From contig NZ_CP049715.1 in assembly GCF_011082725.1 (NCBI RefSeq), positions 1,612,001 to 1,676,000 on the forward strand: 64,000 nucleotides of DNA. Reading direction: 5' to 3'. Position numbers and translations under genes: made by a program. Below are positions 1-64,000 of the stretch, piece by piece. The DNA is from Apibacter sp. B3706. Its GTDB lineage: Bacteria; Bacteroidota; Bacteroidia; Flavobacteriales; Weeksellaceae. Under the pieces are notes generated by a model. The model worked only from the letters and a program-made list of their open reading frames with translations, was not told the DNA's origin and searched no databases. Numbering within the stretch: position 1 is the stretch's first letter; each line of letters starts with the position of its first letter.

Positions 1-272
1 TTAAACTACGGGAAACCATGGAATGGTTGATTAATCTTAGTTTTAAAAATGTAGAAGGAGCTATGGCAATGTTTATTTTAAAATTTTGTAATAAAAATTT
101 TAAGGACATAAGTTTAACTCGAGCTGAAATTGCTGAAATTATAGGATATTCCAGAGAAAGCATTATTCATACCCTTACAAAATTTGAACAAGAAAAACTG
201 ATCAAAACGAAGGGCAAAGACATTATTATAAAAGATATCGAAAAACTGGAAGAAATAATAAAATACGGATAA
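1..272 (+). CDS. Crp/Fnr-family transcriptional regulator, C-terminal part
   Basis: The frame is open from the first base, so the gene starts before the window and only about 90 C-terminal residues are visible. They match the winged helix-turn-helix of Crp/Fnr regulators: an AEIAEIIGYSRESIIHTL recognition-helix stretch after a short Leu-Thr lead, then a Glu-rich helix and the wing (KGKDIIIKDIEKLEEI). In this family the missing N-terminal part is a cyclic-nucleotide-binding-like sensor domain, and the protein acts as a dimeric DNA-binding regulator in the cytoplasm. Nothing visible says which signal it senses. The next gene has its own promoter, so the two are probably separate transcription units. 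The family call is firm; target and effector are unknown. Confidence 0.82.
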   Translation, partial: KLRETMEWLINLSFKNVEGAMAMFILKFCNKNFKDISLTRAEIAEIIGYSRESIIHTLTKFEQEKLIKTKGKDIIIKDIEKLEEIIKYG

Positions 273-310
273 ATTCAGTAATTATTAAAAAACATAAATC
301 AATTCTTGAA

Positions 311-340
311 TTGTTAATTAACAAACAAATCATATCTTTG
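311..340 (+). promoter_or_regulatory. Bacteroidota-type promoter of the DEAD-box helicase gene
   Basis: TTG at 311-313, a 19-base spacer and TATCTTTG at 333-340 match the Bacteroidota consensus (-33 TTG, -7 TAnnTTTG). Transcription would begin near 345-347, giving a leader of about 16-18 bases before the ATG at 363. This supports ATG 363 over the TTG at 360. Confidence 0.6.
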
Positions 341-362
341 TATTGATTTTTAAAAATTATTG

Positions 363-2027
363 ATGAATTTATTCAAAGAGTATGGCCTATCAGAAGATTT
401 GTTAAAGGCCATAACAGAGTTGGGTTACACTCAACCCACTGAAATCCAAAAGCAAACCATTCCCTATTTATTATCCAAGGAAGAAGACTTAATAGCTTTA
501 GCACAAACCGGTACCGGTAAAACTGCTGCATTTTCATTACCTATATTGGAAATGATAGATCCCTATCAAAAACATGTTCAAGCCTTAATTCTTTGTCCAA
601 CTCGTGAACTGTGTTTACAAATTTCTAAAGATATTGCCAGTTATTCAAAATATTTATCCAAAATACGCTCATTGGCAGTATATGGCGGATCCAATATTTC
701 TGAGCAAATCAGAGGTTTGAAAAATAATCCTCAAATTGTAATAGGTACACCGGGAAGGGTTAATGATATGCTTAAAAGGGGGGTTCTAAAAATTAATCAA
801 ATTCAATGGTTGATTTTAGACGAAGCAGATGAGATGTTATCTATGGGCTTTAAAGCCGAATTGGAAACAATTCTTAAAGAAACGCCTAAAGACAGACAAA
901 CTTTATTATTTTCAGCAACAATGTCTAAACAAGTAGAGGCTATTGCTAAAAATTATATGAAGGGTGCACAAAAAATATCAGCAGGAGGAATTAATGAAGT
1001 AAAGAAAAATATTACTCATAAATTCGTAATGGTGCGTGACCGTCAAAAAAATAACGGTTTACGAAGAGTATTGGATGCAAATCCCAATATATATTCAATT
1101 ATTTTCTGCAGAACGAGAGTGGAAACTCAACATGTTGCAGATTTCTTAATGCACCAAGGATATGCAGCTGATGCTTTGCATGGAGATTTATCACAATCTC
1201 AACGAGATATGGTAATGAAAAAATTCCGATTAAAAAATTTACGAATCCTTGTTGCTACGGATGTTGCAGCCAGAGGATTGGATGTAAATGACCTTACTCA
1301 TGTGATTCATTATTCATTACCTGATGATCCGGAAGTTTTCATTCATAGAAGCGGTAGAACCGGTAGAGCAGGAAAAGACGGAGAATCTATAGCTATTATC
1401 CGTCCTAGCGAAATGGTTAAATTTAATCGTATTAAAAAGGAAACTTCTATTAAGGTAGAAGAAATGAAAATTCCTACTAAAGAGGATATTTTAAAAGCGA
1501 AAGAACTTTATTTATCGGATAAGCTGCTTAATTCCGATTTTGATTCCGAAGAATTTGAACTTTCCACTATTCCTGATCTATCCAACATTTCTAAAGAAGA
1601 ACTTTATAAAAGGGTAATGTTCCTTGAATTAAAATCAACTTGGGAATTCTATAAAAACGAGAAAGATATTGCTCCTATTGATAAGAACGAAAGAGCAGCC
1701 GAAAGAGGTAAAAAATCTTCCACAAGCCGAAACAGAAAGGATAGAAAAGACTCAAAAGACGGAAATAAAAGAAACAGAAAAAGTAAAAAAGGGAATTTCA
1801 CTCGTTTTTTCTTTAATTTAGGCAAAAGAGATAATCTTAACAAAGTAACGGTTATTGACTTAATTAATAAAAACACGAAAGGTGCGAGAGCGGATATTGG
1901 CGAAATTGATATTAGAGATAAATTTACCTTTTTCGAAGTTGACGCCAATTATACTGATCAATTATTAAAGAAAATTAATCAGTTAAGTTTTAATGGTAAA
2001 AATATGTCATTGGAAATAGCTCAGTAG
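363..2027 (+). CDS. deaD: DEAD-box ATP-dependent RNA helicase (CsdA/DbpA-like)
   Basis: This is an ATP-dependent RNA helicase that remodels structured RNA, typically in ribosome assembly and cold adaptation. The core motifs appear in order: Q motif near residue 25, AQTGTGKT (47-54), PTREL (79-83), TPGR (129-132), DEAD (153-156), SAT (184-186), then HGDLSQSQRD, VATDVAARGLDV and HRSGRTGRAG of the second RecA fold. A Lys/Arg/Ser-rich linker follows, and the last 70 or so residues look like the RRM-like DbpA/CsdA RNA-binding domain (KVTVIDLINKNTKGARADIG onward). The length of 554 residues fits the Bacteroidota DeaD group. The start was placed at ATG 363, which begins MNLFKEYGLS; the in-frame TTG at 360 is less likely given the promoter at 311-340. 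It is probably transcribed alone. Confidence 0.95.
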   Translation: MNLFKEYGLSEDLLKAITELGYTQPTEIQKQTIPYLLSKEEDLIALAQTGTGKTAAFSLPILEMIDPYQKHVQALILCPTRELCLQISKDIASYSKYLSKIRSLAVYGGSNISEQIRGLKNNPQIVIGTPGRVNDMLKRGVLKINQIQWLILDEADEMLSMGFKAELETILKETPKDRQTLLFSATMSKQVEAIAKNYMKGAQKISAGGINEVKKNITHKFVMVRDRQKNNGLRRVLDANPNIYSIIFCRTRVETQHVADFLMHQGYAADALHGDLSQSQRDMVMKKFRLKNLRILVATDVAARGLDVNDLTHVIHYSLPDDPEVFIHRSGRTGRAGKDGESIAIIRPSEMVKFNRIKKETSIKVEEMKIPTKEDILKAKELYLSDKLLNSDFDSEEFELSTIPDLSNISKEELYKRVMFLELKSTWEFYKNEKDIAPIDKNERAAERGKKSSTSRNRKDRKDSKDGNKRNRKSKKGNFTRFFFNLGKRDNLNKVTVIDLINKNTKGARADIGEIDIRDKFTFFEVDANYTDQLLKKINQLSFNGKNMSLEIAQ

Positions 2028-2089
2028 AGAGTTTAGTTGAAATTTCTAAATTGTTTAAATTATTTTAAGCTACCTAAAATATACCATAA

Positions 2090-2425
2090 ATGATGAAACT
2101 TATAAAAAAAATTTTTGTCATCCTATTGATATTCATTTCATTTACTGAAATAAATGCACAAATAAATAATCAAAAAGTTGAAAAAATAAAAGTTTACGGT
2201 AATTGCAATATGTGCAAGGAAACTATTGAAAAAGCCGGTTATGAAGCAAATATTTCTGCTGTACTATGGGATCCGGGCACTAAAATTGCAACTATAACTT
2301 ATGATGATACGCAAACATCTTTGAATGCTATTTTGAAGAAAATAGCAAAATCGGGGTATAGCAATGAAAAATATAAGGCTAAAGATTCCGATTATAAAAA
2401 ATTACCGATATGTTGTCAATATTAA
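2090..2425 (+). CDS. Secreted heavy-metal-associated (HMA) domain protein
   Basis: A small exported protein of 111 residues. A lysine start and hydrophobic stretch (residues 4-17) followed by INAQ-I form a type I signal peptide, with cleavage near residue 24. The mature part is one HMA ferredoxin-like fold: strand VEKIKVYG, then the metal-binding loop GNCNMC with Cys39 and Cys42, helix KETIEKAG, and a C-terminal KIAKSGYSNEKYK strand-helix. Family members bind soft metals such as Cu(I) or Hg(II) through the CxxC pair. A second Cys pair (ICCQY, residues 108-109) at the very C-terminus could be an extra ligand site. There is no P-type ATPase, MerT or efflux gene beside it, so its partner is unknown. 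A terminator follows at 2506. Confidence 0.75.
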   Translation: MMKLIKKIFVILLIFISFTEINAQINNQKVEKIKVYGNCNMCKETIEKAGYEANISAVLWDPGTKIATITYDDTQTSLNAILKKIAKSGYSNEKYKAKDSDYKKLPICCQY

Positions 2426-2505
2426 AAAGATAGTAAAAATAGTTTTAAGCGTTCTTTTAGAGAATTTTTTAATTCTCATAATTTAATACATTAATTTATC
2501 AATTT

Positions 2506-2537
2506 AGAGAACTCAATTTTATTGAGCTCTCTTTTTT
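2506..2537 (+). terminator. Intrinsic terminator after the HMA gene
   Basis: AGAGA-A-CTCAAT pairs with ATTGAG-C-TCTCT around a 3-base loop (11 bp plus one mismatch), followed by a run of T. It sits 80 bases after the stop codon of the HMA-domain gene. Confidence 0.7.
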
Positions 2538-2562
2538 GTTTTTAATTCTAAATTTACTCTGC

Positions 2563-2598
2563 AAAAAAAAGGAACTGACTTGAAAAAGCCAATTCCTT
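2563..2598 (-). terminator. Intrinsic terminator after the cysteine-rich gene
   Basis: Read on the minus strand, AAGGAATTGGCTT pairs with AAGTCAGTTCCTT (two G-T wobbles) and is followed by eight T. It lies 32 bases after the stop of the gene at 2631-2879 and is convergent with the terminator at 2506. Confidence 0.65.
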
Positions 2599-2630
2599 AT
2601 ATTAAAAAATTAATTTATTAGTTCAAAAAT

Positions 2631-2879
2631 TTATGAGGCGGTTGCTCTTGGATACCATACCGTACACATAATACCTTCACTTGCTACCTTAGGATGGGCG
2701 CAATTTGATTTCTGAAATTTAGAACATTTCAAACAATCATCTTCTCTATGAGGAATCACTTTAAATTCGTATGAATTACAAACTTGATTTTGGCTTACAG
2801 CAATTTCTTTAATTGTACATAACTGCCCATTCAAAAAATGCTCACAATTACCACAGCATTTAGCTAACTTTAATTCCAT
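2631..2879 (-). CDS. Cysteine-rich mini-protein with two CxxC-C-C modules
   Basis: An 82-residue cytoplasmic-type protein without signal peptide or membrane segment. Nine cysteines are arranged as two tandem copies of one module: C9-x2-C12-x8-C21-x12-C34 and C49-x2-C52-x7-C60-x11-C72 (plus C8). The copies also align at aromatic and small residues (CGNCEHF / CLKCSKF). The pattern suggests two zinc knuckles or other metal sites made by internal duplication. I recognise the general look from uncharacterised flavobacterial proteins but cannot name a family, so no function is given. A TAATTTTG promoter element at 2912-2919 on the minus strand and a terminator at 2563 suggest a monocistronic gene. 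It is very likely a real gene, since the repeat-like Cys spacing would not arise by chance. Confidence 0.7.
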   Translation of the reverse strand: MELKLAKCCGNCEHFLNGQLCTIKEIAVSQNQVCNSYEFKVIPHREDDCLKCSKFQKSNCAHPKVASEGIMCTVWYPRATAS

Positions 2880-3013
2880 ATCAATTATTATTTTATTTAA
2901 AAACTTTGATACAAAATTATAAATTAAGATTTAAAGATTTATTCTAAATAACTGATTTAAAGCAATTTATATTTAGAATAAATTAATATAATCGATATAA
3001 TCATTCTAAATAC

Positions 3014-3439
3014 TCAGGTATTTTTATGAAGTAATTTTTTTACTACAATTTTATCGACCGGTAATGGGATGCTATCTAATGTAATTTGATCTAAAGGCAT
3101 CCATTCTATTTGATTTATGGACTTTTCTATTATTTGAAGATTGGAAAGATCATTACATTCCACTTTATAGTACACGGTAAGTAATTGACTATCGGGAGTT
3201 AATTTAGATTCCAGGAAAAAATCTTGAGTATAGAAATGCTCTTTTACTGTAACTTCTAAATTTAATTCTTCTTTAAATTCTCTAATCAATGTATCCCGAG
3301 TTCCTTCTCCCAATTCCAATCCTCCACCGGGCAATTTAAGTAATGGTTTTCCCGCATACATTTCGTGTAGAAACATCAAACAATTATCTTTTATTAAAAG
3401 TCCATATACTCTTACATTTAATTTTGTTATCTTTTCCAT
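3014..3439 (-). CDS. NUDIX hydrolase
   Basis: A 141-residue single-domain NUDIX protein that would hydrolyse a nucleoside diphosphate linked to another moiety. The Nudix box runs from residue 39 to 61: G39-x5-E45-x7-REFKEELNL, complete with the Mg-binding REFKEE core. The usual Gly near the end of the box is Asn60. The preceding KLPGGGLELGEG and the N-terminal NVRVYGLLIKDN strand fit the fold. The substrate cannot be read from the sequence. Its first 13 bases overlap the end of mnmD in another frame, so the two are translationally coupled and the NUDIX protein is second in the operon. Confidence 0.88.
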   Translation of the reverse strand: MEKITKLNVRVYGLLIKDNCLMFLHEMYAGKPLLKLPGGGLELGEGTRDTLIREFKEELNLEVTVKEHFYTQDFFLESKLTPDSQLLTVYYKVECNDLSNLQIIEKSINQIEWMPLDQITLDSIPLPVDKIVVKKLLHKNT

Positions 3440-4098
3440 GCATTAACCATTTCTCGTTTTCCTTTAGGTCCAGTTAATTTTTCTACGTCAAATCCTACAT
3501 TTTGCATGGCTCTTCTTGCACTTCCTTTACTGGAATAGGTAGTTAGCAATCCTTGTGGTGCCATCCGATCGAAGATTTGCTTAAAAATATCTTCTTCCCA
3601 AAGCTCGGGTTGAACTCTTGCTCCAAAAGCATCATAATAAACTACATTTATATCGGAAATAGGTAAATTTCTTAATTCAAGAAAATCTGCCTTAAATTTA
3701 ATGATAGTAAAATTTTTATTAATTTGAGTTTCCTTCCCCCACTCTGCTTGATGTAACGATTGATAATATTCTTCTGCTTTTTCTTTATTTAGTAAAGTCC
3801 CGTATTGTAACTCTTTAATTTCTTCATGTGTTAGAGGATATTTTTCCAACGTATAATATCGAACAGTCAAATCCTTTTCTATTGCTTTATATAATGTTAA
3901 AAAGGCATTTAAACCCGTTCCAAAACCCATTTCCAAAATGGAAATCTCAGAAATTTTTAATTGATCTAATCCATGAGATATAAATACATGTTCTGCTTCT
4001 TGCATGATACCATGACGGGAATGATAAGTCTCATTCCATTCAGGAATATGTAAGGTTTTAGTACCTTCGGATGTGGTAATAATGGTTCTTTCTAACAT
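3427..4098 (-). CDS. mnmD: tRNA 5-methylaminomethyl-2-thiouridine methyltransferase
   Basis: A stand-alone version of the MnmC2 domain. It transfers methyl from SAM to nm5(s2)U34 of certain tRNAs, the last step of the mnm5s2U wobble modification. Visible family features are the N-terminal TLHIPEWNETYHSRHG (the conserved E-x-YHS-x-HG region), the SAM motif ILEMGFGTGLNA, YDAFGARVQPELW with the catalytic-site DAF, and GLLTTYSSKGSARRAM with VEKLTGPKGKREM at the end. Full-length MnmC adds an FAD oxidase domain, which is absent here. An upstream ATG exists at 4113, but a promoter -7 element ends one base before it. Transcription should therefore start inside that codon region, and ATG 4098 (MLERTIITT) is preferred. 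It fits the family N-terminus. Confidence 0.88.
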   Translation of the reverse strand: MLERTIITTSEGTKTLHIPEWNETYHSRHGIMQEAEHVFISHGLDQLKISEISILEMGFGTGLNAFLTLYKAIEKDLTVRYYTLEKYPLTHEEIKELQYGTLLNKEKAEEYYQSLHQAEWGKETQINKNFTIIKFKADFLELRNLPISDINVVYYDAFGARVQPELWEEDIFKQIFDRMAPQGLLTTYSSKGSARRAMQNVGFDVEKLTGPKGKREMVNAWKR

Positions 4099-4114
4099 AA
4101 AACGTAAATCCATT

Positions 4115-4144
4115 CAAAATTACAACTCTTTTTAATCTATCAAA
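4115..4144 (-). promoter_or_regulatory. Promoter of mnmD-NUDIX (decides the mnmD start)
   Basis: On the minus strand, TTTG (4144-4141), an 18-base spacer and TAATTTTG (4122-4115) match the Bacteroidota promoter. The -7 box ends one base before the upstream ATG at 4113, so that codon would be at or before the transcription start. A second TAATTTTG on the plus strand (4157-4164) may be the -7 box of the divergent ilvE, but it has no clear -33 partner. Confidence 0.6.
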
Positions 4145-4198
4145 TGATTTATTTATTAATTTTGAAATGTTCAATAAACAATTTTAGCAAGTTAAGTA

Positions 4199-5248
4199 AT
4201 GAAAATAAATAAAATAGCAAACTCCAGATTAGATACAATCGATCCTAATGACTCCCCTTTTGGAGCCAACATATCTGATCATATGCTCATATGTGAATAC
4301 GAAAACGGTAAATGGGGAGAACCGATTATTATGCCATATGGTTCGATGAACTATTCTCCTGCCTTGATGGCTCTTCATTATGGCCAAGCCATCTTTGAAG
4401 GAATGAAAGCATATAAGGATAAAAATAATGAGGTTTTTTTATTCCGACCTGAAAAAAACTTTGAAAGATTTAATAAATCTGCGGAACGTTTAGCTATGCC
4501 GCAAATACCTAAAGAAATTTTTCTTGATGGACTTTATGCTTTAATTGATTTGGATCGGGGTTGGATTCCTACTAAACCGGGTATTTCACTATATATTCGT
4601 CCGGTTATGTTTGCTTCTGAAGAAATGTTTTCAGCAAGGATATCTAAAAAATATACTTTTGCTATTATGACTTCTCCTGCCGGACTTTATTATGATAAGC
4701 CCTTAAAAATTAAAATTGAAGACTATTATACTCGTGCAGTAGACGGAGGGGTTGGATTTACTAAATGCGCCGGTAATTACGGGGCTTCTTTTTATCCTAC
4801 ATTTCTAGCTAATCAAAATGGTTTTGATCAGGTAATTTGGACCGATAGTAAAAATCACAGGTATTTTGAGGAATCCGGAACTATGAATGTTATGGTAAGA
4901 ATCGGAAACACTATTTACACCCCCCCTACTTCCACAACGATTTTAAGCGGTATTACCAGAGACAGCTTAGTACATTTAGCCAAATATCACAATCTGGATA
5001 TTAAGGAAGAACGGATATCTGTTGACGACATTGTAAATGCATATCAAGAAGGTAATCTAAAAGAAATATTCGGTTGTGGTACTGCCGTGGTAATTTCAAG
5101 GTATTCTCATTTGGGCTATCAAGATTCTATCATGGAATTGCCTCAATTATCGGATGAAGAAAGTTATGCCGTTTTTCTTAAAAAACAGTTAGTGGGTATA
5201 CAAACTAATGAAATTGATGATCCTTTTGGATGGAGATATAAAATTTAA
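4199..5248 (+). CDS. ilvE: Branched-chain-amino-acid aminotransferase
   Basis: A class IV PLP-dependent aminotransferase that interconverts Leu, Ile and Val with their 2-oxo acids using glutamate/2-oxoglutarate. The 349-residue length and N-terminal MNYSPALMALHYGQAIFEGM match the long (BCAT type II) subgroup. Lys189 in GGVGFTKCAGNYGAS is the Schiff-base lysine; FEESGTMNVMV and TTILSGITRDS carry the PLP-phosphate and substrate loops, and EIFGCGTAVVIS the last active-site loop. It is transcribed divergently from mnmD and ends at a strong terminator, so it is monocistronic. No other branched-chain biosynthesis gene is in the window, so the enzyme could serve degradation or scavenging as well as synthesis. 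Confidence 0.93.
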   Translation: MKINKIANSRLDTIDPNDSPFGANISDHMLICEYENGKWGEPIIMPYGSMNYSPALMALHYGQAIFEGMKAYKDKNNEVFLFRPEKNFERFNKSAERLAMPQIPKEIFLDGLYALIDLDRGWIPTKPGISLYIRPVMFASEEMFSARISKKYTFAIMTSPAGLYYDKPLKIKIEDYYTRAVDGGVGFTKCAGNYGASFYPTFLANQNGFDQVIWTDSKNHRYFEESGTMNVMVRIGNTIYTPPTSTTILSGITRDSLVHLAKYHNLDIKEERISVDDIVNAYQEGNLKEIFGCGTAVVISRYSHLGYQDSIMELPQLSDEESYAVFLKKQLVGIQTNEIDDPFGWRYKI

Positions 5249-5286
5249 AATTATAATTATTTATAACCAAAAAATATTTTTTTGCT

Positions 5287-5323
5287 AACTTCTGGAACAG
5301 TCTGTGATTCAGAAGTTTTTTAT
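5287..5323 (+). terminator. Intrinsic terminator of ilvE
   Basis: AACTTCTG pairs with CAGAAGTT around an inner ACA/TGT mini-hairpin and is followed by a T run, 39 bases after the ilvE stop. Confidence 0.7.
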
Positions 5324-5378
5324 TACCTATGTATAAACCTATGAATCATTTTAACATAAAATCAATATTTAGTAAATA

Positions 5379-7040
5379 ATGAAAGTTAATTCCATAAAAA
5401 ACATCCAATTTATATTCATAGGTATTTTATTCATATTCAATATTTTTCAATCGGTAACACTTCCTTTAATTGATGATGAGGCTTATTATTGGGTTTGGTC
5501 GAATCATTTGGATTTTGGTTATTACGATCATCCTCCTATGATTGCTTTATTTATCAAGGCGGGATATTTATTTTTCAAAGGAACTTTGGGGGTTCGATTT
5601 GTATCGATTATATCTTGGACAGTCGTTTATTGTATTTGGTTGTTGATTCTTAAACCTAAAACGTTAAAAGAAAATTATTTATTTATAGGACTTTTTGGAT
5701 CTGTCGGATTTTATCAAACGTTAGGATTTATATCTACTCCCGACACTCCTTTGCTTTTATTCACTTCTTTATTTTTATGGAGGTGGAAATCATTTAGTGA
5801 GAAAAATAATCCACTAAATGCTTTACTTTTGGGCTTATCCATGGCACTTACCATGTATTCTAAATATCAGGGAGCATTATTGATTATTCTAACTTTTATT
5901 CCTTTTCTCCCTTCTTTATTAAAAAATAAATGGTTTTACTTCAGTTTGTTGTTTTCTTTGCTTTTATATATTCCTCATTTATATTGGCAGTATGATCACG
6001 ATTGGGCATCTATAAAATATCATCTTTTTGAAAGGAGCAAACAAAAAGCTGTGACTTATCCATTCCTCAAATGGATACTTGGTATACTTATATTAGGTAA
6101 CCCTTTGCTTCTCTATTTTTACGGTAAAAGTATTTTCAAACGTTTAGATGGAAATAAACCATGGATAAGATCTTTACAATGGATTAGCTTGGGTGGAATC
6201 CTTTTTTTTAGTTTATTTTCATTTAGCAGAGTAATTCAACCGCAATGGAACTTAATTATTTATATTGCGCTCATTCCTTTAACTTATTTAACGTTTAAAG
6301 AAAAAAACAATGTTTGGATCACCGGACTTTCTTTTACTTATATTTTACTTTTGTTTATTGTGAGAATATCATTATTCTTTCCCGCTGTCATACATAAAAG
6401 TCCCATGTATAAATTGAAGCAATTTGTTTTAAATGCTAAAGAAGTAACGGAGGGTATAGCGGTTTTTGAACGCTATCAAAAAGCGGCTGCATACAATTTT
6501 TATACACAACAACCTTCTTGTTGTTTACAAGTTTATACTCATAGATATTCTCAATACGATATTTGGAATTCCGAACAAAAAATTCAAGGGAAAATGATTA
6601 CATTTTTTGGGGTGGAAGAATTATCTCCCGTTTACCTTGTTGATGAGGATGGAAAAAACGAATATTATAAAACTGTAGATAAATTTTATTCTTACTCTCA
6701 AATAAAATGTGAAGTTCAGCCCACTACTATTTCTTCCGAAGAAGAATCACAAACACTCGATGTTAAGTGGATAAATCCCTATAATAAAGACATTAGTTTA
6801 GGTGATGATCCCCCTCAAGAACTAGCATTTTTATTTTTTAATGCTAAAACTTTTGAACCACAAAATATAATTTCAATTAATAAAAAATTTATTCTTCCGC
6901 CTAAAAGCTCTACAGACCAAACTTTATTTATTGATGTTTCTCAAATTCCTCCCGGTACTTATAAAGTCTATCTGATTTTAAAACCCTATAATTTATTTGG
7001 AAAAATTATCTCTAATGAAATGAGCCTCCATATTCCTTAA
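5379..7040 (+). CDS. GT39/ArnT-like integral membrane glycosyltransferase
   Basis: A 553-residue polytopic membrane protein of the GT-C superfamily (PMT/ArnT-like), which transfers sugars from polyprenyl-phosphate donors on the periplasmic face. After the first membrane helix comes [12 protein letters not shown], with the acidic pair of the first external loop that is catalytic in this fold, then FGYYDHPP, another conserved loop. About ten hydrophobic segments follow to roughly residue 335. The last 200 or so residues are soluble: an ArnT-like region, then a beta-rich, Ig-like tail (about residues 450-553) ending in a [14 protein letters not shown] strand. Acceptor (lipid A, O-glycan or other) is unknown. 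The gene ends 28 bases before the LolD-like gene and may share its transcript. Confidence 0.83.
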
Positions 7041-7068
7041 TTTTTTAGTATTTTTGATAAAATATTAT

Positions 7069-7740
7069 ATGGTACTTATTCAAAATATACATAAATCTTT
7101 TGGTTCCCTTGAAGTTTTAAAAGGTGTTTCTCTCCATATAAAAAAAGGTGAAATAGTTACCATCGTGGGAGAATCCGGTGCAGGTAAATCAACTCTTTTG
7201 CAAATCATTGGTACTTTAGACAAACCGTCAAATCCGGAAAGATATCACAGCATTATTGAAATTGATAATTTACCCATTACTCAATTGAGAGATAAGGAAC
7301 TTTCTTTATTTAGAAACCAGAATATTGGATTTATTTTTCAATTTCATCAGTTATTACCTGAATTTACTGCACTGGAAAACGTGATGTTACCCGGAATGAT
7401 TGCCGGAAAATCTAAATCTAAATTAGTTAATAAAGCAAAGGAATTATTAAGTTACCTGAAATTATCTCACCGCTTGGAGCATAAACCCGGTGAACTTTCC
7501 GGTGGTGAACAGCAAAGGGTTTCCGTTGCCAGGGCATTAATGAATAATCCTAAAATTATTTTAGCGGATGAGCCATCAGGAAATCTTGATTCCGCGAATG
7601 CTGAAGATTTACATCAATTATTTTATCAATTAAGAAAAGAATTTAATCAGACTTTTATAATTGTGACGCATAACTCTCATTTAGCTTCTATGGCAGATAG
7701 AAGTTTACTTATGAAAGACGGGATAATAGCCAATGTTTAA
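7069..7740 (+). CDS. ABC transporter ATP-binding protein, LolD/MacB-like
   Basis: An ATPase subunit of the LolD/MacB/FtsE subfamily, which powers lipoprotein release or related mechanotransmission at the inner membrane. Walker A is GESGAGKS (34-41), the signature LSGGEQQR (143-150), Walker B IILADE (163-168) followed by PSGNLDS, and the H-loop is in [27 protein letters not shown] is the Q-loop form typical of LolD. The start was set at ATG 7069 ([12 protein letters not shown]); an in-frame TTG at 7054 would add five residues and has less support. No LolC/E-type permease lies next to it, so the partner must be elsewhere. LolD is the likeliest identity, but orphan MacB-type ATPases look alike. 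Confidence 0.85.
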
Positions 7741-7793
7741 TTGTAAAATAGTAAATTAACCGAATAGATTCAACCATATCAATTTATAACATT

Positions 7794-7913
7794 TTATTTA
7801 ACTTTTTCTTTAAAAAAATTTTCAAATAAGATAGTACGCAGAGTGTCTGTATTTTTGATTCCCTGCTTTAATCCAATTAAAAAACTTATTTTAACTATAT
7901 TCCAATAAAAAAA
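7794..7913 (-). pseudogene. Possible coding remnant (38 open codons, no start)
   Basis: In the 220-base gap between the LolD-like and DUF493 genes, one minus frame is open for 38 codons to a TAA at 7794. It reads like protein (SFLIGLKQGIKNTDTLRT, then a Phe/Lys-rich end). It has no ATG and begins after a stop inside the terminator hairpin at 7907. It could be the decayed 3' end of a former gene or chance. No family is recognised. Confidence 0.22.
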
Positions 7914-7945
7914 GCATCAAAAAATAGTTTTCTGATGCTTTTTCA
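7907..7945 (-). terminator. Intrinsic terminator after the DUF493 gene
   Basis: AAAAGCATCA pairs with TGATGCTTTT over a 13-base loop. T runs flank both sides, so it can work in either direction. It is 15 bases past the stop of the gene at 7961-8281. Confidence 0.7.
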
Positions 7946-7960
7946 TTTTTAAAATTTTAC

Positions 7961-8281
7961 TTATAACATAACTATTCCTTCAATGGAACTTGCTTCTTTA
8001 TAATATTCAATAACTGAAATTGAATCCGTTACATACATAGTGATGGTTATGCTTGTATATTTACCGTTTTTACTTTCTTTCATTGAAAATGAAGCTCCGC
8101 TATGATCAAAAATTTTATGCAATTGAGCCACTTTCTTGCTTTCCGTTGGAATTATAAACTTAAACATATAATTCCCCGGAAATGTATGTTCTTTGTCTAA
8201 CTGTTCTTTAAATCTTGAATAAAAATCTTCAGGATTTTCGCCTTTATTGGCAAATATTTTTATATTGTCATTCCTATTCAT
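7961..8281 (-). CDS. DUF493 (YbeD-like) family protein
   Basis: A 106-residue cytoplasmic protein matching the YbeD/DUF493 ferredoxin-like fold. The conserved opening (EHTFPGNYMFKFIIP, where the family has FPC/FPG then a K-x-I strand) is followed by a helix and a strand KYTSITITMYVTDSISVIEYY. The E. coli member is a small ACT-like domain protein of unsettled role, linked by some work to lipoylation or stress, so only the family is stated. The gene lies 70 bases downstream of the acyl-CoA synthetase gene on the same strand and may be co-transcribed with it. It ends at a clear hairpin terminator. Confidence 0.8.
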   Translation of the reverse strand: MNRNDNIKIFANKGENPEDFYSRFKEQLDKEHTFPGNYMFKFIIPTESKKVAQLHKIFDHSGASFSMKESKNGKYTSITITMYVTDSISVIEYYKEASSIEGIVML

Positions 8282-8351
8282 GGTTACCCTTAAATCAAAT
8301 CTAAAGCCAAATAAAATTTATGACAAAATAGCATGTTGAAAATTATTTTAG

Positions 8352-10121
8352 TTATTTATCATACAATTTATTATATAAATTGATGTACTTTTCTTTAATA
8401 AATTTTCTTTTTAATTTTAAGGTAGGGGTTAATTCTCCTCCATCTACCGACCATACATTGGGGGTTAGCTCAATTTTTTTAATTTGCTCCCATTTCCCTA
8501 AATTTTTATTTACCTTTTCAACATCTTGCATGATTCTATCTTTAATTATCTTATTATTGACAATTTCTTCTGGCGAAGCAGTAGAATTTAATGGTAAATG
8601 TTTATAACTAATATATTTAGAAATAAAATCAAAATCAGGCTGTATAAGCGCACAAGGCATTTTTTCTCCGTCACCAACTACCATGGCTTCTCCTATAAAC
8701 CGTGATTGCTTAAGGTTATTTTCAGTTACTTGAGGAATAATATATTTTCCTCCGGAGGTTTTAAATATTTCTTTTTTTCGATCGGTAATTTTCAAGAATC
8801 CATCTTTCATATAACCTATATCTCCTGTCTTAAGCCAACCGTCTTCCGTAAATATTTCTTTGGTTTTTTCTTCATCTTTATAGTACCCTAAGAAAACATT
8901 CGGCCCTTTGGTTAGTATTTCTCCGTCCTCTGCAATTTTAACCTCATATCCGTCTAATAAAGGCCCCACCGTTCCTAATCGGTAGACTTCATCATTTATA
9001 CCGTTTACTGAAATAACCGGAGACGTTTCTGTCATTCCATATCCTTCCGTAACGAGCAACCCCGCGGCAGAGAATACTCTACAAAGATTTTCAGATAGCG
9101 CGGCACTTCCACATATCATTAACTGAAGATTATTACCTACTGCTTCTCTCCACTTTTTAAATACTAAAGCATCTGCTATTTTATGAGAAAGGCCGGTCGG
9201 TTTGAAGGGTTGATATTTTTTAGCTACATTGAGTGCCCATAAGAAGATTTGTTTTTTAATCCAACCGGAAGAAGTTCCTTTGTTATATATGGATGCATAC
9301 AATTTTTCAATTACTCTCGGAACCACTAGAATCACATCGGGTTTAACTTCTTGAAAGTTTGAAGCTAATTTATCTATACCTTCTGCAAAATATATCCCAT
9401 AACATTTATACATAAAAACATAGACTACCATTCTTTCTAATATATGACTGATGGGAAGAATACTTAAAATTCTAAATTTCTCATCATTTTTCATTAAAAA
9501 TCTGGTATGGCATCCCATTACATTGGATAGTACATTTCCATGTGAGAGCATAACGCCTTTGGGTCTTCCTGTAGTTCCGGAAGTATAAATTAACGTCATC
9601 CATGTATCGGGTTTTATAGTATTTTTTAAGGTTTCAACATCTTGTTGATTGGATTCCTCTTCACCCTTTTCTTTAATTTCCGACCAATGGGGAACTCCTT
9701 CTATCTCATCGAAGGTAAAAATATTTGAAAGCGAAGGGCAATTTTCCTTTATATTTTGTACTTTATCATATAACTTTTTGTCAGAAATCAGACAAAATTT
9801 AGCTTCACTGTTGTTGAGTATAAATGTTAAATCGTCATCGCTCATGGTTGGATATATAGGAACACTTACCGCTCCTATTTGTTGTATGGCAAAATCCATA
9901 ATCATCCATTCTGTTCTGTTTACTGACGTAATTAAAGCTATTCTGTCTTCAGGTTTAATTCCATATTTTAAAAGACCTCTACTAACTTGGTTAACCTGAT
10001 CTATAAGCGATTTTGTTGATATTCCTTCCCAAACTCCATTTTTTTTTGATGATAAGGAAACTTCAATCGGCCTATTTTCTAATTGATAATATAAAATGTC
10101 AAATAGCCTAGCGACTTTCAT
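8352..10121 (-). CDS. Long-chain fatty acid-CoA ligase (AMP-forming)
   Basis: A 589-residue member of the AMP-binding (ANL) superfamily, FACS type, which activates fatty acids to acyl-CoA via an acyl-adenylate. Visible motifs are the P-loop LIYTSGTTGRPKGVMLSHGN, the ILPISHILERM substrate region, GYGMTETSPVIS (A5), DGWLKTGDIG (A7) and ITDRKKEIFKTSGGKYI (A8 plus hinge). The length and the insert before A5 match the bacterial long-chain synthetase group common in Bacteroidota. It is probably peripheral on the inner membrane. The gene has its own upstream region, with DUF493 following. The symbol is left blank because several FadD-like paralogues normally coexist. Confidence 0.9.
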   Translation of the reverse strand: MKVARLFDILYYQLENRPIEVSLSSKKNGVWEGISTKSLIDQVNQVSRGLLKYGIKPEDRIALITSVNRTEWMIMDFAIQQIGAVSVPIYPTMSDDDLTFILNNSEAKFCLISDKKLYDKVQNIKENCPSLSNIFTFDEIEGVPHWSEIKEKGEEESNQQDVETLKNTIKPDTWMTLIYTSGTTGRPKGVMLSHGNVLSNVMGCHTRFLMKNDEKFRILSILPISHILERMVVYVFMYKCYGIYFAEGIDKLASNFQEVKPDVILVVPRVIEKLYASIYNKGTSSGWIKKQIFLWALNVAKKYQPFKPTGLSHKIADALVFKKWREAVGNNLQLMICGSAALSENLCRVFSAAGLLVTEGYGMTETSPVISVNGINDEVYRLGTVGPLLDGYEVKIAEDGEILTKGPNVFLGYYKDEEKTKEIFTEDGWLKTGDIGYMKDGFLKITDRKKEIFKTSGGKYIIPQVTENNLKQSRFIGEAMVVGDGEKMPCALIQPDFDFISKYISYKHLPLNSTASPEEIVNNKIIKDRIMQDVEKVNKNLGKWEQIKKIELTPNVWSVDGGELTPTLKLKRKFIKEKYINLYNKLYDK

Positions 10122-10236
10122 TATGTATTCATTTTAAAGCGCGAAAAATACAAAAAAATAATATATTAGCAAAAATCTTCTTTTTTCTTGATTTGTTAAT
10201 TAGAAATAAAAAATCAAGTTTTCTATCTTATGTAAA

Positions 10237-10280
10237 TGAAAACTGACTAAAACTTATTAATTAGAAATAATCAGTTTTCA
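10237..10280 (-). terminator. Inverted repeat downstream of glyA, possible terminator
   Basis: A perfect 10-bp inverted repeat, TGAAAACTGA (10237-10246) and TCAGTTTTCA (10271-10280), with a 24-base loop lies 35 bases past the glyA stop. The following T run is weak, so it may be a processing or stability hairpin. The 193-base gap around it also contains a short direct repeat, TTAATTAGAAATAA, near 10198 and 10257. Confidence 0.4.
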
Positions 10281-10314
10281 TAATTTAACTTTTTTTAAAA
10301 TTCAATATTTTTAT

Positions 10315-11586
10315 TTACCATTGGAATAAAGGCCTAGAATCCATTAAAGCATTGACTTCTTTTTTTACTTTATTTATCACCTTTTCGTTTTCCGAATCTG
10401 CGATAACTTCATTTATAAAATCCGCTATTTTTATCATATCGTCTTCTTTGAGCCCTCTTGTGGTTACTGCTGCAGTTCCCAATCGAATACCTGAAGTTAC
10501 AAAAGGACTCCTGTCATCGTAAGGAATCATATTTTTATTACATGTTATGTCTGCTTTTTCTAATACTTTTTCGGCAGCTTTACCTGTAATATTTTTATTG
10601 TGTAAATCAATTAGCATAAGATGGTTATCAGTTCCTCCTGAAATTATAGTAAAATCTCTTTCTATCAATGCTTGAGATAAAGCTTCGGCATTTTTAACGA
10701 CTTGATGGGTATAAGCAAGGTATCCATCACTTAATGCTTCAATGAAAGTTATCGCTTTTGCTGCTATTATATGCTCTAAAGGTCCGCCCTGAGTTCCCGG
10801 AAAAACAGCTCCATCTAGCACTTGTGACATCATCTTTATCTCTCCTTTAGGCGTTTTATGTCCGAAGGGATTTTCAAAATCCTTACCTAACATAATCATT
10901 CCTCCTCGTGTACCTCGTAATGTTTTATGAGTTGTAGTGGTAACTATATCACAATAAGGTAAAGGATCACTTAAAATTCCTTTAGCTATTAATCCTGCAG
11001 GATGTGAAATATCAGCCATCAATATTGCTCCTATTTCATCAGCTATTTCTCTAAATTTTCGATAATCAAAATCTCTGGAATAGGCTGATGCTCCCACTAT
11101 GATCATTTTAGGCTTTTCTTTCCCGGCTGTTTCAATCATATCTTCATAGTTGATGCGCCCATCATCTTTATTTACTTTATAAAAAACCGGGTTGTAATTT
11201 ATTCCTGAAAAATTAACGGGAGAACCGTGAGTTAGATGTCCGCCATGGGCTAAGTCTAATCCCATTACTTTGTCACCGGGTTTTAAACAGGCTAGAAATA
11301 CGGCTGCATTTGCCTGTGCTCCGGAATGCGGCTGAACGTTTACATAAGAAGCTCCAAATAACTTTTTAGCACTTTCTATGGCGATTTCTTCTATTTGGTC
11401 TATTACTTCACATCCTCCATAATATCTCCTTCCCGGATATCCTTCTGCATATTTATTTGTTAATACAGATCCGGCGGCTTTCATTACTTCGTCGCTGACA
11501 AAATTTTCCGAGGCTATCAATTCAAGCCCTTTGGTTTGTCTTTGTTTTTCTTTTTCGATCAGTTCGAATATTGTTTTACTTTCCAT
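10315..11586 (-). CDS. glyA: Serine hydroxymethyltransferase
   Basis: A PLP enzyme converting serine plus tetrahydrofolate to glycine plus 5,10-methylene-THF, the main source of one-carbon units. The 423-residue protein has the diagnostic opening [37 protein letters not shown], and the PLP lysine Lys221 in [14 protein letters not shown]. The open frame extends 48 bases upstream to 11634, but that would overlap galE. The ATG at 11586 ([14 protein letters not shown]) gives the family N-terminus and leaves a 13-base gap after the galE stop. It is the last gene of the kup-galE-glyA minus-strand run. Confidence 0.96.
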
Positions 11587-11599
11587 AACATAGTTTACT

Positions 11600-12622
11600 T
11601 TATTTTCTATATGATTTTTCCCAATTCCATGCATCTTTAACCATATCTTCTAAAGAATACTTGGCTTTCCATTTTAATATTTGATTGGCTTTATCGCAAC
11701 CGGCATAGATGCTTTCTACGTCTCCATTTCTTCTGCCTCCTATAACATAAGGTACTTTAACCTTATTAACCGCTTCAAAGGTATTTATTATTTCTAAAAC
11801 AGAATTACCAAGCCCTGTTCCTATATTAAATACATCATGCGACAAATCTCCTTTATCTGCCAGTAAATACTCACAAGCATTTACATGAGCTTTCGCAAGA
11901 TCAACCACATGAATATAGTCTCTTATGCATGTTCCATCGGCGGTGTTATAGTCATTACCAAATACTGTCAATTCTTTTCTAATTCCAAATGCTGTTTGTG
12001 TAATAAATGGCATTAAATTACTGGGAATTCCTTTCGGCAATTCTCCAATTAAGGAAGATGAATGGGCTCCTACCGGATTAAAATATCGTAAAGAAAGTGC
12101 TTGTAAGCTACCCGTTGCCGAAACTTTTTCTATTATATCTTCCGCCATTTGCTTGGTACTTCCGTAAGAAGATAGGGATTTTTGAATTGGAGAGGTTTCT
12201 GTAACAGGTAATTTTTCGGGCTGTCCATATACGGTTGCAGAGGATGAAAAGACCAATTTTCTTACCTTAAATTCATTCATAACTTCCAATAGGTTCATAA
12301 GAGATATTAAATTTGAACGGTAATAGGTAAGAGGGATTTTCATAGATTCTCCTACTGATTTTTTAGCTGCAAAATGTATACAGGCAGAAATATCGTTATT
12401 ATCCGTAAATACTTGATGTAATTTATTATAATCACCTATATCGTATGAATAGAATTTGGGTTTACATCCCGTAATTTTTTCTATTCTTTCTAATATAAAT
12501 AATTCTGAATTACTCAAATCATCTATAATTATCGGTTCAAATCCTGATTGAATCAATTCAACTACCGTATGAGAACCTATAAATCCTAAGCCCCCAGTAA
12601 TTATGATTTTAGTTTTATTCAT
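11600..12622 (-). CDS. galE: UDP-glucose 4-epimerase
   Basis: An NAD-dependent epimerase interconverting UDP-glucose and UDP-galactose (some homologues also act on the N-acetylated forms), supplying sugars to surface glycans. The extended SDR fold is clear: NAD motif GGLGFIG (10-16), [21 protein letters not shown] with the catalytic Ser/Thr (residues 127-130), Tyr153 and Lys157 in [15 protein letters not shown], and the C-terminal [12 protein letters not shown]. The 340-residue length is standard. The start at ATG 12622 leaves 24 bases after kup, so the genes are likely co-transcribed. Confidence 0.93.
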
Positions 12623-12646
12623 AAGTCATGAAATTTATCTAAATAT

Positions 12647-14641
12647 TTATTTATAATTCTTCACTCTTTTTATCCTGCTTTTATATATTACATCCGTAAG
12701 CATAGGTACTTCTTCCACTTCTACGTTATAAGTATCTAAGCCTAAAGCAGCGGTATCAGATATTCCTATATATTTGACCATGTTATAAAAGCGTAAGATA
12801 AACCTTTCTTTTAATGAAAACAAATATTCTTGATTGAAAACTCTATCTATAAGGATATATTTAAAATCTGCAGGAATATCATATTTTTTCAAAGATGGAT
12901 AATTGCTTGACAAATCTATTTTTCCTGAGATTTTTAAATCTTCAAGCACTTGGCTAAAATAAATATTTATTAAAGGAACTACTTTGAATCCTAATTTAAA
13001 ATTAACTTTGTATAAGGTATTGGGTATTAATTCTAATACATCATATTCAAACGTATAAGGGTTTGTATCATTTTCTACTCTAAGGAACCAATAGTAATCT
13101 GCTCTTTTAGGGTTTTTATTGACTATGGAAAATAAAATTTTTGCTTCTATTTCTTCTGATTTACCTGCTCTACTTATATATACTAAATGGGTTGAATATT
13201 TCGATATGTCTGTATCGGTTTTCATATCTTGTATAATAGGCAGATAAGGTTTTATATTCACATATTGTACGTATTTATTTTTCAATTTACGTCCGTTATA
13301 CCAAATGTACATAGAGAAAGCAATCAATCCGGCTAACATCATGGTAATCCATCCGCCTTCTTCAAATTTCAACGCATTGGCATAGAAAAATCCTCCTTCA
13401 ATAATAAAATATATGATTGCAAATAATAAAATAAAAAATATATTTACTTTTTTGCTATATAAATAGAAAAGTAATAAAATGGTTGTCATCAGCATAGTGA
13501 TGGTAATTGCCAAACCATAGGCCGCCTCCATTTTAGAAGATTCTTTAAAATAAAATACAACAAAAATACAGGATATGAGTAATCCCCAATTTATGGCCGG
13601 AACATACATTTGACCTTTTTCATGGGTGGGATATTCAATTTTTTGCCTAGGCCAAAAGTCCAACGACATAGCCTCGCTAAATATAGTATAAGATCCTGTT
13701 ATTAAGGCCTGACTTGCTATAACCGCTGCCAAGGTAGCCATTCCTACTCCAATGATTACAAAGTTATCGGGCATCATCATAAAAAATGGATTTCCTCCAC
13801 TAGCTGCTTCTACAGGATGTGACAGAATCCATGCACCTTGTCCGAGATAGTTTATGATTAAACAAATTTTTACAAAGCCCCAACTTATCCTGATGTTTTT
13901 AATTCCACAATGTCCCAAATCGGAATATAATGCTTCGGCTCCGGTGGTACACAGAAATACAGCACCCATAATTAGTAAAATCATATGTTTAGCTTCTAAT
14001 GCAGTTTCTGCACTGTCTCTCACAATAAGCATTAACTTAACAGCATAATAGGGATTTATGGCTTTTATTACATATAAATTAGGTATAAATTGAATAGCAC
14101 CGAGTAGTAACAACATAATAAACCAGAGGGTCATGATCGGTCCGTAAAATTTACCTATGGATTGGGTTCCAAATTGTTGGACTACAAAAAGAACTATAAG
14201 TATAAATATGGTAATGGGTATAACTTCTGTATTGGGATTATAACTTTTAAGTCCTTCAACTGCCGACATAATGGTCATTGAAGGAGTAATTACCCCATCA
14301 GAAACTAACGTTGCGGCTCCTAAAATGGCTACTATATACAGCCATTTATTCTTCATCTTTTTGACCAGTGAATACAACGCTAGAATTCCACCTTCTCCAT
14401 TATTATCAGCTCGTAACGCTATTACCACATACTTGAGGGTTGTTTGCAATGTTAACGTCCAAATAATGCAAGATAAAGCCCCTATGATAAAATCTTCTGA
14501 AATATGATCTGTGTGATTGGCGGCAACTATGGCTCTCATTACATATAATGGAGAGGTTCCTATATCACCAAAAACTATCCCGATGGTAACTACTAAACCT
14601 ATAAAAGTAAGTTTGGATTTCTTAGAATCAATCTGCTGCAC
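12647..14641 (-). CDS. kup: KUP-family potassium uptake protein
   Basis: A low-affinity proton-coupled potassium importer in the inner membrane. The start region contains the family hallmark FGDIGTSPLYVMRAI, followed by about twelve hydrophobic segments up to residue 440 and a soluble C-terminal domain of roughly 200 residues, as usual for KUP (664 in total). Other conserved stretches are DNGEGGILALYSLV and GTGAEALYSDLGHCG-like sequence near residue 235. Translation starts at GTG 14641; the in-frame stop six bases upstream leaves no ATG choice. A TAACTTTG element at 14672-14679 (minus strand) could be the promoter -7 box, giving a leader of about 25 bases. Confidence 0.92.
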   Translation of the reverse strand: MQQIDSKKSKLTFIGLVVTIGIVFGDIGTSPLYVMRAIVAANHTDHISEDFIIGALSCIIWTLTLQTTLKYVVIALRADNNGEGGILALYSLVKKMKNKWLYIVAILGAATLVSDGVITPSMTIMSAVEGLKSYNPNTEVIPITIFILIVLFVVQQFGTQSIGKFYGPIMTLWFIMLLLLGAIQFIPNLYVIKAINPYYAVKLMLIVRDSAETALEAKHMILLIMGAVFLCTTGAEALYSDLGHCGIKNIRISWGFVKICLIINYLGQGAWILSHPVEAASGGNPFFMMMPDNFVIIGVGMATLAAVIASQALITGSYTIFSEAMSLDFWPRQKIEYPTHEKGQMYVPAINWGLLISCIFVVFYFKESSKMEAAYGLAITITMLMTTILLLFYLYSKKVNIFFILLFAIIYFIIEGGFFYANALKFEEGGWITMMLAGLIAFSMYIWYNGRKLKNKYVQYVNIKPYLPIIQDMKTDTDISKYSTHLVYISRAGKSEEIEAKILFSIVNKNPKRADYYWFLRVENDTNPYTFEYDVLELIPNTLYKVNFKLGFKVVPLINIYFSQVLEDLKISGKIDLSSNYPSLKKYDIPADFKYILIDRVFNQEYLFSLKERFILRFYNMVKYIGISDTAALGLDTYNVEVEEVPMLTDVIYKSRIKRVKNYK

Positions 14642-14748
14642 AATTAGTTATTTTAATTTACTACTAATTTGCAAAGTTATATTTTTTTTAAGTTAAATTT
14701 TTTTTTATACTGTTAATTTAATTAAAATAGAACCGGAAATTTAGCTCA

Positions 14749-15765
14749 TTAATTTAACTTCAATGTTGCCAGTACCGGATAATGATCAGAAATAGTAATT
14801 GTTTTATCTACATAACATTGCATCGGCGTAAAGCTATTACTTGCAAATATATAATCAATTCTAATGGGATAATAATAATCATAAAAAGTCCAACCTAAAC
14901 CTTTCCCACTTTCTTCAAAAACATCTGTCAAATCTTTTTTCAAGGTAAAATATTCATACGATAAGGGTACCGAATTCAAATCTCCACAGACAAGTACGGG
15001 ATAGGGCGATTCTTTTATATATTTTGAAAGTAAATCTATTTGAACTTGATGTTTTTGAAAACCTTTTATTAATTTTTCCGTTATCAGTTCCAAATTAGCT
15101 TCAAAATGTTTTAGGCTGTTGGCTTTGAATAAATTTTTAGAAAGATTCATAGGTTCTAAATATATGCTGAAACATCTTATTATATCCTGATCTTTCTGTA
15201 TATCTACCATGCATGCAAATCCATTACCCGGCAGTATTATTTTTTGTTCATTTATAATGGGATATTTTGATGATATGCCAATTAAATCAAAGGCTGCATT
15301 ATAGCGTTCAGCTAAAAATATTTCTTTTGATCTCCACTGTCTGGTATAGATTTCGTGAAAAAATGCAATGTCAATATCTTTTTGATGAATATAGTTTTCC
15401 AGGGATCGTAAGTCTTTATTATCGTTTGCATATCTAATATTATAAGTTAAAATTTTAAGTTCATTATTCCGAATCGGTTGATTATTCAATTCCCCAAAAT
15501 GAACGTATTTTTTTATAGGAAACAGTAAAAAAAGGGTGATAATAAAGAAGGGTACAAAAATTAATTGTCTTTTAATAAGCCAAAATATAGTGAACAAACA
15601 ATAAATAGCAATTAGTATGGGATATATAAGAGCCAGTAAGCCTAAATATGGAAATGTCTTGGGTTCAATAAATTTGTTAAAATAAGTCAGACACAGTAAA
15701 ATAGTTATACTAAGATGTATTATAAGAAATAGATAATCTAATTTGCTCTTTTTTATAAACATCAT
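14749..15765 (-). CDS. Membrane-anchored endonuclease/exonuclease/phosphatase protein
   Basis: A 338-residue protein with three N-terminal membrane helices (about residues 10-90) and a catalytic domain of the EEP (DNase I-like) superfamily. Catalytic landmarks are LKILTYNIRYAN (Asn), FFHEIYTRQW (Glu, in place of the common Q-E), VCGDLNSVPLS (Asp-x-Asn), RIDYIFAS and the final ISDHYPVLATLKL (Asp-His). The domain probably faces the periplasm and may act on DNA, phospholipid or a phosphodiester; the sequence does not tell which. It is the last gene after mutL and two rhomboids, an order I recall from other Bacteroidota. Confidence 0.82.
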   Translation of the reverse strand: MMFIKKSKLDYLFLIIHLSITILLCLTYFNKFIEPKTFPYLGLLALIYPILIAIYCLFTIFWLIKRQLIFVPFFIITLFLLFPIKKYVHFGELNNQPIRNNELKILTYNIRYANDNKDLRSLENYIHQKDIDIAFFHEIYTRQWRSKEIFLAERYNAAFDLIGISSKYPIINEQKIILPGNGFACMVDIQKDQDIIRCFSIYLEPMNLSKNLFKANSLKHFEANLELITEKLIKGFQKHQVQIDLLSKYIKESPYPVLVCGDLNSVPLSYEYFTLKKDLTDVFEESGKGLGWTFYDYYYPIRIDYIFASNSFTPMQCYVDKTITISDHYPVLATLKLN

Positions 15766-15778
15766 ATTCTGAAATATT

Positions 15779-16684
15779 TCATTTGTAAGAATTAAATAAA
15801 AACTCTTTTTCCTGTTTCGTCAAACTATCATATCCGCTTTTTGAAATTTTATCCAATATAGTATCGATCTGTTTTTGTTTCTTTACTTTGTTATAATTAA
15901 ATTCTTCATCAGATAAAGGTCTGGAGTGATGCGATGTATATTGCTTTTTATCGTTTTTTTCAATTTTAAATTTAGGTTTATCTAGTTTTTTAAAATAAGA
16001 TCCGATATGGCTGACAATCTTCTTAAAATTGGGAAAAGGAAATACTAGAAAATCATTTCCTTTTTGGAAAGACTTCATATAAAAAAATCCAAAACTTGCA
16101 GCTGCTATTCTTGCTATAAATACTCCGATAAGTTCATTATAGTTGAGCAAATAAATAACATCAAAAAGCACAAACACTATTCCAACAACATAAAGAGGTA
16201 GTTGATAGGGTATGGGAAATAGGGATATTTGCATTTTTGGATTGTATGAAATTATTGCAAATAAGCAACTATAAACACCCAACATTCCACCTTCTAAAAG
16301 TCTATATTCCTGATCGGCAATTACATTTGTAAGTAAAAAAGCTATACAACCGATTAAATTGCCATAAATGAAAAATTTTAAAAAACTTGATCCGCTAAAA
16401 TATATTCTGAAAATTTTTTCCACGAAATAAATAATCATTGCGGCAATTAATAAATCCCAAAGATTAGTATAGATAAATGGAAAGGTTATAATAGTCCAAA
16501 TAAATGGAAGAAAATTATTTACAGAAACCAAAACATATGAAGTTATTGAAAAATCAAACGTTTTAATTAATAAAAAGTTTAAAATCCAATAAAAAAATGA
16601 AAACAACACAGAGATGAAAATAAGTTTAACTCCTTCTGTTCCATTTTTATAATAATCCCATATATTTATCATCTTTTTGTCCAT
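15779..16684 (-). CDS. Rhomboid-family membrane protein lacking the catalytic dyad
   Basis: A 301-residue polytopic protein aligned by context and topology with Bacteroidota rhomboids. It has six hydrophobic segments, then a cytosolic tail rich in Lys with a conserved-looking end (RPLSDEEFNYNKVKKQK ... DSLTKQEKEFL) that I associate with these second rhomboids. The active-site motifs are gone. Where rhomboids have GASG this protein has GGMLGVY (no Ser), and where TM6 has AHLGG it has ARIAAA (no His). The HxxxN motif before TM2 is also missing (TNLWDLLIAAM). It is therefore most likely a pseudoprotease with a binding or chaperone-like role. It follows an intact rhomboid by 9 bases. Confidence 0.72.
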   Translation of the reverse strand: MDKKMINIWDYYKNGTEGVKLIFISVLFSFFYWILNFLLIKTFDFSITSYVLVSVNNFLPFIWTIITFPFIYTNLWDLLIAAMIIYFVEKIFRIYFSGSSFLKFFIYGNLIGCIAFLLTNVIADQEYRLLEGGMLGVYSCLFAIISYNPKMQISLFPIPYQLPLYVVGIVFVLFDVIYLLNYNELIGVFIARIAAASFGFFYMKSFQKGNDFLVFPFPNFKKIVSHIGSYFKKLDKPKFKIEKNDKKQYTSHHSRPLSDEEFNYNKVKKQKQIDTILDKISKSGYDSLTKQEKEFLFNSYK

Positions 16685-16693
16685 ACAATTGAT

Positions 16694-17473
16694 TTAATTC
16701 CAACGATATCTGTTTTTTAGCCAATGACGAGTCAAAAAATATCCAAAAACGGCTCCTCCTAAATGAGCGAAATGTGCTACATTATCTCCTTGCGATTGTT
16801 GAATTCCTAAATATAATTCTAATAAAACCATAATCGGAATAAAATATTTAGCCTTCATTGGGATCGGTGGAAAGATTAACATTAATACGGAATTAGGAAA
16901 CATCACTCCAAAGGCTACTAAAATCCCATAAATGGCTCCACTTGCTCCCACCATTGGGGTGACTAAATCTACATATAGCTTGCTTGCAATGTATTGATTA
17001 GTCCCTTGAGGCAAAGTATTCAACCATGCATATGCTTTTTGTTCCACATTATTATTTGATATTTCATAACTTAATTTTGCGTATTTGCCAACTTCGTTTA
17101 AAGGAACATTGGCAGATACTAAAGAATCATACACTTGCTTGAATTCAAAATAATTAACTAAATTGAATAAAGCAAAAGCTCCTAATCCACAAACGAAATA
17201 CAAGATCAAATATTTTTTAGCTCCTAAAGACTGTTCTACAGCAGATCCAAACATCCACAGAGAAAACATGTTGAAGAAAAAATGTGTAAATCCTCCATGC
17301 ATAAACATATGAGAAATTATTTGATACCAATGAAAATTGGGGGATAAAGGGAAATATGCTCCAAAAAGAACCGTGAGATCTATCCCGCGAGTAGATAATA
17401 TATAGGTTGCTATAAAAAACAGAGTGTTTAATAGTAAAAGATTTTTAGTTACCGCTGGTATGGTTCTATTCAT
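16694..17473 (-). CDS. Rhomboid intramembrane serine protease
   Basis: A six- or seven-helix inner-membrane protease that cleaves within membrane segments of its substrates. The catalytic Ser is in VGASGAIYGIL and the His in FAHLGGAVFGY; the L1 loop HMFMHGGFTHFFFNMFSLWMFG carries the HxxxN oxyanion motif. At 259 residues it has an unusually long region (about residues 105-150, Asn/Lys-rich) between TM2 and TM4. It is probably co-transcribed with mutL, 36 bases upstream, and the degenerate rhomboid downstream. Substrates are unknown. Confidence 0.88.
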   Translation of the reverse strand: MNRTIPAVTKNLLLLNTLFFIATYILSTRGIDLTVLFGAYFPLSPNFHWYQIISHMFMHGGFTHFFFNMFSLWMFGSAVEQSLGAKKYLILYFVCGLGAFALFNLVNYFEFKQVYDSLVSANVPLNEVGKYAKLSYEISNNNVEQKAYAWLNTLPQGTNQYIASKLYVDLVTPMVGASGAIYGILVAFGVMFPNSVLMLIFPPIPMKAKYFIPIMVLLELYLGIQQSQGDNVAHFAHLGGAVFGYFLTRHWLKNRYRWN

Positions 17474-17509
17474 TATTTTAAAAAAATTAATTGTTCTAAA
17501 TGATGGTTA

Positions 17510-19267
17510 TTAATCGAAATTTGGCATGGGCAATATTTCATAATTTCTTTTTCCAAAAGGATTAAATTTAGGACATCCTAAAGTTATGAAATTCTCCCAA
17601 ATAGGTAAGAAATGAGACGGTTGTATAAATTCATTTCTTTTTCTGGCAGAAACTTTTGAAATGGTTTTACTAAAAAATATAGAAAATTCTTCTTCGGAAT
17701 GTTCTGATAATTCACTTAATAAATAGTCAATTAATTCAATTATTTTTTCCTGCATAACATCCGATGGTATTGCTGTTATTGTTAGTAAATCTTCTTCAAT
17801 TTCCATATCTAATCCCTCTGCAAATAATGCGGTTTTAATTGAATCTAATTTCTCTTTTTCAAGATCATATACCGGTCTTTCGATGGGAAACAATAATTGT
17901 TGACTTAAGACATTCCCTTTCGAGTTTTTGATATGATTTTCATATAAAACTGTCTGATGTATTCTATAGGGATCCAAAATCCATACATTGGAATCTTTTT
18001 CAGTAATCCATCTCCCATTGGATAATCGTAATAGTGACGATTCGGTGATAGTTTCACTAGGATTATCAAACATTTCAGAAGTTAAAATTTCTTGTCTGGA
18101 AGATGCATATAATTCATGCAAATTGACTTTTTCGGCATGTGACGGTTTACCGGATGTAGTATCAAACGGATTATAGGACGAATTAATATTTATTTTAGGT
18201 TCAACAACGGGAGTATCTTTTTTATTTAATGAAAAACTCCAATCAGGATTTTGATCAAAATCTAAGCTTGGTACAACATTATAAACCCCAAGGGATTTTT
18301 TAATGGCTGTTCTTAATAATGCATATATTGACGCTTCGTCTTCAAATTTAATTTCTGTCTTAGTCGGATGAATATTAACATCTATTCTTTCCGGATCAAT
18401 CTGTATATAAAGAAAAAATGAAGGCAAAAACCGTGGCGGGATCAATCCTTCAAAAGCATCCTGTACCGCTTTATTTAAATAGGTCGATCTAAAAAATCTT
18501 TGATTTACGAAAAAAAATTGTTCACCACGTGCTTTTTTAGCACCTTCCGGTTTTCCTATAAATCCATTTAATTTTATCCAATCTAATTGTTCTGCAATTG
18601 GGATTAATTGATGTTGAATTTTCCTGCCGAAGATTTCTGAAATTCTTTGCAATAAACTTCCTGAACGAAGCCTGAACATTTCTTCGTCATTATTAAATAA
18701 TTGGAACTGTATATCTTCATGTGCTAAAGCAACTCTATGGAATTCGTCTAAAATATGCCTAAATTCAACGGAATTGGATTTTAGAAATTTTCTTCTTGCC
18801 GGCACATTAAAAAATAAATTTTTAATTAAAAATGTAGACCCGACTGCTGTATTTACGGGAAGTTGAGAAATGATGTCTCCCCCTTCAATAATAATATGAG
18901 TACCCAATTCATCTTCCTCTTTACGAGTTTTTAATTCAACTTGAGAGACTGCTGCTATGGAGGCTAATGCTTCTCCTCTAAAGCCTTTGGTGTGAATATG
19001 AAATATATCTTCTGTAGTTGTTATTTTTGAGGTTGCATGTCTTTCAAATGACATTCTTGCATCAGTTACACTCATTCCCACCCCATTATCAACTACCTGA
19101 ATTAGATTTCGACCCGCTTCTTTTATGATAAGTTGAATTTGCGTTGCTTTTGCATCGATAGCATTTTCTAAAAGTTCTTTTACTACAGAAGAAGGTCTTT
19201 GTACTACTTCTCCTGCCGCTATCTGATTGGATACATTATCCGGAAGTAAGTGTATTATATCAGGCAT
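17510..19267 (-). CDS. mutL: DNA mismatch repair protein MutL
   Basis: A GHKL ATPase that links MutS mismatch recognition to strand removal. The N-terminal ATPase motifs are complete: ELLENAIDA (31-39), DNGVGM (60-65), GFRGEAL (95-101), then the transducer domain with RIDVNIHPTKTEIKF (about 293-307). After a Ser/Asn-rich linker (345-410) comes a short dimerisation domain. There the endonuclease motif DQHAxHE-xxxxE reads DPYRIHQTVLYE (431-442), and the later ACR and CPHGRP motifs are replaced (KVSARKR; CPKFNPFGK). Nicking activity may therefore be lost or altered. The start ATG 19267 lies only 4 bases after a promoter -7 box. It is first in the mutL-rhomboid-rhomboid-EEP run. Confidence 0.93.
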   Translation of the reverse strand: MPDIIHLLPDNVSNQIAAGEVVQRPSSVVKELLENAIDAKATQIQLIIKEAGRNLIQVVDNGVGMSVTDARMSFERHATSKITTTEDIFHIHTKGFRGEALASIAAVSQVELKTRKEEDELGTHIIIEGGDIISQLPVNTAVGSTFLIKNLFFNVPARRKFLKSNSVEFRHILDEFHRVALAHEDIQFQLFNNDEEMFRLRSGSLLQRISEIFGRKIQHQLIPIAEQLDWIKLNGFIGKPEGAKKARGEQFFFVNQRFFRSTYLNKAVQDAFEGLIPPRFLPSFFLYIQIDPERIDVNIHPTKTEIKFEDEASIYALLRTAIKKSLGVYNVVPSLDFDQNPDWSFSLNKKDTPVVEPKININSSYNPFDTTSGKPSHAEKVNLHELYASSRQEILTSEMFDNPSETITESSLLRLSNGRWITEKDSNVWILDPYRIHQTVLYENHIKNSKGNVLSQQLLFPIERPVYDLEKEKLDSIKTALFAEGLDMEIEEDLLTITAIPSDVMQEKIIELIDYLLSELSEHSEEEFSIFFSKTISKVSARKRNEFIQPSHFLPIWENFITLGCPKFNPFGKRNYEILPMPNFD

Positions 19268-19271
19268 ACTA

Positions 19272-19279
19272 CAAAGTTA
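19272..19279 (-). promoter_or_regulatory. -7 element of mutL, implying a leaderless mRNA
   Basis: TAACTTTG on the minus strand ends 4 bases before the mutL ATG. Transcription would therefore begin at about the start codon. The nearest TTG is 24 bases upstream, longer than the usual 18-21 spacer, which lowers confidence. Confidence 0.42.
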
Positions 19280-19425
19280 TTAAAACTATTAGAAACCTCA
19301 TCGCAACCTTTTACTAAATAAAAAAATGAAAGAACAATTATTTAATTAGCAATAATTTAAAAAATGCTAAATTTATATTACAAAAACTAATCAATAGCCT
19401 ATTTCTTTCAAATAATCTGCTTTTT

Positions 19426-19719
19426 TTATTGATAAATTTTTTCTTTGTTATAAAAATCAACAAAATTTTCATATCCGATGTATTTACATAATAAATCTAA
19501 TATATGTCGGTTGGGTTCTCCTGTAGCTTTTTCTCTTCCATCTATATATTTATCGTAATATCTTATAAATGTCTTTTCACTAATACATGTCTTATATTCT
19601 TTTTCAATCTTAACGGAAATATGTTTTGAAAGAGGAGTTTTCAACACAAGTAACGATTCTTTTTTAGCTTTATTAAAAGCCGCATAAACTATCTTCTTAA
19701 TTACTTCTTTATATCCCAT
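19426..19719 (-). CDS. Small Bacteroidota protein with ISEKT/YIGYENF domain
   Basis: A 97-residue, basic, soluble protein. Its C-terminal two thirds (ISEKTFIRYYDKYIDGREK, a short Gly-Glu-Pro turn, then LDLLCKYIGYENFVDFYNK) resemble a domain I recall at the N-terminus of many uncharacterised Bacteroidota proteins, often fused to membrane or effector parts; here it stands alone. The helix-turn-helix-like rhythm suggests DNA or protein binding, but this is inference. It lies between mutL and the repeat-lipoprotein gene and is divergent from the latter. It shares a 360-base intergenic region with it, so it could regulate that gene. Confidence 0.6.
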   Translation of the reverse strand: MGYKEVIKKIVYAAFNKAKKESLLVLKTPLSKHISVKIEKEYKTCISEKTFIRYYDKYIDGREKATGEPNRHILDLLCKYIGYENFVDFYNKEKIYQ

Positions 19720-19788
19720 ACTTTAATTCTAATAGTTAGTAAATACTTTTTTGCAACCAATAAAAAAATGAAGCAAAATTTTTTAAAT

Positions 19789-19817
19789 GTCTTTAAAAAG
19801 TCTTTAGTATGTCTTTA
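19789..19817 (+). promoter_or_regulatory. Three GTCTTTA copies at exact 11-bp spacing
   Basis: GTCTTTA begins at 19789, 19800 and 19811, so three direct repeats lie on the same helix face in the 360-base region between the divergent 97-residue gene and the repeat-lipoprotein gene. They resemble a regulator-binding array. The nearby response regulator is a candidate binder by proximity only. The rest of the gap is AT-rich and shows no exact TAnnTTTG promoter box. Confidence 0.4.
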
Positions 19818-20078
19818 TTTTACTTTATATTATCAGTTACTTTGTATTTGAATTTTGTTAGTATATTTTATAGCAAAGGTACTAAATGTATTCTAATAAG
19901 GAATAAACAAGTAGTAGTATTTTAATAGAATTGGGAAGCCTATTAAATAACTGCCACTTCGTATTGCTTGCTTCCCTAATGCATAACTGTATTTTAAATG
20001 CTAGAAAACAGCTAATTAGCTATCTAAAATTTTTAGATACATTTTTTTTATTAAGTAAAAATTAAATAAACAATAAAC

Positions 20079-20639
20079 ATGAAAAAAATATCAATATCTA
20101 TAGTAAGTTTATCTTTAAGCTTATTTATAACATCATGCAACGACGATTATAGCGATATCCCAATGCAAAAAACTTTATCTGCAGAAAATACATTAAACAG
20201 CCAGACACAAAAAGAGGAAAATAATTCCGAAAATACGGAGATTGGAATTTATAGGGTCGATATGGATATCAGTGGAGAAACTGCTCAGAATCCCGTGAGA
20301 AGAATGGATATCAGCGGGGAAACTGCTCAGAATCCTGTAAGAAAAATGGACATTAGCGGAGAAACTGCTCAGAATCCCGTGAGAAGAATGGACATTAGCG
20401 GGGAAACTGCTCAGAATCCCGTGAGAAGAATGGATATCAGCGGGGAAACTGCTCAGAATCCCGTAAGAAAAATGGATATTAGCGGGGAAACTGCTCAGAA
20501 TCCCGTGAGAAGAATGGACATTAGCGGAGAAACTGCTCAAAATCCCGTGAGAAGAATGGATATCAGCGGAGAAACTGCTCAGAATCCCGTGAGAAGAATG
20601 GATATCAGCGGAGAAACTGCTCAGAATCCCGTGAGATAA
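20079..20639 (+). CDS. Lipoprotein of nine tandem 14-residue repeats
   Basis: A 186-residue predicted outer-envelope lipoprotein. The signal peptide ends in the lipobox FITSC with Cys20 as the lipidated residue, and the acidic NDDY right after it resembles the surface-export signal of flavobacterial lipoproteins. A 40-residue Asn/Glu/Thr-rich spacer leads into nine units [R/K]MDISGETAQNPVR from residue 62 to the last residue. The protein ends exactly on a repeat, with no further domain. Each junction is dibasic (R-R or R-K). Nearly all base differences between copies are synonymous, so the peptide sequence seems selected. It could be a multi-copy peptide precursor, a surface stalk or a decoy antigen; no family is recognised. 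It is followed by a terminator and then a sensor kinase/regulator pair. Confidence 0.8.
   Translation: MKKISISIVSLSLSLFITSCNDDYSDIPMQKTLSAENTLNSQTQKEENNSENTEIGIYRVDMDISGETAQNPVRRMDISGETAQNPVRKMDISGETAQNPVRRMDISGETAQNPVRRMDISGETAQNPVRKMDISGETAQNPVRRMDISGETAQNPVRRMDISGETAQNPVRRMDISGETAQNPVR
20262..20636 (+). repeat. 42-bp tandem repeat, nine copies, in frame
   Basis: Nine units of 42 bases (the first lacks the leading codon) encode identical 13-residue cores. Copies differ at a handful of positions, for example GAT/GAC, ATC/ATT, AGT/AGC, GGA/GGG, CAG/CAA, CCC/CCT and GTG/GTA, all synonymous. The only coding change is the lead codon AGA (Arg) or AAA (Lys, units 3 and 6). The GTA-AGA-AAA junction occurs twice, three units apart, suggesting that a three-unit block was duplicated. 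The copy number is likely to vary between strains by slippage or recombination. Confidence 0.97.
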
Positions 20640-20723
20640 TTCATTCTAATTTTGAGAAATAATTGAATTTCAAAAAAAATAAAATATTTTAATTCAATCA
20701 ATAATTCATAGATATTTATACGG

Positions 20724-20754
20724 CAAGGAATACATGTATTCCTTGTCTTTTTTT
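20724..20754 (+). terminator. Strong intrinsic terminator of the repeat-lipoprotein gene
   Basis: A perfect palindrome CAAGGAATACA/TGTATTCCTTG (22 bases) is followed by a T-rich run, 85 bases after the stop. It separates this gene from the histidine kinase gene, which therefore needs its own promoter. Confidence 0.82.
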
Positions 20755-20829
20755 ACTTAATAAATATATAATTCTTAATACATAATAAGTTTCAATATTA
20801 TAAGTTTATATTTTTATATTTAGTAAATA

Positions 20830-22659
20830 ATGAAAACATTTATTATATATTTATTCTATATCGTTGTTTTATTGCTATATTTTCCTTCATGCAAAGATTT
20901 TACTATACGAAAAAAGAAATCTGATAGTTCAATTAAAAAATCAAAAATATATAATACTCCTTTTACTTATTATACTAATGAAACCATTCAATTAACGTAT
21001 AAAGAAATATATAGGCTAAAAAAAGAAAAGAATAATGAACTTTTAGCTAATATTTATTTTCAAATGGGTCATTATTATTTAAACAAAAATAAAAGTGATA
21101 GCTCATTTTATTATTTCAATCATGCAAAAGAAGCGTATTTACTTGATAATAATAATGTCTTTATCGGTAAAAGTTTAATAGATATGGCCATCATCCAAGC
21201 GAATGAAGGAGATTACATAGGAAGTGAAGAGACCGCAGTTGAAGCACTACGATATATTAAAAAAACTCAACATAATGCTTCCTTATCTGCTGTATATAAT
21301 TGCTTAGCCATATCTAAAACTGAACAAAAAGATTACGATCAAGCCATAAAATATTATAATTTGGCTTTAAAATTTTCAACCAGTAAAATATCTGTTATCA
21401 ACATAAAAAACAATGAGGCGGTTGTTAATATTAAAGCCGGAAATTATGACAATGCCATTAAAATTTTAACTAAGTTAATTAACGATTCTTTTTTAAATAA
21501 TCTCCCCCTTCATAAAGCTCGTATAACTGATAACTTAGCTTATGCAAAATGGCTCGATAATCCAAACTATAAGGCTGATAAAGATCTTTATCAAGCCCTA
21601 AAAATAAGAGAAAAAGCATCTGATTCTATAGGACAAATTGCCAATCATTATCATTTATCGGAATACTATGAAAAAACAAGCATTAAAAAAGCAATTTTTC
21701 ATGCAAATAAAATGTATGATATTGCTTTAAAATTAGGGAATATAGATGACCAACTTGCGGCGATGCAAAAAATTATTCTTTTAGATACACCTTCTACGCA
21801 TGAAAAAAATTATTTTAATTCTTATATTAGATTAAATGATGAAATCAATTTTAAAAGAATTCGAGCCAAAAACCAATTTGCTTTAATCCGTTATGAAGTA
21901 GAACGTAATAAAGAAGAAAATGCTTTACTAAAAGCTGAAAATGCTCAAAAAAACTATTTGCTATTACAACAAAAAGTAACGATTGGTTCTATTATAATTT
22001 TAGCATTAATAATTGTAATATTATTAATATTTTGGCATAAAAGAAGAAATGCTAAATTTAGACAAGAAAAAATTGAAGAAATCCATCGAACCGAATTGAA
22101 ATATTCTAAAAGAATTCATGATGAAGTAGCCAATGGTATTTACTTTTTGATGGTTCAACTTCAAAATAATTCAGATGTAAAACCAACGAAGATAATTGAT
22201 GAATTAGACCAATTATATCTTAAATCAAGAGATATCTCGCATGATTCAGATTATAAAATTAGTTTGACTGAAGAATTTTCAATTACTTTACGTAATATGA
22301 TTAAACATTATGGTTCAAAAAATACCCGAATAATATTAATAGGTAATGAATCCCATATTTGGAAAAATATCCCAGACAATAAAAAAGAGGATTTATATTA
22401 TATTCTTAAAGAATTAATGACTAATATGAAAAAACACAGTCAAGCTGATATTGTTACATTAAAATTTAAAAAAGAAGATTGTATCATTTCCATTGAATAT
22501 ACAGATAATGGCGTGGGTTTTTCCGGCTCAGGTACCGAACCATTCGCAGATTTAAAAAACATAAATGACAGGTTACACCCAAAAAAAGGTTATTATATTA
22601 TTGATCGCAACAAAAAGATCGGCTGCTCAATAAAAATTTTATATTCAATATCTAATTAA
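20830..22659 (+). CDS. TPR-containing sensor histidine kinase
   Basis: A 609-residue two-component sensor. A lipoprotein-like signal (YFPSC, Cys21) precedes a periplasmic region of tandem helical repeats (about 50-340; for example AVYNCLAISKTEQKDYDQAI is TPR-like). A coiled stretch follows, then one membrane helix (about 382-402) and a cytoplasmic kinase. His430 in KRIHDEVANGIYFLM is the phospho-acceptor; the ATPase has ELMTN (N box, Asn532) and DNGVGF (559-564). This TPR-TM-HATPase layout is common in Bacteroidota. The lipobox combined with a membrane helix is unusual; the first segment may instead be a plain signal anchor. It is in an operon with the response regulator 5 bases downstream. 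The ligand is unknown; the repeat lipoprotein just upstream is a candidate by position only. Confidence 0.87.
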   Translation: MKTFIIYLFYIVVLLLYFPSCKDFTIRKKKSDSSIKKSKIYNTPFTYYTNETIQLTYKEIYRLKKEKNNELLANIYFQMGHYYLNKNKSDSSFYYFNHAKEAYLLDNNNVFIGKSLIDMAIIQANEGDYIGSEETAVEALRYIKKTQHNASLSAVYNCLAISKTEQKDYDQAIKYYNLALKFSTSKISVINIKNNEAVVNIKAGNYDNAIKILTKLINDSFLNNLPLHKARITDNLAYAKWLDNPNYKADKDLYQALKIREKASDSIGQIANHYHLSEYYEKTSIKKAIFHANKMYDIALKLGNIDDQLAAMQKIILLDTPSTHEKNYFNSYIRLNDEINFKRIRAKNQFALIRYEVERNKEENALLKAENAQKNYLLLQQKVTIGSIIILALIIVILLIFWHKRRNAKFRQEKIEEIHRTELKYSKRIHDEVANGIYFLMVQLQNNSDVKPTKIIDELDQLYLKSRDISHDSDYKISLTEEFSITLRNMIKHYGSKNTRIILIGNESHIWKNIPDNKKEDLYYILKELMTNMKKHSQADIVTLKFKKEDCIISIEYTDNGVGFSGSGTEPFADLKNINDRLHPKKGYYIIDRNKKIGCSIKILYSISN

Positions 22660-22664
22660 TAATA

Positions 22665-23327
22665 ATGTTCAAAAAAATACTTATTTCAGAAGATTTTGAC
22701 AGTTACAATATAGGGATTAAAAAAACTGTTGAGGAATTAAAAATTCCTATTATTGACCAGTCTTTCTATTGCGATGATGCTTTACTTAAAATCAAAAGAG
22801 CAATTATGGATCATGATCCCTATGATCTATTAATAACCGATTTATCTTTTGCTTCTGATTATAGAGAACAAAAATTGGATGGAGGCGAGGATTTAATACT
22901 AGCGGCTAAAAATGAACAACCTGATATTAAGGTTATCGTTTTTTCGATTGAAAATAGGTTTCATAAAATTAAATCTATGTTCGACAGATATAAAATTAAT
23001 GGATTTGTAACCAAAGGCAGAAATGACACCAAAGAATTACATAAAGCTATTATATCGGTGAATCAAAATAAAACCTATATTTCCAACGATAATTACAAAA
23101 CAAATCAAAATAATTTATATGAATTATCGGAATATGACATCAATTTATTAAAATTACTTTCTAAAGGAAATACTCAAAAAGAGGTGGAACAACATTTAAA
23201 AGAAAATCAAATTGTGCCTAATAGTGAAAGTTCAATAGAAAAGAGGCTTGCCTTATTAAGGGCATCTTTTAATGCAAAAGACACTAAACAATTATTAAGT
23301 TTAATTATTGAATTAGGGATAATTTAA
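22665..23327 (+). CDS. Response regulator with LuxR-like C-terminal domain
   Basis: A 220-residue regulator, partner of the kinase ending 5 bases upstream. The receiver domain has an acidic start (LISEDFD), the phospho-Asp in DLLITDLSF (near residue 53), FSIE and the late Lys in FVTKGR. The C-terminal 75 residues form a helix-turn-helix of LuxR/GerE-like size, beginning ELSEYDINLLKLLSKGNTQK. It has an uncommon loop (NQIVPNSESSIEKRLALLRA) in place of the usual VKTHLSNI helix, as in the Bacteroidota variant. It would bind DNA when phosphorylated. The GTCTTTA array at 19789 is a possible target. Confidence 0.83.
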   Translation: MFKKILISEDFDSYNIGIKKTVEELKIPIIDQSFYCDDALLKIKRAIMDHDPYDLLITDLSFASDYREQKLDGGEDLILAAKNEQPDIKVIVFSIENRFHKIKSMFDRYKINGFVTKGRNDTKELHKAIISVNQNKTYISNDNYKTNQNNLYELSEYDINLLKLLSKGNTQKEVEQHLKENQIVPNSESSIEKRLALLRASFNAKDTKQLLSLIIELGII

Positions 23328-23455
23328 AAGTTTTTGAGTTTTAGATATTTTTTTAGTTTATACGCTTTAGTAGTGTACTTTTTATCTTTTGGAATAATTC
23401 CAATCTTTTCTTTTTTTAATCTGATTTTAAAATAATGAATTCTTACGGAAAACAT
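23324..23455 (-). CDS. Possible small basic protein (43 residues) after dinB
   Basis: An ATG at 23455, preceded by an A-rich leader, opens 43 codons to a TAA at 23324. The product is strikingly basic (about 16 Lys/Arg), with a mixed hydrophobic pattern (MFSVRIHYFKIRLKKEK ... KYLKLKNF). The stop overlaps the end of the convergent response-regulator gene by 4 bases. The ORF starts 51 bases past the dinB stop and could be read through from it. No homologue is recognised. It may be a real small gene, the remnant of a larger one, or chance in AT-rich DNA. Confidence 0.33.
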   Translation of the reverse strand: MFSVRIHYFKIRLKKEKIGIIPKDKKYTTKAYKLKKYLKLKNF

Positions 23456-23506
23456 TTTTTATAATACAGAAGTAATTAATTTTTTAATTATATATTTAGA
23501 AATTTA

Positions 23507-24598
23507 CTAATATGAATCTTTAAATTCCTTAAAGGGAATTTTTAATTGAAAATTTTTAGGAATATTATTTCCTAAATCCGATTCCGAATTTTTAATGCTT
23601 ACCCCTATCAATCTAATTTTCTTATCCAAGTCGAGTGTATAGAGTAATTCCAGAGCAATTTTATAGAGTTGAGAAAAATCCTTTATATAACTCGTTATGG
23701 TTTTACTTCGCGAGATTACTTTAAAATTAGATAATTTTATCTTTAAAGTAACGGTACGTCCTTTAAAAGAATTTTTATTCATTCTGTGAATTACATCTCT
23801 ACAGATAGTTTCTAACTCCGCATACAATCGGGGTAAAGAATTTGTATCTTCCATAAATGTATTTTCTGAACCTACTGATTTTCGTATTCTATTGGGATTT
23901 ACTTCCCGATTATCAATAGCCCTCGCATTTAAATAGTATAAACTCCCGTGCTTACCAAATAGCTTTATAAGATCTTCTTCAGATTTTTTTTTCAAATCTA
24001 AACCGGTATTGATTCCTATTTGATGCATTTTTTCGGCAGTTTTTTTTCCTATTCCGAAAAAATCTTCAATTTTAAGGTTTTCTACAAATTTTTCTGCTCT
24101 TTGAGGAGTAATAATAAATAAGCCATTGGGCTTATTATAATCTGAAGCTATTTTTGCAAGGAATTTATTGAAGGAAACACCTGCTGAAGCTGTCAATCCG
24201 GTTTCTTTAAAAATTTTATTTTTGATTTCCTTTGCAATATCCCTGGCAAATTCCATATTTTTAAAATTATGGGTTACATCTAAAAATGCTTCATCTAACG
24301 ATAAGGGTTCTACTAAATCGGTATATTGAAAAAAAATGTCTCTAATTTGTTTTGAAACAGAACGATAAATCTCAAAACGGGCGGAAGTGAAAATCAGGCC
24401 GGGACATCGTTGAATTGCTTGTTTGGAGGACATTGCTGAACGAACACCAAATTTTCTTGCTTCATAACTGGCTGCAGCAACTACTCCTCTTTCTCCTGCA
24501 AATCCAACGGCCAAAGGTTTCCCTCTAAATTCCTCATGATCTCTTTGCTCGATTGAAGCATAGAATGCATCCATATCTATATGAATTATCTTACGCAC
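23507..24598 (-). CDS. dinB: DNA polymerase IV (Y-family translesion polymerase)
   Basis: An error-prone polymerase that bypasses DNA lesions. The Y-family motifs are clear: HIDMDAFYASIEQRD with the first metal Asp pair, EARKFGVRSAM, SLDEAFLDVT with the second catalytic acids, AGVSFNKFLAKIASD and IEDFFGIGKKTAEKM (helix-hairpin-helix thumb). The little-finger domain ends near residue 345. The length of 363 fits DinB. The C-terminus (FQLKIPFKEFKDSY) lacks an obvious QLxLF clamp-binding motif; LKIPF could be a weak version. Translation starts at GTG 24598, only 5 bases after a promoter -7 box, which suggests a leaderless transcript. Confidence 0.94.
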   Translation of the reverse strand: MRKIIHIDMDAFYASIEQRDHEEFRGKPLAVGFAGERGVVAAASYEARKFGVRSAMSSKQAIQRCPGLIFTSARFEIYRSVSKQIRDIFFQYTDLVEPLSLDEAFLDVTHNFKNMEFARDIAKEIKNKIFKETGLTASAGVSFNKFLAKIASDYNKPNGLFIITPQRAEKFVENLKIEDFFGIGKKTAEKMHQIGINTGLDLKKKSEEDLIKLFGKHGSLYYLNARAIDNREVNPNRIRKSVGSENTFMEDTNSLPRLYAELETICRDVIHRMNKNSFKGRTVTLKIKLSNFKVISRSKTITSYIKDFSQLYKIALELLYTLDLDKKIRLIGVSIKNSESDLGNNIPKNFQLKIPFKEFKDSY

Positions 24599-24603
24599 AA
24601 TGA

Positions 24604-24635
24604 CAAAGTTACAAAAGGTGTTTACTTAAAATCAA
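24604..24635 (-). promoter_or_regulatory. dinB promoter adjacent to the GTG start
   Basis: On the minus strand, TTG (24635-24633), a 21-base spacer and TAACTTTG (24611-24604) fit the Bacteroidota consensus. The -7 box ends 5 bases before the GTG codon, placing the transcription start at or next to it. The same arrangement is seen at mutL. Confidence 0.52.
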
Positions 24636-25145
24636 CAAAAATATTATTTTTGTGTATATTTTATTTGTAACAATCAAGTTATATGATCCGTTTTTAAATA
24701 AAATACAAATCGTAAATCAAAATATTATTAAATTTTCCTATTAATTTATTTGTTACAATTAGATTGATTATTATAGTTTCGATTTTGTCAGTCATTCACT
24801 CTAATAATTAATAGTTATATATTTTCAAACATTTCTTATTGGAAAGTATAGTAATATTAGCTTCGTTTAAATTATACTATAATTTAAAAAAGTTAATTTA
24901 TTAAAATCTATTAAATAATTGTATCTTTATCACTTAGGATTTTTTATTAAAACCTTTTGAAAAAAATTATACTTTACATAAAAAATAATGATATAATATT
25001 TCTGTTTTTTTCAAATAAAAGTTGAGTTACCAAAAAATGTAACCATTTTATAATAAAAAAGTTATAATATGTTTTATAAAAGAAAATGGCATGATTTATG
25101 ACGAAATTATTTTTTAAAATTTTTTAAAAAATTTTAACTATCCAT
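24636..25145. other. Intergenic region, AT-rich, no gene seen
   Basis: About 510 bases between dinB and the deacetylase gene, which are divergent. No open frame of coding character was found. It holds a small inverted repeat, GTTAC-CAAAAAAT-GTAAC, near 25025-25042, which could be a regulator site for the deacetylase gene. Confidence 0.5.
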
Positions 25146-26132
25146 ATGAAATTATATTGTTTTACCATCATATTACTAATTAGTTTACTAAGTTGTAAGA
25201 AAGAAGATAACAAAAAAATAAATGCTTTACCTGAAAAAAATGTTACTAATGTTACTTCTATTTCAGACACAACCGGCACACATCATAATAATTCAATAGA
25301 TACTACTATTCATCACGGTAAAAAAGATTCTTTAACTAAACCTGCTCAACCTAATAACAAAAATTCTTATAAATCAGACAGTGTCTCTAAGAAAAATAAA
25401 GATCAAGATAAATTTGCCGAAACAAAACATAATCATAAAGGAATCGTAAAAGATTCCTCGGATAAATACTATATTTATTTATCCTTAGATGATGGTCCTC
25501 AATTACCGGGCACGCATAATTGTAAAACTATCTTGGAAAAATACAATGTTAGAGCTACTTTTTTCATGATAGGTGTTCACAATACAGGAATAGTAAGAGA
25601 ACAACTAGTGGACTCCATAAACAATAATCCATTATTTATCGTTTGCAATCATAGTGATACCCATGCTAATAATAAATATAGTTTATTTTATAAGAATGCT
25701 AAAAGTGCTCTACAGGATTTTTTAAGAGCTGAAAGTAAATTAAATCTTAAACATAAAATAGCTCGACTTCCCGGTAGAAATACCTGGGCGGTTAATCATC
25801 AGATTAAAGGCGAATCTTCTGCGTTCAATGTTGCCAAAAAACTCGATTCTATAGGTTATTTTGTATATGGTTGGGATTTGGAATGGAGATTTGTTCATAG
25901 TAACATTCCGGTTGAAAGTGCTACTGAAATGATAAAAAAAGTTAAAAATACTTTGAAAAACGGTAGAACACATAGTCCTAATTCCATAGTAATTCTAGTT
26001 CATGACAGAATGTTTGATAAACCGCAATATGCAGATTCTTTACAGAAATTTATTTCTGTATTGAAAAGCGATAAACATTACATATTTGAAACTCTTGATA
26101 AATACCCTGTTTTATCTTTAGAAAAAAATTAA
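25146..26132 (+). CDS. Lipoprotein polysaccharide deacetylase (NodB domain)
   Basis: A 328-residue exported enzyme of carbohydrate esterase family 4, removing acetyl groups from N-acetyl sugars of peptidoglycan or another glycan. The lipobox is LLSC (Cys17). A disordered Lys/Asn/Ser/Thr-rich linker spans residues 20-105 and holds His-rich patches (THHNNS, IHHGKK). The NodB motifs follow: LSLDDGPQ (Asp115-Asp116), CNHSDTHANN (metal His169 and His173), ARLPGRNTW, GWDLEWR and ILVHDR. All catalytic residues are present. The gene is monocistronic, and neighbours give no hint of the substrate. Confidence 0.85.
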   Translation: MKLYCFTIILLISLLSCKKEDNKKINALPEKNVTNVTSISDTTGTHHNNSIDTTIHHGKKDSLTKPAQPNNKNSYKSDSVSKKNKDQDKFAETKHNHKGIVKDSSDKYYIYLSLDDGPQLPGTHNCKTILEKYNVRATFFMIGVHNTGIVREQLVDSINNNPLFIVCNHSDTHANNKYSLFYKNAKSALQDFLRAESKLNLKHKIARLPGRNTWAVNHQIKGESSAFNVAKKLDSIGYFVYGWDLEWRFVHSNIPVESATEMIKKVKNTLKNGRTHSPNSIVILVHDRMFDKPQYADSLQKFISVLKSDKHYIFETLDKYPVLSLEKN

Positions 26133-26259
26133 TTATACTTTTTCGATAAGATTTTTAAATAAATGTTTGTTGAAAAATTAGTAGTGGATTTTAGTATTAA
26201 TTGTATTTAAATTTTAAAAATTGTTTATTTTTAGTACTAAATACTTTTATAAGGATTTT

Positions 26260-26826
26260 TTATTTTCCGTTATATTGATTCATAGTATTATTTAAACCTG
26301 AAAAAATAAAGGATAGTATTGCATCTGTACTAATATCGATTCTTTCATTAAGAACTTTTTTTTCTTCTTCGTTCCACTCCCCTAGAACATATTCAATTTG
26401 TTTACCTTTTACATAGTTATTACCGATTCCAAAACGAAATCGCGGGTATTGTTGCGTTTGTAACTTTTCTTCGATACTTCTCAATCCATTATGTCCCGCA
26501 CTGCTTCCTTTGGATTTTATACGAATAGTACCAAATGGTAGGCTTAAATCATCACAAATAATTAAACAATTCTCGAGCTTTATTTTTTCTTTTGTAACCC
26601 AATAGTTAACTGAATTACCGCTTAAATTCATATAAGTATCAGGCTTTAGTATAAAAGTTTTTCTGCCTTTATATGAAGTTTCACAAACTTGACCGAAATT
26701 TTGTGCTTTAAAACTACCTCCAAGTTTTTCAACTAGTCTATCAACCAGTAAAAAACCTATATTATGCCGAGTATTGCTATATTTTTCTCCTATATTTCCT
26801 AAGCCTACAATCAGGTATTTATTCAT
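26260..26826 (-). CDS. pth: Peptidyl-tRNA hydrolase
   Basis: An essential esterase that releases peptides from stalled peptidyl-tRNA so the tRNA can be reused. The 188-residue protein shows LIVGLGNIGEKYSNTRHNIGF with the catalytic His (near residue 20), KPDTYMNLSGNSV (substrate Asn), CDDLSLPFGTIRIKSKGSSAGHNGLRSIE (Asp, His-Asn) and RFRFGIG. It is the last gene of the mfd cluster on the minus strand, 37 bases after the glycosyltransferase gene. It lies beside the convergent deacetylase gene with no clear shared terminator. Confidence 0.95.
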   Translation of the reverse strand: MNKYLIVGLGNIGEKYSNTRHNIGFLLVDRLVEKLGGSFKAQNFGQVCETSYKGRKTFILKPDTYMNLSGNSVNYWVTKEKIKLENCLIICDDLSLPFGTIRIKSKGSSAGHNGLRSIEEKLQTQQYPRFRFGIGNNYVKGKQIEYVLGEWNEEEKKVLNERIDISTDAILSFIFSGLNNTMNQYNGK

Positions 26827-26863
26827 AAAATTTCGATTTTTGTCGTACTACTATAAGAAAAAA

Positions 26864-27601
26864 TCAGTATTTTTTCTTATAGTATTTTTTTATTCTTAAA
26901 AGTTCAAAAGGAAGTTTTAAAGAATAAGAAAATTTAACTTTGGAATCTCCCACATCTCTCCAGGCTTCTAGAGGGATTTCTTTTGCTCTCTTTTCAACAT
27001 TTTCTTTACCAACTATATTCATGAATTTAAAGAAAATTTCAATATCAAAACTCCAATTTGATATAAACGGATCAGCAAATATCTTTTTAGCTATATCTTG
27101 AGAGAATGCTTTAGCTCCGCATTGAGTATCATAAACCGGTAAATCCAACATGGTACTGGATAAGGTAGCAAAAATTCTTCCAATTAAATGACGGTGCAAT
27201 TTTCTTTTTATTTGCGAACCGATTCTTCTGACTCTTGATCCGAATACAAAAATAATATTTTCGTTCATGTATGAACATATACGACTATATTCTTCAACAG
27301 AAGTAGCTAAATCAGCATCTAAATATCCTAAAATATCAAAATTTTTCCACGTAAAAGCTTCATTGATCCCGGTAAAAATTGCTGCTGCTTTCCCTGCATT
27401 TTGCTTTTTATCAACAACTAAAACTTTATCTGGGAATTTTTGATACAATTCATTTAATATTTTTAATGTTTGATCCGAGCTGCCATCATTTACAAAACAA
27501 AATGAAAGATTATTTTCTTCTGCTAAACTTTTTTCAAATTCTTTGATAGGCAACCTGAATTCTTCATTATAACAAGGAACAACTACACAATTAGTTTTCA
27601 T
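26864..27601 (-). CDS. Family 2 glycosyltransferase (DPM/DPG synthase-like)
   Basis: A 245-residue GT-A fold enzyme likely transferring a hexose from a nucleotide sugar to polyprenyl phosphate. The start VVVPCYNEEFRLP and FVNDGSSDQT hold the first Asp; GYLDADLATSVEEY is the DxD-type motif; DTQCGAKAFSQ and NWSFDIEIF are typical of the dolichyl-phosphate glucosyltransferase group. There are no membrane helices. It follows the polytopic membrane protein gene by 21 bases. A donor-lipid synthase next to a GT-C-like membrane protein suggests a two-step glycan modification, but that pairing is inference. Confidence 0.85.
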   Translation of the reverse strand: MKTNCVVVPCYNEEFRLPIKEFEKSLAEENNLSFCFVNDGSSDQTLKILNELYQKFPDKVLVVDKKQNAGKAAAIFTGINEAFTWKNFDILGYLDADLATSVEEYSRICSYMNENIIFVFGSRVRRIGSQIKRKLHRHLIGRIFATLSSTMLDLPVYDTQCGAKAFSQDIAKKIFADPFISNWSFDIEIFFKFMNIVGKENVEKRAKEIPLEAWRDVGDSKVKFSYSLKLPFELLRIKKYYKKKY

Positions 27602-27622
27602 GATTTATATATTATATATTAA

Positions 27623-29008
27623 TTATTTAATTATGATCGCTTTTTTATTAAAATATTCTGCCATGGTCGCATTATAAAAATGTTTTGGATCATGGCTTAA
27701 ATCAGAATGATATATAATTCGTGGCTTTGTTTGAATTGGTAATAAGTATATAGTATCTTTCTTAGACTTTTGAATAATCTCATATCTTTCATGAACTTCT
27801 TCTTTATATTTTTGGGCTTTACCACTAACGATATCATCGTATGAATTAAAAATATTATTGCTTAAATCATATACTTCATTATCTCTAATGGCAAAAATAT
27901 AACCTAAAACTAAAATTAGCAAAGAAATATTTAGTAAAAAATGTGGCACATGTATTTTACTGATGAAAGGTTCTCTGATTAATTTGCAACATACAACCAT
28001 TAAAAGAATCAAAATACTTAAAAAGATTACATTGACCGTGCGTAGTGGCGGATAACTTCCTAAAGTATATATACTTGGAAAGCATCCGATAAATATCATA
28101 AGTAAAAATAAAAGTATATAAAAATAATAAGGAAGTGAAAGTAAGGGAAATTTCAATTTTTGTAATGGTTTTCTAAAGCTGTAGAAAGCCAAAAATATAA
28201 TAAAAAATGAAAGGGCTGCATATCTAATAATTATCACTGTCGTTTTTCTAAGAGATCTTAAAATAATTTCCGAAAAGGAATAAGGATTAAACACGGAATG
28301 AGAACGTTCGTGATTTCCCGGTGCGATTAATATAAAAATCGTTAACAGGACAGTCCAAAGTAATAGATAAAAATATATTGTAAATAATTTTCTAGTTTTA
28401 AAAAAGTTATAAGTAAACAATAAGAAATTAAAGATCAGCAGATAAATCATGGATATTTCATTACAGCCTATAATAAGAAATATCAATAAATAGAGAAATA
28501 CATTCCTTAATTTTAATTGTTCGGTACTCTTAGCACAAAATCCTATATAAAATAGAAATAATATATTGCCCAAATGATAGGTAGCAGAACCAGAAAGCCA
28601 ATAAAAGGCTGAATTAATCCCGGGTAATTGAAATATATAAATAAAAGAAAATAACGAGGCTAGTTTAACAGATAAGATCTTATCTTTTACCAGCTGATAA
28701 AACATAAAATAGGAAGCAAAGATAAAAAGCACGATCATCAACACAGAAATCATTCTATATCCTAAGAAACTTCCCCAATGGATGGGATCTGTAATTAAAA
28801 CCGCAGTAGCTGTATATCTACTCCCCCAATGCATATATTCATAATATTCTATACCCAAAAAAGTATCTTTATTTAATTTTATAGCGTAATTAAAATCATC
28901 CGCCGAAGGTTCATTAAAAAAAGAAAGATATAGCAATGGAAGGGTTGCCACAAATAATAATAGGATAATGAGTTTATCAAAAATACTAAATGTGCGCGAT
29001 TGACTCAT
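27623..29008 (-). CDS. Polytopic membrane protein, DUF6056-like, possible GT-C
   Basis: A 461-residue protein with about ten to twelve hydrophobic helices and few charged loops. The first loop has FFNEPSADDFNYA, an acidic pair right after helix 1 as in GT-C glycosyltransferases, then HWGSRYTATAVL and a late periplasmic tail (about 385-461). I recall this pattern as the DUF6056 group, proteins often found in surface-polysaccharide loci. It sits 68 bases after mfd and 21 bases before the GT2 gene, so it likely uses the lipid-linked sugar made by that enzyme. The enzymatic role is not established. Confidence 0.65.
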   Translation of the reverse strand: MSQSRTFSIFDKLIILLLFVATLPLLYLSFFNEPSADDFNYAIKLNKDTFLGIEYYEYMHWGSRYTATAVLITDPIHWGSFLGYRMISVLMIVLFIFASYFMFYQLVKDKILSVKLASLFSFIYIFQLPGINSAFYWLSGSATYHLGNILFLFYIGFCAKSTEQLKLRNVFLYLLIFLIIGCNEISMIYLLIFNFLLFTYNFFKTRKLFTIYFYLLLWTVLLTIFILIAPGNHERSHSVFNPYSFSEIILRSLRKTTVIIIRYAALSFFIIFLAFYSFRKPLQKLKFPLLSLPYYFYILLFLLMIFIGCFPSIYTLGSYPPLRTVNVIFLSILILLMVVCCKLIREPFISKIHVPHFLLNISLLILVLGYIFAIRDNEVYDLSNNIFNSYDDIVSGKAQKYKEEVHERYEIIQKSKKDTIYLLPIQTKPRIIYHSDLSHDPKHFYNATMAEYFNKKAIIIK

Positions 29009-29076
29009 GTAATACGTATAAAATAAAATATTGGATAATAAATGCGAAGATACATTTTTTTTGATACGATTTCCTG

Positions 29077-32000
29077 CTATTCATCGATAAATGCATGAAT
29101 TCTTTCCAAAAAATAAAGTACATCGTCTATTTTCAATATCTTGTCTTTTCTTAAATAAAGCTGTAAATTATCATGTACGTTTTTTTGTTTTAATGAAGCA
29201 TCAGAAGGGTTATTTTGTAAATATTCCAGAACTTTCTTAAAAGTATCTGATTGATAATATTTAGATTGAGCGTTAATTGGAAAATAGGCCAACAAAACAT
29301 TATTTTTAATTAATAATTTTTCAAATCCAATATATTTGGAAATCCATTTTAACTTAACACTCTTTAATAAATCTTGAGTTTGATCAGGTAATTTGCCAAA
29401 ACGATCTATAAGCTCGTTTTTAAAATTGGTAAGTTCTTCTTCCTTAGTAATTTCAGATAATTTTTGATAAAGTGAAAATCGTTCTTCTACCTTATTTACA
29501 TATTGATCGGGTATTAATAATTCAAAATCGGTATCAATTTGTACATCTGTAATAAATTCCTTCTTCTCGTTTTCTTCAACAAACAAATCTGAAAATTCAT
29601 CTTCTTTTAATTCTTCTATAGCTTCATTTAAAATTTGTTGGTAAGCCTCAAATCCGATTTCTGCAAAAAAACCGCTTTGCTCAGCACCTAACAAATCACC
29701 GGCTCCTCGTATTTCCAAATCTTTCATGGCTATATTAAACCCGGAACCCAGATCTGAAAATTGTTCTATTGCTTGTAAACGCTTTCTGGCTTCGGATGTG
29801 ATAACGTCTAAAGGCGGAGTGATGAGATAACAAAAAGCTTTTCGATTGGATCTTCCTACCCGCCCCCTCATTTGATGTAAATCTGCTAAACCGAATCTTT
29901 GAGCATCATTAATAAAAATAGTATTTGCATTTGGAACATCTAAACCGGATTCAATAATTGTAGTTGAAATTAAGACATCGTAATTCCCCTCCATAAAGTC
30001 AATCATAATTTTCTCAAGTTTCTTTCCCTCCATTTGGCCATGTCCAATAGCCACTCGGGCCATAGGCACCAAACGCTTAATCATCCCTGCGAGTACATCC
30101 AAATTTTCAATTCTATTATTGATAAATAATATTTGTCCTTCTCTGTTTAATTCATAAATGATGGCATCACGGATTTGTTCTTCATTAAAACCAATAAGTT
30201 GAGTCTGAACGGGCTGTCTATTGGGAGGCGGAGTCTTAATAACAGACATATCGCGAGCCGCCATTAAAGAAAATTGTAAAGTTCTGGGGATTGGAGTGGC
30301 GGTTAACGTTAACGTATCTACCGTTGTTTTTAATGTCTTTAATTTATCTTTTACGGATACGCCGAATTTATGCTCTTCATCAATAATTAATAAGCCTAAA
30401 TCTTTAAAAACGACATCCTTACCGATAAGTTGATGAGTCCCTATAATAATATCAATTTTTCCATCGGCAAGAGATTTGATTATTTCTTTTTTTTGTCCGG
30501 CAGTTTTAAATCGATTTAAATATTCAATACGTACAGGAAAATCTTTTAGTCTGGACATAAAAGTTTTATAGTGTTGCAAAGCCAATATGGTGGTCGGAAC
30601 CATAATAGCGCTTTGTTTTCCATCTGTAGCCGCTTTAAAAGCTGCCCTTATGGCAATTTCCGTTTTACCAAATCCTACATCCCCACAAATAAGCCTATCC
30701 ATAGCAATAGGTTTTTCCATGTCGCTTTTAACGTCTTGGGTAGCTTTTTCTTGATCCGGAGTATCTTCATACATAAAAGAGGCTTCCAGTTCATTTTGTA
30801 AATATCCGTCGGGTGAAAAAGAAAATCCTTTCTTAGTTTTTCTGTCAGCATAAAGTTTTATAAGGTCAAAAGCAACTTCCTTAACTTTTCTTTTTGCCTT
30901 ATTCTTAAGGTTTTTCCACGCTGCCGATCCCAATTGGTTAAGAGTAACTTCTGCGCCTTCTTTTCCTGAAAATTTTGAGATTTTATGCAAGGAATGGATA
31001 TTTACATATAAGATGTCATTATTTTTATATACCAGTTTGATGGTTTCTTGTAACTTATCATCATTTTTAATTTTCACCAATCCCATAAATTTACCGATCC
31101 CGTGATCAATATGGGTTACATAATCTCCCACTTTCAAGTCTGTTAACTCTTTAAGTGTTAGGGATTCCGACTTAGAAAATGAATTTCGTAAATTATATCG
31201 GTGATATCTTTCGAAAATTTGATGATCTGTATAAATTAGAAATTTAGAATTATGATCTATAAATCCTTTACTTACATTAGCATGAAAACCTATAAAAGGC
31301 ACTTCTTTTTCAATTTCTGAAAAAATATCTTGTAATCTGCTTTCCTGTTTTTCGGATTGAAACGCAATGTAATTCTTATAATGTGATTTTTCTTTTTCAA
31401 GCAAATCTTGCCCTAACAAATCAAATTGTTTATGAAAACTCGGTTGCTCTGTTTGATCCAGCCGTACTGTTTTAAATTCATTAAAATAAGGGATTGAGGA
31501 GAATTCAATAAATGAATTCTGAACTATTTTAGAAATAAGCTCATGGGATTGTATATAAAGCTCTTTAGGCTCACTGCGTTTTATATTTTGCGATAAGGTA
31601 GCATAAACCTCTTCTGCCTTTGAAAATTTTTTTTCAATATTAGCTAAAGTCAAAGAAAAATCTTTACTTATAAATATAGTGTCCGAAGGCAGATAATCTA
31701 AAAATGAAACTTTCATAGTTTCTCTGTGCGAATGATCTATATTGGGAACAATCATAAATTCATCAACCTTTTCTTCGGAAAGTTGAGTGTCAATATTAAA
31801 TTTACGTATAGTTTCCACTTCGTTACCAAAAAGACCTATACGATAGGGTTTTTCATCAGAATAGGAGAAAACATCTACTATCCCTCCCCTTACAGAAAAT
31901 TCACCGGGTTGAGTTACAAAATCGGTTCGTTTAAAATGAAAACTGAAAAGCGTTTCATTAAGGAAATCTGCATCAATCTTTTCACCTGTTTTTATTTTAA

Positions 32001-32442
32001 AACTAATCGAATGTAATTCAGATTTAGTAATTATTTTTTCAGATAAAGCATCAGCATAAGTAATTATAATTTTGGGATTTTGCATTTGCGTGATGCTGTT
32101 AATCACTTCCGTTCTTAAAACCACATTGGCGTTTTGGACTTCCTCAATCTGATAGGGAGTTAAATGAGAGGTAGGATAAAACAAAACTGTATCTTTTCCG
32201 AATATATCTTCGATTTCATTCAAAGCATACGCTGCTTCTTCTTTATCGGAAAAGAGTAACAATACCGTTTTTTTCAAAGAATTATATAAATAACTGCTGT
32301 AAATGTTAAGGTAGGAACCTGCCGCACCTAATACAGATAGTTTTATGATACTTTTTTCTTCTAAAAAAATGGATACTTCCGAATCTAAAATACTCTTTTT
32401 TAAAAGCGGAAAAATTGAGTGTATAATGGAATTTGTTTTCAA
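29077..32442 (-). CDS. mfd: Transcription-repair coupling factor
   Basis: A DNA translocase that removes RNA polymerase stalled at lesions and recruits UvrA. The 1121-residue protein has an N-terminal UvrB-like region (TSHLTPYQIEE near 100; PGEFSVRGGIVDVFS near 180), the RNA-polymerase-interacting CarD-like module (KVGDYVTHIDHGIGKFMGL) and the translocase motor: GDVGFGKTEIA (Walker A), DEEHKFGV (DExH), LTLTATPIPRTL, GRVGRSNRKA and GAGDLLGAEQSG. The TRCF C-terminal domain follows. Translation probably begins at TTG 32442; there is no upstream ATG in frame before a stop. It leads a minus-strand run with the membrane protein, GT2 and pth genes. Confidence 0.95.
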   Translation of the reverse strand: MKTNSIIHSIFPLLKKSILDSEVSIFLEEKSIIKLSVLGAAGSYLNIYSSYLYNSLKKTVLLLFSDKEEAAYALNEIEDIFGKDTVLFYPTSHLTPYQIEEVQNANVVLRTEVINSITQMQNPKIIITYADALSEKIITKSELHSISFKIKTGEKIDADFLNETLFSFHFKRTDFVTQPGEFSVRGGIVDVFSYSDEKPYRIGLFGNEVETIRKFNIDTQLSEEKVDEFMIVPNIDHSHRETMKVSFLDYLPSDTIFISKDFSLTLANIEKKFSKAEEVYATLSQNIKRSEPKELYIQSHELISKIVQNSFIEFSSIPYFNEFKTVRLDQTEQPSFHKQFDLLGQDLLEKEKSHYKNYIAFQSEKQESRLQDIFSEIEKEVPFIGFHANVSKGFIDHNSKFLIYTDHQIFERYHRYNLRNSFSKSESLTLKELTDLKVGDYVTHIDHGIGKFMGLVKIKNDDKLQETIKLVYKNNDILYVNIHSLHKISKFSGKEGAEVTLNQLGSAAWKNLKNKAKRKVKEVAFDLIKLYADRKTKKGFSFSPDGYLQNELEASFMYEDTPDQEKATQDVKSDMEKPIAMDRLICGDVGFGKTEIAIRAAFKAATDGKQSAIMVPTTILALQHYKTFMSRLKDFPVRIEYLNRFKTAGQKKEIIKSLADGKIDIIIGTHQLIGKDVVFKDLGLLIIDEEHKFGVSVKDKLKTLKTTVDTLTLTATPIPRTLQFSLMAARDMSVIKTPPPNRQPVQTQLIGFNEEQIRDAIIYELNREGQILFINNRIENLDVLAGMIKRLVPMARVAIGHGQMEGKKLEKIMIDFMEGNYDVLISTTIIESGLDVPNANTIFINDAQRFGLADLHQMRGRVGRSNRKAFCYLITPPLDVITSEARKRLQAIEQFSDLGSGFNIAMKDLEIRGAGDLLGAEQSGFFAEIGFEAYQQILNEAIEELKEDEFSDLFVEENEKKEFITDVQIDTDFELLIPDQYVNKVEERFSLYQKLSEITKEEELTNFKNELIDRFGKLPDQTQDLLKSVKLKWISKYIGFEKLLIKNNVLLAYFPINAQSKYYQSDTFKKVLEYLQNNPSDASLKQKNVHDNLQLYLRKDKILKIDDVLYFLERIHAFIDE

Positions 32443-32557
32443 AACAAAGTAAAGGTACGAATTTTGTTAATAATTTATTTAATCACTTATTTAACCAATC
32501 AACATATAATTTTTGTATTTTATTTTTTATATTTAATTAATTAAAAATTTAATATGA

Positions 32558-33418
32558 ATGAAAGATAAAAAAATAGTAATATTAATCCATGCTCATAAAA
32601 ATCTTGAATGTTTAAATAAATTGATAAAATCACTAGTTTATGATAATTTTGTTATCTATGTCAACTTAGATAAAAAATCCGACATTAATCCACAACAAAT
32701 TGATTCTAGCGCTATTTTAGTAAAAAAAAGAGTAAATGTAACTTGGGGAGAATATTCCATAGTCAATCAAACGTTACATTCACTTCAACAAATTGTGGAT
32801 GAACAAGAAGATTTTTCTCATGTTCTACTAATTTCCGGTCAAGATTATCCAATAAAAAGCAATCAATATATTGATGATTTTTTTAAAAAATATAAGGAGA
32901 TTAGTTTTATTGAGTGCTTGTTAATTACTGAAAGCAATAAATATAAACCTTATATATGGAGATATGATCGAAGGCATTATCCCGCGAATCGAATTTTAGA
33001 AAGAAAAATCCATACGGCATATAAATTAGCTTATAAATTTATTACGGGAAAAGAATATAAAATCAAAATGATTCACAATCTTACCCCCTATTGGGGTAGT
33101 CAATGGTGGAATCTATCCAAAGAAGCAGTATATTATTCACTTGAATTTGCAAAAAACAAAAAAATAACTACTTTTTTTACTACAACCTGGTGTTCAGACG
33201 AGGTTTTCTTTCAAGTTTTATTGATGAATTCAAATTTGAAAGATAAAATTATAAATAAGAATTTCAGGTATATAGATTGGACTAATTGCATTAATAGTCC
33301 GAGAGTATTAAGTGAAGAAGATTTTAATAAGATTATTGACTCCGATAATTTATTTTGCAGAAAAATTGATAAAGAAATATCCGATTCTTTAGTTGAAAAA
33401 TTAGAAAATAGAAGATAA
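32558..33418 (+). CDS. Core-2/I-branching (GT14)-like glycosyltransferase
   Basis: A 286-residue cytoplasmic enzyme resembling the Branch family. The opening VILIHAHKNLECLNKLIKSL, then VYVNLDKKS-like and VTWGEYSIVNQTLHSLQQI, the LLISGQDYPIKS motif (highly characteristic) and WSLSKEAV-type sequence (WWNLSKEAVYYSL), plus WCSDEVFFQVLL, match bacterial relatives. It would transfer a sugar, possibly GlcNAc or xylose, to a surface glycan; donor and acceptor cannot be read. The HExxH protein gene starts 3 bases after its stop, so the two are translated together. Confidence 0.82.
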   Translation: MKDKKIVILIHAHKNLECLNKLIKSLVYDNFVIYVNLDKKSDINPQQIDSSAILVKKRVNVTWGEYSIVNQTLHSLQQIVDEQEDFSHVLLISGQDYPIKSNQYIDDFFKKYKEISFIECLLITESNKYKPYIWRYDRRHYPANRILERKIHTAYKLAYKFITGKEYKIKMIHNLTPYWGSQWWNLSKEAVYYSLEFAKNKKITTFFTTTWCSDEVFFQVLLMNSNLKDKIINKNFRYIDWTNCINSPRVLSEEDFNKIIDSDNLFCRKIDKEISDSLVEKLENRR

Positions 33419-33421
33419 TAA

Positions 33422-33748
33422 ATGGTTATATATTTTCCCTATATATTTTATGGTGATTTTCAAGGAATTACTATATTCCCGTTTATTTTTATACGCTATA
33501 AACATTTAAAAAAGAATAAAATATTAATCAATCACGAAAGAATACACCTAAGACAGCAACTTGAAATGCTTTGGGTCTTTTTCTTTATTTTTTATATCGC
33601 TGAATTTATAGTAAATCTAGTAAAATATAAAAATGCGTCTATCGCTTACAGTGAAATCAGTTTTGAAAAGGAGGCATATGCCAATGAATTTAACTTAGAA
33701 TACTTAAAAAAAAGGAAGTTTTGGGCTTTTATGAATTATATAAATTAA
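33422..33748 (+). CDS. Small membrane protein with HExxH motif
   Basis: A 108-residue protein with hydrophobic stretches near residues 1-25 and 48-66. Between them NHERIHLRQQLEMLW contains a HExxH zinc site (His38, Glu39, His42). A downstream FEKEAYANE (Glu82, Glu84) could give the third gluzincin ligand, as in minimal metallopeptidases. I recall similar unnamed proteins in Bacteroidota with the same HE-x-IH, AY-x-x-ISFE and KEAYANE pattern. It may be a membrane peptidase or an inactive relative. It is coupled to the GT14-like gene by a 3-base gap and ends at a bidirectional terminator. Confidence 0.65.
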   Translation: MVIYFPYIFYGDFQGITIFPFIFIRYKHLKKNKILINHERIHLRQQLEMLWVFFFIFYIAEFIVNLVKYKNASIAYSEISFEKEAYANEFNLEYLKKRKFWAFMNYIN

Positions 33749-33763
33749 CAAATATAAATATGT

Positions 33764-33801
33764 AAAAAGCAGACCCAATTAAATTGAATCTGCCTCTTTT
33801 T
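33764..33801. terminator. Bidirectional terminator between convergent genes
   Basis: GCAGA and TCTGC flank an AATT-rich inner hairpin, with A and T runs on the outer sides. It serves the HExxH gene from the left and the alpha/beta hydrolase gene from the right. Confidence 0.65.
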
Positions 33802-33819
33802 ACAATTAATTTAAAAAAA

Positions 33820-35145
33820 CTATTTATAAAGAGCAGTATAAAAGGTCGCTTTATTTAAATAGGGAACTAAAGCGATAATGTGATCTCCTTCAGTAGAAAT
33901 AAAAGTTACATTACCTCCAAATTTTTTCTGTTGTACAGAGAAATCATAAGCATTTTGATAATATACAGATACATCAGAAACTCCATGCGTCATAATAAAT
34001 CTACATTTATTTACCCAAGGGGTTACACTGTTTTCATGAAGAATATCATTCATATAAGCTAAAGAAGGGTCTGTATCAAGATCTTTGATAAATTTTTCAG
34101 TATACATTTCTTTAGGATATTGTGAAAAATATGCATTTACTTCTATATCCCAATGAGTTCCGTCGAAATAAGACAAAGAGGTTGAAGCATACGGTTCTTT
34201 AAGAAAATCTCTAATATTTATATTAGGATACGCATTTTGTTTATACCCCCACAAACCATATGTTAAAAAATAAGTATGTTGAGTTTTTTCTGAATTTCTA
34301 ACAATATCCGCAATTTGTTTTAAATTACATGGAGTTCCTCCGGTTAACAATAAATTAACAGAAAGCCCAAGTGAAGGGGTAGTTTCAATTTTGCGCCCTA
34401 TGGATGCCGCTACGAATCCTCCTAAAGAATAACCGGTAACGATTAAATCTGTTTTATATCTATATCCTTCTCCCGAAAGTGTAAGTTTAGCCGCATTCAA
34501 TAAATCTAATGTTGAATTAACCATTGATTTTGAATCTAAATAGGGATGCTGACATTGTCTGTAAGATTCACCGAATCCAGGATAATCAGGCACAAATACT
34601 ATAAATCCGTTACTTGCATGAAGAGTCCAATAAGCTAAGAAATCATTATCAGGTAAATTCACATCTTTAAATAAATTGGATGGAGCCGTTTTATTATTGG
34701 TATAAGTAGGCGGAGTAGCCACTATAATACGGTATTTGGTTAAATCCGAAATAACAGTTCTTGGAGGAAGTAATAAAACCCCTGAAACATCTATTAAGCC
34801 TCCTAAACGATTCGGATGCGCTGTTTTAGTTGTAACTTTTATAACTTTTACACTAGGAACAATTTTAGATGTCGGTTCATTTGATGCTTTTAATTTATCT
34901 AATTGAAAACTTGAAACATCTACCCCATATTTTTGTAATTTATTTTTTAAATTTAATAAAGCACTCGAATCAAAAGTAGCTATTACTTCTGATTTTACAG
35001 GAACATCAGCTGAAGAAGCTTTAGACAAGTTCTCTACTGAACTTGAAGAAGTATCAATGAAACTATCTTCATTATTACATGATTGGATTGTAAAAGTCAC
35101 TCCCAATATGAAAGCGATTAAAATCCTTGAAAATTTTTTTTTCAT
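33820..35145 (-). CDS. Lipoprotein alpha/beta hydrolase (copy 1)
   Basis: A 441-residue exported hydrolase. The signal ends in FTIQSC (Cys23), followed by acidic NNEDSF and a Ser-rich linker to about residue 50. The alpha/beta-hydrolase core has VFVPDYPGFGES, the nucleophile elbow GYSLGG, an Asp in THGVSDVSVYYQ and His in EGDHIIAL, a complete Ser-Asp-His triad. It resembles secreted lipases or lysophospholipase-like peptidases (the S9/lipase border), but the substrate is unknown. About 60-65% of residues look identical to the neighbour at 35566 (by eye), so this is a tandem duplication. A minus-strand TATTTTTG at 35175-35182 is a likely -7 box. Confidence 0.8.
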   Translation of the reverse strand: MKKKFSRILIAFILGVTFTIQSCNNEDSFIDTSSSSVENLSKASSADVPVKSEVIATFDSSALLNLKNKLQKYGVDVSSFQLDKLKASNEPTSKIVPSVKVIKVTTKTAHPNRLGGLIDVSGVLLLPPRTVISDLTKYRIIVATPPTYTNNKTAPSNLFKDVNLPDNDFLAYWTLHASNGFIVFVPDYPGFGESYRQCQHPYLDSKSMVNSTLDLLNAAKLTLSGEGYRYKTDLIVTGYSLGGFVAASIGRKIETTPSLGLSVNLLLTGGTPCNLKQIADIVRNSEKTQHTYFLTYGLWGYKQNAYPNINIRDFLKEPYASTSLSYFDGTHWDIEVNAYFSQYPKEMYTEKFIKDLDTDPSLAYMNDILHENSVTPWVNKCRFIMTHGVSDVSVYYQNAYDFSVQQKKFGGNVTFISTEGDHIIALVPYLNKATFYTALYK

Positions 35146-35519
35146 GATTTATGTATATTTTATTTTTTTATAAACAAAAATAATAAATTTTATCTTATAA
35201 ATTATATCATTAGATATAATTTTTTCCCTAAAATATATACATAATTTTTTTTATATATCTAATTACTATTAAAACAAAACATTTATTTGCAATTAGAGAA
35301 TTTTTAAAAATACTAATAACATTCCTTATATAATCAGAAAAATGCAATGCAATTATCGTTAATAGTTAACCTATCCATTTTATATAGCCCTATATGACAG
35401 CTTATTCAAAAAAAGTTTATTTTATTCTTAATTTTCAAAAAGATTTTCTATTAAGTTACATTTAATAATTAACTATAATTTGAAACTAGGGGAGCATTAT
35501 AAAAAAAGCTCTATAAAAA
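35146..35519. other. Intergenic region between the two hydrolase genes
   Basis: About 370 AT-rich bases upstream of copy 1. It contains the presumed copy-1 -7 box (35175-35182, minus strand) and the terminator of copy 2 at its right edge. No coding-like frame was noticed. Confidence 0.5.
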
Positions 35520-35548
35520 AACAGGCCTTGTTTAAGGCCTGTTTTTTT
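35520..35548. terminator. Strong bidirectional terminator after hydrolase copy 2
   Basis: AACAGGCCTT-GTTT-AAGGCCTGTT, a perfect 10-bp stem with seven T on one side and a matching A run on the other, lies 18 bases after the stop of the gene at 35566-36897. Confidence 0.85.
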
Positions 35549-35565
35549 ATATTAATATATAAATG

Positions 35566-36897
35566 CTATTTGTATAGCAAGGTATAAAATGTAGCTTTGG
35601 TATAATAAGGAATCATACCAATAATATGATCACCTACAGTAGATATAAAGGTAACATTTCCTCCCGATTGATTCTGTTGTTTTGAAAAATCATATGCATT
35701 TTGATAATAGACAGAAATGTCTGAAGTTCCGTGAGTCATAATAAATCTACATTTGTTTTTCCACGGCTTAACACTGTTTTCATAAAGAATATCATTCATA
35801 TATGAAATACTCGGATCTGTATCGAGATTTTTAATAAATTTTTCGGTATATATATCCTTTGGTCTGTTTGAAAAATATAGATTTACAATTAATTCATAAT
35901 GAGTTCCATCAAACCAAGAAAGAGATTTGGAAGCATACGGCTCTTTTAAAAAATCATTGATATTTATATACGGATATGCATTTTTTTTGTATCCCCATAC
36001 ACCATATGTTAGAAAAAAATGATGCTGGGTTTTTTCAGCAGTTCTAACTAAATCTGTAATTTGCTTTAAGTTGCAAGGGGTTCCTCCTGTAAATAATAAG
36101 CTAACGGATTGTCCATGTGAAGGGTTTGTTTCTATCTCCCGAGCTAAAGATGAAGCGACGAAACCACCTAAAGAATATCCGCTGATTATTAAATCTTTTT
36201 TATATTTATATCCTTTTTTAGTTAAAGTTCTTTGCGCTGATTTTAGAAGATCTAATGTTGAATTAACCATAGCTTTAGAATCTAAATAAGGATGTTGGCA
36301 TTGTTTATATGAATCTCCAAATCCGGGATAATCCGGGAAGAAAACAATAAATCCATTTAAAGCTTGAAGGGTCCAAAATGCCAAATAATTAAAATGCAAA
36401 TCGTTATCCATCCACTTAAATCCTTGAAAAACATTAGATGGCGCCATTTTATTATAAGTATAAGTGGGTGGCGGAGCAACAATTATGCGGTGTTTAAAAA
36501 TGGAATTTAAAATGGTTTTTGCCGGTAATAACAATACTCCTGACACATCAATAGTTCCTCCTAATCGATTGGGATGAGCGGTTTTAGTTTTTACTTTTAA
36601 CACTTGAACTTCAAGTGGTGATTTTTGTGTTTTAGAAGGTTCATTTATCTTTAAATCAGAAACATGGATCCCTGATTTAATTAAATTTTCCCTTATTTCT
36701 AATAAGGTATTGTAATCTAAAGAGCCTAATTCTTCATATTCGCCAGATCCCCAAGATAAAGATTTAGATAATGCTTGATCTGAGTCTACAGCGCTCGAAG
36801 ATACTTCATCAAGGCTATCCTCATTTGAACACGATTGTAGGGTTAATAGTAAACCCAATAGAGAATAAATAATAAGTCTAAAGGTAAATTTTTTCAT
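35566..36897 (-). CDS. Lipoprotein alpha/beta hydrolase (copy 2)
   Basis: A 443-residue paralogue of the preceding entry with the same layout: lipobox LLTLQSC (Cys22) followed by SNEDSLDE, a Ser-rich linker, FFPDYPGFGDS, nucleophile GYSLGG, Asp in THGTSDISVYYQ and His in VGDHIIGM. It differs mostly in the N-terminal linker and in a short insertion before the catalytic domain (FKWMDNDLHFNYL). Each copy has its own terminator, so they are separate units that could be expressed under different conditions. The conserved block KTAHPNRLGGxIDVSGVLLLP in both is a useful family signature. Confidence 0.8.
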   Translation of the reverse strand: MKKFTFRLIIYSLLGLLLTLQSCSNEDSLDEVSSSAVDSDQALSKSLSWGSGEYEELGSLDYNTLLEIRENLIKSGIHVSDLKINEPSKTQKSPLEVQVLKVKTKTAHPNRLGGTIDVSGVLLLPAKTILNSIFKHRIIVAPPPTYTYNKMAPSNVFQGFKWMDNDLHFNYLAFWTLQALNGFIVFFPDYPGFGDSYKQCQHPYLDSKAMVNSTLDLLKSAQRTLTKKGYKYKKDLIISGYSLGGFVASSLAREIETNPSHGQSVSLLFTGGTPCNLKQITDLVRTAEKTQHHFFLTYGVWGYKKNAYPYININDFLKEPYASKSLSWFDGTHYELIVNLYFSNRPKDIYTEKFIKNLDTDPSISYMNDILYENSVKPWKNKCRFIMTHGTSDISVYYQNAYDFSKQQNQSGGNVTFISTVGDHIIGMIPYYTKATFYTLLYK

Positions 36898-37046
36898 GAT
36901 TTTTATTTATTAATTTGTTTAATTTAACAAATTTAATAGTTTGATTATAATATATATATAAAATATGGATAATAAAAATAATAAAATGAATTATTTAGAC
37001 TGATATCACATTATATAACATAATAATAAATTTATCATAAAAGAAT

Positions 37047-37073
37047 AAAGCCCTAAAGAATTCTTAGGGCTTT
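37047..37073. terminator. Terminator of the endonuclease I gene
   Basis: AAAGCCCTAA and TTAGGGCTTT form a perfect 10-bp stem over a 7-base loop, 54 bases after the stop of the gene at 37127-38197. Confidence 0.75.
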
Positions 37074-37126
37074 AATAAATATAGATACTGTTAATCTATC
37101 AATCGTAAATTATTTAAAATTTAATA

Positions 37127-38197
37127 TCAAGGTTTTTTTATAATTTTAAAAGATTGTTCACCTTTTTTAGTTACTAACTTAATATAGTAGATTCCCACTT
37201 GATTAGGAATCGGTATTTGAGTATCATCAAAATTTACAATATAATTTATCAAATTTCCCGAAATGTTATAAATATATATTGCTTTAATATCTCGGCCTTT
37301 AACATATACAAAATTTTCAGAAGTAACGGTTGGGTAAACCTTGTATTCTTCAGATTTAATTACTTCATCCATTAACAAATACCCCCAAGTATTTAAGGCT
37401 CTGGGCCCACCCCATATGAGAGTGGCAATGTATGGATTATCAATAAATGGATTTCTATTTCCTTGAATGTTGTAAATAACTTCATTTCTAAGTTTTTCAA
37501 AAAGGGTTGGATCTTTTTCAGCATTCCACTTCAAATACAAATCGGGCATTTCAACGCTGTAAGTATACGTGCTTTCTGCTGTATTTTTTGCTTCGCATTG
37601 ACCGGGATATCTAACATGCATATACATTATAATTCTTGCTACAGATCCCTTCCATTCATCCCCCGGATAAAATCCTGTTGATGAAACATTACCGGAATTA
37701 CCGGTGCCTTCTGCAAAATTGCGATTACTTCGACGGATATTATATTGTTGATCTACGGCTCGTAAGTTATGTGCATCGGTACCGGGACCTCTAGAAGAGG
37801 TAACCAATTTGGGATTAGCCAATGATTTGGCAAAAACATGCTCTCGAGTCCAAAGTCCTTTACAAGATGATTTGTGACAAGAGGAATCAACACTTCTTAT
37901 TCGATTATGCATTACATCTTGCGGATCGTCATTATAGCCATAAATTAATAAAACAGTATTTTGATCCGAATTTTCAGGATCTATATCCGACAATTTTAAG
38001 GTCTTCCAAACATCCGGATTTTTAGTGTTGCTGTAATACAACCAGGTAGTATGAGTAGCAGTAACTAAAGATGAGATATCTGATTTTAATTCCTCTCCGT
38101 CTTTTGAAAAATCAATAGAATCGTAATAATTAGGAATTTGAGCAACTAGCATTACATGGGCTATTGCCCATAATAAAAGGATAAAATTTTTCTTCAT
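37127..38197 (-). CDS. Secreted endonuclease I with type IX sorting domain
   Basis: A 356-residue extracellular nuclease. A signal peptide (cleavage after LVAQ, near residue 20) is followed by the endonuclease I (EndA/NucM) domain: LWTREHVFAKSL with the catalytic His, GPGTDAHNLRAVDQQYN, RSNRNF, and WKGSVARIIMYMHVRY. Two Cys (SSCHKSSCKG) precede the active site. The last 75 residues (from VYPTVTSENFVYV, with IYNISGNLI and QVGIYYIKLVTKKGEQSFKIIKK) form a type A C-terminal sorting domain for the type IX secretion system. It likely degrades DNA for nutrients or clears extracellular DNA. It also tells us that the host has T9SS. Confidence 0.9.
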   Translation of the reverse strand: MKKNFILLLWAIAHVMLVAQIPNYYDSIDFSKDGEELKSDISSLVTATHTTWLYYSNTKNPDVWKTLKLSDIDPENSDQNTVLLIYGYNDDPQDVMHNRIRSVDSSCHKSSCKGLWTREHVFAKSLANPKLVTSSRGPGTDAHNLRAVDQQYNIRRSNRNFAEGTGNSGNVSSTGFYPGDEWKGSVARIIMYMHVRYPGQCEAKNTAESTYTYSVEMPDLYLKWNAEKDPTLFEKLRNEVIYNIQGNRNPFIDNPYIATLIWGGPRALNTWGYLLMDEVIKSEEYKVYPTVTSENFVYVKGRDIKAIYIYNISGNLINYIVNFDDTQIPIPNQVGIYYIKLVTKKGEQSFKIIKKP

Positions 38198-38278
38198 AAA
38201 AGTATACTTAGTGAGACTGGTATAAAAATAAAAATATTGGTTGAGATAAAAAAATAAATATGTCGTTCTTATTCAACT

Positions 38279-38395
38279 TTACTTGTTACATTCAATCTGA
38301 CTACGTTTTTTATGAAGATCATTGTCCATAAAACCCGGCAAACCACTATCTTTCAAATAAATAAATGTAATTAAAAAATTTTGCCGGTATTAAAA
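38279..38395 (-). pseudogene. Possible coding remnant upstream of endonuclease I gene
   Basis: In the gap between the CapA-like and endonuclease genes, a minus frame of 38 codons without ATG reads LKDSGLPGFMDNDLHKKR and ends at a TAA at 38279. The composition is protein-like and better than chance in such AT-rich DNA. An inverted repeat CCGGCAAA/TTTGCCGG (38335-38342, 38380-38387) overlaps it. It may be a leftover of a lost gene; no family is recognised. Confidence 0.25.
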
Positions 38396-38499
38396 TTACC
38401 TTGATTATTAAAATTTAATAATTAAAAATATTTTTTAAAGAATAATCAAATAAGACAGCTGATTGTACCTTATAATATATCGCAAAAAATGTAATTAAA

Positions 38500-39609
38500 T
38501 TATCGCTTATTAATCTTAATTTCACCTGATGGAGAGAAAACAAAATGATTATTAGGAAAGTCTGTATAGGTTAAATATTTAATATAATTATACGCTTTGT
38601 AATTAGTATCGATTTCAGGTCCTTTTTTTGATCCTTTACTTTGAATGATGGATATAACACGACAAGAAATAAAATTACCTTTAGTATCTGTTTTAATTTT
38701 CAAAATAGGAGCATTGCCATTGGGTCCGGTTAACGTAATCTTTCCATACGTGGCAAAATTACCTAAACTGTAAGCAATAAATTTATTATTATAGAGTTCA
38801 ACGGCCCTGGCAACATGGGGTCCGCTTCCTAAAATAAGATCTGCTCCTGCATCAATGCAAACATGTGCAAATTCTACTACATTCCCTCTATTTTCTCCAG
38901 CATAAAATTCATTTTTAAAAGGTATATGCTGATAAGATGCCCCCTCTCCTCCTCCATGAAACATAACAATAATAATATCAGCTTTAGGGCGCACTTCTTT
39001 AATGACTCTTTTAATATCTGCGTAATGAACCGAACTTATTAAACCCGGACTGTGTCCGGCTCCTATAAAAGCATATCGTATTCCATTTTTTTCTTTAATA
39101 GCATATTCACAATGTTTCAATACACCGGCATATTGAATACCTAGATTTTTTAAATTTTTTTCGGTTGCATTTCTTCCAAAAGTACCAAAATCATTACTGT
39201 GATTATTTGCTATGCTTAAAAAGTCAAACCCGGCCTCCTTTAAATAGTTTCCATACGCAAAGGGAGATCTGAACACAAAGCAAAAATTAGGATCGGAACA
39301 TTCTTTTGGTTTTCCTCCGGAATCAAATAAAGTACCTTCTAAGTTACCGACAATCAAATCTGTTTTTTCTTTAAGTACAGGAACTATTCCTTCTAATATA
39401 TTGACACCCGGCAGGAAAGAGGCTGAAGGATAGTTACTTCCTAACATAATATCTCCCACTGCTGTAATGGTAACAGTATCGGAATTAGCGGATAGAAAAT
39501 CTTTGGATTCAGTGACAGGATAAGATTTTTTTTCTGGTTCTTTTACCTTATTTTTCTTACAGGCAACCGTAATCACCAAAAAGGTCAAGATAATTGAAAA
39601 AAATCTCAT
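38500..39609 (-). CDS. CapA-family (PGA_cap) metallophosphatase-like lipoprotein
   Basis: A 369-residue lipoprotein (lipobox ITVAC, near residue 17, then KKNK). The domain is the calcineurin-like CapA/PgsA fold: TAVGDIMLGS (Asp), VGNLEGTL (Glu, the family variant), SIANNHSNDFG (Asn-His), IIVMFHGGGEG (His), GADLILGSGPHVARAVE (His) and FIAYSLGNF. The metal ligands are all present. In poly-gamma-glutamate producers CapA takes part in polymer export, but no capBC genes are here. In Bacteroidota such proteins are usually solitary and of unknown role. The gene ends 300 bases before the endonuclease gene. Confidence 0.82.
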   Translation of the reverse strand: MRFFSIILTFLVITVACKKNKVKEPEKKSYPVTESKDFLSANSDTVTITAVGDIMLGSNYPSASFLPGVNILEGIVPVLKEKTDLIVGNLEGTLFDSGGKPKECSDPNFCFVFRSPFAYGNYLKEAGFDFLSIANNHSNDFGTFGRNATEKNLKNLGIQYAGVLKHCEYAIKEKNGIRYAFIGAGHSPGLISSVHYADIKRVIKEVRPKADIIIVMFHGGGEGASYQHIPFKNEFYAGENRGNVVEFAHVCIDAGADLILGSGPHVARAVELYNNKFIAYSLGNFATYGKITLTGPNGNAPILKIKTDTKGNFISCRVISIIQSKGSKKGPEIDTNYKAYNYIKYLTYTDFPNNHFVFSPSGEIKINKR

Positions 39610-39653
39610 AAGAGCGTCTAAATGGATATGATACTAGTTTTTAAAGACAAAAA

Positions 39654-39836
39654 TTATAAATGATCTCCATCATATTTATGATCTTTCTGTGTAAAACCAA
39701 TAATTCTTTTACACCAATACAAAAGAAATAAACAAAGAATAGCCACATACAACCAATCAACAAAATGTCCAATGACAGGTAAAATTTTGTAAGACCATGT
39801 AAATAATTTGCCGATACCTAGTATTAATTCTGTCAT
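39654..39836 (-). CDS. Small one-helix membrane protein (DUF6341-like)
   Basis: A 60-residue protein with a central membrane helix (about residues 26-45, WLYVAILCLFLLYWCKR) and a hydrophilic C-terminus ending DHKYDGDHL. Its length, aromatic content and position next to a DUF6427-like gene recall a small flavobacterial family (DUF6341) that often lies near that gene. Function unknown. It starts at ATG 39836, divergent from the DUF6427-like gene with 47 bases between them. Confidence 0.55.
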   Translation of the reverse strand: MTELILGIGKLFTWSYKILPVIGHFVDWLYVAILCLFLLYWCKRIIGFTQKDHKYDGDHL

Positions 39837-39883
39837 GATTTAATAGGTTTTTATTTATATTTTTGTAACAAATATATAAAAAA

Positions 39884-40702
39884 ATGTACTCGAACTCTCC
39901 TTCTATCAAATATTTTTTTCCCGTTTTTGGCCTGTGGATCATTTTTTTAGGAGTCTTTATTTATTATCTTAATTTACACGTTACATCTATTATAAAACTG
40001 TGGGAGATAGTTGTTGTTAGTTCATTATCATATATTTTGAATACCCTTACGATTTTATATTCAAAATTTAAGAAAAAAAGGAAAATTTGGGCGTTAGCCA
40101 TTTATAATCTATTATTTATTCCTTCTTGTGAAGAATTTATAAATTTACCTATAGGTCTTTCTTACTTACTGCTTTCTATGGCGCTTTTATTATTGTTAGA
40201 TATTTTCAGCAAATCTTCTCAATTGAAATATTTTAATATTGGAATGTTCGCTTCTATAGCAAGCTTATTATATTTTCCCACTATTTCCATAGTTTTTTTA
40301 TTTTTATTCATGACTATTGTATACTATAAGGAAAAAATAAACATATCCCAGTATATCGCAGGTGTATTGGTAACCGTTATACTTACTCTTGAAATAACAT
40401 TTATTACCGATTCTTTTTCATATATTACTAATTGGATAAATCAATTAACCATTCCAACATTTCATTTTGAATATCAAATCCCTATTTTATTAATACTTCT
40501 TGTTGTATTAGTTTTAGGATGGATCAGTCAATATTCAAATAAAAATATTTCCGAAGATTTAAAGATTTCTTCGCAGCATACTATTTTAGTTTTTTATCTT
40601 TTGTTCTGGATTTTAATTTATGCTTTCTTCATGGGAGATAATTATGCCTTGTTGATATTCGTTAGCCTTCCGGTAAGTCTGATCACATCCAGATGTATTT
40701 AA
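39884..40702 (+). CDS. Polytopic membrane protein (DUF6427-like)
   Basis: A 272-residue protein with about eight hydrophobic helices and very short loops. The IPSCEEFINLPIGL stretch between helices 4 and 5 is its most polar conserved-looking part. I recall the pattern from the flavobacterial DUF6427 family; no enzyme motif is visible. A plus-strand TATTTTTG at 39858-39865 may be its -7 box. Function unknown. Confidence 0.6.
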   Translation: MYSNSPSIKYFFPVFGLWIIFLGVFIYYLNLHVTSIIKLWEIVVVSSLSYILNTLTILYSKFKKKRKIWALAIYNLLFIPSCEEFINLPIGLSYLLLSMALLLLLDIFSKSSQLKYFNIGMFASIASLLYFPTISIVFLFLFMTIVYYKEKINISQYIAGVLVTVILTLEITFITDSFSYITNWINQLTIPTFHFEYQIPILLILLVVLVLGWISQYSNKNISEDLKISSQHTILVFYLLFWILIYAFFMGDNYALLIFVSLPVSLITSRCI

Positions 40703-41118
40703 TATCAATTCCATTTTAATAAAACCATACGGAACGTAACAATAAATTTAAGAAGCATTGACCTTTACGTTAATTTAGTCAAAAAAATTGAGAGTTAATT
40801 AGAAGTTTTTTTATTTAATAGTCTATTCAAAAAATAATGAAGCTACCCATGAACAAATCGAAGAAAAGGCTAAAAAATATATTGTTTTATACAAGCTCTA
40901 TAATTAAAAACTTAACTACTTAAATAACTTTCTTAATTTTATATTTTAATACATTTTTATGAAATTTTAGGATTGGATTTACAATTTAACAATTGAAAAG
41001 AGTAGATCCTAACAAAAAAATGAAATACGTAAACCCATTGAGCATTTTTAAAAACCATTAATAAGTACTAATTTAGCAAATTCATGTAAATTAATACCTA
41101 CTATAACCTTCGAAAGCA
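40703..41118. other. Intergenic region before mutS
   Basis: About 415 AT-rich bases. One plus frame around 40830-40905 is open for 30 or so codons and contains an EEKAKKYIVLYKLYN-like stretch, but it has no start context or recognised homologue. No promoter with an exact TAnnTTTG box was found close to mutS. Confidence 0.35.
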
Positions 41119-43704
41119 ATGGGTAAGACAAAAGAAACTCCTTTGATGAAGCAATACAACAGTATAAAAGCCCGATATCCGGATGCTATGTTGCTGTTTC
41201 GAGTTGGAGATTTTTATGAAACATTTGGTAAAGATGCGGTTAAAGCTTCCAAAATTTTAGGAATTGTACTTACAAAAAGAGCAAACGGACAAGCAAGTCA
41301 TATTGAGTTGGCCGGTTTTCCTCATCATTCAATAGATGTTTATCTGCCCAAATTAGTACGTTCGGGTCTTAGAGTTGCTATTTGTGATCAATTAGAAGAT
41401 CCTTCCATGGCAAAAGGTATTGTAAAACGTGGAGTTACGGAATTGGTTACCCCGGGAGTAACTTTTAATGATAAGGTTTTAGAAGCAAAAAGTAATAACT
41501 TTTTATTATCCGTTCATCAGGAAAAAAATTTATACGGTATGGCTTTATTGGACATTTCCACCGGAGAATTCCTGATTTCTGAAGGAGATGAACACAAACT
41601 TCGACATCTTATCGATAATTTTAAGCCGACCGAAATAATCCATCAACGAAGACATCCTTTACCCTTTGATCATCAAGCCTATTCATTTCAATTAGAAGAT
41701 TGGGCATTTCAATATGATTATTCGTACGATAAACTAACTTCACATTTTAAAACCAATTCTTTAAAAGGTTTTGGTATAGAATCAATGAAACTGGCGATCA
41801 CGGCAGCAGGTGCGGTTTTTGCTTATTTAGTTGAAGATACTCATCATAAATTATTGGACCATATAACCAATATTCAGCGATTATCTCAAGACACTTTTGT
41901 ATGGATGGACGATTTTACCATCAAAAATTTAGAATTAATCCATACAACTGAATCTCAATCGGTTTCCCTGTTAAAAATATTAGATAAAACCCATACCAAT
42001 ATGGGAGGGAGAATGTTACGCCGATGGATTCTCACTCCTTTAAAAGAAATATCCGTAATTCAAAGGAGGTTGGAAGTAGTTGAGTTCTTCTTAGAATTTT
42101 CTGAAATAGCTTATGAGATCCGAGAATTACTTAAAGGGATATCCGATGTAGAAAGACTTCTAGGCAAATTAGCCGGTGAACGTATATCACCTAAAGAATT
42201 AGGATATTTAAAGGATTCTTTGATTAATTATTTAAAAATCGAAAAAATCTTAAAAGAAAAAAATCATCCGACCTTTACTAATTTTGGAGAATTTAAAAAT
42301 TTAGAAGAGGTTGTATCCTTATTGCAAAAGCAATTAAATGATGAATTACCGGTTATTTTGTCAAAAGGAAACGTAATAAAAGAAGGAATTTCCGAAGAAT
42401 TGGATGTATTGCGTAATTTAAAAAATCATGGCAAAGAATATTTAGACAATTTATGTATAAGAGAATCTGAAAAAACCGGTATTCCCAGCCTAAAAATTGA
42501 TTTTAATAATGTGTTCGGGTATTATTTGGAAGTTAGAAACACCCATAAAGATAAAGTTCCTACCGATTGGATCAGAAAACAAACATTGGTTAATGCCGAA
42601 AGATATATTACAGAAGAATTAAAAGAATACGAAAGCCAAATTTTAGGCGCTGAAGAAAAAATAGGAATATTGGAATCTGAACTTTTCAAAAGTCTTTGTT
42701 TACAAATCAAAAACAGTCTTACGGATATCCAGCATAATACTTCCAAAATTGCTACCATCGATACTTTGCTTTCTTTTGCGGAAACAGCACAAGAAAACTC
42801 ATATATACATCCTAAATTAACAGATTCCAAAGTCATCGACATAAAAGACGGAAGACATCCCGTCATTGAAAAACAATTGCCTTTAGGAGAGTCCTATGTA
42901 GCTAATTCGGTCTATATGGATGACGAAAAGCAGCAAATACTCATGATTACAGGTCCTAACATGGCAGGAAAATCCGCATTGCTCAGACAAACGGCATTGA
43001 TTGTTCTCATGGCTCAAATTGGAAGCTATGTTCCTGCCAAGGAGGCAACGCTGGGTATTGTGGATAAAATTTTTACTCGCGTAGGAGCTTCTGATAATTT
43101 ATCAAAAGGAGAATCAACCTTCATGGTTGAAATGAATGAAACGGCGAGTATTCTAAATAATATTTCAGATCGCAGCTTAATATTGCTTGACGAAATAGGC
43201 CGAGGAACCAGCACATACGATGGCGTTTCCATAGCCTGGGCAATTGCAGAATATCTTCATGAGCACCCTACACATCCTAAAACGCTTTTTGCTACACATT
43301 ATCACGAACTTAACGAAATGACGGAGTCATTTTCAAGAATTAAAAATTTCAATGTGAGTATCAAGGAGGTCAATGGAACGATAGTATTTCTTAGAAAATT
43401 AATTCCGGGAGGAAGCGAGCACAGTTTCGGTATACATGTAGCTAAACTGGCAGGAATGCCCGAAATAGTAACTCAACGTGCCGAGCAAATTTTAAAAACT
43501 TTGGAAAATAACAGTTCTAAAAAAGAGCGGAAAGAAAATGCAAAAACATCTACCGATGAAAATATGCAATTAAGCTTTTTTCAATTGGACGATCCAATTT
43601 TAGAAAATATTCGTGAAGAAATAGTAAAAACTGATATCAATGCGTTGACTCCTTTAGAAGCTTTAATGAAATTAAACCATATAAAGAAAATGATTGGTGG
43701 CTGA
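41119..43704 (+). CDS. mutS: DNA mismatch recognition ATPase MutS
   Basis: The MutS1-type mismatch sensor. The N-terminal mismatch-binding domain carries the Phe-x-Glu wedge in VGDFYETF (Phe32, Glu34). The clamp and lever region follows, then the ATPase: GPNMAGKSALLRQT (Walker A, near residue 615), STFMVEMNETASIL, LLDEIGRGTSTYDG (Walker B and signature), FATHYHEL. The last part has the helix-u-turn-helix dimer segment, a Lys/Glu linker and an MQLSFFQ clamp-binding-like motif near residue 820 (QxxFF type). At 861 residues it is the usual size. Its partner mutL is 22 kb away on the other strand; no mutH is in the window. Confidence 0.96.
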   Translation: MGKTKETPLMKQYNSIKARYPDAMLLFRVGDFYETFGKDAVKASKILGIVLTKRANGQASHIELAGFPHHSIDVYLPKLVRSGLRVAICDQLEDPSMAKGIVKRGVTELVTPGVTFNDKVLEAKSNNFLLSVHQEKNLYGMALLDISTGEFLISEGDEHKLRHLIDNFKPTEIIHQRRHPLPFDHQAYSFQLEDWAFQYDYSYDKLTSHFKTNSLKGFGIESMKLAITAAGAVFAYLVEDTHHKLLDHITNIQRLSQDTFVWMDDFTIKNLELIHTTESQSVSLLKILDKTHTNMGGRMLRRWILTPLKEISVIQRRLEVVEFFLEFSEIAYEIRELLKGISDVERLLGKLAGERISPKELGYLKDSLINYLKIEKILKEKNHPTFTNFGEFKNLEEVVSLLQKQLNDELPVILSKGNVIKEGISEELDVLRNLKNHGKEYLDNLCIRESEKTGIPSLKIDFNNVFGYYLEVRNTHKDKVPTDWIRKQTLVNAERYITEELKEYESQILGAEEKIGILESELFKSLCLQIKNSLTDIQHNTSKIATIDTLLSFAETAQENSYIHPKLTDSKVIDIKDGRHPVIEKQLPLGESYVANSVYMDDEKQQILMITGPNMAGKSALLRQTALIVLMAQIGSYVPAKEATLGIVDKIFTRVGASDNLSKGESTFMVEMNETASILNNISDRSLILLDEIGRGTSTYDGVSIAWAIAEYLHEHPTHPKTLFATHYHELNEMTESFSRIKNFNVSIKEVNGTIVFLRKLIPGGSEHSFGIHVAKLAGMPEIVTQRAEQILKTLENNSSKKERKENAKTSTDENMQLSFFQLDDPILENIREEIVKTDINALTPLEALMKLNHIKKMIGG

Positions 43705-43819
43705 TTGTTCATTTTTTAAAAATATATTAAGATTTTCAACCTATTTTTTTCTATATTTTTTACTGTATAAGATCATACCTATGGGTAATAATTTTAAAAA
43801 ATTCTTTTCTTAGAACGAA

Positions 43820-43894
43820 TTACTTTCGATTTGCATTTTCAACTATTGAATGTTATAAAAAAAGTTTCGTTTAACTCTTGCTTACTTTCGATTT
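43820..43894 (+). repeat. 13-bp direct repeat TTACTTTCGATTT, operator-like
   Basis: TTACTTTCGATTT occurs at 43820-43832 and again at 43882-43894, 62 bases apart (about six helical turns). The second copy lies inside the spacer between the -33 and -7 boxes of the FGGY-kinase promoter. This is the geometry expected for a repressor with an auxiliary site. Confidence 0.5.
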
Positions 43895-43908
43895 AGTAAA
43901 TATATTTG
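43878..43908 (+). promoter_or_regulatory. Promoter of the FGGY kinase-dehydrogenase operon
   Basis: TTG at 43878-43880, a 20-base spacer and TATATTTG at 43901-43908 match the Bacteroidota consensus. The leader would be about 42 bases to the ATG at 43957. A 13-bp repeat copy overlaps the spacer. Confidence 0.62.
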
Positions 43909-43956
43909 TTTGATTGACTTTCAATTAAACTAAAACCACAAAAAAAATTATAAACT

Positions 43957-45528
43957 ATGGACACAAAAAAAGCAAAAGACGGTCCTTTAGTAATTGCCAT
44001 TGACTCCTCAACCACTTCCTCCAAAGCAATTATTGTTGATGAAAACGGACACGTTTGGCAAACTGCAAAAAGAAATATACAACTTCATACTCCTGCCATG
44101 GATTTTTATGAACATAATCCGATTCGATGGTGGCAAACAACCAAAGAATGTATAGGAGAAGTTCTGTCAAAATTATCTTCTAAAGACAGAGAACGAATAT
44201 CGGCTATTGGAATAACCCATCAACGGGAAAGCTTTGCTCCTTTTGATGAAAAAGGAATGCCTCTACGTAACGGAATTCTTTGGCTGGACGGTCGCGCAAC
44301 GAAACAAATTAGAGCCTATGGCTCTCAACATATCCATAATCTCTCAGGTAAGCCACCCGGCGTAACTCCCGGTATCTATAAAATTGCTTGGTTAAAAGAA
44401 AATGAACCCGAAGTGCTGAAAAAAGCGTTTAAAGTTGTTGAAGTACACGGTTATATCACTTGGAACCTTACCGGTAAGTGGATTTCATCAGTAGCTGCAA
44501 CAGATTCTTTAGGATTATTGGACATCCGTAAATTTGATTACAGCGATGAACTTTTGCAAATAGCCGGAGTAACCCGCGAACAAATGGCCGATTTAGTTCC
44601 TCCCGGAGAAATTATGGAAGAATTAAAACCGGAATTGGCTGCAGAATGGAAACTGTCTAAGCCAATACCTGTAATTGCAGGTTTGGGAGATGGTCAGGCA
44701 GCAGGAATAGGTGCAGCAGCCGTATCTCCTGATATTGCCTTTCTAAATTTAGGAACAGCTGTAAATGCGGGAGTTGAAAGTTCTGAATACAGGTGCGATC
44801 CCGTATTCAGGACTCATGTTTCAGGAATTAAAGGAAATTTTGTTTTCGAAATTTTACAGTCTTCGGGGTCATATTTGGCGGGATGGTTCCGACAATCTTT
44901 GGGAGATCCTAAATTATTGGGAGAACCGGATCCAAAGTTGGATCACGAAGCTTCTCATATTCCCCCGGGATGTGAAGGACTCGTAACCTTGCCTTACTGG
45001 AATGCCGTACAAAGTCCCTATTGGGATTCTGTAGCAAGAGGCGCGGTAGTAGGCTGGAGAGGAACTCATTCCAAAGCGCATATGTATCGATCAATTTTAG
45101 AATCCATCGGCTTTGAGATGAAATTTAATTTAGAATCCATTGAAAAAGGAACCGGTGTTAAATTAAAATCGGTTCGAGCCATGGGAGGGGGAACTCGTTC
45201 TCAGTTATGGCGTCAAATAATGGCCGATTCCCTGGGATTACCCATTACCATTTGTTCAGAAGATGAAATTTCCGCCTTAGGAGCCTCCGTTGTTGCCATG
45301 GCAGGAATAGGCGCACATGGATCCAACAACGTAGCTCATGCTGCTAAACACATGGCACATTTTGGAGAAACTATTGAACCGGATGTAACGCAATCAGAAA
45401 GATATAGAGAAGTCGCCGAGATACAGCATAAACTATATCCGCAACTAAAAAATATTTTTGAACAACTTTATGAGTTGTCGGAAAAATACCCTTCTACAAA
45501 GCCGGAATCACCAAAATCAGAATTATAA
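43957..45528 (+). CDS. FGGY-family carbohydrate kinase
   Basis: A 523-residue sugar or polyol kinase of the xylulokinase/glycerol-kinase superfamily. The first phosphate-binding loop is IAIDSSTTSSKAIIVD, followed by THQRESFAPFDEKG, LWLDGRATKQI (catalytic Asp region), GLGDGQAAGIGAAAV, LNLGTAVNAGVE (second phosphate loop) and the FGGY-like MGGGTRSQLWRQIMADSLG (adenosine motif). The substrate is not determined by these motifs. It is the first gene of a two-gene operon with a GpsA-like dehydrogenase 33 bases on. Together they suggest phosphorylation of a polyol or ketose, then NAD-linked conversion of the phosphate. Both genes look less AT-rich than their neighbours, which could mean transfer from elsewhere. 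Confidence 0.85.
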   Translation: MDTKKAKDGPLVIAIDSSTTSSKAIIVDENGHVWQTAKRNIQLHTPAMDFYEHNPIRWWQTTKECIGEVLSKLSSKDRERISAIGITHQRESFAPFDEKGMPLRNGILWLDGRATKQIRAYGSQHIHNLSGKPPGVTPGIYKIAWLKENEPEVLKKAFKVVEVHGYITWNLTGKWISSVAATDSLGLLDIRKFDYSDELLQIAGVTREQMADLVPPGEIMEELKPELAAEWKLSKPIPVIAGLGDGQAAGIGAAAVSPDIAFLNLGTAVNAGVESSEYRCDPVFRTHVSGIKGNFVFEILQSSGSYLAGWFRQSLGDPKLLGEPDPKLDHEASHIPPGCEGLVTLPYWNAVQSPYWDSVARGAVVGWRGTHSKAHMYRSILESIGFEMKFNLESIEKGTGVKLKSVRAMGGGTRSQLWRQIMADSLGLPITICSEDEISALGASVVAMAGIGAHGSNNVAHAAKHMAHFGETIEPDVTQSERYREVAEIQHKLYPQLKNIFEQLYELSEKYPSTKPESPKSEL

Positions 45529-45561
45529 AAACTAAAATCACAAATCGTAATATAAATAAAA

Positions 45562-46608
45562 ATGGGAATAATCACCATATTAGGCGCCGGAGCCATGGGC
45601 TCCGGTTTATGTACACCGGTAAGTAAAGCCGGTTGGGAAGTTAGGTTATGGGGTACCTGGCTCGACGATCATTTATTGGATGCCTGTGAAGCAGGTAAAC
45701 CTCATCCAAGAACTAAAATACCTTTAGCAAAAGGAGTTAAACTCTTTCGTTCCAATGATTTACAAAACGCTTTAGAAGGAGCAGATGTAGTGGTGATGTC
45801 GGTTGCCTCAGTAGGTGTTCCTAAAGTTACTGAAATGGCATTAGAAGGAATTTCCAAAGCAAAAGCACTTTGGTTGACCTCTAAAGGATTTTGTCCCGAT
45901 GAAAAAGGAAAAATCCAACTTCTTCCCGAAGCTATTCGCACCCTAGCTAAACAAAAAGGAATACAAATCCCTCCTGTCGTTGCAATTGCCGGACCGGTAA
46001 AAGCCAACGAGTGTGCAGACGGTAAACCCACGGCTACCATTTTCGGATGCAAGGATATTGAAGTTTCACGAAAATATGCCGGAGAAGCAAGAACAGAGGT
46101 TTACTGTATTGAAGCGACCGATGATGAAATTGGAGTAGAAATCTGTGCCCCCATGAAAAATGTGTACGCCATAGCTCTGGGTATTGCTGACGGACTGGAA
46201 GAAGGTACCGAATTTCCTCATCATAATTTAAAAGCTGCTACTTTCAGTCGTGCTATAAAAGAGATGTCTTTGTTGGGTCAAGCTTTGGGTGCTCGTATGG
46301 AAACAGCTTTCGGACTTCCCGGAGTGGGTGACTTGGAAGTTACCGGATTATCGGGAAGAAATAAAGTATATGGGGTACGTATTGGAAGAGGTGAAAACGC
46401 AAAAGATGCTCTGAAAGAAATGGATCGTTTAGAACAAACGGTGGAAGGAGTACCGGCAGCGGGTCTTGCGGCTAAATTAGTTGAGCAATCAGCACCTCAA
46501 CTTAAAGAAGAACTGACTTTGTTGAAAGCTGTTAATGAGATTTTAGCCGGAACTAATCGACCTGTAGTGAGTGTGCTATCAGAAGCAGTACTTCCTAAAA
46601 AGCCTTAA
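45562..46608 (+). CDS. GpsA-like NAD-dependent glycerol-3-phosphate dehydrogenase
   Basis: A 348-residue Rossmann-fold dehydrogenase of the GpsA group. It has ILGAGAMGSGL (NAD loop), VVVMSVASVGVP, LTSKGFCPDEKG, IAGPVKANECADGKPTAT (where housekeeping GpsA has GPSHAEEVA), the catalytic Lys in CAPMKNVYAIALGIADG, and GLPGVGDLEVTGLSGRNKVYG. The substitutions around the phosphate pocket and the operon with an FGGY kinase suggest a catabolic enzyme for glycerol phosphate or another polyol phosphate rather than the phospholipid-pathway GpsA. The gene ends before a strong terminator. Like its partner it is less AT-rich than nearby genes. Confidence 0.8.
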   Translation: MGIITILGAGAMGSGLCTPVSKAGWEVRLWGTWLDDHLLDACEAGKPHPRTKIPLAKGVKLFRSNDLQNALEGADVVVMSVASVGVPKVTEMALEGISKAKALWLTSKGFCPDEKGKIQLLPEAIRTLAKQKGIQIPPVVAIAGPVKANECADGKPTATIFGCKDIEVSRKYAGEARTEVYCIEATDDEIGVEICAPMKNVYAIALGIADGLEEGTEFPHHNLKAATFSRAIKEMSLLGQALGARMETAFGLPGVGDLEVTGLSGRNKVYGVRIGRGENAKDALKEMDRLEQTVEGVPAAGLAAKLVEQSAPQLKEELTLLKAVNEILAGTNRPVVSVLSEAVLPKKP

Positions 46609-46653
46609 AGTTAATCTTTGAAAATTTCAATATACTTGTACTATTTAGTCAAA

Positions 46654-46680
46654 AAAGTTCCTGGTAATTCAGGAACTTTC
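46654..46680 (+). terminator. Terminator of the FGGY-dehydrogenase operon
   Basis: AAAGTTCCTG and CAGGAACTTT form a perfect 10-bp stem with a 6-base loop, 45 bases after the dehydrogenase stop. Confidence 0.75.
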
Positions 46681-47249
46681 TGTTTGCTATTCGTTTTAAT
46701 TTTAATTAATAAAAAATATTATTCTAAGTTGGTTTAAAGGATATAATCAAAAGTAATTTAGTTATATGCATAACTATTTATTTTTCATATATATTTCTAT
46801 ATTGATTTTTTTAGTTTTTAATCTTAATTCTTAAACTTTAAAATAATTTAAAATCATCTTGATTTATCTGTTTTTAAATAAATTCTTATTTATCTTAAAA
46901 GCTTATTTTACATATTTTCAGGAATACAAATATTATCAAAATACAATTAAATAATATTTAAAAAGGCAAATATATAGTTTATGAGATAGCAATAAGATTA
47001 TTTTATATGTATGTGTTTTTTAATCAAACACTCTAAAAAGTATAAAATTTAAATATAGTATAGGATCAATATTAGTTATTCTTTAATCAAAAAGTGAATT
47101 TCAAATCTTACTTCTTTAGGAATTATAAAAAAGAACTTGATGAATACGAAAAAATCGTGAGCCTCATTGAATCTATTTAAAAATGTAAAAAATAATTAAG
47201 AATAATAGTATTCCCGAAGATGAAAAACTTACCTAAATAACCATAAAAA
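46681..47249. other. Intergenic region with weak coding-like trace
   Basis: About 570 very AT-rich bases. Near 47093-47181 a plus frame without good start reads FRNYKKELDEYEKIVSLIES before a stop. It looks protein-like but is short and unrecognised. Otherwise nothing was seen; it may be decayed sequence. Confidence 0.4.
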
Positions 47250-47255
47250 ACAAGA

Positions 47256-47278
47256 AAACCCGCTATTTAAGCGAGTTT
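47256..47278 (-). terminator. Terminator of ssrA
   Basis: On the minus strand, AAACTCGCT and AGCGGGTTT pair over a 5-base loop (one wobble), followed by a T-rich stretch, 6 bases past the tmRNA 3' end. Confidence 0.65.
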
Positions 47279-47284
47279 AAAAAG

Positions 47285-47682
47285 TGGAGATGGAGGGATT
47301 CGAACCCTCGTCCAAACAAGCAATACGCAAGCTTTCTACATGCTTAGTGAATTATTAATTTTCGGCTGATTGCTGAGAATTCACACCCCACAATCAGCTT
47401 ATCATCTAAATTTTCGAACATAACCCGATGCGTGTCCTGTTCTATCTCCGCATTCCCGTGCCTCTTAACCAAACGCCGCAGAGAAGGGCTTTTGAGAGAC
47501 ATTTAGCTTCCTTACCTGGTAAGGAGATCGCTTGGACTTACTATAATTCGGTCGTATTAAGCAGCTAAAGCGTATTCTTCGTTGCCAGTTATAAGTTTGT
47601 AACGGAAGTTTAACGAGATTACCTTACGTGACTCGACATGCTTACTTACCCATTGATCTTGCTGTCAAAACCGGTCATCCCC
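47285..47682 (-). ncRNA. ssrA: Transfer-messenger RNA (tmRNA)
   Basis: A 398-base tmRNA read on the minus strand. Its 5' end GGGGATGACC and 3' end CATCTCC plus discriminator A pair as the acceptor stem. The T arm GAGGGTTCGAATCCCTC lies just before the 3' end, and CCA is not encoded. The 5' region GACCGGTTTTGACAGCAAG is the usual D-arm-like segment. The tag frame at 47557-47586 encodes GNEEYALAA then TAA, preceded by an ATAACT determinant like the one before the resume codon in other tmRNAs. tmRNA rescues ribosomes stalled on broken mRNAs and marks the products for proteolysis. Confidence 0.95.
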
Positions 47683-48077
47683 AATGGATAATTCTTCAAT
47701 ATTAATTGGCAAATATAATCATTTTAACTTAATTATAGGTCAAAATGGATCCCGTATTCCTTTAAACACTATATATATTCAATTATTATTTTTAAATAAA
47801 ATCAAAGATTTGAAAACAAAATAAGATATAAAACCATACATCTAAGCTTTTACTAAATCAATTAAAAACAGGGAGATCGGTTTAAAATTTCATCATAACA
47901 AAATTGACAGTAAAAAATAATTTTCTAAATATTTTTAAAAATAGAAATTATCTTTTTATTATAATTATAAAAATTTAAATCCCTAAAAATAAAACAATAT
48001 ATCATAAAGAATTTATAATTTATATATATTTTAAAATAGATAATATGATTTTTTCAATAAAAAATAAAAAAAAAGAG
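47683..48077. other. Intergenic region between ssrA and dnaN
   Basis: About 395 AT-rich bases holding the presumed upstream region of ssrA (minus strand). No coding-like frame was seen. The right end passes into the dnaN promoter. Confidence 0.45.
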
Positions 48078-48107
48078 TTTGATTTAGAATGAAAAAAACT
48101 AATTTTG
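48078..48107 (+). promoter_or_regulatory. dnaN promoter
   Basis: TTTG at 48078-48081, an 18-base spacer and TAATTTTG at 48100-48107 match the Bacteroidota consensus, with a leader of about 20 bases before the ATG at 48132. Confidence 0.6.
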
Positions 48108-48131
48108 TAACTATTAAGAAAAAATTCATAT

Positions 48132-49247
48132 ATGAAATTCATAGTTTCAAGCGGAGAATTATTAAAAGCATTACAATTAATAAGTGGAGTTACCGGAGGA
48201 AACTCATCTTTACCTGTATTGGAAAATTTTTTATTCGATCTGGATTCTGATAAATTAACCATCTATGGATCTGATGGTGAAACAACCATGAAAACCAGTA
48301 TTGAAGTTCAAAGTACAGATAAAGGAAAAATTGCGGTTCCTTCAAAACTGCTTACCGATACAGTAAAAACTTTTTCCGAACAGCCGCTTTCCTTTTCACA
48401 AGAAGGAAATCAACTAGAAATTGTGGATGAAAAAGACAACTACTTCATAGCTTTGGATGATGTAGACCAGTATCCTACCCTACCCGAATTAGACACAGAC
48501 AGGTCTATTACCATGAAAGCCTCCGTTTTAGGAGAAGCGGTCGCCAATACTATATTTTCAACCGGTAATGACGCCATGCGTCCCGTGATGACCGGGGTAT
48601 TATTCCAATTTACCAATTCGGAATGTCGATTTGTAGCTACCGATGCTCATCGCTTGGTAAAATATACTCGTAAAGATGTTTCTGCGAATGAAGATATAGA
48701 ATTCATCATGCCCAAAAAACCGCTTACTCTATTGAAAAATGCCTTGATTGCATATGATGATGAGGTTATTATTGAATTTAATGAAACCAATGCTCGGTTC
48801 ACTCACAATGAAACTCAATGGGTTTGTAGGCTAATAGACGGTAAATATCCTAATTACGATGCCGTAATCCCTAAAGAGAATCCGAACGTATTGACTATAA
48901 ACAGGCAATTATTTTTAAGCTCTCTAAAAAGAGCTGCCCTTTTCTCAAATAAATCAACTTCGCAAGTACGTTTAGCTTTAAATGGAAATTTACTTAAGCT
49001 AAGCGCTGAAGATGTTGATTTTTCTAATAAAGCGGATATGAGCCTTCCTTGTGATTACAATGGGGAAGAATTGAAAATAGGATTTAATTCCAAATTCTTA
49101 AATGAAATGCTTAACAACATTTCATCGGAAGACATTACCCTTGAAATGTCCACGCCCAATCGTGCGGGAATTATTAAACCTGCAGACGGTTTGGATGAGA
49201 ATGAAGACATATTAATGTTGGTAATGCCTGTTATGCTTAATAACTAA
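48132..49247 (+). CDS. dnaN: DNA polymerase III sliding clamp (beta subunit)
   Basis: The replicative clamp that encircles DNA and tethers polymerases and repair proteins. The 371-residue, three-domain protein begins MKFIVSSGELLKALQLISG and shows LPVLENFLFDL, FVATDAHRLVKY (the conserved ATDxHRL), LIDGKYPNYDAVIP and the end LMLVMPVMLNN, a variant of the usual MPMR end. It is away from dnaA and recF, as is normal in Bacteroidota. It has its own promoter and terminator, hence is monocistronic. Likely clients in the window are DinB and MutS. Confidence 0.95.
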   Translation: MKFIVSSGELLKALQLISGVTGGNSSLPVLENFLFDLDSDKLTIYGSDGETTMKTSIEVQSTDKGKIAVPSKLLTDTVKTFSEQPLSFSQEGNQLEIVDEKDNYFIALDDVDQYPTLPELDTDRSITMKASVLGEAVANTIFSTGNDAMRPVMTGVLFQFTNSECRFVATDAHRLVKYTRKDVSANEDIEFIMPKKPLTLLKNALIAYDDEVIIEFNETNARFTHNETQWVCRLIDGKYPNYDAVIPKENPNVLTINRQLFLSSLKRAALFSNKSTSQVRLALNGNLLKLSAEDVDFSNKADMSLPCDYNGEELKIGFNSKFLNEMLNNISSEDITLEMSTPNRAGIIKPADGLDENEDILMLVMPVMLNN

Positions 49248-49280
49248 ATAAATTTTAAAATATAAACCACTTTTCTCGCT

Positions 49281-49315
49281 CTTATGTAAATAAATTATTT
49301 ACATAAGATTTTTTT
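49281..49315 (+). terminator. Terminator of dnaN
   Basis: CTTATGTAAATAA and TTATTTACATAAG form a perfect 13-bp inverted repeat with almost no loop, followed by ATTTTTTT, 33 bases after the dnaN stop. Confidence 0.75.
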
Positions 49316-49335
49316 AATATAAATAGTTAAAATCA

Positions 49336-51756
49336 ATGAAAATTTCTTATAATTGGTTATGTAAATATATTAAGACTGATTTATCTGTTGAAAAAATAGC
49401 TTCCATACTTACAGACACAGGTTTGGAAGTAGAAGATGTTGAAGAAATTGAATCTGTCAAAGGCAGTCTAAAAGGTGTAGTTGTCGGTGAAGTCATTGAA
49501 TGTGAAAAGCACCCGAATGCGGACAAACTGAAACTAACTAAAGTGAACTTAGGGGATCAAATCGTTCAAATTGTTTGTGGGGCACCTAATGTAGAAAAAG
49601 GTCAAAAAGTACCTGTAGCCACTATTGGTACTTCCTTATATTCCGAAGACGGAAGCGAATTTAAAATTAAGAAAAGTAAAATACGAGGGGAAGAATCTTT
49701 CGGTATGATTTGTGCCGAAGATGAATTGGGTTTAGGCAAAAGCCATGAGGGCATACTCGTACTTGATACTAATTTAAAAGTGGGTACTCCTCTTAATGAG
49801 GTGATCCATGTTTCTAAGGATTATTGCATTGAAATAGGGCTCACTCCTAACCGTACAGATGCTATGTCTCATTATGGGGTAGCTCGTGATTTATATGCGG
49901 CACTTAAAAGCAGAAAAATCAAGGCTGAATTACAACCAATCACTTTCGAAAATTTTAAATTGGATGAAGCAAAAGGAAATCCGATTAGTGTTGAGGTAGA
50001 AAATGAGCAACTCTGCCCTAGATATTCGGGTATATATTTAAAAAATATTGAAATTAAACCTTCTCCTGATTGGTTACAAAACCAATTAAGAATCATAGGA
50101 TTATCTCCTATAAATAATGCAGTAGATATAACTAATTATATATTACATTCCTATGGACTTCCTCTTCATGCATTTGATGCCGATAAAATTGGCGGTCAAA
50201 AAATAAAAGTGGGAACGGTACCGGAAGGAACTACGTTTACTACATTAGACGGAGTAAAAAGAAATCTATCCGATTCCGAATTACTTATAAAGGACGCTCA
50301 GGATACTCCTTTATGCTTAGCCGGTGTGTATGGCGGATTAGAATCCGGAGTTTCCAATGAAACTAAAAATATTTTTTTAGAAGCTGCTTACTTTGATCCG
50401 GTTTCTATAAGAAAAACCTCTAAAAAAGAAGGATTAAATACCGATTCTTCTTTCCGTTTTGAAAGAGGTGTAGACCCTAATTATACCCTGATTGCTTTGA
50501 AAAAAGCCTGTGAGCTTTTTAAAGAGTTAACCCATGCAACCGTTGTTGGAGAAATGATAGATATATATCCCAATCCAATAAAAAACGTAAATACTATTTT
50601 AAGGTATCATAAAATCGATCGAATATTAGGAAAGAAAATCCATAGAGAACAGATCAAAGAAATCTTAAAATCATTAGAGTTTACGATCATAAGCGATACA
50701 AACGAAGTTTTGGATCTTATAGTACCGGCCTATCGTGTAGATGTGACGAGGGAAATAGATGTTATTGAAGAAATTGCACGAATCTATGGGTACAATCAAA
50801 TTGATATTCCTGAAAAGTTTTCGTTTGCTTATGAAAATAAAAATGCCTTTGATGAAGAATTTCTTGAAAACACGATTGCTAATCAATTAAAATATAATGG
50901 TTTTAACGAAATCATCAATAATTCGTTAACGGCTCGTAGAGATGAAAACACCCAATACGTGGAACTGGTTAACCCTTTAAGCACAGATTTGTGTGTAATG
51001 AGGCAATCCCTGGTATATGGAGTATTACAAAGTATATCATTTAACAGCAATCGTAATCAGAAAGAAATTAAGTTTTATGAATTCGGAAAGACTTATTTTA
51101 AAAATTCCGCAGGAACTTATGTTGAAAATAAAAAACTTTCGGTAGCTTTATTCGGAAATTTCCAGGAAAATAATTGGATTATTCCTCAAAATACCTCTAC
51201 TTTTTTTCATTTAAAAGGAATTGTAAGCCAATTACTTACCGGTTTTAATATATCCATTGATGAAAAACCGTTAGAGTCTTCTTCTCTGTATAAAGACGGC
51301 ATCGAACTTTTTGTAAACGGATCTTCTTTAGGTAAATTAGGAAGTATCAATCCTAAGCTTTTAAAAGAATTCGGATTAAAAGGTAATGTATTTTATGCAG
51401 AATTGGAATGGGAAAAATGGGTGGATCTTGCCTCTAAGAAAAAACCTTATAAATTAGCTGAAATCCCTAAATTTCCGGGCTCAACCCGAGATTTAGCTCT
51501 TTTACTGGATAAAGATATAAAATATTTTGACTTATATAAAGCAGCCTTTGAAACAGAAAAAAAATTGCTTCAATCCGTAAATCTTTTTGATGTTTATGAG
51601 GGCAAAAATCTACCTGAAGGCAAAAAATCATACGCATTGAATTTCTTCCTTCAAGATGAAAATAAAACCCTTACGGATCAAGACATTGATAAGGTTATGA
51701 AAAAGTTGTTAGATCGTTTTTCAACCCAGTTTCATGCCGAATTAAGAAATAATTAA
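49336..51756 (+). CDS. pheT: Phenylalanine-tRNA ligase beta subunit
   Basis: The large chain of the alpha2beta2 synthetase that charges tRNA-Phe. In order come the N-terminal MKISYNWLCKYIKTDLS, the EMAP/OB-like tRNA-binding domain (VGEVIECEKHPNADKLKLTKV, about 47-67), B3/B4 editing domain (SPINNAVDITNYILHSYGLPLHAFDADK), B5 domain and the catalytic-like core (DVTREIDVIEEIARIYGYNQI). The C-terminal anticodon-binding FDX-ACB domain (FPGSTRDLALLLDKD to the end) follows. At 806 residues it is standard. pheS is not adjacent, the usual split arrangement here. The DUF2520 gene follows by 10 bases. Confidence 0.95.
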   Translation: MKISYNWLCKYIKTDLSVEKIASILTDTGLEVEDVEEIESVKGSLKGVVVGEVIECEKHPNADKLKLTKVNLGDQIVQIVCGAPNVEKGQKVPVATIGTSLYSEDGSEFKIKKSKIRGEESFGMICAEDELGLGKSHEGILVLDTNLKVGTPLNEVIHVSKDYCIEIGLTPNRTDAMSHYGVARDLYAALKSRKIKAELQPITFENFKLDEAKGNPISVEVENEQLCPRYSGIYLKNIEIKPSPDWLQNQLRIIGLSPINNAVDITNYILHSYGLPLHAFDADKIGGQKIKVGTVPEGTTFTTLDGVKRNLSDSELLIKDAQDTPLCLAGVYGGLESGVSNETKNIFLEAAYFDPVSIRKTSKKEGLNTDSSFRFERGVDPNYTLIALKKACELFKELTHATVVGEMIDIYPNPIKNVNTILRYHKIDRILGKKIHREQIKEILKSLEFTIISDTNEVLDLIVPAYRVDVTREIDVIEEIARIYGYNQIDIPEKFSFAYENKNAFDEEFLENTIANQLKYNGFNEIINNSLTARRDENTQYVELVNPLSTDLCVMRQSLVYGVLQSISFNSNRNQKEIKFYEFGKTYFKNSAGTYVENKKLSVALFGNFQENNWIIPQNTSTFFHLKGIVSQLLTGFNISIDEKPLESSSLYKDGIELFVNGSSLGKLGSINPKLLKEFGLKGNVFYAELEWEKWVDLASKKKPYKLAEIPKFPGSTRDLALLLDKDIKYFDLYKAAFETEKKLLQSVNLFDVYEGKNLPEGKKSYALNFFLQDENKTLTDQDIDKVMKKLLDRFSTQFHAELRNN

Positions 51757-51766
51757 TGATGAAAAT

Positions 51767-52543
51767 ATGCATAAAAATGTTGTAATTCTAGGGGCCGGAA
51801 ATGTTGCTTATCATTTAACCAGAGCCTTACTTGAAAATACGGTGAATGTCGTACAGATTTTCAACAGAACTCTGGATAAAGCACAAAATTTCGCAGAAGA
51901 TTATAATATTAATTATACAGATAAAATTTCAGAAATTGTTAAGGCAGACATCTATATTATCTGCACTTCAGATAAGGCCATTTCCGAAATATCTTATTAT
52001 GTACCATTTGAAGATTGTTTAGTTGTCCATACTTCCGGATCGATCCCCTTATCTGCGCTTAAGGGTAAATACAGAAAAGGAGTCTTTTATCCTTTGCAAA
52101 CCTTTTCAAAAAAAAGAGCGTTGGAATATGATAAAATTCCTTTTTTTATTGAAGCAGAAAATAAAGATGATGAAACTATTCTTTTAAATTTGGCTAAAAG
52201 AATTTCTGATGAAGCCTATGTTGTTGATTCAGAAAAGCGATTGAAAATACATATGTCGGGTGTATGGGCCAACAATTTTACCAATCATCTACTTTACATA
52301 GCCAATGAAATTTGCCGTAAACAAGACATACCTTTTGAGATTTTAAAACCTTTGATAAAGGAAACTTTTGAAAAAATAAATGATGACATTTCTTCATATG
52401 ACGCTCAAACAGGACCGGCAAAAAGAAATGACCAAGTTGTTATCCAAAAACATTTATCTATCTTAGAGTCTGATTCCAATTTATACCAAATCTATTCTTT
52501 ACTAACTAATTCCATTTTAGAAACTTACCATGATAAATTATAA
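51767..52543 (+). CDS. Rossmann-fold and DUF2520 domain protein
   Basis: A 258-residue protein with an N-terminal NADP-binding domain (NVVILGAGNVAYHLTRAL; VHTSGSIPLSALKG near 90) and a C-terminal all-helical DUF2520 domain (HMSGVWANNFTNHLLYIANEI; TGPAKRND). The fold resembles 6-phosphogluconate or ketopantoate-type dehydrogenases, but the substrate is unknown. In Bacteroidota it is usually beside kdsC, as here, where its last 14 bases overlap that gene. A link to KDO or lipid A metabolism is inferred only from this. Confidence 0.82.
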   Translation: MHKNVVILGAGNVAYHLTRALLENTVNVVQIFNRTLDKAQNFAEDYNINYTDKISEIVKADIYIICTSDKAISEISYYVPFEDCLVVHTSGSIPLSALKGKYRKGVFYPLQTFSKKRALEYDKIPFFIEAENKDDETILLNLAKRISDEAYVVDSEKRLKIHMSGVWANNFTNHLLYIANEICRKQDIPFEILKPLIKETFEKINDDISSYDAQTGPAKRNDQVVIQKHLSILESDSNLYQIYSLLTNSILETYHDKL

Positions 52544-53060
52544 AGAAAAGCTCAATCATATTAGCGCATTCGTTTTTGACGTAGACGGAGTTATGACCGA
52601 CGGATCCATCATTCTCATTAATAACGAAATGATAAGAAATATGAATACTAAAGATGGGTTTGCCTTACAGTTTGCTGTAAAGAAAGGTTATAAAATTGCC
52701 GTAATTACCGGAGGAAAGGATGCCTCTGTAGTGAGCCGACTTAACTATTTAGGTATAACTGACATCTATCTTGATTCTAAAGATAAATGGGATGATTTGG
52801 AAGATTTTCTTTACAAATACGGGTTGAAACCTCATGAAGTTTTATATATGGGAGACGATCTGCCCGATTATGAGGTGATGAACCAAGTGGGAATTGGAGC
52901 AGCTCCCAAAGATGCTTGTCCCGAAATTCTTTCTATTGCAGACTATATTTCACCTATTAAAGGCGGTAAAGGTTGTGTGAGAGATGTGATCGAACAAGTT
53001 TTAAGAGTAAAGAGCGATTGGGATTATCTCGAAACAAAAGATACTACCGCTTCTATATAA
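52530..53060 (+). CDS. kdsC: KDO-8-phosphate phosphatase
   Basis: A 176-residue HAD-family phosphatase (C0 type, without cap) that removes the phosphate from KDO-8-P in lipopolysaccharide core synthesis. Motif I is FVFDVDGVMTDG, motif II VITGGKD, and motifs III/IV are DKWDDL and YMGDDLPDYEVM. The C-terminal region (SPIKGGKGCVRDVIEQVL) is typical of KdsC and tetramer contacts. It overlaps the end of the DUF2520 gene, so the two are coupled. No other kds gene is in the window. Confidence 0.92.
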   Translation: MINYKEKLNHISAFVFDVDGVMTDGSIILINNEMIRNMNTKDGFALQFAVKKGYKIAVITGGKDASVVSRLNYLGITDIYLDSKDKWDDLEDFLYKYGLKPHEVLYMGDDLPDYEVMNQVGIGAAPKDACPEILSIADYISPIKGGKGCVRDVIEQVLRVKSDWDYLETKDTTASI

Positions 53061-53082
53061 ACAACTTATTTATATAATTTTT

Positions 53083-53198
53083 AGGATGTAAAATTTATTT
53101 AGATCCCTAAATAAAATAACCAATATTTTTACCTATTTGATAGCAATGGATAAAATCATAAGCTTTCAATCATGCTATTAGAATTAAATTTACATCCT
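53083..53198. ncRNA. Nested long inverted repeat between kdsC and cls
   Basis: AGGATGTAAAATTT (53083-53096) and AAATTTACATCCT (53186-53198) form a 13-bp stem with one bulged A. Inside it ATAGCA (53140-53145) and TGCTAT (53173-53178) form a second stem. The element starts 22 bases after the kdsC stop, lacks a clear T run and could be a structured RNA, a 3' stability element of the pheT operon, or a MITE-like remnant. It is not a known family. Confidence 0.35.
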
Positions 53199-53404
53199 AT
53201 CTCCAAAATTTTTACACAGCCTACCATCTCCATCAACTATATTGTTTTAATATAATTATTTGCACAATAAATACGATTTATTATAAATAAATTAGTTTTT
53301 ATCAAACATACAATCTATAAACTGCAAAATTTGAATTATAAATGTTAAATATTATTAAATAATTATATTAATTAAATTTATATGAAAATTTTCGATTCAA
53401 AAAT

Positions 53405-54904
53405 ATGGATAAATTTATTGCATGGTTTAAATCTTTAAACTTTGAATATCTTTCAATAGTAGGAGCTGTTCTTTATACACTTGTTATTATTTATACCATC
53501 TTTAAAATAATCAAAAATACGGAAAATCCATCCAAAGCAATCGGTTATTTACTTATAGTTATTATCCTTCCCATTATTGGGGTAATATTATATTTTTCGA
53601 TTGGAATGAACTACCGATTGGAAAAATTGTATAAAAGAAAATATACTCACGATCGAAACTTCTATCAGATACTCAGAAATCAAATAAATGAACATACTGA
53701 AAAGAGAATCAACAAATACAATAAATTACTGGAGGGTAAAACTCACTCAATAAGAATGTTATTAAAAGATACTTCTTCTGCTCTTTATGTGGCCGACAAT
53801 ACCAAGTTGCTTATCAATGGTGAAAATAAATTTAAAGAGGTTATTGAAGAATTAAAAAAAGCAACGAAACATATCCATATTGAATATTATATTTTTGCTG
53901 ATGACCGTATTGGAAACGAAATTAAAGATATTTTAATACAAAAAGCCAAAGAAGGCGTAACCGTACGATTTATTTACGACGATTTTGGAAGCCATTCGTT
54001 GAACAAAAGAATGATAAAAGAATTGCGTGAAGGCGGGGTACAAGCCGCTGCTTTTTACAAAATTAAACTTTATGCTTTTGCCAACCGAATGAATTACCGA
54101 AATCACCGTAAAATCATAATCATTGATTCTAAAGTTGGTTTTATTGGCGGAATTAATGTTGACGACCGATATATTAATACTCCGAACAGCAAACTATTTT
54201 GGCGCGATACCCATTTTATGGTGAAAGGAGAAGCGGTGAACGGACTTCAATATAATTTCATAACCGATTGGAACTTTTGTTCCGGAAATGACGTCGATCC
54301 TTTTGACAAAGACTACTTTCACGCGTCTAAAGATATCACCACTAAAGACGAAAACCCCGAACTTATGCAGATTGCCGCCAGTGGTCCGGATAGCGATCGA
54401 GCAACCATAATGCTTGTATACAACGGAATTATAATGTCCAGCCGAAAGAGGCTTTATTTAACGACGCCGTACTTGATCCCTAATGAAACTATTGTTAATG
54501 CTTTAAAGTACGCAGCTTTAAGCGGAGTGGACGTTCGGATTTTGGTTCCGTATAAATCGGACAGTATCATTGTAAATGCAGCTTCGTGCGCCTATTATAA
54601 AGAGTTATTAGCCTCGGGGGTTCGAATTTACAGGTATACGAAAGGATTTGTACATGCTAAAACCATAATTTCCGACACCAATCTTTCCGTTATAGGATCA
54701 GCTAATTTGGATATGCGGAGCTTTGATTTAAATTTTGAAATAAGCGCCTTAGTTTACAGCGAAACCATTAATCAAGAACTTTACGATGCTTTTATGGAAG
54801 ATATTGAAAACAGTACGGAAGTCTCCTATAAGGAATGGTTAAAAAGAAACCGATGGGTAGATTTAGGTAATTCCATAGCTAAACTTATATCACCCCTTTT
54901 ATAA
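53405..54904 (+). CDS. cls: Cardiolipin synthase
   Basis: A 499-residue phospholipase-D-superfamily enzyme condensing phosphatidylglycerol to cardiolipin in the inner membrane. Two N-terminal membrane helices (about 16-36 and 44-66) are followed by two HKD motifs: NHRKIIIIDSKVGFIGG and HAKTIISDTNLSVIGSANLDMRS. LVPYKSDS (near 380) and the IEYYIFADD strand fit ClsA-type enzymes. It is preceded by 344 bases without a gene, other than the inverted repeat at 53083. Confidence 0.92.
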   Translation: MDKFIAWFKSLNFEYLSIVGAVLYTLVIIYTIFKIIKNTENPSKAIGYLLIVIILPIIGVILYFSIGMNYRLEKLYKRKYTHDRNFYQILRNQINEHTEKRINKYNKLLEGKTHSIRMLLKDTSSALYVADNTKLLINGENKFKEVIEELKKATKHIHIEYYIFADDRIGNEIKDILIQKAKEGVTVRFIYDDFGSHSLNKRMIKELREGGVQAAAFYKIKLYAFANRMNYRNHRKIIIIDSKVGFIGGINVDDRYINTPNSKLFWRDTHFMVKGEAVNGLQYNFITDWNFCSGNDVDPFDKDYFHASKDITTKDENPELMQIAASGPDSDRATIMLVYNGIIMSSRKRLYLTTPYLIPNETIVNALKYAALSGVDVRILVPYKSDSIIVNAASCAYYKELLASGVRIYRYTKGFVHAKTIISDTNLSVIGSANLDMRSFDLNFEISALVYSETINQELYDAFMEDIENSTEVSYKEWLKRNRWVDLGNSIAKLISPLL

Positions 54905-55065
54905 AAAAAATAAATAGTTAAATCTTATAAGCTAACGAAATATTTTAGGGTATAACATTCCCTATATACGGTAATTTAATTGATCTGTATTTTTTAAAAA
55001 TACGATTTTTTTAAAAGTTATAAATCGCTGATTGTAATACAATAAATTAGTTTTACCATACAATT

Positions 55066-55093
55066 AAAGTCCATTTAAGATAGACTTTTTTTT
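55066..55093 (+). terminator. Weak hairpin with T run before ileS
   Basis: AAAGTC and GACTTT form a 6-bp stem over an 11-base loop, followed by ten or so T, 162 bases after cls and 46 before ileS. It may end the cls transcript or act as an ileS leader element. A TATATTCG resembling a -7 box follows at 55096. Confidence 0.4.
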
Positions 55094-55138
55094 CGTATAT
55101 TCGCAAATCAATTTTTTTCGCATTTGTTTTAAAAGAAA

Positions 55139-58100
55139 ATGAGCAATAAATTTCAAGAATATAAAGAATTAAATCTAAATAAATTTGCAGACGAAATTTT
55201 AGAATTTTGGAAAAAAAATAATATTTTCCAAGAGAGTATAAAATCTCGTGAGGGCAATCCTCAATTCGTATTTTTTGAAGGACCTCCTTCAGCTAACGGA
55301 ATGCCGGGCATTCACCATGTAATGGCTCGTACCATTAAAGATATTTTCTGCCGATACCAAACATTAAAAGGAAAACAGGTCAATAGAAAAGCCGGTTGGG
55401 ATACCCACGGTTTGCCCGTTGAACTTGGAGTTGAAAAGGAATTAGGTATTACCAAAGAAGATATTGGTAAAAAAATAACTGTGGAAGAATACAACAAGGC
55501 TTGTAAAGAAGCAGTTATGCGATATACCGGTGCTTGGAACGAATTAACTCAAAAAATAGGTTATTGGGTAGATTTAAATCATCCTTATATTACTTACGAT
55601 CCCAAATATATGGAAAGTGTTTGGTGGTTGTTGAAACAAATTTACGATAAAAATTTACTTTATAAGGGTTATACCATTCAACCCTATTCTCCTAAAGCTG
55701 GAACAGGGCTTTCCAGTCATGAGTTGAGTTTACCCGGTGCATATAAAGATATTACAGACACTACCATTGTTGCTCAATTTAAAGCAATTAAGGAAAGCAC
55801 CACTTTATTTAAGGATATTCAGGGCGATGTATACTTCTTGGCTTGGACTACCACACCGTGGACCTTACCTTCTAATACGGCGTTAACTGTAGGAGGATCT
55901 ATTGATTATGTATTGGTAAAAACATTTAATCAATATACTTTTGAACCCATCAATGTTATACTCGCTAAAGAATTAGTAGGAAGTCAGTTTTCAGGTAAAT
56001 TCGTACCTGCTGAATCTGATGCCGATTTTCAAGAGTATACATCTGAAAATAAAAAAATACCTTATAGAATTCTTGCCGAATACAAGGGGAAAGATTTAGT
56101 TGGAATAAAATACGAACAACTCCTTTCTTGGACATTACCGTATGAAGATGCGGATCGGGCATTTGTAGTGATTGATGGAGACCATGTGACTACTGAAGAC
56201 GGTACAGGTATTGTTCATACTGCTCCTACTTTTGGTGCAGACGATGCGAAAGTTGCAAAAGAACACGGGGTACCCGGTATGTTGGTTCTTGATGAAAATC
56301 AAAATACTGTTCCTTTAGTGGATTTACAGGGTAAATTTATTTCAAGTTTACCTGAACCTTTTGCGGGAAAATATGTTCGCATTGAATATTATAACGATAA
56401 CGAAGCTCCGGAACGTTCAACCGACGTTGAAATAGCCATACTTTTAAAGACCGAAAATAAGGCTTTTAAAGTAGAAAAATACAATCACAACTATCCTCAT
56501 TGTTGGAGAACAGACAAACCTATTCTTTACTATCCTTTGGATTCTTGGTTTATAAAAATTACGGAAGTTCGTGATCGAATGACCGAATTAAATCAAAGTA
56601 TCAATTGGAAACCTAAATCAACGGGAGAAGGTCGTTTTGGTAATTGGCTGGAAAATGCTAATGATTGGAATCTTTCCAGATCAAGATATTGGGGTACTCC
56701 CCTTCCTATTTGGAGAACCGAAGATGCTAAAGAAGAAATCATCATTGGTTCTATTCAGGAGTTGATTGATGAAATGGAAAAATCCGTAAAAGCCGGATTT
56801 ATGTCTAAAAATATTTTTGAAGATTTTATTGTAGGTGATGTTTCCGAGGAAAATTACAATAAAATAGACCTTCATAAAAATATTGTAGATCAAATAGTTC
56901 TAGTTTCAGAGAGTGGAAAGCCCATGAAGCGAGAAAGTGATTTGATTGATGTATGGTTTGATTCAGGAGCCATGCCATACGCTCAATGGCACTATCCTTT
57001 TGAAAATAAGGAATTAATAGACAAACGAAAATACTATCCGGCAGATTTTATTGCTGAAGGAGTAGACCAAACTCGCGGCTGGTTCTATACTTTACATGCA
57101 ATCGGAACCATGATTTTTGACAGCGTAACTTATAAAAATGTTGTTTCCAATGGGTTGGTTTTGGATAAAAAAGGAAATAAAATGTCCAAAAGTAAAGGAA
57201 ATGCTGTTGAGCCTTTTGAAACCTTGGCTATGTATGGGCCGGATGCTACTCGATGGTATATGATTTCCAATGCCCAACCTTGGGATAATTTGAAATTTGA
57301 TTTGGAGGGCATTGATGAAGTACGCCGTAAAATATTCGGAACTCTATATAATACCTATTCATTCTTTGCTTTATATGCCAACGTGGATGGATTCAGTTAT
57401 AAAGAGGATGATATACCTTTTAAAGAAAGAAACGAATTAGATCAATGGATCCTATCCGAACTTAATCTTTTGATAGATGAAGTGGATTCTTTCTATACCG
57501 ATTATGAGCCAACCAAAGCTTTACGAGCAATTAATACTTTTGTTATAGATAATTTAAGTAATTGGTATGTGCGATTATCAAGAAGACGTTTTTGGAAAGG
57601 AGAATATTCCAATGATAAGATTTCTGCTTACCAAACTCTTTATAAATGTTTGGATACTATTGCTAAGTTAATGTCTCCTGCAGCACCTTTCTATTCCGAT
57701 AGATTGTATCAGGATTTAAACGCAGTTACGGGAAAAGAACCTTATGCATCGGTTCATTTAGCTTATTTCCCTGTTAAACAGGAAAATGAAATCGATTATT
57801 TATTGTTGGAAAGAACTCATTTAGCACAAAAAGTTACCACTATGGTATTTTCTTTGCGTAAAAAAGAAAATATAAAAGTTCGACAACCGTTGCAAAAAAT
57901 TATGATTCCTGTTTTAAGTAACAATGACAGGGAAAATCTCGAATCCATAATACCTATAATAAAACAAGAGGTCAATGTAAAAGAAGTTCAATTATTGAAC
58001 CCTGAAGAAGCTTCTGATATTATTGTAAAAGCCGTAAAACCTAATTTTAAAACGTTAGGACCTAAATTAGGTAAAGATCTTAAAGCCGTTAGCCAAGAGC

Positions 58101-58534
58101 TCCAACAATTATCTTCCTCTCAAATTGAAGAGTTGGAAAAGAACGGAACTATAACTCTGTCCGGCTATGAACTAAACTTGGATGATGTTGAAATTCGCAC
58201 ACAAGATATTACGGGATGGTTGGTTGCCAACGACGGCAAATTAACCGTTGCGCTCGATATCACTATCACACCTGAATTAAAATCTGAAGGAATTGCTCGA
58301 GAATTGGTAAATAAAATTCAAAATCTCAGAAAAGAGAATGGATTGGAAGTTACCGATAAAATATCTTTAGAAATTCAGGCGAATGAGGAAATTGAAAAAT
58401 CCGTTAACGAAAATATGGAATATATATGTTCTGAAACATTAACACAGAAATTAACTTTTGTAAGTAACACTACCGATGGGACGGAATTAGACATTAATGA
58501 AATTAAAATTAAAATCGTACTAAAAAAAGTGTAA
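55139..58534 (+). CDS. ileS: Isoleucine-tRNA ligase
   Basis: A 1131-residue class I synthetase charging tRNA-Ile. It has the HIGH-type motif GPPSANGMPGIHHVMART (HH at the HIGH position), the CP1 editing domain (AWTTTPWTLPSNTAL; DGTGIVHTAPTFGADD), the zinc or CP2 region, VWFDSGAMPYAQWH, GVDQTRGWFYTLHAI, KMSKSKGNAVEPF and the anticodon-binding C-terminal half with a long extra tail, as in Bacteroidota. There are only 2 bases between its stop and the traR/dksA-like gene, and lspA follows, the classical ileS-dksA-lspA order. No T-box leader is seen. Confidence 0.96.
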   Translation: MSNKFQEYKELNLNKFADEILEFWKKNNIFQESIKSREGNPQFVFFEGPPSANGMPGIHHVMARTIKDIFCRYQTLKGKQVNRKAGWDTHGLPVELGVEKELGITKEDIGKKITVEEYNKACKEAVMRYTGAWNELTQKIGYWVDLNHPYITYDPKYMESVWWLLKQIYDKNLLYKGYTIQPYSPKAGTGLSSHELSLPGAYKDITDTTIVAQFKAIKESTTLFKDIQGDVYFLAWTTTPWTLPSNTALTVGGSIDYVLVKTFNQYTFEPINVILAKELVGSQFSGKFVPAESDADFQEYTSENKKIPYRILAEYKGKDLVGIKYEQLLSWTLPYEDADRAFVVIDGDHVTTEDGTGIVHTAPTFGADDAKVAKEHGVPGMLVLDENQNTVPLVDLQGKFISSLPEPFAGKYVRIEYYNDNEAPERSTDVEIAILLKTENKAFKVEKYNHNYPHCWRTDKPILYYPLDSWFIKITEVRDRMTELNQSINWKPKSTGEGRFGNWLENANDWNLSRSRYWGTPLPIWRTEDAKEEIIIGSIQELIDEMEKSVKAGFMSKNIFEDFIVGDVSEENYNKIDLHKNIVDQIVLVSESGKPMKRESDLIDVWFDSGAMPYAQWHYPFENKELIDKRKYYPADFIAEGVDQTRGWFYTLHAIGTMIFDSVTYKNVVSNGLVLDKKGNKMSKSKGNAVEPFETLAMYGPDATRWYMISNAQPWDNLKFDLEGIDEVRRKIFGTLYNTYSFFALYANVDGFSYKEDDIPFKERNELDQWILSELNLLIDEVDSFYTDYEPTKALRAINTFVIDNLSNWYVRLSRRRFWKGEYSNDKISAYQTLYKCLDTIAKLMSPAAPFYSDRLYQDLNAVTGKEPYASVHLAYFPVKQENEIDYLLLERTHLAQKVTTMVFSLRKKENIKVRQPLQKIMIPVLSNNDRENLESIIPIIKQEVNVKEVQLLNPEEASDIIVKAVKPNFKTLGPKLGKDLKAVSQELQQLSSSQIEELEKNGTITLSGYELNLDDVEIRTQDITGWLVANDGKLTVALDITITPELKSEGIARELVNKIQNLRKENGLEVTDKISLEIQANEEIEKSVNENMEYICSETLTQKLTFVSNTTDGTELDINEIKIKIVLKKV

Positions 58535-58536
58535 TT

Positions 58537-58914
58537 ATGACTGAAGACAGACTTAGATATTCTGACGAAGAACTTGAAGAATTCAAGATACTTATTCTTG
58601 ATAAAATTGAAAAAGCGGAAAATGATTTAACTATGCTGAAAGAAGCGTTTGTTAATGATTTAAATAACGGAACGGATGATACCTCTCCTACTTTTAAAGC
58701 TTTTGAAGAAGGTTCGGAAACCATGAGTAAAGAAAGTAACTCCCATTTGGCGGCTCGTCAAGAGAAATTTATCCGTGATTTGCGAAATGCTTTAATACGA
58801 ATTGAGAACAAAACATACGGAATTTGCAGAATTTCCGGAAAATTAATAGGTAAAGAAAGATTGAAAGCGGTTCCTCATGCTACCTTAAGCATTGAGGCTA
58901 AAAACAATCAATAG
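58537..58914 (+). CDS. TraR/DksA-family zinc-finger-like protein
   Basis: A 125-residue protein of the DksA/TraR group, which binds the RNA polymerase secondary channel. The N-terminal part is a coiled-coil-like helix pair (DEELEEFKILILDKIEKAENDL). The C-terminal fold has the diagnostic TYGICRISGKLIGKERLKAVPHATLSIE. Only one Cys remains where zinc-binding DksA has four, so it is probably metal-free, as in several flavobacterial relatives. The tip acidic pair typical of DksA cannot be confirmed from sequence alone. It lies in the ileS-lspA operon. Confidence 0.82.
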   Translation: MTEDRLRYSDEELEEFKILILDKIEKAENDLTMLKEAFVNDLNNGTDDTSPTFKAFEEGSETMSKESNSHLAARQEKFIRDLRNALIRIENKTYGICRISGKLIGKERLKAVPHATLSIEAKNNQ

Positions 58915-58919
58915 TAAGA

Positions 58920-59561
58920 ATGAAGAAAGTCTTATGGATAACATTTTTTATCCTTTTATTAGATCAAGTATCAAAAATTTACATTAAAACGCATTTTCAT
59001 CTTCATGAGGAAATAAAAGTTTTCGATTGGTTTTATCTTACGTATGTTGAAAATCCAGGTATGGCTTATGGAGTGCAACTTGGAGGATTCATAGGTAAAA
59101 TAGGCCTGAGCTTATTGCGTTTGGTATTAATAGGCTTAATGGCTTATTATATCAACAAATGGTCTAAAAAGGCTAATACTTGGTATTTTATCATTCCGGC
59201 AGGATTAATTTTTGCGGGTGCAATCGGGAATTTGATTGACAGTACTTTTTATGGAGTCCTTTTCGATTCGGGTACAACTTATAACTCGGTTGTGAAGGAT
59301 TGGTACGGATATTCGGGAATTTCCAAGCTTAATTTTAAAGGATATGCTCCTCTATTTGGGGGATGTGTCGTGGATATGTTTCGTTTTCCTCTTATAGACA
59401 CTTATTTGCCCGAATGGTTTCCTGTATGGGGAGGTGAAAGGATTCAATTTTTTAATTATATATTCAATGTTGCCGATTCTTCCATCACTCTCGGAGCGAT
59501 ATTTCTCATAGGTGTTTATTTCTTCAAACCCGGTATGTTTCCTAAAGAGTGGATGAAATAG
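58920..59561 (+). CDS. lspA: Lipoprotein signal peptidase II
   Basis: A four-helix aspartyl peptidase that cleaves prolipoprotein signal peptides before the lipidated Cys. DQVSKIYIKTH (TM1 end), VENPGMAYG, AGAIGNLIDS and the catalytic Asps in GCVVDMFRFP and FNVADSSITLG are all visible. At 213 residues it is longer than the E. coli enzyme (164), with an extra loop of about 45 residues (TTYNSVVKDWYGYSGISKLN) between TM3 and the active-site region, usual in Bacteroidota. It starts 5 bases after the dksA-like gene. The many lipoproteins in this window need this enzyme. Confidence 0.94.
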   Translation: MKKVLWITFFILLLDQVSKIYIKTHFHLHEEIKVFDWFYLTYVENPGMAYGVQLGGFIGKIGLSLLRLVLIGLMAYYINKWSKKANTWYFIIPAGLIFAGAIGNLIDSTFYGVLFDSGTTYNSVVKDWYGYSGISKLNFKGYAPLFGGCVVDMFRFPLIDTYLPEWFPVWGGERIQFFNYIFNVADSSITLGAIFLIGVYFFKPGMFPKEWMK

Positions 59562-59638
59562 TTTTGTATAAAAAAGTACTCCATTTTGTATTCTTATGCG
59601 GGTTCTAATCTTTATATGGTATAATAAAAATGCATAAG

Positions 59639-59670
59639 TTTTTGCACTTTATATTTTAAATGTAAATTTG
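59639..59670 (+). promoter_or_regulatory. trpS promoter
   Basis: TTTTTG at 59639-59644, an 18-base spacer and TAAATTTG at 59663-59670 match the Bacteroidota consensus; the leader to the ATG at 59694 is about 18 bases. Confidence 0.62.
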
Positions 59671-59693
59671 CATTTTATCATATAAAATATACC

Positions 59694-60659
59694 ATGAGAG
59701 TTTTAACAGGCATACAAAGTACGGGTACTCCACATTTAGGCAATATTTTAGGAGCCATTGCACCGGCTATTAAGTTAAGCAAGGATCCTTCTAATGAATC
59801 TTTTTTCTTTATTGCCAATTTGCATTCCATGACGCAAATTAAAGATGCTGAAGTCCTTAAACAAAATACGTATGAAATAGCGGCAACCTGGCTCGCATGT
59901 GGTTTGGATATTTCCAAAACTTATTTTTACAGACAATCAGACATCCCCGAAGTAACGGAACTTATGTGGTATTTGCTTTGTTATTTCCCCTATAGCCGTT
60001 TGGCTCTGGCGCATGGATTTAAAGATAAAGCCGATCGATTGGAAGATGTAAATTCCGGGCTGTTTACTTATCCTATGCTTATGGCTGCGGATATTCTTTT
60101 ATACGATGCACAAATCGTTCCGGTAGGTAAAGATCAATTGCAGCATTTAGAGATGACTAGAGATGTCGCTCAAAAATTTAACCACGTACACGGCGATGTT
60201 TTGGTAGTCCCTGAAGCCAAAATTCAAGAAAATACGATGTATGTCCCCGGAACTGATGGAAATAAAATGAGTAAATCCAGAGGAAACACGATTCAAATTT
60301 TTGCTCCTGAAAAAGAGTTGAAAAAACAAATTATGTCTATTGTAACCGATTCTACTCCATTGGAAGAACCTAAAAATCCGGATACTTGTAATGCGTTTTC
60401 TATATTTAAATTGGTAGCCACTCCTGAAGAAGTGGAAAATATGAGAGAAAACTACTTAGTCGGTGGTTACGGATACGGACATGCTAAAAATGAATTATTT
60501 AAAGTTCTTCTACGTGAATTTAGTGAAGCCAGAGAAAAATATAATTACTATATGAATCATATTGATGAACTTGAGAATATTCTTAAAGAGGGAGCTGAAA
60601 AAACAAAAAGCATAGCATCTGAAACACTCAAAAGAGTTAGAAAGTCTTTACAATTTTAA
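59694..60659 (+). CDS. trpS: Tryptophan-tRNA ligase
   Basis: A 321-residue class I synthetase charging tRNA-Trp. It begins with TGIQSTGTPHLGNILGAI (the HIGH-type motif HLGN), then YPMLMAADILLYDAQIVPVGKDQLQH (tryptophan site) and NKMSKSRGN (KMSKS). The C-terminal helices carry the anticodon-recognition region. Length and motifs are standard. The gene has its own promoter and terminator. Confidence 0.95.
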   Translation: MRVLTGIQSTGTPHLGNILGAIAPAIKLSKDPSNESFFFIANLHSMTQIKDAEVLKQNTYEIAATWLACGLDISKTYFYRQSDIPEVTELMWYLLCYFPYSRLALAHGFKDKADRLEDVNSGLFTYPMLMAADILLYDAQIVPVGKDQLQHLEMTRDVAQKFNHVHGDVLVVPEAKIQENTMYVPGTDGNKMSKSRGNTIQIFAPEKELKKQIMSIVTDSTPLEEPKNPDTCNAFSIFKLVATPEEVENMRENYLVGGYGYGHAKNELFKVLLREFSEAREKYNYYMNHIDELENILKEGAEKTKSIASETLKRVRKSLQF

Positions 60660-60672
60660 AATTTTTCAAAAA

Positions 60673-60705
60673 AAATTGCAGCAAAAAGATCTTTTGCTAC
60701 AATTT
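60673..60705 (+). terminator. Terminator of trpS
   Basis: AAATTG-C-AGCAAAA and TTTTGCT-A-CAATTT pair with one mismatch over a 5-base loop, 14 bases after the trpS stop. The following T run is weak, but the stem is long. Confidence 0.6.
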
Positions 60706-60839
60706 AAACTAAACTAATTAAACTAATATTTAAATTCTTGTGTAAAAGGATACAATTTTAGTTTAATTATTTTTTTCCTGCAATTCTTTATAATAGATTT
60801 TATCTATAGCTGTATTTAATATTTTTATATAAGCTATAT

Positions 60840-61508
60840 TTAGTATATATTCACATAACCGCCCTCGATATCTTTTTTAACTACTTCCGCTCCTCCATAG
60901 ACATTAATATCTCCCCCATCTTTTATTTTGGTTTCAACTAATCCATTAGAATAAACAGATGCTGTTCCTCCGGAAGTAACTGCTACTGCAATTTTATTTG
61001 AGCCCACTTCTTTTGCATCGTAGGTGCCCCCGGATGTAATTTTAATATTTTGATGGTTTGCCAATCCAGAAATTTTGATTTCTCCTCCGGATTTTAGCTT
61101 GGCATGTATTTTGTTTACTCCAACAAGAACGGTAATCTTCGAACCTTCAGTAGCTCCGATATTTAATAGATTTTCTTCTAATTTATCATGACCGGTTATG
61201 GTTGATCCTTCGTAAGCATGTATATTATTTAACTTTTTATAATATACCTTTACGTTTAACTCATCGTCGTTCTCTAATTTCAACGTATCCATTCTAACAA
61301 TTAATTCTCCGCCTTTTTTAACGATTTTTACGTCATCTTTTTTTACTCCGCTGATCTCTACTTTTTCTTCCAGTGAGGAAAGTAACGTCACAGGAATTTT
61401 ATCATAAACACGCAAAACGGTAAAACTTCTTAAATTTTTAACTATTGCCTGAGCAGAAACAATCTGTATAAAAATTATCGCAAATAAAACAAATAAAAAT
61501 TTCTTCAT
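60840..61508 (-). CDS. DUF2807 (GIN domain) exported protein
   Basis: A secreted protein with a signal peptide ending VSAQ (about residue 20). The rest is a right-handed beta-helix-like GIN domain: the N-terminal FTVLRVYDKIPVTLLSS strand (the F-x-x-I-x-x-x-G-x-x-V-x-L pattern) and repeated short strands with Gly turns (ATEGSKI, SGGEIKISGL, SGGTYDAKEV, SGGTASVYSNG, DGGDINVYGG). Such proteins are very common in Bacteroidota but of unknown role. The start was set at ATG 61508 (MKKFLFVLF); an in-frame upstream ATG at 61532 would extend the signal peptide. Confidence 0.85.
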   Translation of the reverse strand: MKKFLFVLFAIIFIQIVSAQAIVKNLRSFTVLRVYDKIPVTLLSSLEEKVEISGVKKDDVKIVKKGGELIVRMDTLKLENDDELNVKVYYKKLNNIHAYEGSTITGHDKLEENLLNIGATEGSKITVLVGVNKIHAKLKSGGEIKISGLANHQNIKITSGGTYDAKEVGSNKIAVAVTSGGTASVYSNGLVETKIKDGGDINVYGGAEVVKKDIEGGYVNIY

Positions 61509-61607
61509 ATACTTTTTTGAGATAGAATTCAATAATTAAGCCATAACTTCATTATGATTACTATATTATCAATAAGTATATTCTTATAAGGGGTATTGAT
61601 GATTAGT

Positions 61608-61967
61608 TTAGCCTAGTAGTGCTTTTTTCCATTCTTCTTCTTTAAATCCTACTAAAATAAGAGAATAACTTATCACTAAGGGACGTTTTACCAACATTCC
61701 GTCGGTAGATAGAAGTGATAAGAGCTCGTCTTCGCTGCTTTTTTTTACTTTTTCTTTAAGATTTAATTCTTTATACAGTTTGCCTGATGTATTAAAAAAT
61801 TTGTTTATGGGCAATCCTGATCTTTGATACCATTCTTTTAATTCTTCTTTCGTTGGACATTCTTTTGCTATATTTCTTTCTTTAAATTCTATGGTATTAT
61901 CTTGTAACCATTTGATTGCTTTTTTACATGTGCTGCATGTGGGATAGCATAAGATTGTTATTTTCAT
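61608..61967 (-). CDS. ArsC/Spx-family thioredoxin-like protein
   Basis: A 119-residue protein of the arsenate reductase-like (ArsC/Spx/YffB) thioredoxin fold. It has CYPTCSTCKKAIKWL, with Cys7, Cys11 and Cys14 (Cys11-x-x-Cys14 as in Spx-type proteins), then FKERNIAKECPTKEEL and LVKRPLVIS with the conserved cis-Pro region. Without an ars operon nearby, a role in arsenate resistance is not implied; it may be a redox or regulatory protein. A minus-strand TAAATTTG at 61988-61995 is a possible -7 box. Confidence 0.8.
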   Translation of the reverse strand: MKITILCYPTCSTCKKAIKWLQDNTIEFKERNIAKECPTKEELKEWYQRSGLPINKFFNTSGKLYKELNLKEKVKKSSEDELLSLLSTDGMLVKRPLVISYSLILVGFKEEEWKKALLG

Positions 61968-62403
61968 TTCTTATATTTTTATGAAGTCAAATTTACTTTT
62001 TTTATGTGTCTAAAGTCTATTAATAATAGTTTAAAAATTAGCAAAGGGGTAATTATTTAAATTTAACTGGATCATTAGCTTTCAATTAAACCGGCTTTAA
62101 ATATTGCTGGATTGATCAAATTAAGTAAACCTTATTAAATGAGAATTACTACAATACATAATCGGTTTTTTGTAATGTGAACATTAATGATCCACGTTAT
62201 AATTTTAAGGTAAAAAAGTTTATAAAAATTGAATGCAGGAACTTTCTTTTTAATTGAACATTTCAATAATTCACTTTTTTCTTATAACCTTTCTTCTTTT
62301 GAAAATGTTACTCAATTTACAATAGATAATTTATCAATATTTCCTTTACTTTGCCCAACTGCTCCTACATTCATTATCGTGGAATTCCAACTTATTTATT
62401 AAA

Positions 62404-62526
62404 TTAATCTAATTCAACTACTTTCATTGATTTTACCCTTGTACTTCCTTCGTATAATTCTATTTTATATAAAAGATATTTAGGTTTTTCTAATAAATAC
62501 AGTTTTTGTACGATTAATATAACAAA
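62404..62526 (-). pseudogene. Possible 3' remnant of a lost gene
   Basis: About 40 codons open to a TAA at 62404 and read like the end of a protein (KLYLLEKPKYLLYKIELY, then Gly-Ser-Thr-Arg and KSMKVVELD). The style recalls the last strands of a Bacteroidota sorting or lipocalin-like domain, but it is too short to assign. There is an upstream stop and no ATG. It is a low-confidence call. Confidence 0.22.
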
Positions 62527-62935
62527 TTACCTTATTTAAAAGAAATATTCAATAAATTCAGATATGTAGCATAAGTAGTGTTATGAATTTATTCTATATA
62601 GCCTTGCTTTAAAAGAATTGGATGGTTAAAGTTTCGTATTTATTTAATTGAGTTTATATTAAATACATTACAGAAAATATTTAGGCATTATTGTTCGTAA
62701 AAATGCAACTTTAATGTATAAAAAGAATAAGCAATATTTAAAATCTACTCTATCAATTATTCATCCATTCAGGAAATAGAATTAATCAAAAATAAATATT
62801 AAAAGCTAAAGAATATTTATATATCTTCATTATGTATTTTTAAAAAAAACTGAGTTTGCTTGCATAAGTTAAGTAAGAAAATATTAATTTTTAAAAATAA
62901 ATTTTTTATTCAAACATAAACGAGTTATCTATATA

Positions 62936-62970
62936 ACAAAAAAAGCCTCAACTTTTTATGATGAAGCTTT
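62936..62970 (-). terminator. Terminator of the truncated gene at the right edge
   Basis: On the minus strand, AAAGCTTCA and TGAGGCTTT pair (one mismatch) over an 11-base loop, followed by a T run, 33 bases past the stop at 63003. Confidence 0.6.
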
Positions 62971-63002
62971 ATATGTTAAAATATATAATTTAAATTTACC
63001 TA

Positions 63003-64000
63003 CTAATTTTTTTTATTTCCATAAAGTATAATATCTGAAATTATATATCTAAGTTTATCTTTTAAATCAAATTCCATATCTAATTCTTCAGCTTTATTGC
63101 ACATTTCTAATAATTTAGCAAAACTTGAAATCTCATTATCAATTTTCCTATCAAATATATCAGATAATTTTTTAATTCTGCTTAATGAACTTTTAGGATT
63201 ACTAATCTTTGTTAAAATTTTCATTCGCAATTCATCCGGATGCTTAATTGTTTTTATTTCTTCTAATTCTTTAATTAAATTATCACTTGTGTTAAGTATT
63301 TTATCCATATCCTTTAGTATCGAAAATACTTTCTCAGGCTTTGTTATATGATTTATTCGCACTCCATTTTCTTGTATATATTTTTTGGGATAAAGAAAGA
63401 AACCTTTATTATTTAATTGACCAACACTCAAAATGTTTAAAAAAATCAATGATCCTTGTCCTAAATCATTAGTTGAAATATTAATTGCTGTTGATACTTT
63501 TCCAAATGAGCCTGCATCTTTTAAAAGTTTTTCTGAAACTATTATTTCTAATTTTGATTCATTAATATATGCACTTTTAATCATATATTCGATACCTTTA
63601 TTTAATTTCATATTTGAATGAAGGATTAACATCGAAACAACAAAACTAAAATCCACTCCATACTCATTATATTTAGTTGCAGATGTTATTCCTCGTAAAT
63701 ACAATTGGTTGTCATATTCTACAAGTCTATAACTTCTAAGTTTATTATACTCCTTTTGAAATTTAGATTTAGTTTTAAAATGTTGAACATTATAATTGGC
63801 TAAATCCGATTCTCCAATTTTAAAAAGATTATTAGCGTATTTGGTCATATCATATTCATCTAAAAACGTATTTTTAGAATTGTAAATAGCAATTGCGCTC
63901 AAGTCATTTTTTACTTCATCACCATCAATATATTCTTCGAATTTAAAAATAATATCTTTTTGAATTTTTCCATCTACAACCTCAATTTTTTGATAAACAT
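63003..64000 (-). CDS. Unrecognised protein, 5' end outside the window
   Basis: The minus frame is open from the window edge to a stop at 63003, giving at least 331 residues. The TTG at 63902 sometimes taken as a start is internal, since the frame runs on through VYQKIEVVDGKIQKDIIFKF. The protein is rich in Lys, Asn and Ile and has no signal peptide or membrane helix in the visible part. It ends in a helical segment (KSSLSRIKKLSDIFDRKI to the C-terminus) that may form a coiled coil. A middle motif LKDAGSFGKVSTAINIST and a Gly-rich LGQGSLIFLNILSVG may be structural. No family is recognised. It is in an accessory-like spot after 1 kb of gene-free DNA. Confidence 0.7.
   Translation of the reverse strand, partial: VYQKIEVVDGKIQKDIIFKFEEYIDGDEVKNDLSAIAIYNSKNTFLDEYDMTKYANNLFKIGESDLANYNVQHFKTKSKFQKEYNKLRSYRLVEYDNQLYLRGITSATKYNEYGVDFSFVVSMLILHSNMKLNKGIEYMIKSAYINESKLEIIVSEKLLKDAGSFGKVSTAINISTNDLGQGSLIFLNILSVGQLNNKGFFLYPKKYIQENGVRINHITKPEKVFSILKDMDKILNTSDNLIKELEEIKTIKHPDELRMKILTKISNPKSSLSRIKKLSDIFDRKIDNEISSFAKLLEMCNKAEELDMEFDLKDKLRYIISDIILYGNKKN

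What the first reader, a model, noticed from the sequence alone, without database searches (positions are those of the whole stretch)
20079..20639. Lipoprotein built of nine near-identical 14-residue units with dibasic junctions
Seen: a lipobox lipoprotein whose last 125 residues are nine [R/K]MDISGETAQNPVR units ending flush with the stop codon. Base differences between units are synonymous except the lead R/K codon, so selection appears to hold the peptide constant while copies turn over. Junctions are R-R or R-K, like processing sites in multi-copy peptide precursors. Known: flavobacteria surface-expose lipoproteins with acidic residues after Cys, as here. Inference: a repetitive peptide precursor, a surface stalk, or an antigen with variable length. 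No described family comes to mind.
Basis: partly seen in the sequence, partly recalled or inferred. Interest (0 to 1): 0.72.

Follow-up and report, generated by a model that had tools for sequence, protein, structure and literature searches.

The report
Repeat lipoprotein beside peptide-type sensor kinase
In a bee-gut bacterium (Apibacter) a small lipoprotein carries nine copies of a short peptide that occurs, usually once, in tiny exported peptides next to one sensor kinase across the phylum Bacteroidota, which suggests an undescribed peptide-sensing system whose sensor folds like known quorum-sensing receptors.

Summary
In detail: an Apibacter lipoprotein (20079-20639) ends in nine 14-residue units that vary almost only synonymously. 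It is not isolated. It is the lineage-specific, tandemly amplified form of a small exported peptide or lipoprotein gene that precedes an orthologous TPR-domain, DesK-type sensor kinase and its response regulator across Bacteroidota: 103 of 127 non-redundant kinase loci, against 2% of control small ORFs. Relatives usually carry one C-terminal copy of the motif T[GS]G[ED]xG[QH]xPP. A score matrix built without Apibacter ranks the window's unit first of 17,654 ten-mers.

The locus has a fixed anatomy: divergent gene, structured leader RNA absent from Rfam, peptide gene, intrinsic terminator (76 of 94 loci), kinase, regulator. The kinase's predicted sensor is a periplasmic TPR superhelix whose closest folds are peptide-binding receptors, including the quorum-sensing receptors NprR and Rap.

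Best explanation: the lipoprotein is a multi-copy ligand precursor, or tethered ligand, for the neighbouring kinase. Linkage, motif homology, architecture and fold are shown; binding, processing and cell-to-cell signalling are inferred. Dibasic processing is not conserved in relatives, and the array is predicted to be unstructured.

The parts
19426..19719 (-). Divergent gene D, 97 aa here (in relatives usually 220-310 aa with a TM helix and a C-terminal CMYW domain); function unknown
   Evidence: Homologues found divergently upstream in 70 of 102 peptide loci and in none of 25 loci without a peptide; no Pfam or PDB match
19894..20078 (+). Structured leader RNA; model core 19894-19996, remainder of leader to the start codon
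   Evidence: Covariance model R1 hit 19894-19996, E 7.7e-6 in the window; covariation on 45 leaders; no Rfam match
20079..20639 (+). Lipoprotein gene, 186 aa; proposed multi-copy ligand precursor
   Evidence: orthologues
20079..20138 (+). Signal peptide with lipobox ITSC, Cys20, followed by acidic NDDYSD
   Evidence: Sequence; conserved in Apibacter orthologues
20262..20636 (+). Nine tandem 14-residue units MDISGETAQNPVR[R/K]
   Evidence: motif homology to single-copy peptides of other genera
20722..20747 (+). Intrinsic terminator between lipoprotein and kinase genes (11-pair stem, T tail)
   Evidence: same feature in 76 of 94 related loci against 1.4% of shuffles
20830..22659 (+). Sensor kinase: lipobox Cys21, predicted periplasmic TPR superhelix (about 45-350), TM about 377-400, DesK-type kinase with His430
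22665..23327 (+). Response regulator with LuxR/NarL-like C-terminus
   Evidence: weak matches to MctR, UvrY, FimZ models; follows the kinase in 125 of 126 loci

Best explanation
The protein is the ligand component of a small-peptide / TPR-kinase signalling module. It is exported as a lipoprotein and carries nine copies of the ligand sequence (core SGETAQNPV) in an unstructured tail. The units, either cut out of the tail or still tethered, bind the groove of the periplasmic TPR superhelix of the adjacent kinase and set its phosphotransfer to the adjacent regulator. The terminator after the peptide gene lets ligand mRNA exceed kinase mRNA, and the leader RNA controls ligand expression. Amplification to nine units raises ligand dose per precursor or gives avidity. 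Shown here: gene linkage, motif homology, constraint on the unit, terminator, leader RNA, fold class of the sensor. Inferred: binding, processing, direction of the effect, role of the leader, and whether the signal acts between cells.
For: Peptide gene just upstream of the kinase in 103 of 127 non-redundant loci across Flavobacteriia, Sphingobacteriia and Chitinophagia, against 13 of 656 control ORFs. Conserved C-terminal motif over 102 loci, and the window's unit is the best match of 17,654 ten-mers to a matrix built without Apibacter. Units held constant in amino acids. Motif copies multiplied independently in G089 (GGDDRTQVPVK x 4) and by gene duplication in L046 and L151. Regulator next to the kinase in 125 of 126. 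Terminator in 76 of 94. Sensor fold closest to peptide-binding TPR receptors, including NprR and Rap. Four groove-type Asn 97-100% conserved. Genomes with a peptide-less kinase lack the peptide and D altogether.
Against: No binding, cleavage or signalling data. Peptide divergence tracks the kinase core at least as well as the TPR domain. About a fifth of the kinases have no peptide, and several of these keep the conserved TPR columns, so the kinase can work without it. The dibasic junctions are not conserved. A shared TPR fold does not prove peptide binding.
Confidence: 0.6

Rival explanations
1. Accessory regulator rather than a signal: the lipoprotein stays whole and in the same cell and holds the kinase off or on, as CpxP does for CpxA, reporting on envelope state or lipoprotein export.
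For: Same linkage and fold evidence; the lipobox of kinase and lipoprotein could place both in the envelope of one cell.
Against: Does not explain nine near-identical copies, or single-copy peptides of about 50 aa with hypervariable linkers in relatives.
Confidence: 0.22
2. Arrest or leader peptide: ribosome stalling on the conserved Pro-rich C-terminus during export controls read-through into the kinase gene, as with SecM.
For: Exported small ORF with a conserved, often Pro-rich end, then a terminator and the regulated gene; structured RNA upstream.
Against: Nine selected copies make no sense for one stall site. The window's hairpin starts 83 nt beyond the stop codon. The motif lies well inside the protein in A. 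muscae and L118. A conserved acidic sequence after Cys suggests a working mature lipoprotein.
Confidence: 0.08
3. Surface stalk, adhesin or antigen of variable length; the neighbouring kinase is coincidental or only regulates it.
For: Lipoprotein with acidic residues after Cys and a repeat array.
Against: Linkage to the kinase across the phylum; homologues mostly 45-80 aa with one unit; no predicted structure in the array.
Confidence: 0.05
4. Antimicrobial peptide precursor (bacteriocin-like) with a regulatory pair beside it.
For: Small exported peptides with a kinase-regulator pair next to them.
Against: No immunity, modification or transport gene was seen as a constant part of the loci examined; the motif is hydrophilic and conserved across distant species, unlike diversifying bacteriocins.
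Confidence: 0.03

Closest known systems
RRNPP quorum-sensing systems of Firmicutes (Rap-Phr, NprR-NprX, PlcR-PapR)
   Same: Small exported precursor with a conserved short end next to a TPR-superhelix receptor; the predicted sensor fold is close to NprR (Z 22.8) and Rap (Z 20-22)
   Different: Receptor is a membrane-anchored histidine kinase with a predicted periplasmic TPR domain, not a cytoplasmic regulator; Gram-negative host; lipoprotein precursors; structured leader RNA; up to nine ligand copies
Peptide-sensing two-component systems of Gram-positive bacteria (Agr, ComP/ComX type)
   Same: Peptide precursor, histidine kinase and response regulator in one locus
   Different: Sensor is a single-TM TPR kinase, not a polytopic one; no processing or modification enzyme seen as a constant neighbour
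CpxP-CpxA and other periplasmic accessory regulators of kinases (general knowledge)
   Same: Small exported protein acting on a kinase in the envelope is one possible mode
   Different: CpxP is a folded protein; this tail is predicted unstructured and repetitive
SecM-type arrest peptides (general knowledge)
   Same: Exported ORF with a conserved C-terminal motif upstream of another gene
   Different: Many motif copies, motif sometimes internal, terminator 83 nt beyond the stop codon in the window

Membership tests
RRNPP quorum-sensing systems | Cytoplasmic receptor or regulator with C-terminal TPR repeats | tested here: not met
   Receptor candidate is a histidine kinase with invariant lipobox Cys21, TPR, TM helix, then the kinase domain; location predicted from sequence, not measured
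RRNPP quorum-sensing systems | TPR superhelix of the peptide-binding kind | tested here: met
   NprR Z 22.8, RapI 22.2, Rap-CSF 21.5, Rap-Phr* 21.5; fold only, binding not tested
RRNPP quorum-sensing systems | Small secreted propeptide encoded next to the receptor | tested here: met
   103 of 127 loci; secretion predicted from signal or lipobox sequence
RRNPP quorum-sensing systems | Maturation and re-import of the peptide through an oligopeptide permease | not testable with these tools
   Needs experiment
Peptide-sensing two-component systems of the Agr/ComP type | Polytopic membrane sensor domain | tested here: not met
   Helical TPR sensor and a single TM region besides the signal sequence in the model
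Bacterial lipoproteins | Signal peptide with lipobox Cys | tested here: met
   ITSC at residues 17-20, Cys invariant in 6 orthologues
SecM-type arrest peptides | One C-terminal arrest sequence placed to control the downstream gene | tested here: inconclusive
   Nine copies and terminator starting 83 nt past the stop codon speak against it; stalling not measured
Structured repeat stalk or adhesin | Array folds into a regular structure | tested here: inconclusive
   AlphaFold2 gives no secondary structure in 29-186, pLDDT about 40, but from only 6 sequences
Rfam RNA families (for the leader) | Score above a family's gathering threshold | tested here: not met
   No match above threshold in 7 loci or in the window stretch

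The most novel reading that the evidence does not exclude
A phylum-wide, undescribed peptide-pheromone system of Gram-negative Bacteroidota: exported or lipid-anchored peptide precursors with a conserved T[GS]GExG[QH]xPP ligand, read by periplasmic RRNPP-like TPR domains of histidine kinases, with ligand synthesis under a new structured leader RNA; bee-gut Apibacter has turned the precursor into a nine-copy polyprotein.
Probability: 0.38. Interest if true: 0.92.

Novelty: new variant of a known kind. Interest (0 to 1): 0.78.

Why it matters
Peptide signalling through TPR receptors is known to me from Firmicutes, and the searches of open-access papers run here found no such ligand-receptor pair in Bacteroidota, a dominant phylum of guts, soils and water. 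Here a conserved candidate ligand, its likely receptor and its regulator sit in one locus in more than a hundred genomes, with a candidate new regulatory RNA, so the question becomes directly testable with a synthetic 10-14-residue peptide. The Apibacter array shows what selection does to the ligand: it multiplies it without changing it.

Tried and rejected
Pfam and NCBIfam scans of the lipoprotein gave only sub-threshold chance matches, and D matched nothing. A Mantel test for co-divergence of peptide and TPR domain did not separate the TPR from the kinase core (partial r 0.17 against 0.30): inconclusive. Comparing conserved columns in orphan kinases gave mixed results: one clade lost 8 of 47 conserved TPR columns, others none. 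Rfam matches to tsr1 and MicX are far below threshold and were dismissed. A first automatic lipobox rule failed because many kinase ORFs do not begin with ATG at the signal peptide and was replaced. RNAalifold reported only the invariant GGGAAG/CTTCCC helix, since it allows no pseudoknot; explicit pair counting with the pseudoknot was used instead. The Flavobacterium sRNA Rfp18 (PMC9723704) could be neither matched to this leader RNA nor excluded: its sequence and position are not in the main text. Literature searches for a Bacteroidota TPR-kinase peptide system found none.

Full report
OBSERVATION. The ORF, lipobox and nine 14-residue units are as described. Within the array 7 of the first 13 codon positions vary, always synonymously; only the 14th codon changes residue (R/K). 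With 79% of single-base changes in the unit being non-synonymous, at most one among eight variant codons has P about 1e-4. The array is unique in the 2.30 Mb genome. The genus is Apibacter (Weeksellaceae): the nearest named relatives of the kinase are A. mensalis (80%) and A. muscae (lineage).

ORTHOLOGUES. Syntenic lipoproteins occur in other Apibacter species, all with an MKK start, a lipobox and an acidic D-Y-x-D stretch after Cys, but with different units: MDISGETAQNPVR x 5 in A. mensalis; MDVSGETAQNPV[RS] in G004, where the contig breaks inside the array; PTSGETGHVAAENAN in G007; QAQVGGEQGHI in A. muscae; TSGELIQLPRRLDNK in G002. A MAG of the same genus (G001) has a single copy (RAEISGEVKRLNLIP), beside D and mutL but on a different contig from its kinase; that divergent copy scores poorly on the motif matrix, so its assignment rests on position. 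The array therefore probably grew within the genus; units are homogenised within a species and a [ST]GE or GGE core persists between species.

THE NEIGHBOUR THAT EXPLAINS IT. Downstream lie a TPR sensor kinase and a response regulator. Searching the kinase, not the lipoprotein, in 148 family genomes and in a named genome collection gave 127 non-redundant loci. In 102 of them a same-strand small ORF with a hydrophobic N-terminus and a GGE-type C-terminus lies just upstream, and a contig-split Apibacter case makes 103; the same rule is met by 13 of 656 other small hydrophobic ORFs in those loci. Typical forms are 45-80 aa with one motif at the end, e.g. Epilithonimonas DTGGETGHPTPPK, Chryseobacterium DTGGETGQLPPPPKK, Pedobacter DTGGENGHLPPPKP, Sediminibacterium DTGGETGHIPTK. 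Consensus over 102: T[GS]G[ED][TND]G[QH][ITLV]PP. A score matrix from 95 non-Apibacter peptides puts the window's ISGETAQNPV first among 17,654 ten-mers of the window, 14.6 bits against 6.6 for the next. Flavobacterium and relatives have 48-79 aa lipoproteins at the same place in 16 of 20 loci examined, with more divergent Gly/Asp/Pro-rich ends.

ARCHITECTURE. A divergent gene D occurs in 70 of 102 peptide loci and in none of the 25 without a peptide. The regulator follows the kinase in 125 of 126. An intrinsic terminator lies between peptide stop and kinase in 76 of 94, against 1.4% of shuffles; in the window at 20722-20747. Genomes whose only kinase of this kind lacks an adjacent peptide have neither a detectable peptide nor a clear D elsewhere.

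LEADER RNA. The 200 nt before the peptide start codon carry a conserved block, GGGAAG..CTTCCC, in 99 of 102 loci, embedded in stems that covary. On 45 leaders 79.9% of cells pair against 42-51% for slid controls, covariation score 0.274 against at most 0.121, 218 double changes against at most 105. The GGGAAG helix is invariant partly because leaders were selected on it, but G002 carries CGGGATA..TATCCCG, a compensatory change. A covariance model finds this RNA once per genome in 14 of 25 genomes, every time directly upstream of this locus, and not in the five orphan-kinase genomes tested; window hit 19894-19996, E 7.7e-6. No Rfam family matches.

SENSOR. The kinase has an invariant lipobox Cys21 and His430 and a hydrophobic helix near 377-400, so the TPR domain is predicted to be periplasmic. 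The model (65 sequences, pLDDT 86.7) matches peptide-binding TPR receptors best: LGN-Frmpd4 Z 25.0, TSK-histone tail 24.2, APPBP2-degron 24.0, then the quorum-sensing receptors NprR 22.8, RapI 22.2, NprR-NprX 21.6, Rap-CSF 21.5, Rap-Phr* 21.5 (Foldseek; profile search). Asn157, 194, 195 and 235 are 97-100% conserved, as in TPR grooves that hold peptide backbones (general knowledge). A shared fold does not prove function.

MECHANISM. The evidence fits a ligand-receptor module: small exported precursor, hypervariable linker, conserved short C-terminal ligand, own terminator, TPR receptor kinase. Multiplying the motif, in Apibacter and independently in G089 (GGDDRTQVPVK x 4), with duplicate peptide genes in L046 and L151, is what selection for ligand amount or avidity would give. 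The array itself is predicted disordered. Not shown: binding, cleavage, release, effect. Against specificity, peptide divergence tracks the kinase core as much as the TPR, and orphan kinases exist. An intact accessory lipoprotein acting within one cell is the main rival; an arrest peptide fits the anatomy of single-copy homologues but not nine selected copies or the distant terminator.

NOVELTY. It works like RRNPP systems but is not filed as a member: the receptor candidate is a membrane-bound kinase. Searches of open-access papers found no description; subscription literature was not covered.

Noticed in passing
window 19894-20078; alignments A5, A6; model R1: A structured, covarying leader RNA with an apparent GGGAAG/CTTCCC pseudoknot, absent from Rfam 15, found once per genome and only before this peptide gene. 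Its role (riboswitch, attenuator, sRNA) is unknown.
   Followed up: partly
window 19426-19719; alignment A4: Divergent gene D, always with the peptide; relatives have a helical N-terminal domain, a TM helix and a CMYW..FFT..G domain, but Apibacter keeps only the N-terminal 97-140 aa. No known family.
   Followed up: partly
L100 (G089), L284 (G239): Independent multi-copy versions of the peptide gene: GGDDRTQVPVK x 4 in G089 and two TDGDIV-type copies in L284.
   Followed up: no
L046 (G016), L151 (Chryseobacterium sp. ERMR1:04): Two peptide genes in tandem before one kinase, with nearly the same motif and different linkers.
   Followed up: no
L088, L091, L097, L098, L101; L065, L073, L074; L270, L272, L273: Orphan kinases without a peptide, next to SprT/manC, msrA or rsgA genes; one clade has lost 8 conserved TPR columns.
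   Followed up: partly
G331:C52, G284:C1, G257:C1, G327:C1: Flavobacterium genomes carry up to four of these kinases, some within a few kilobases of each other, which may be expanded receptor sets.
   Followed up: no
L200 (G001:C50) and L102 (G001:C22): In one Apibacter-related MAG the lipoprotein with D and the kinase lie on separate contigs, so the pair may be split there.
   Followed up: partly
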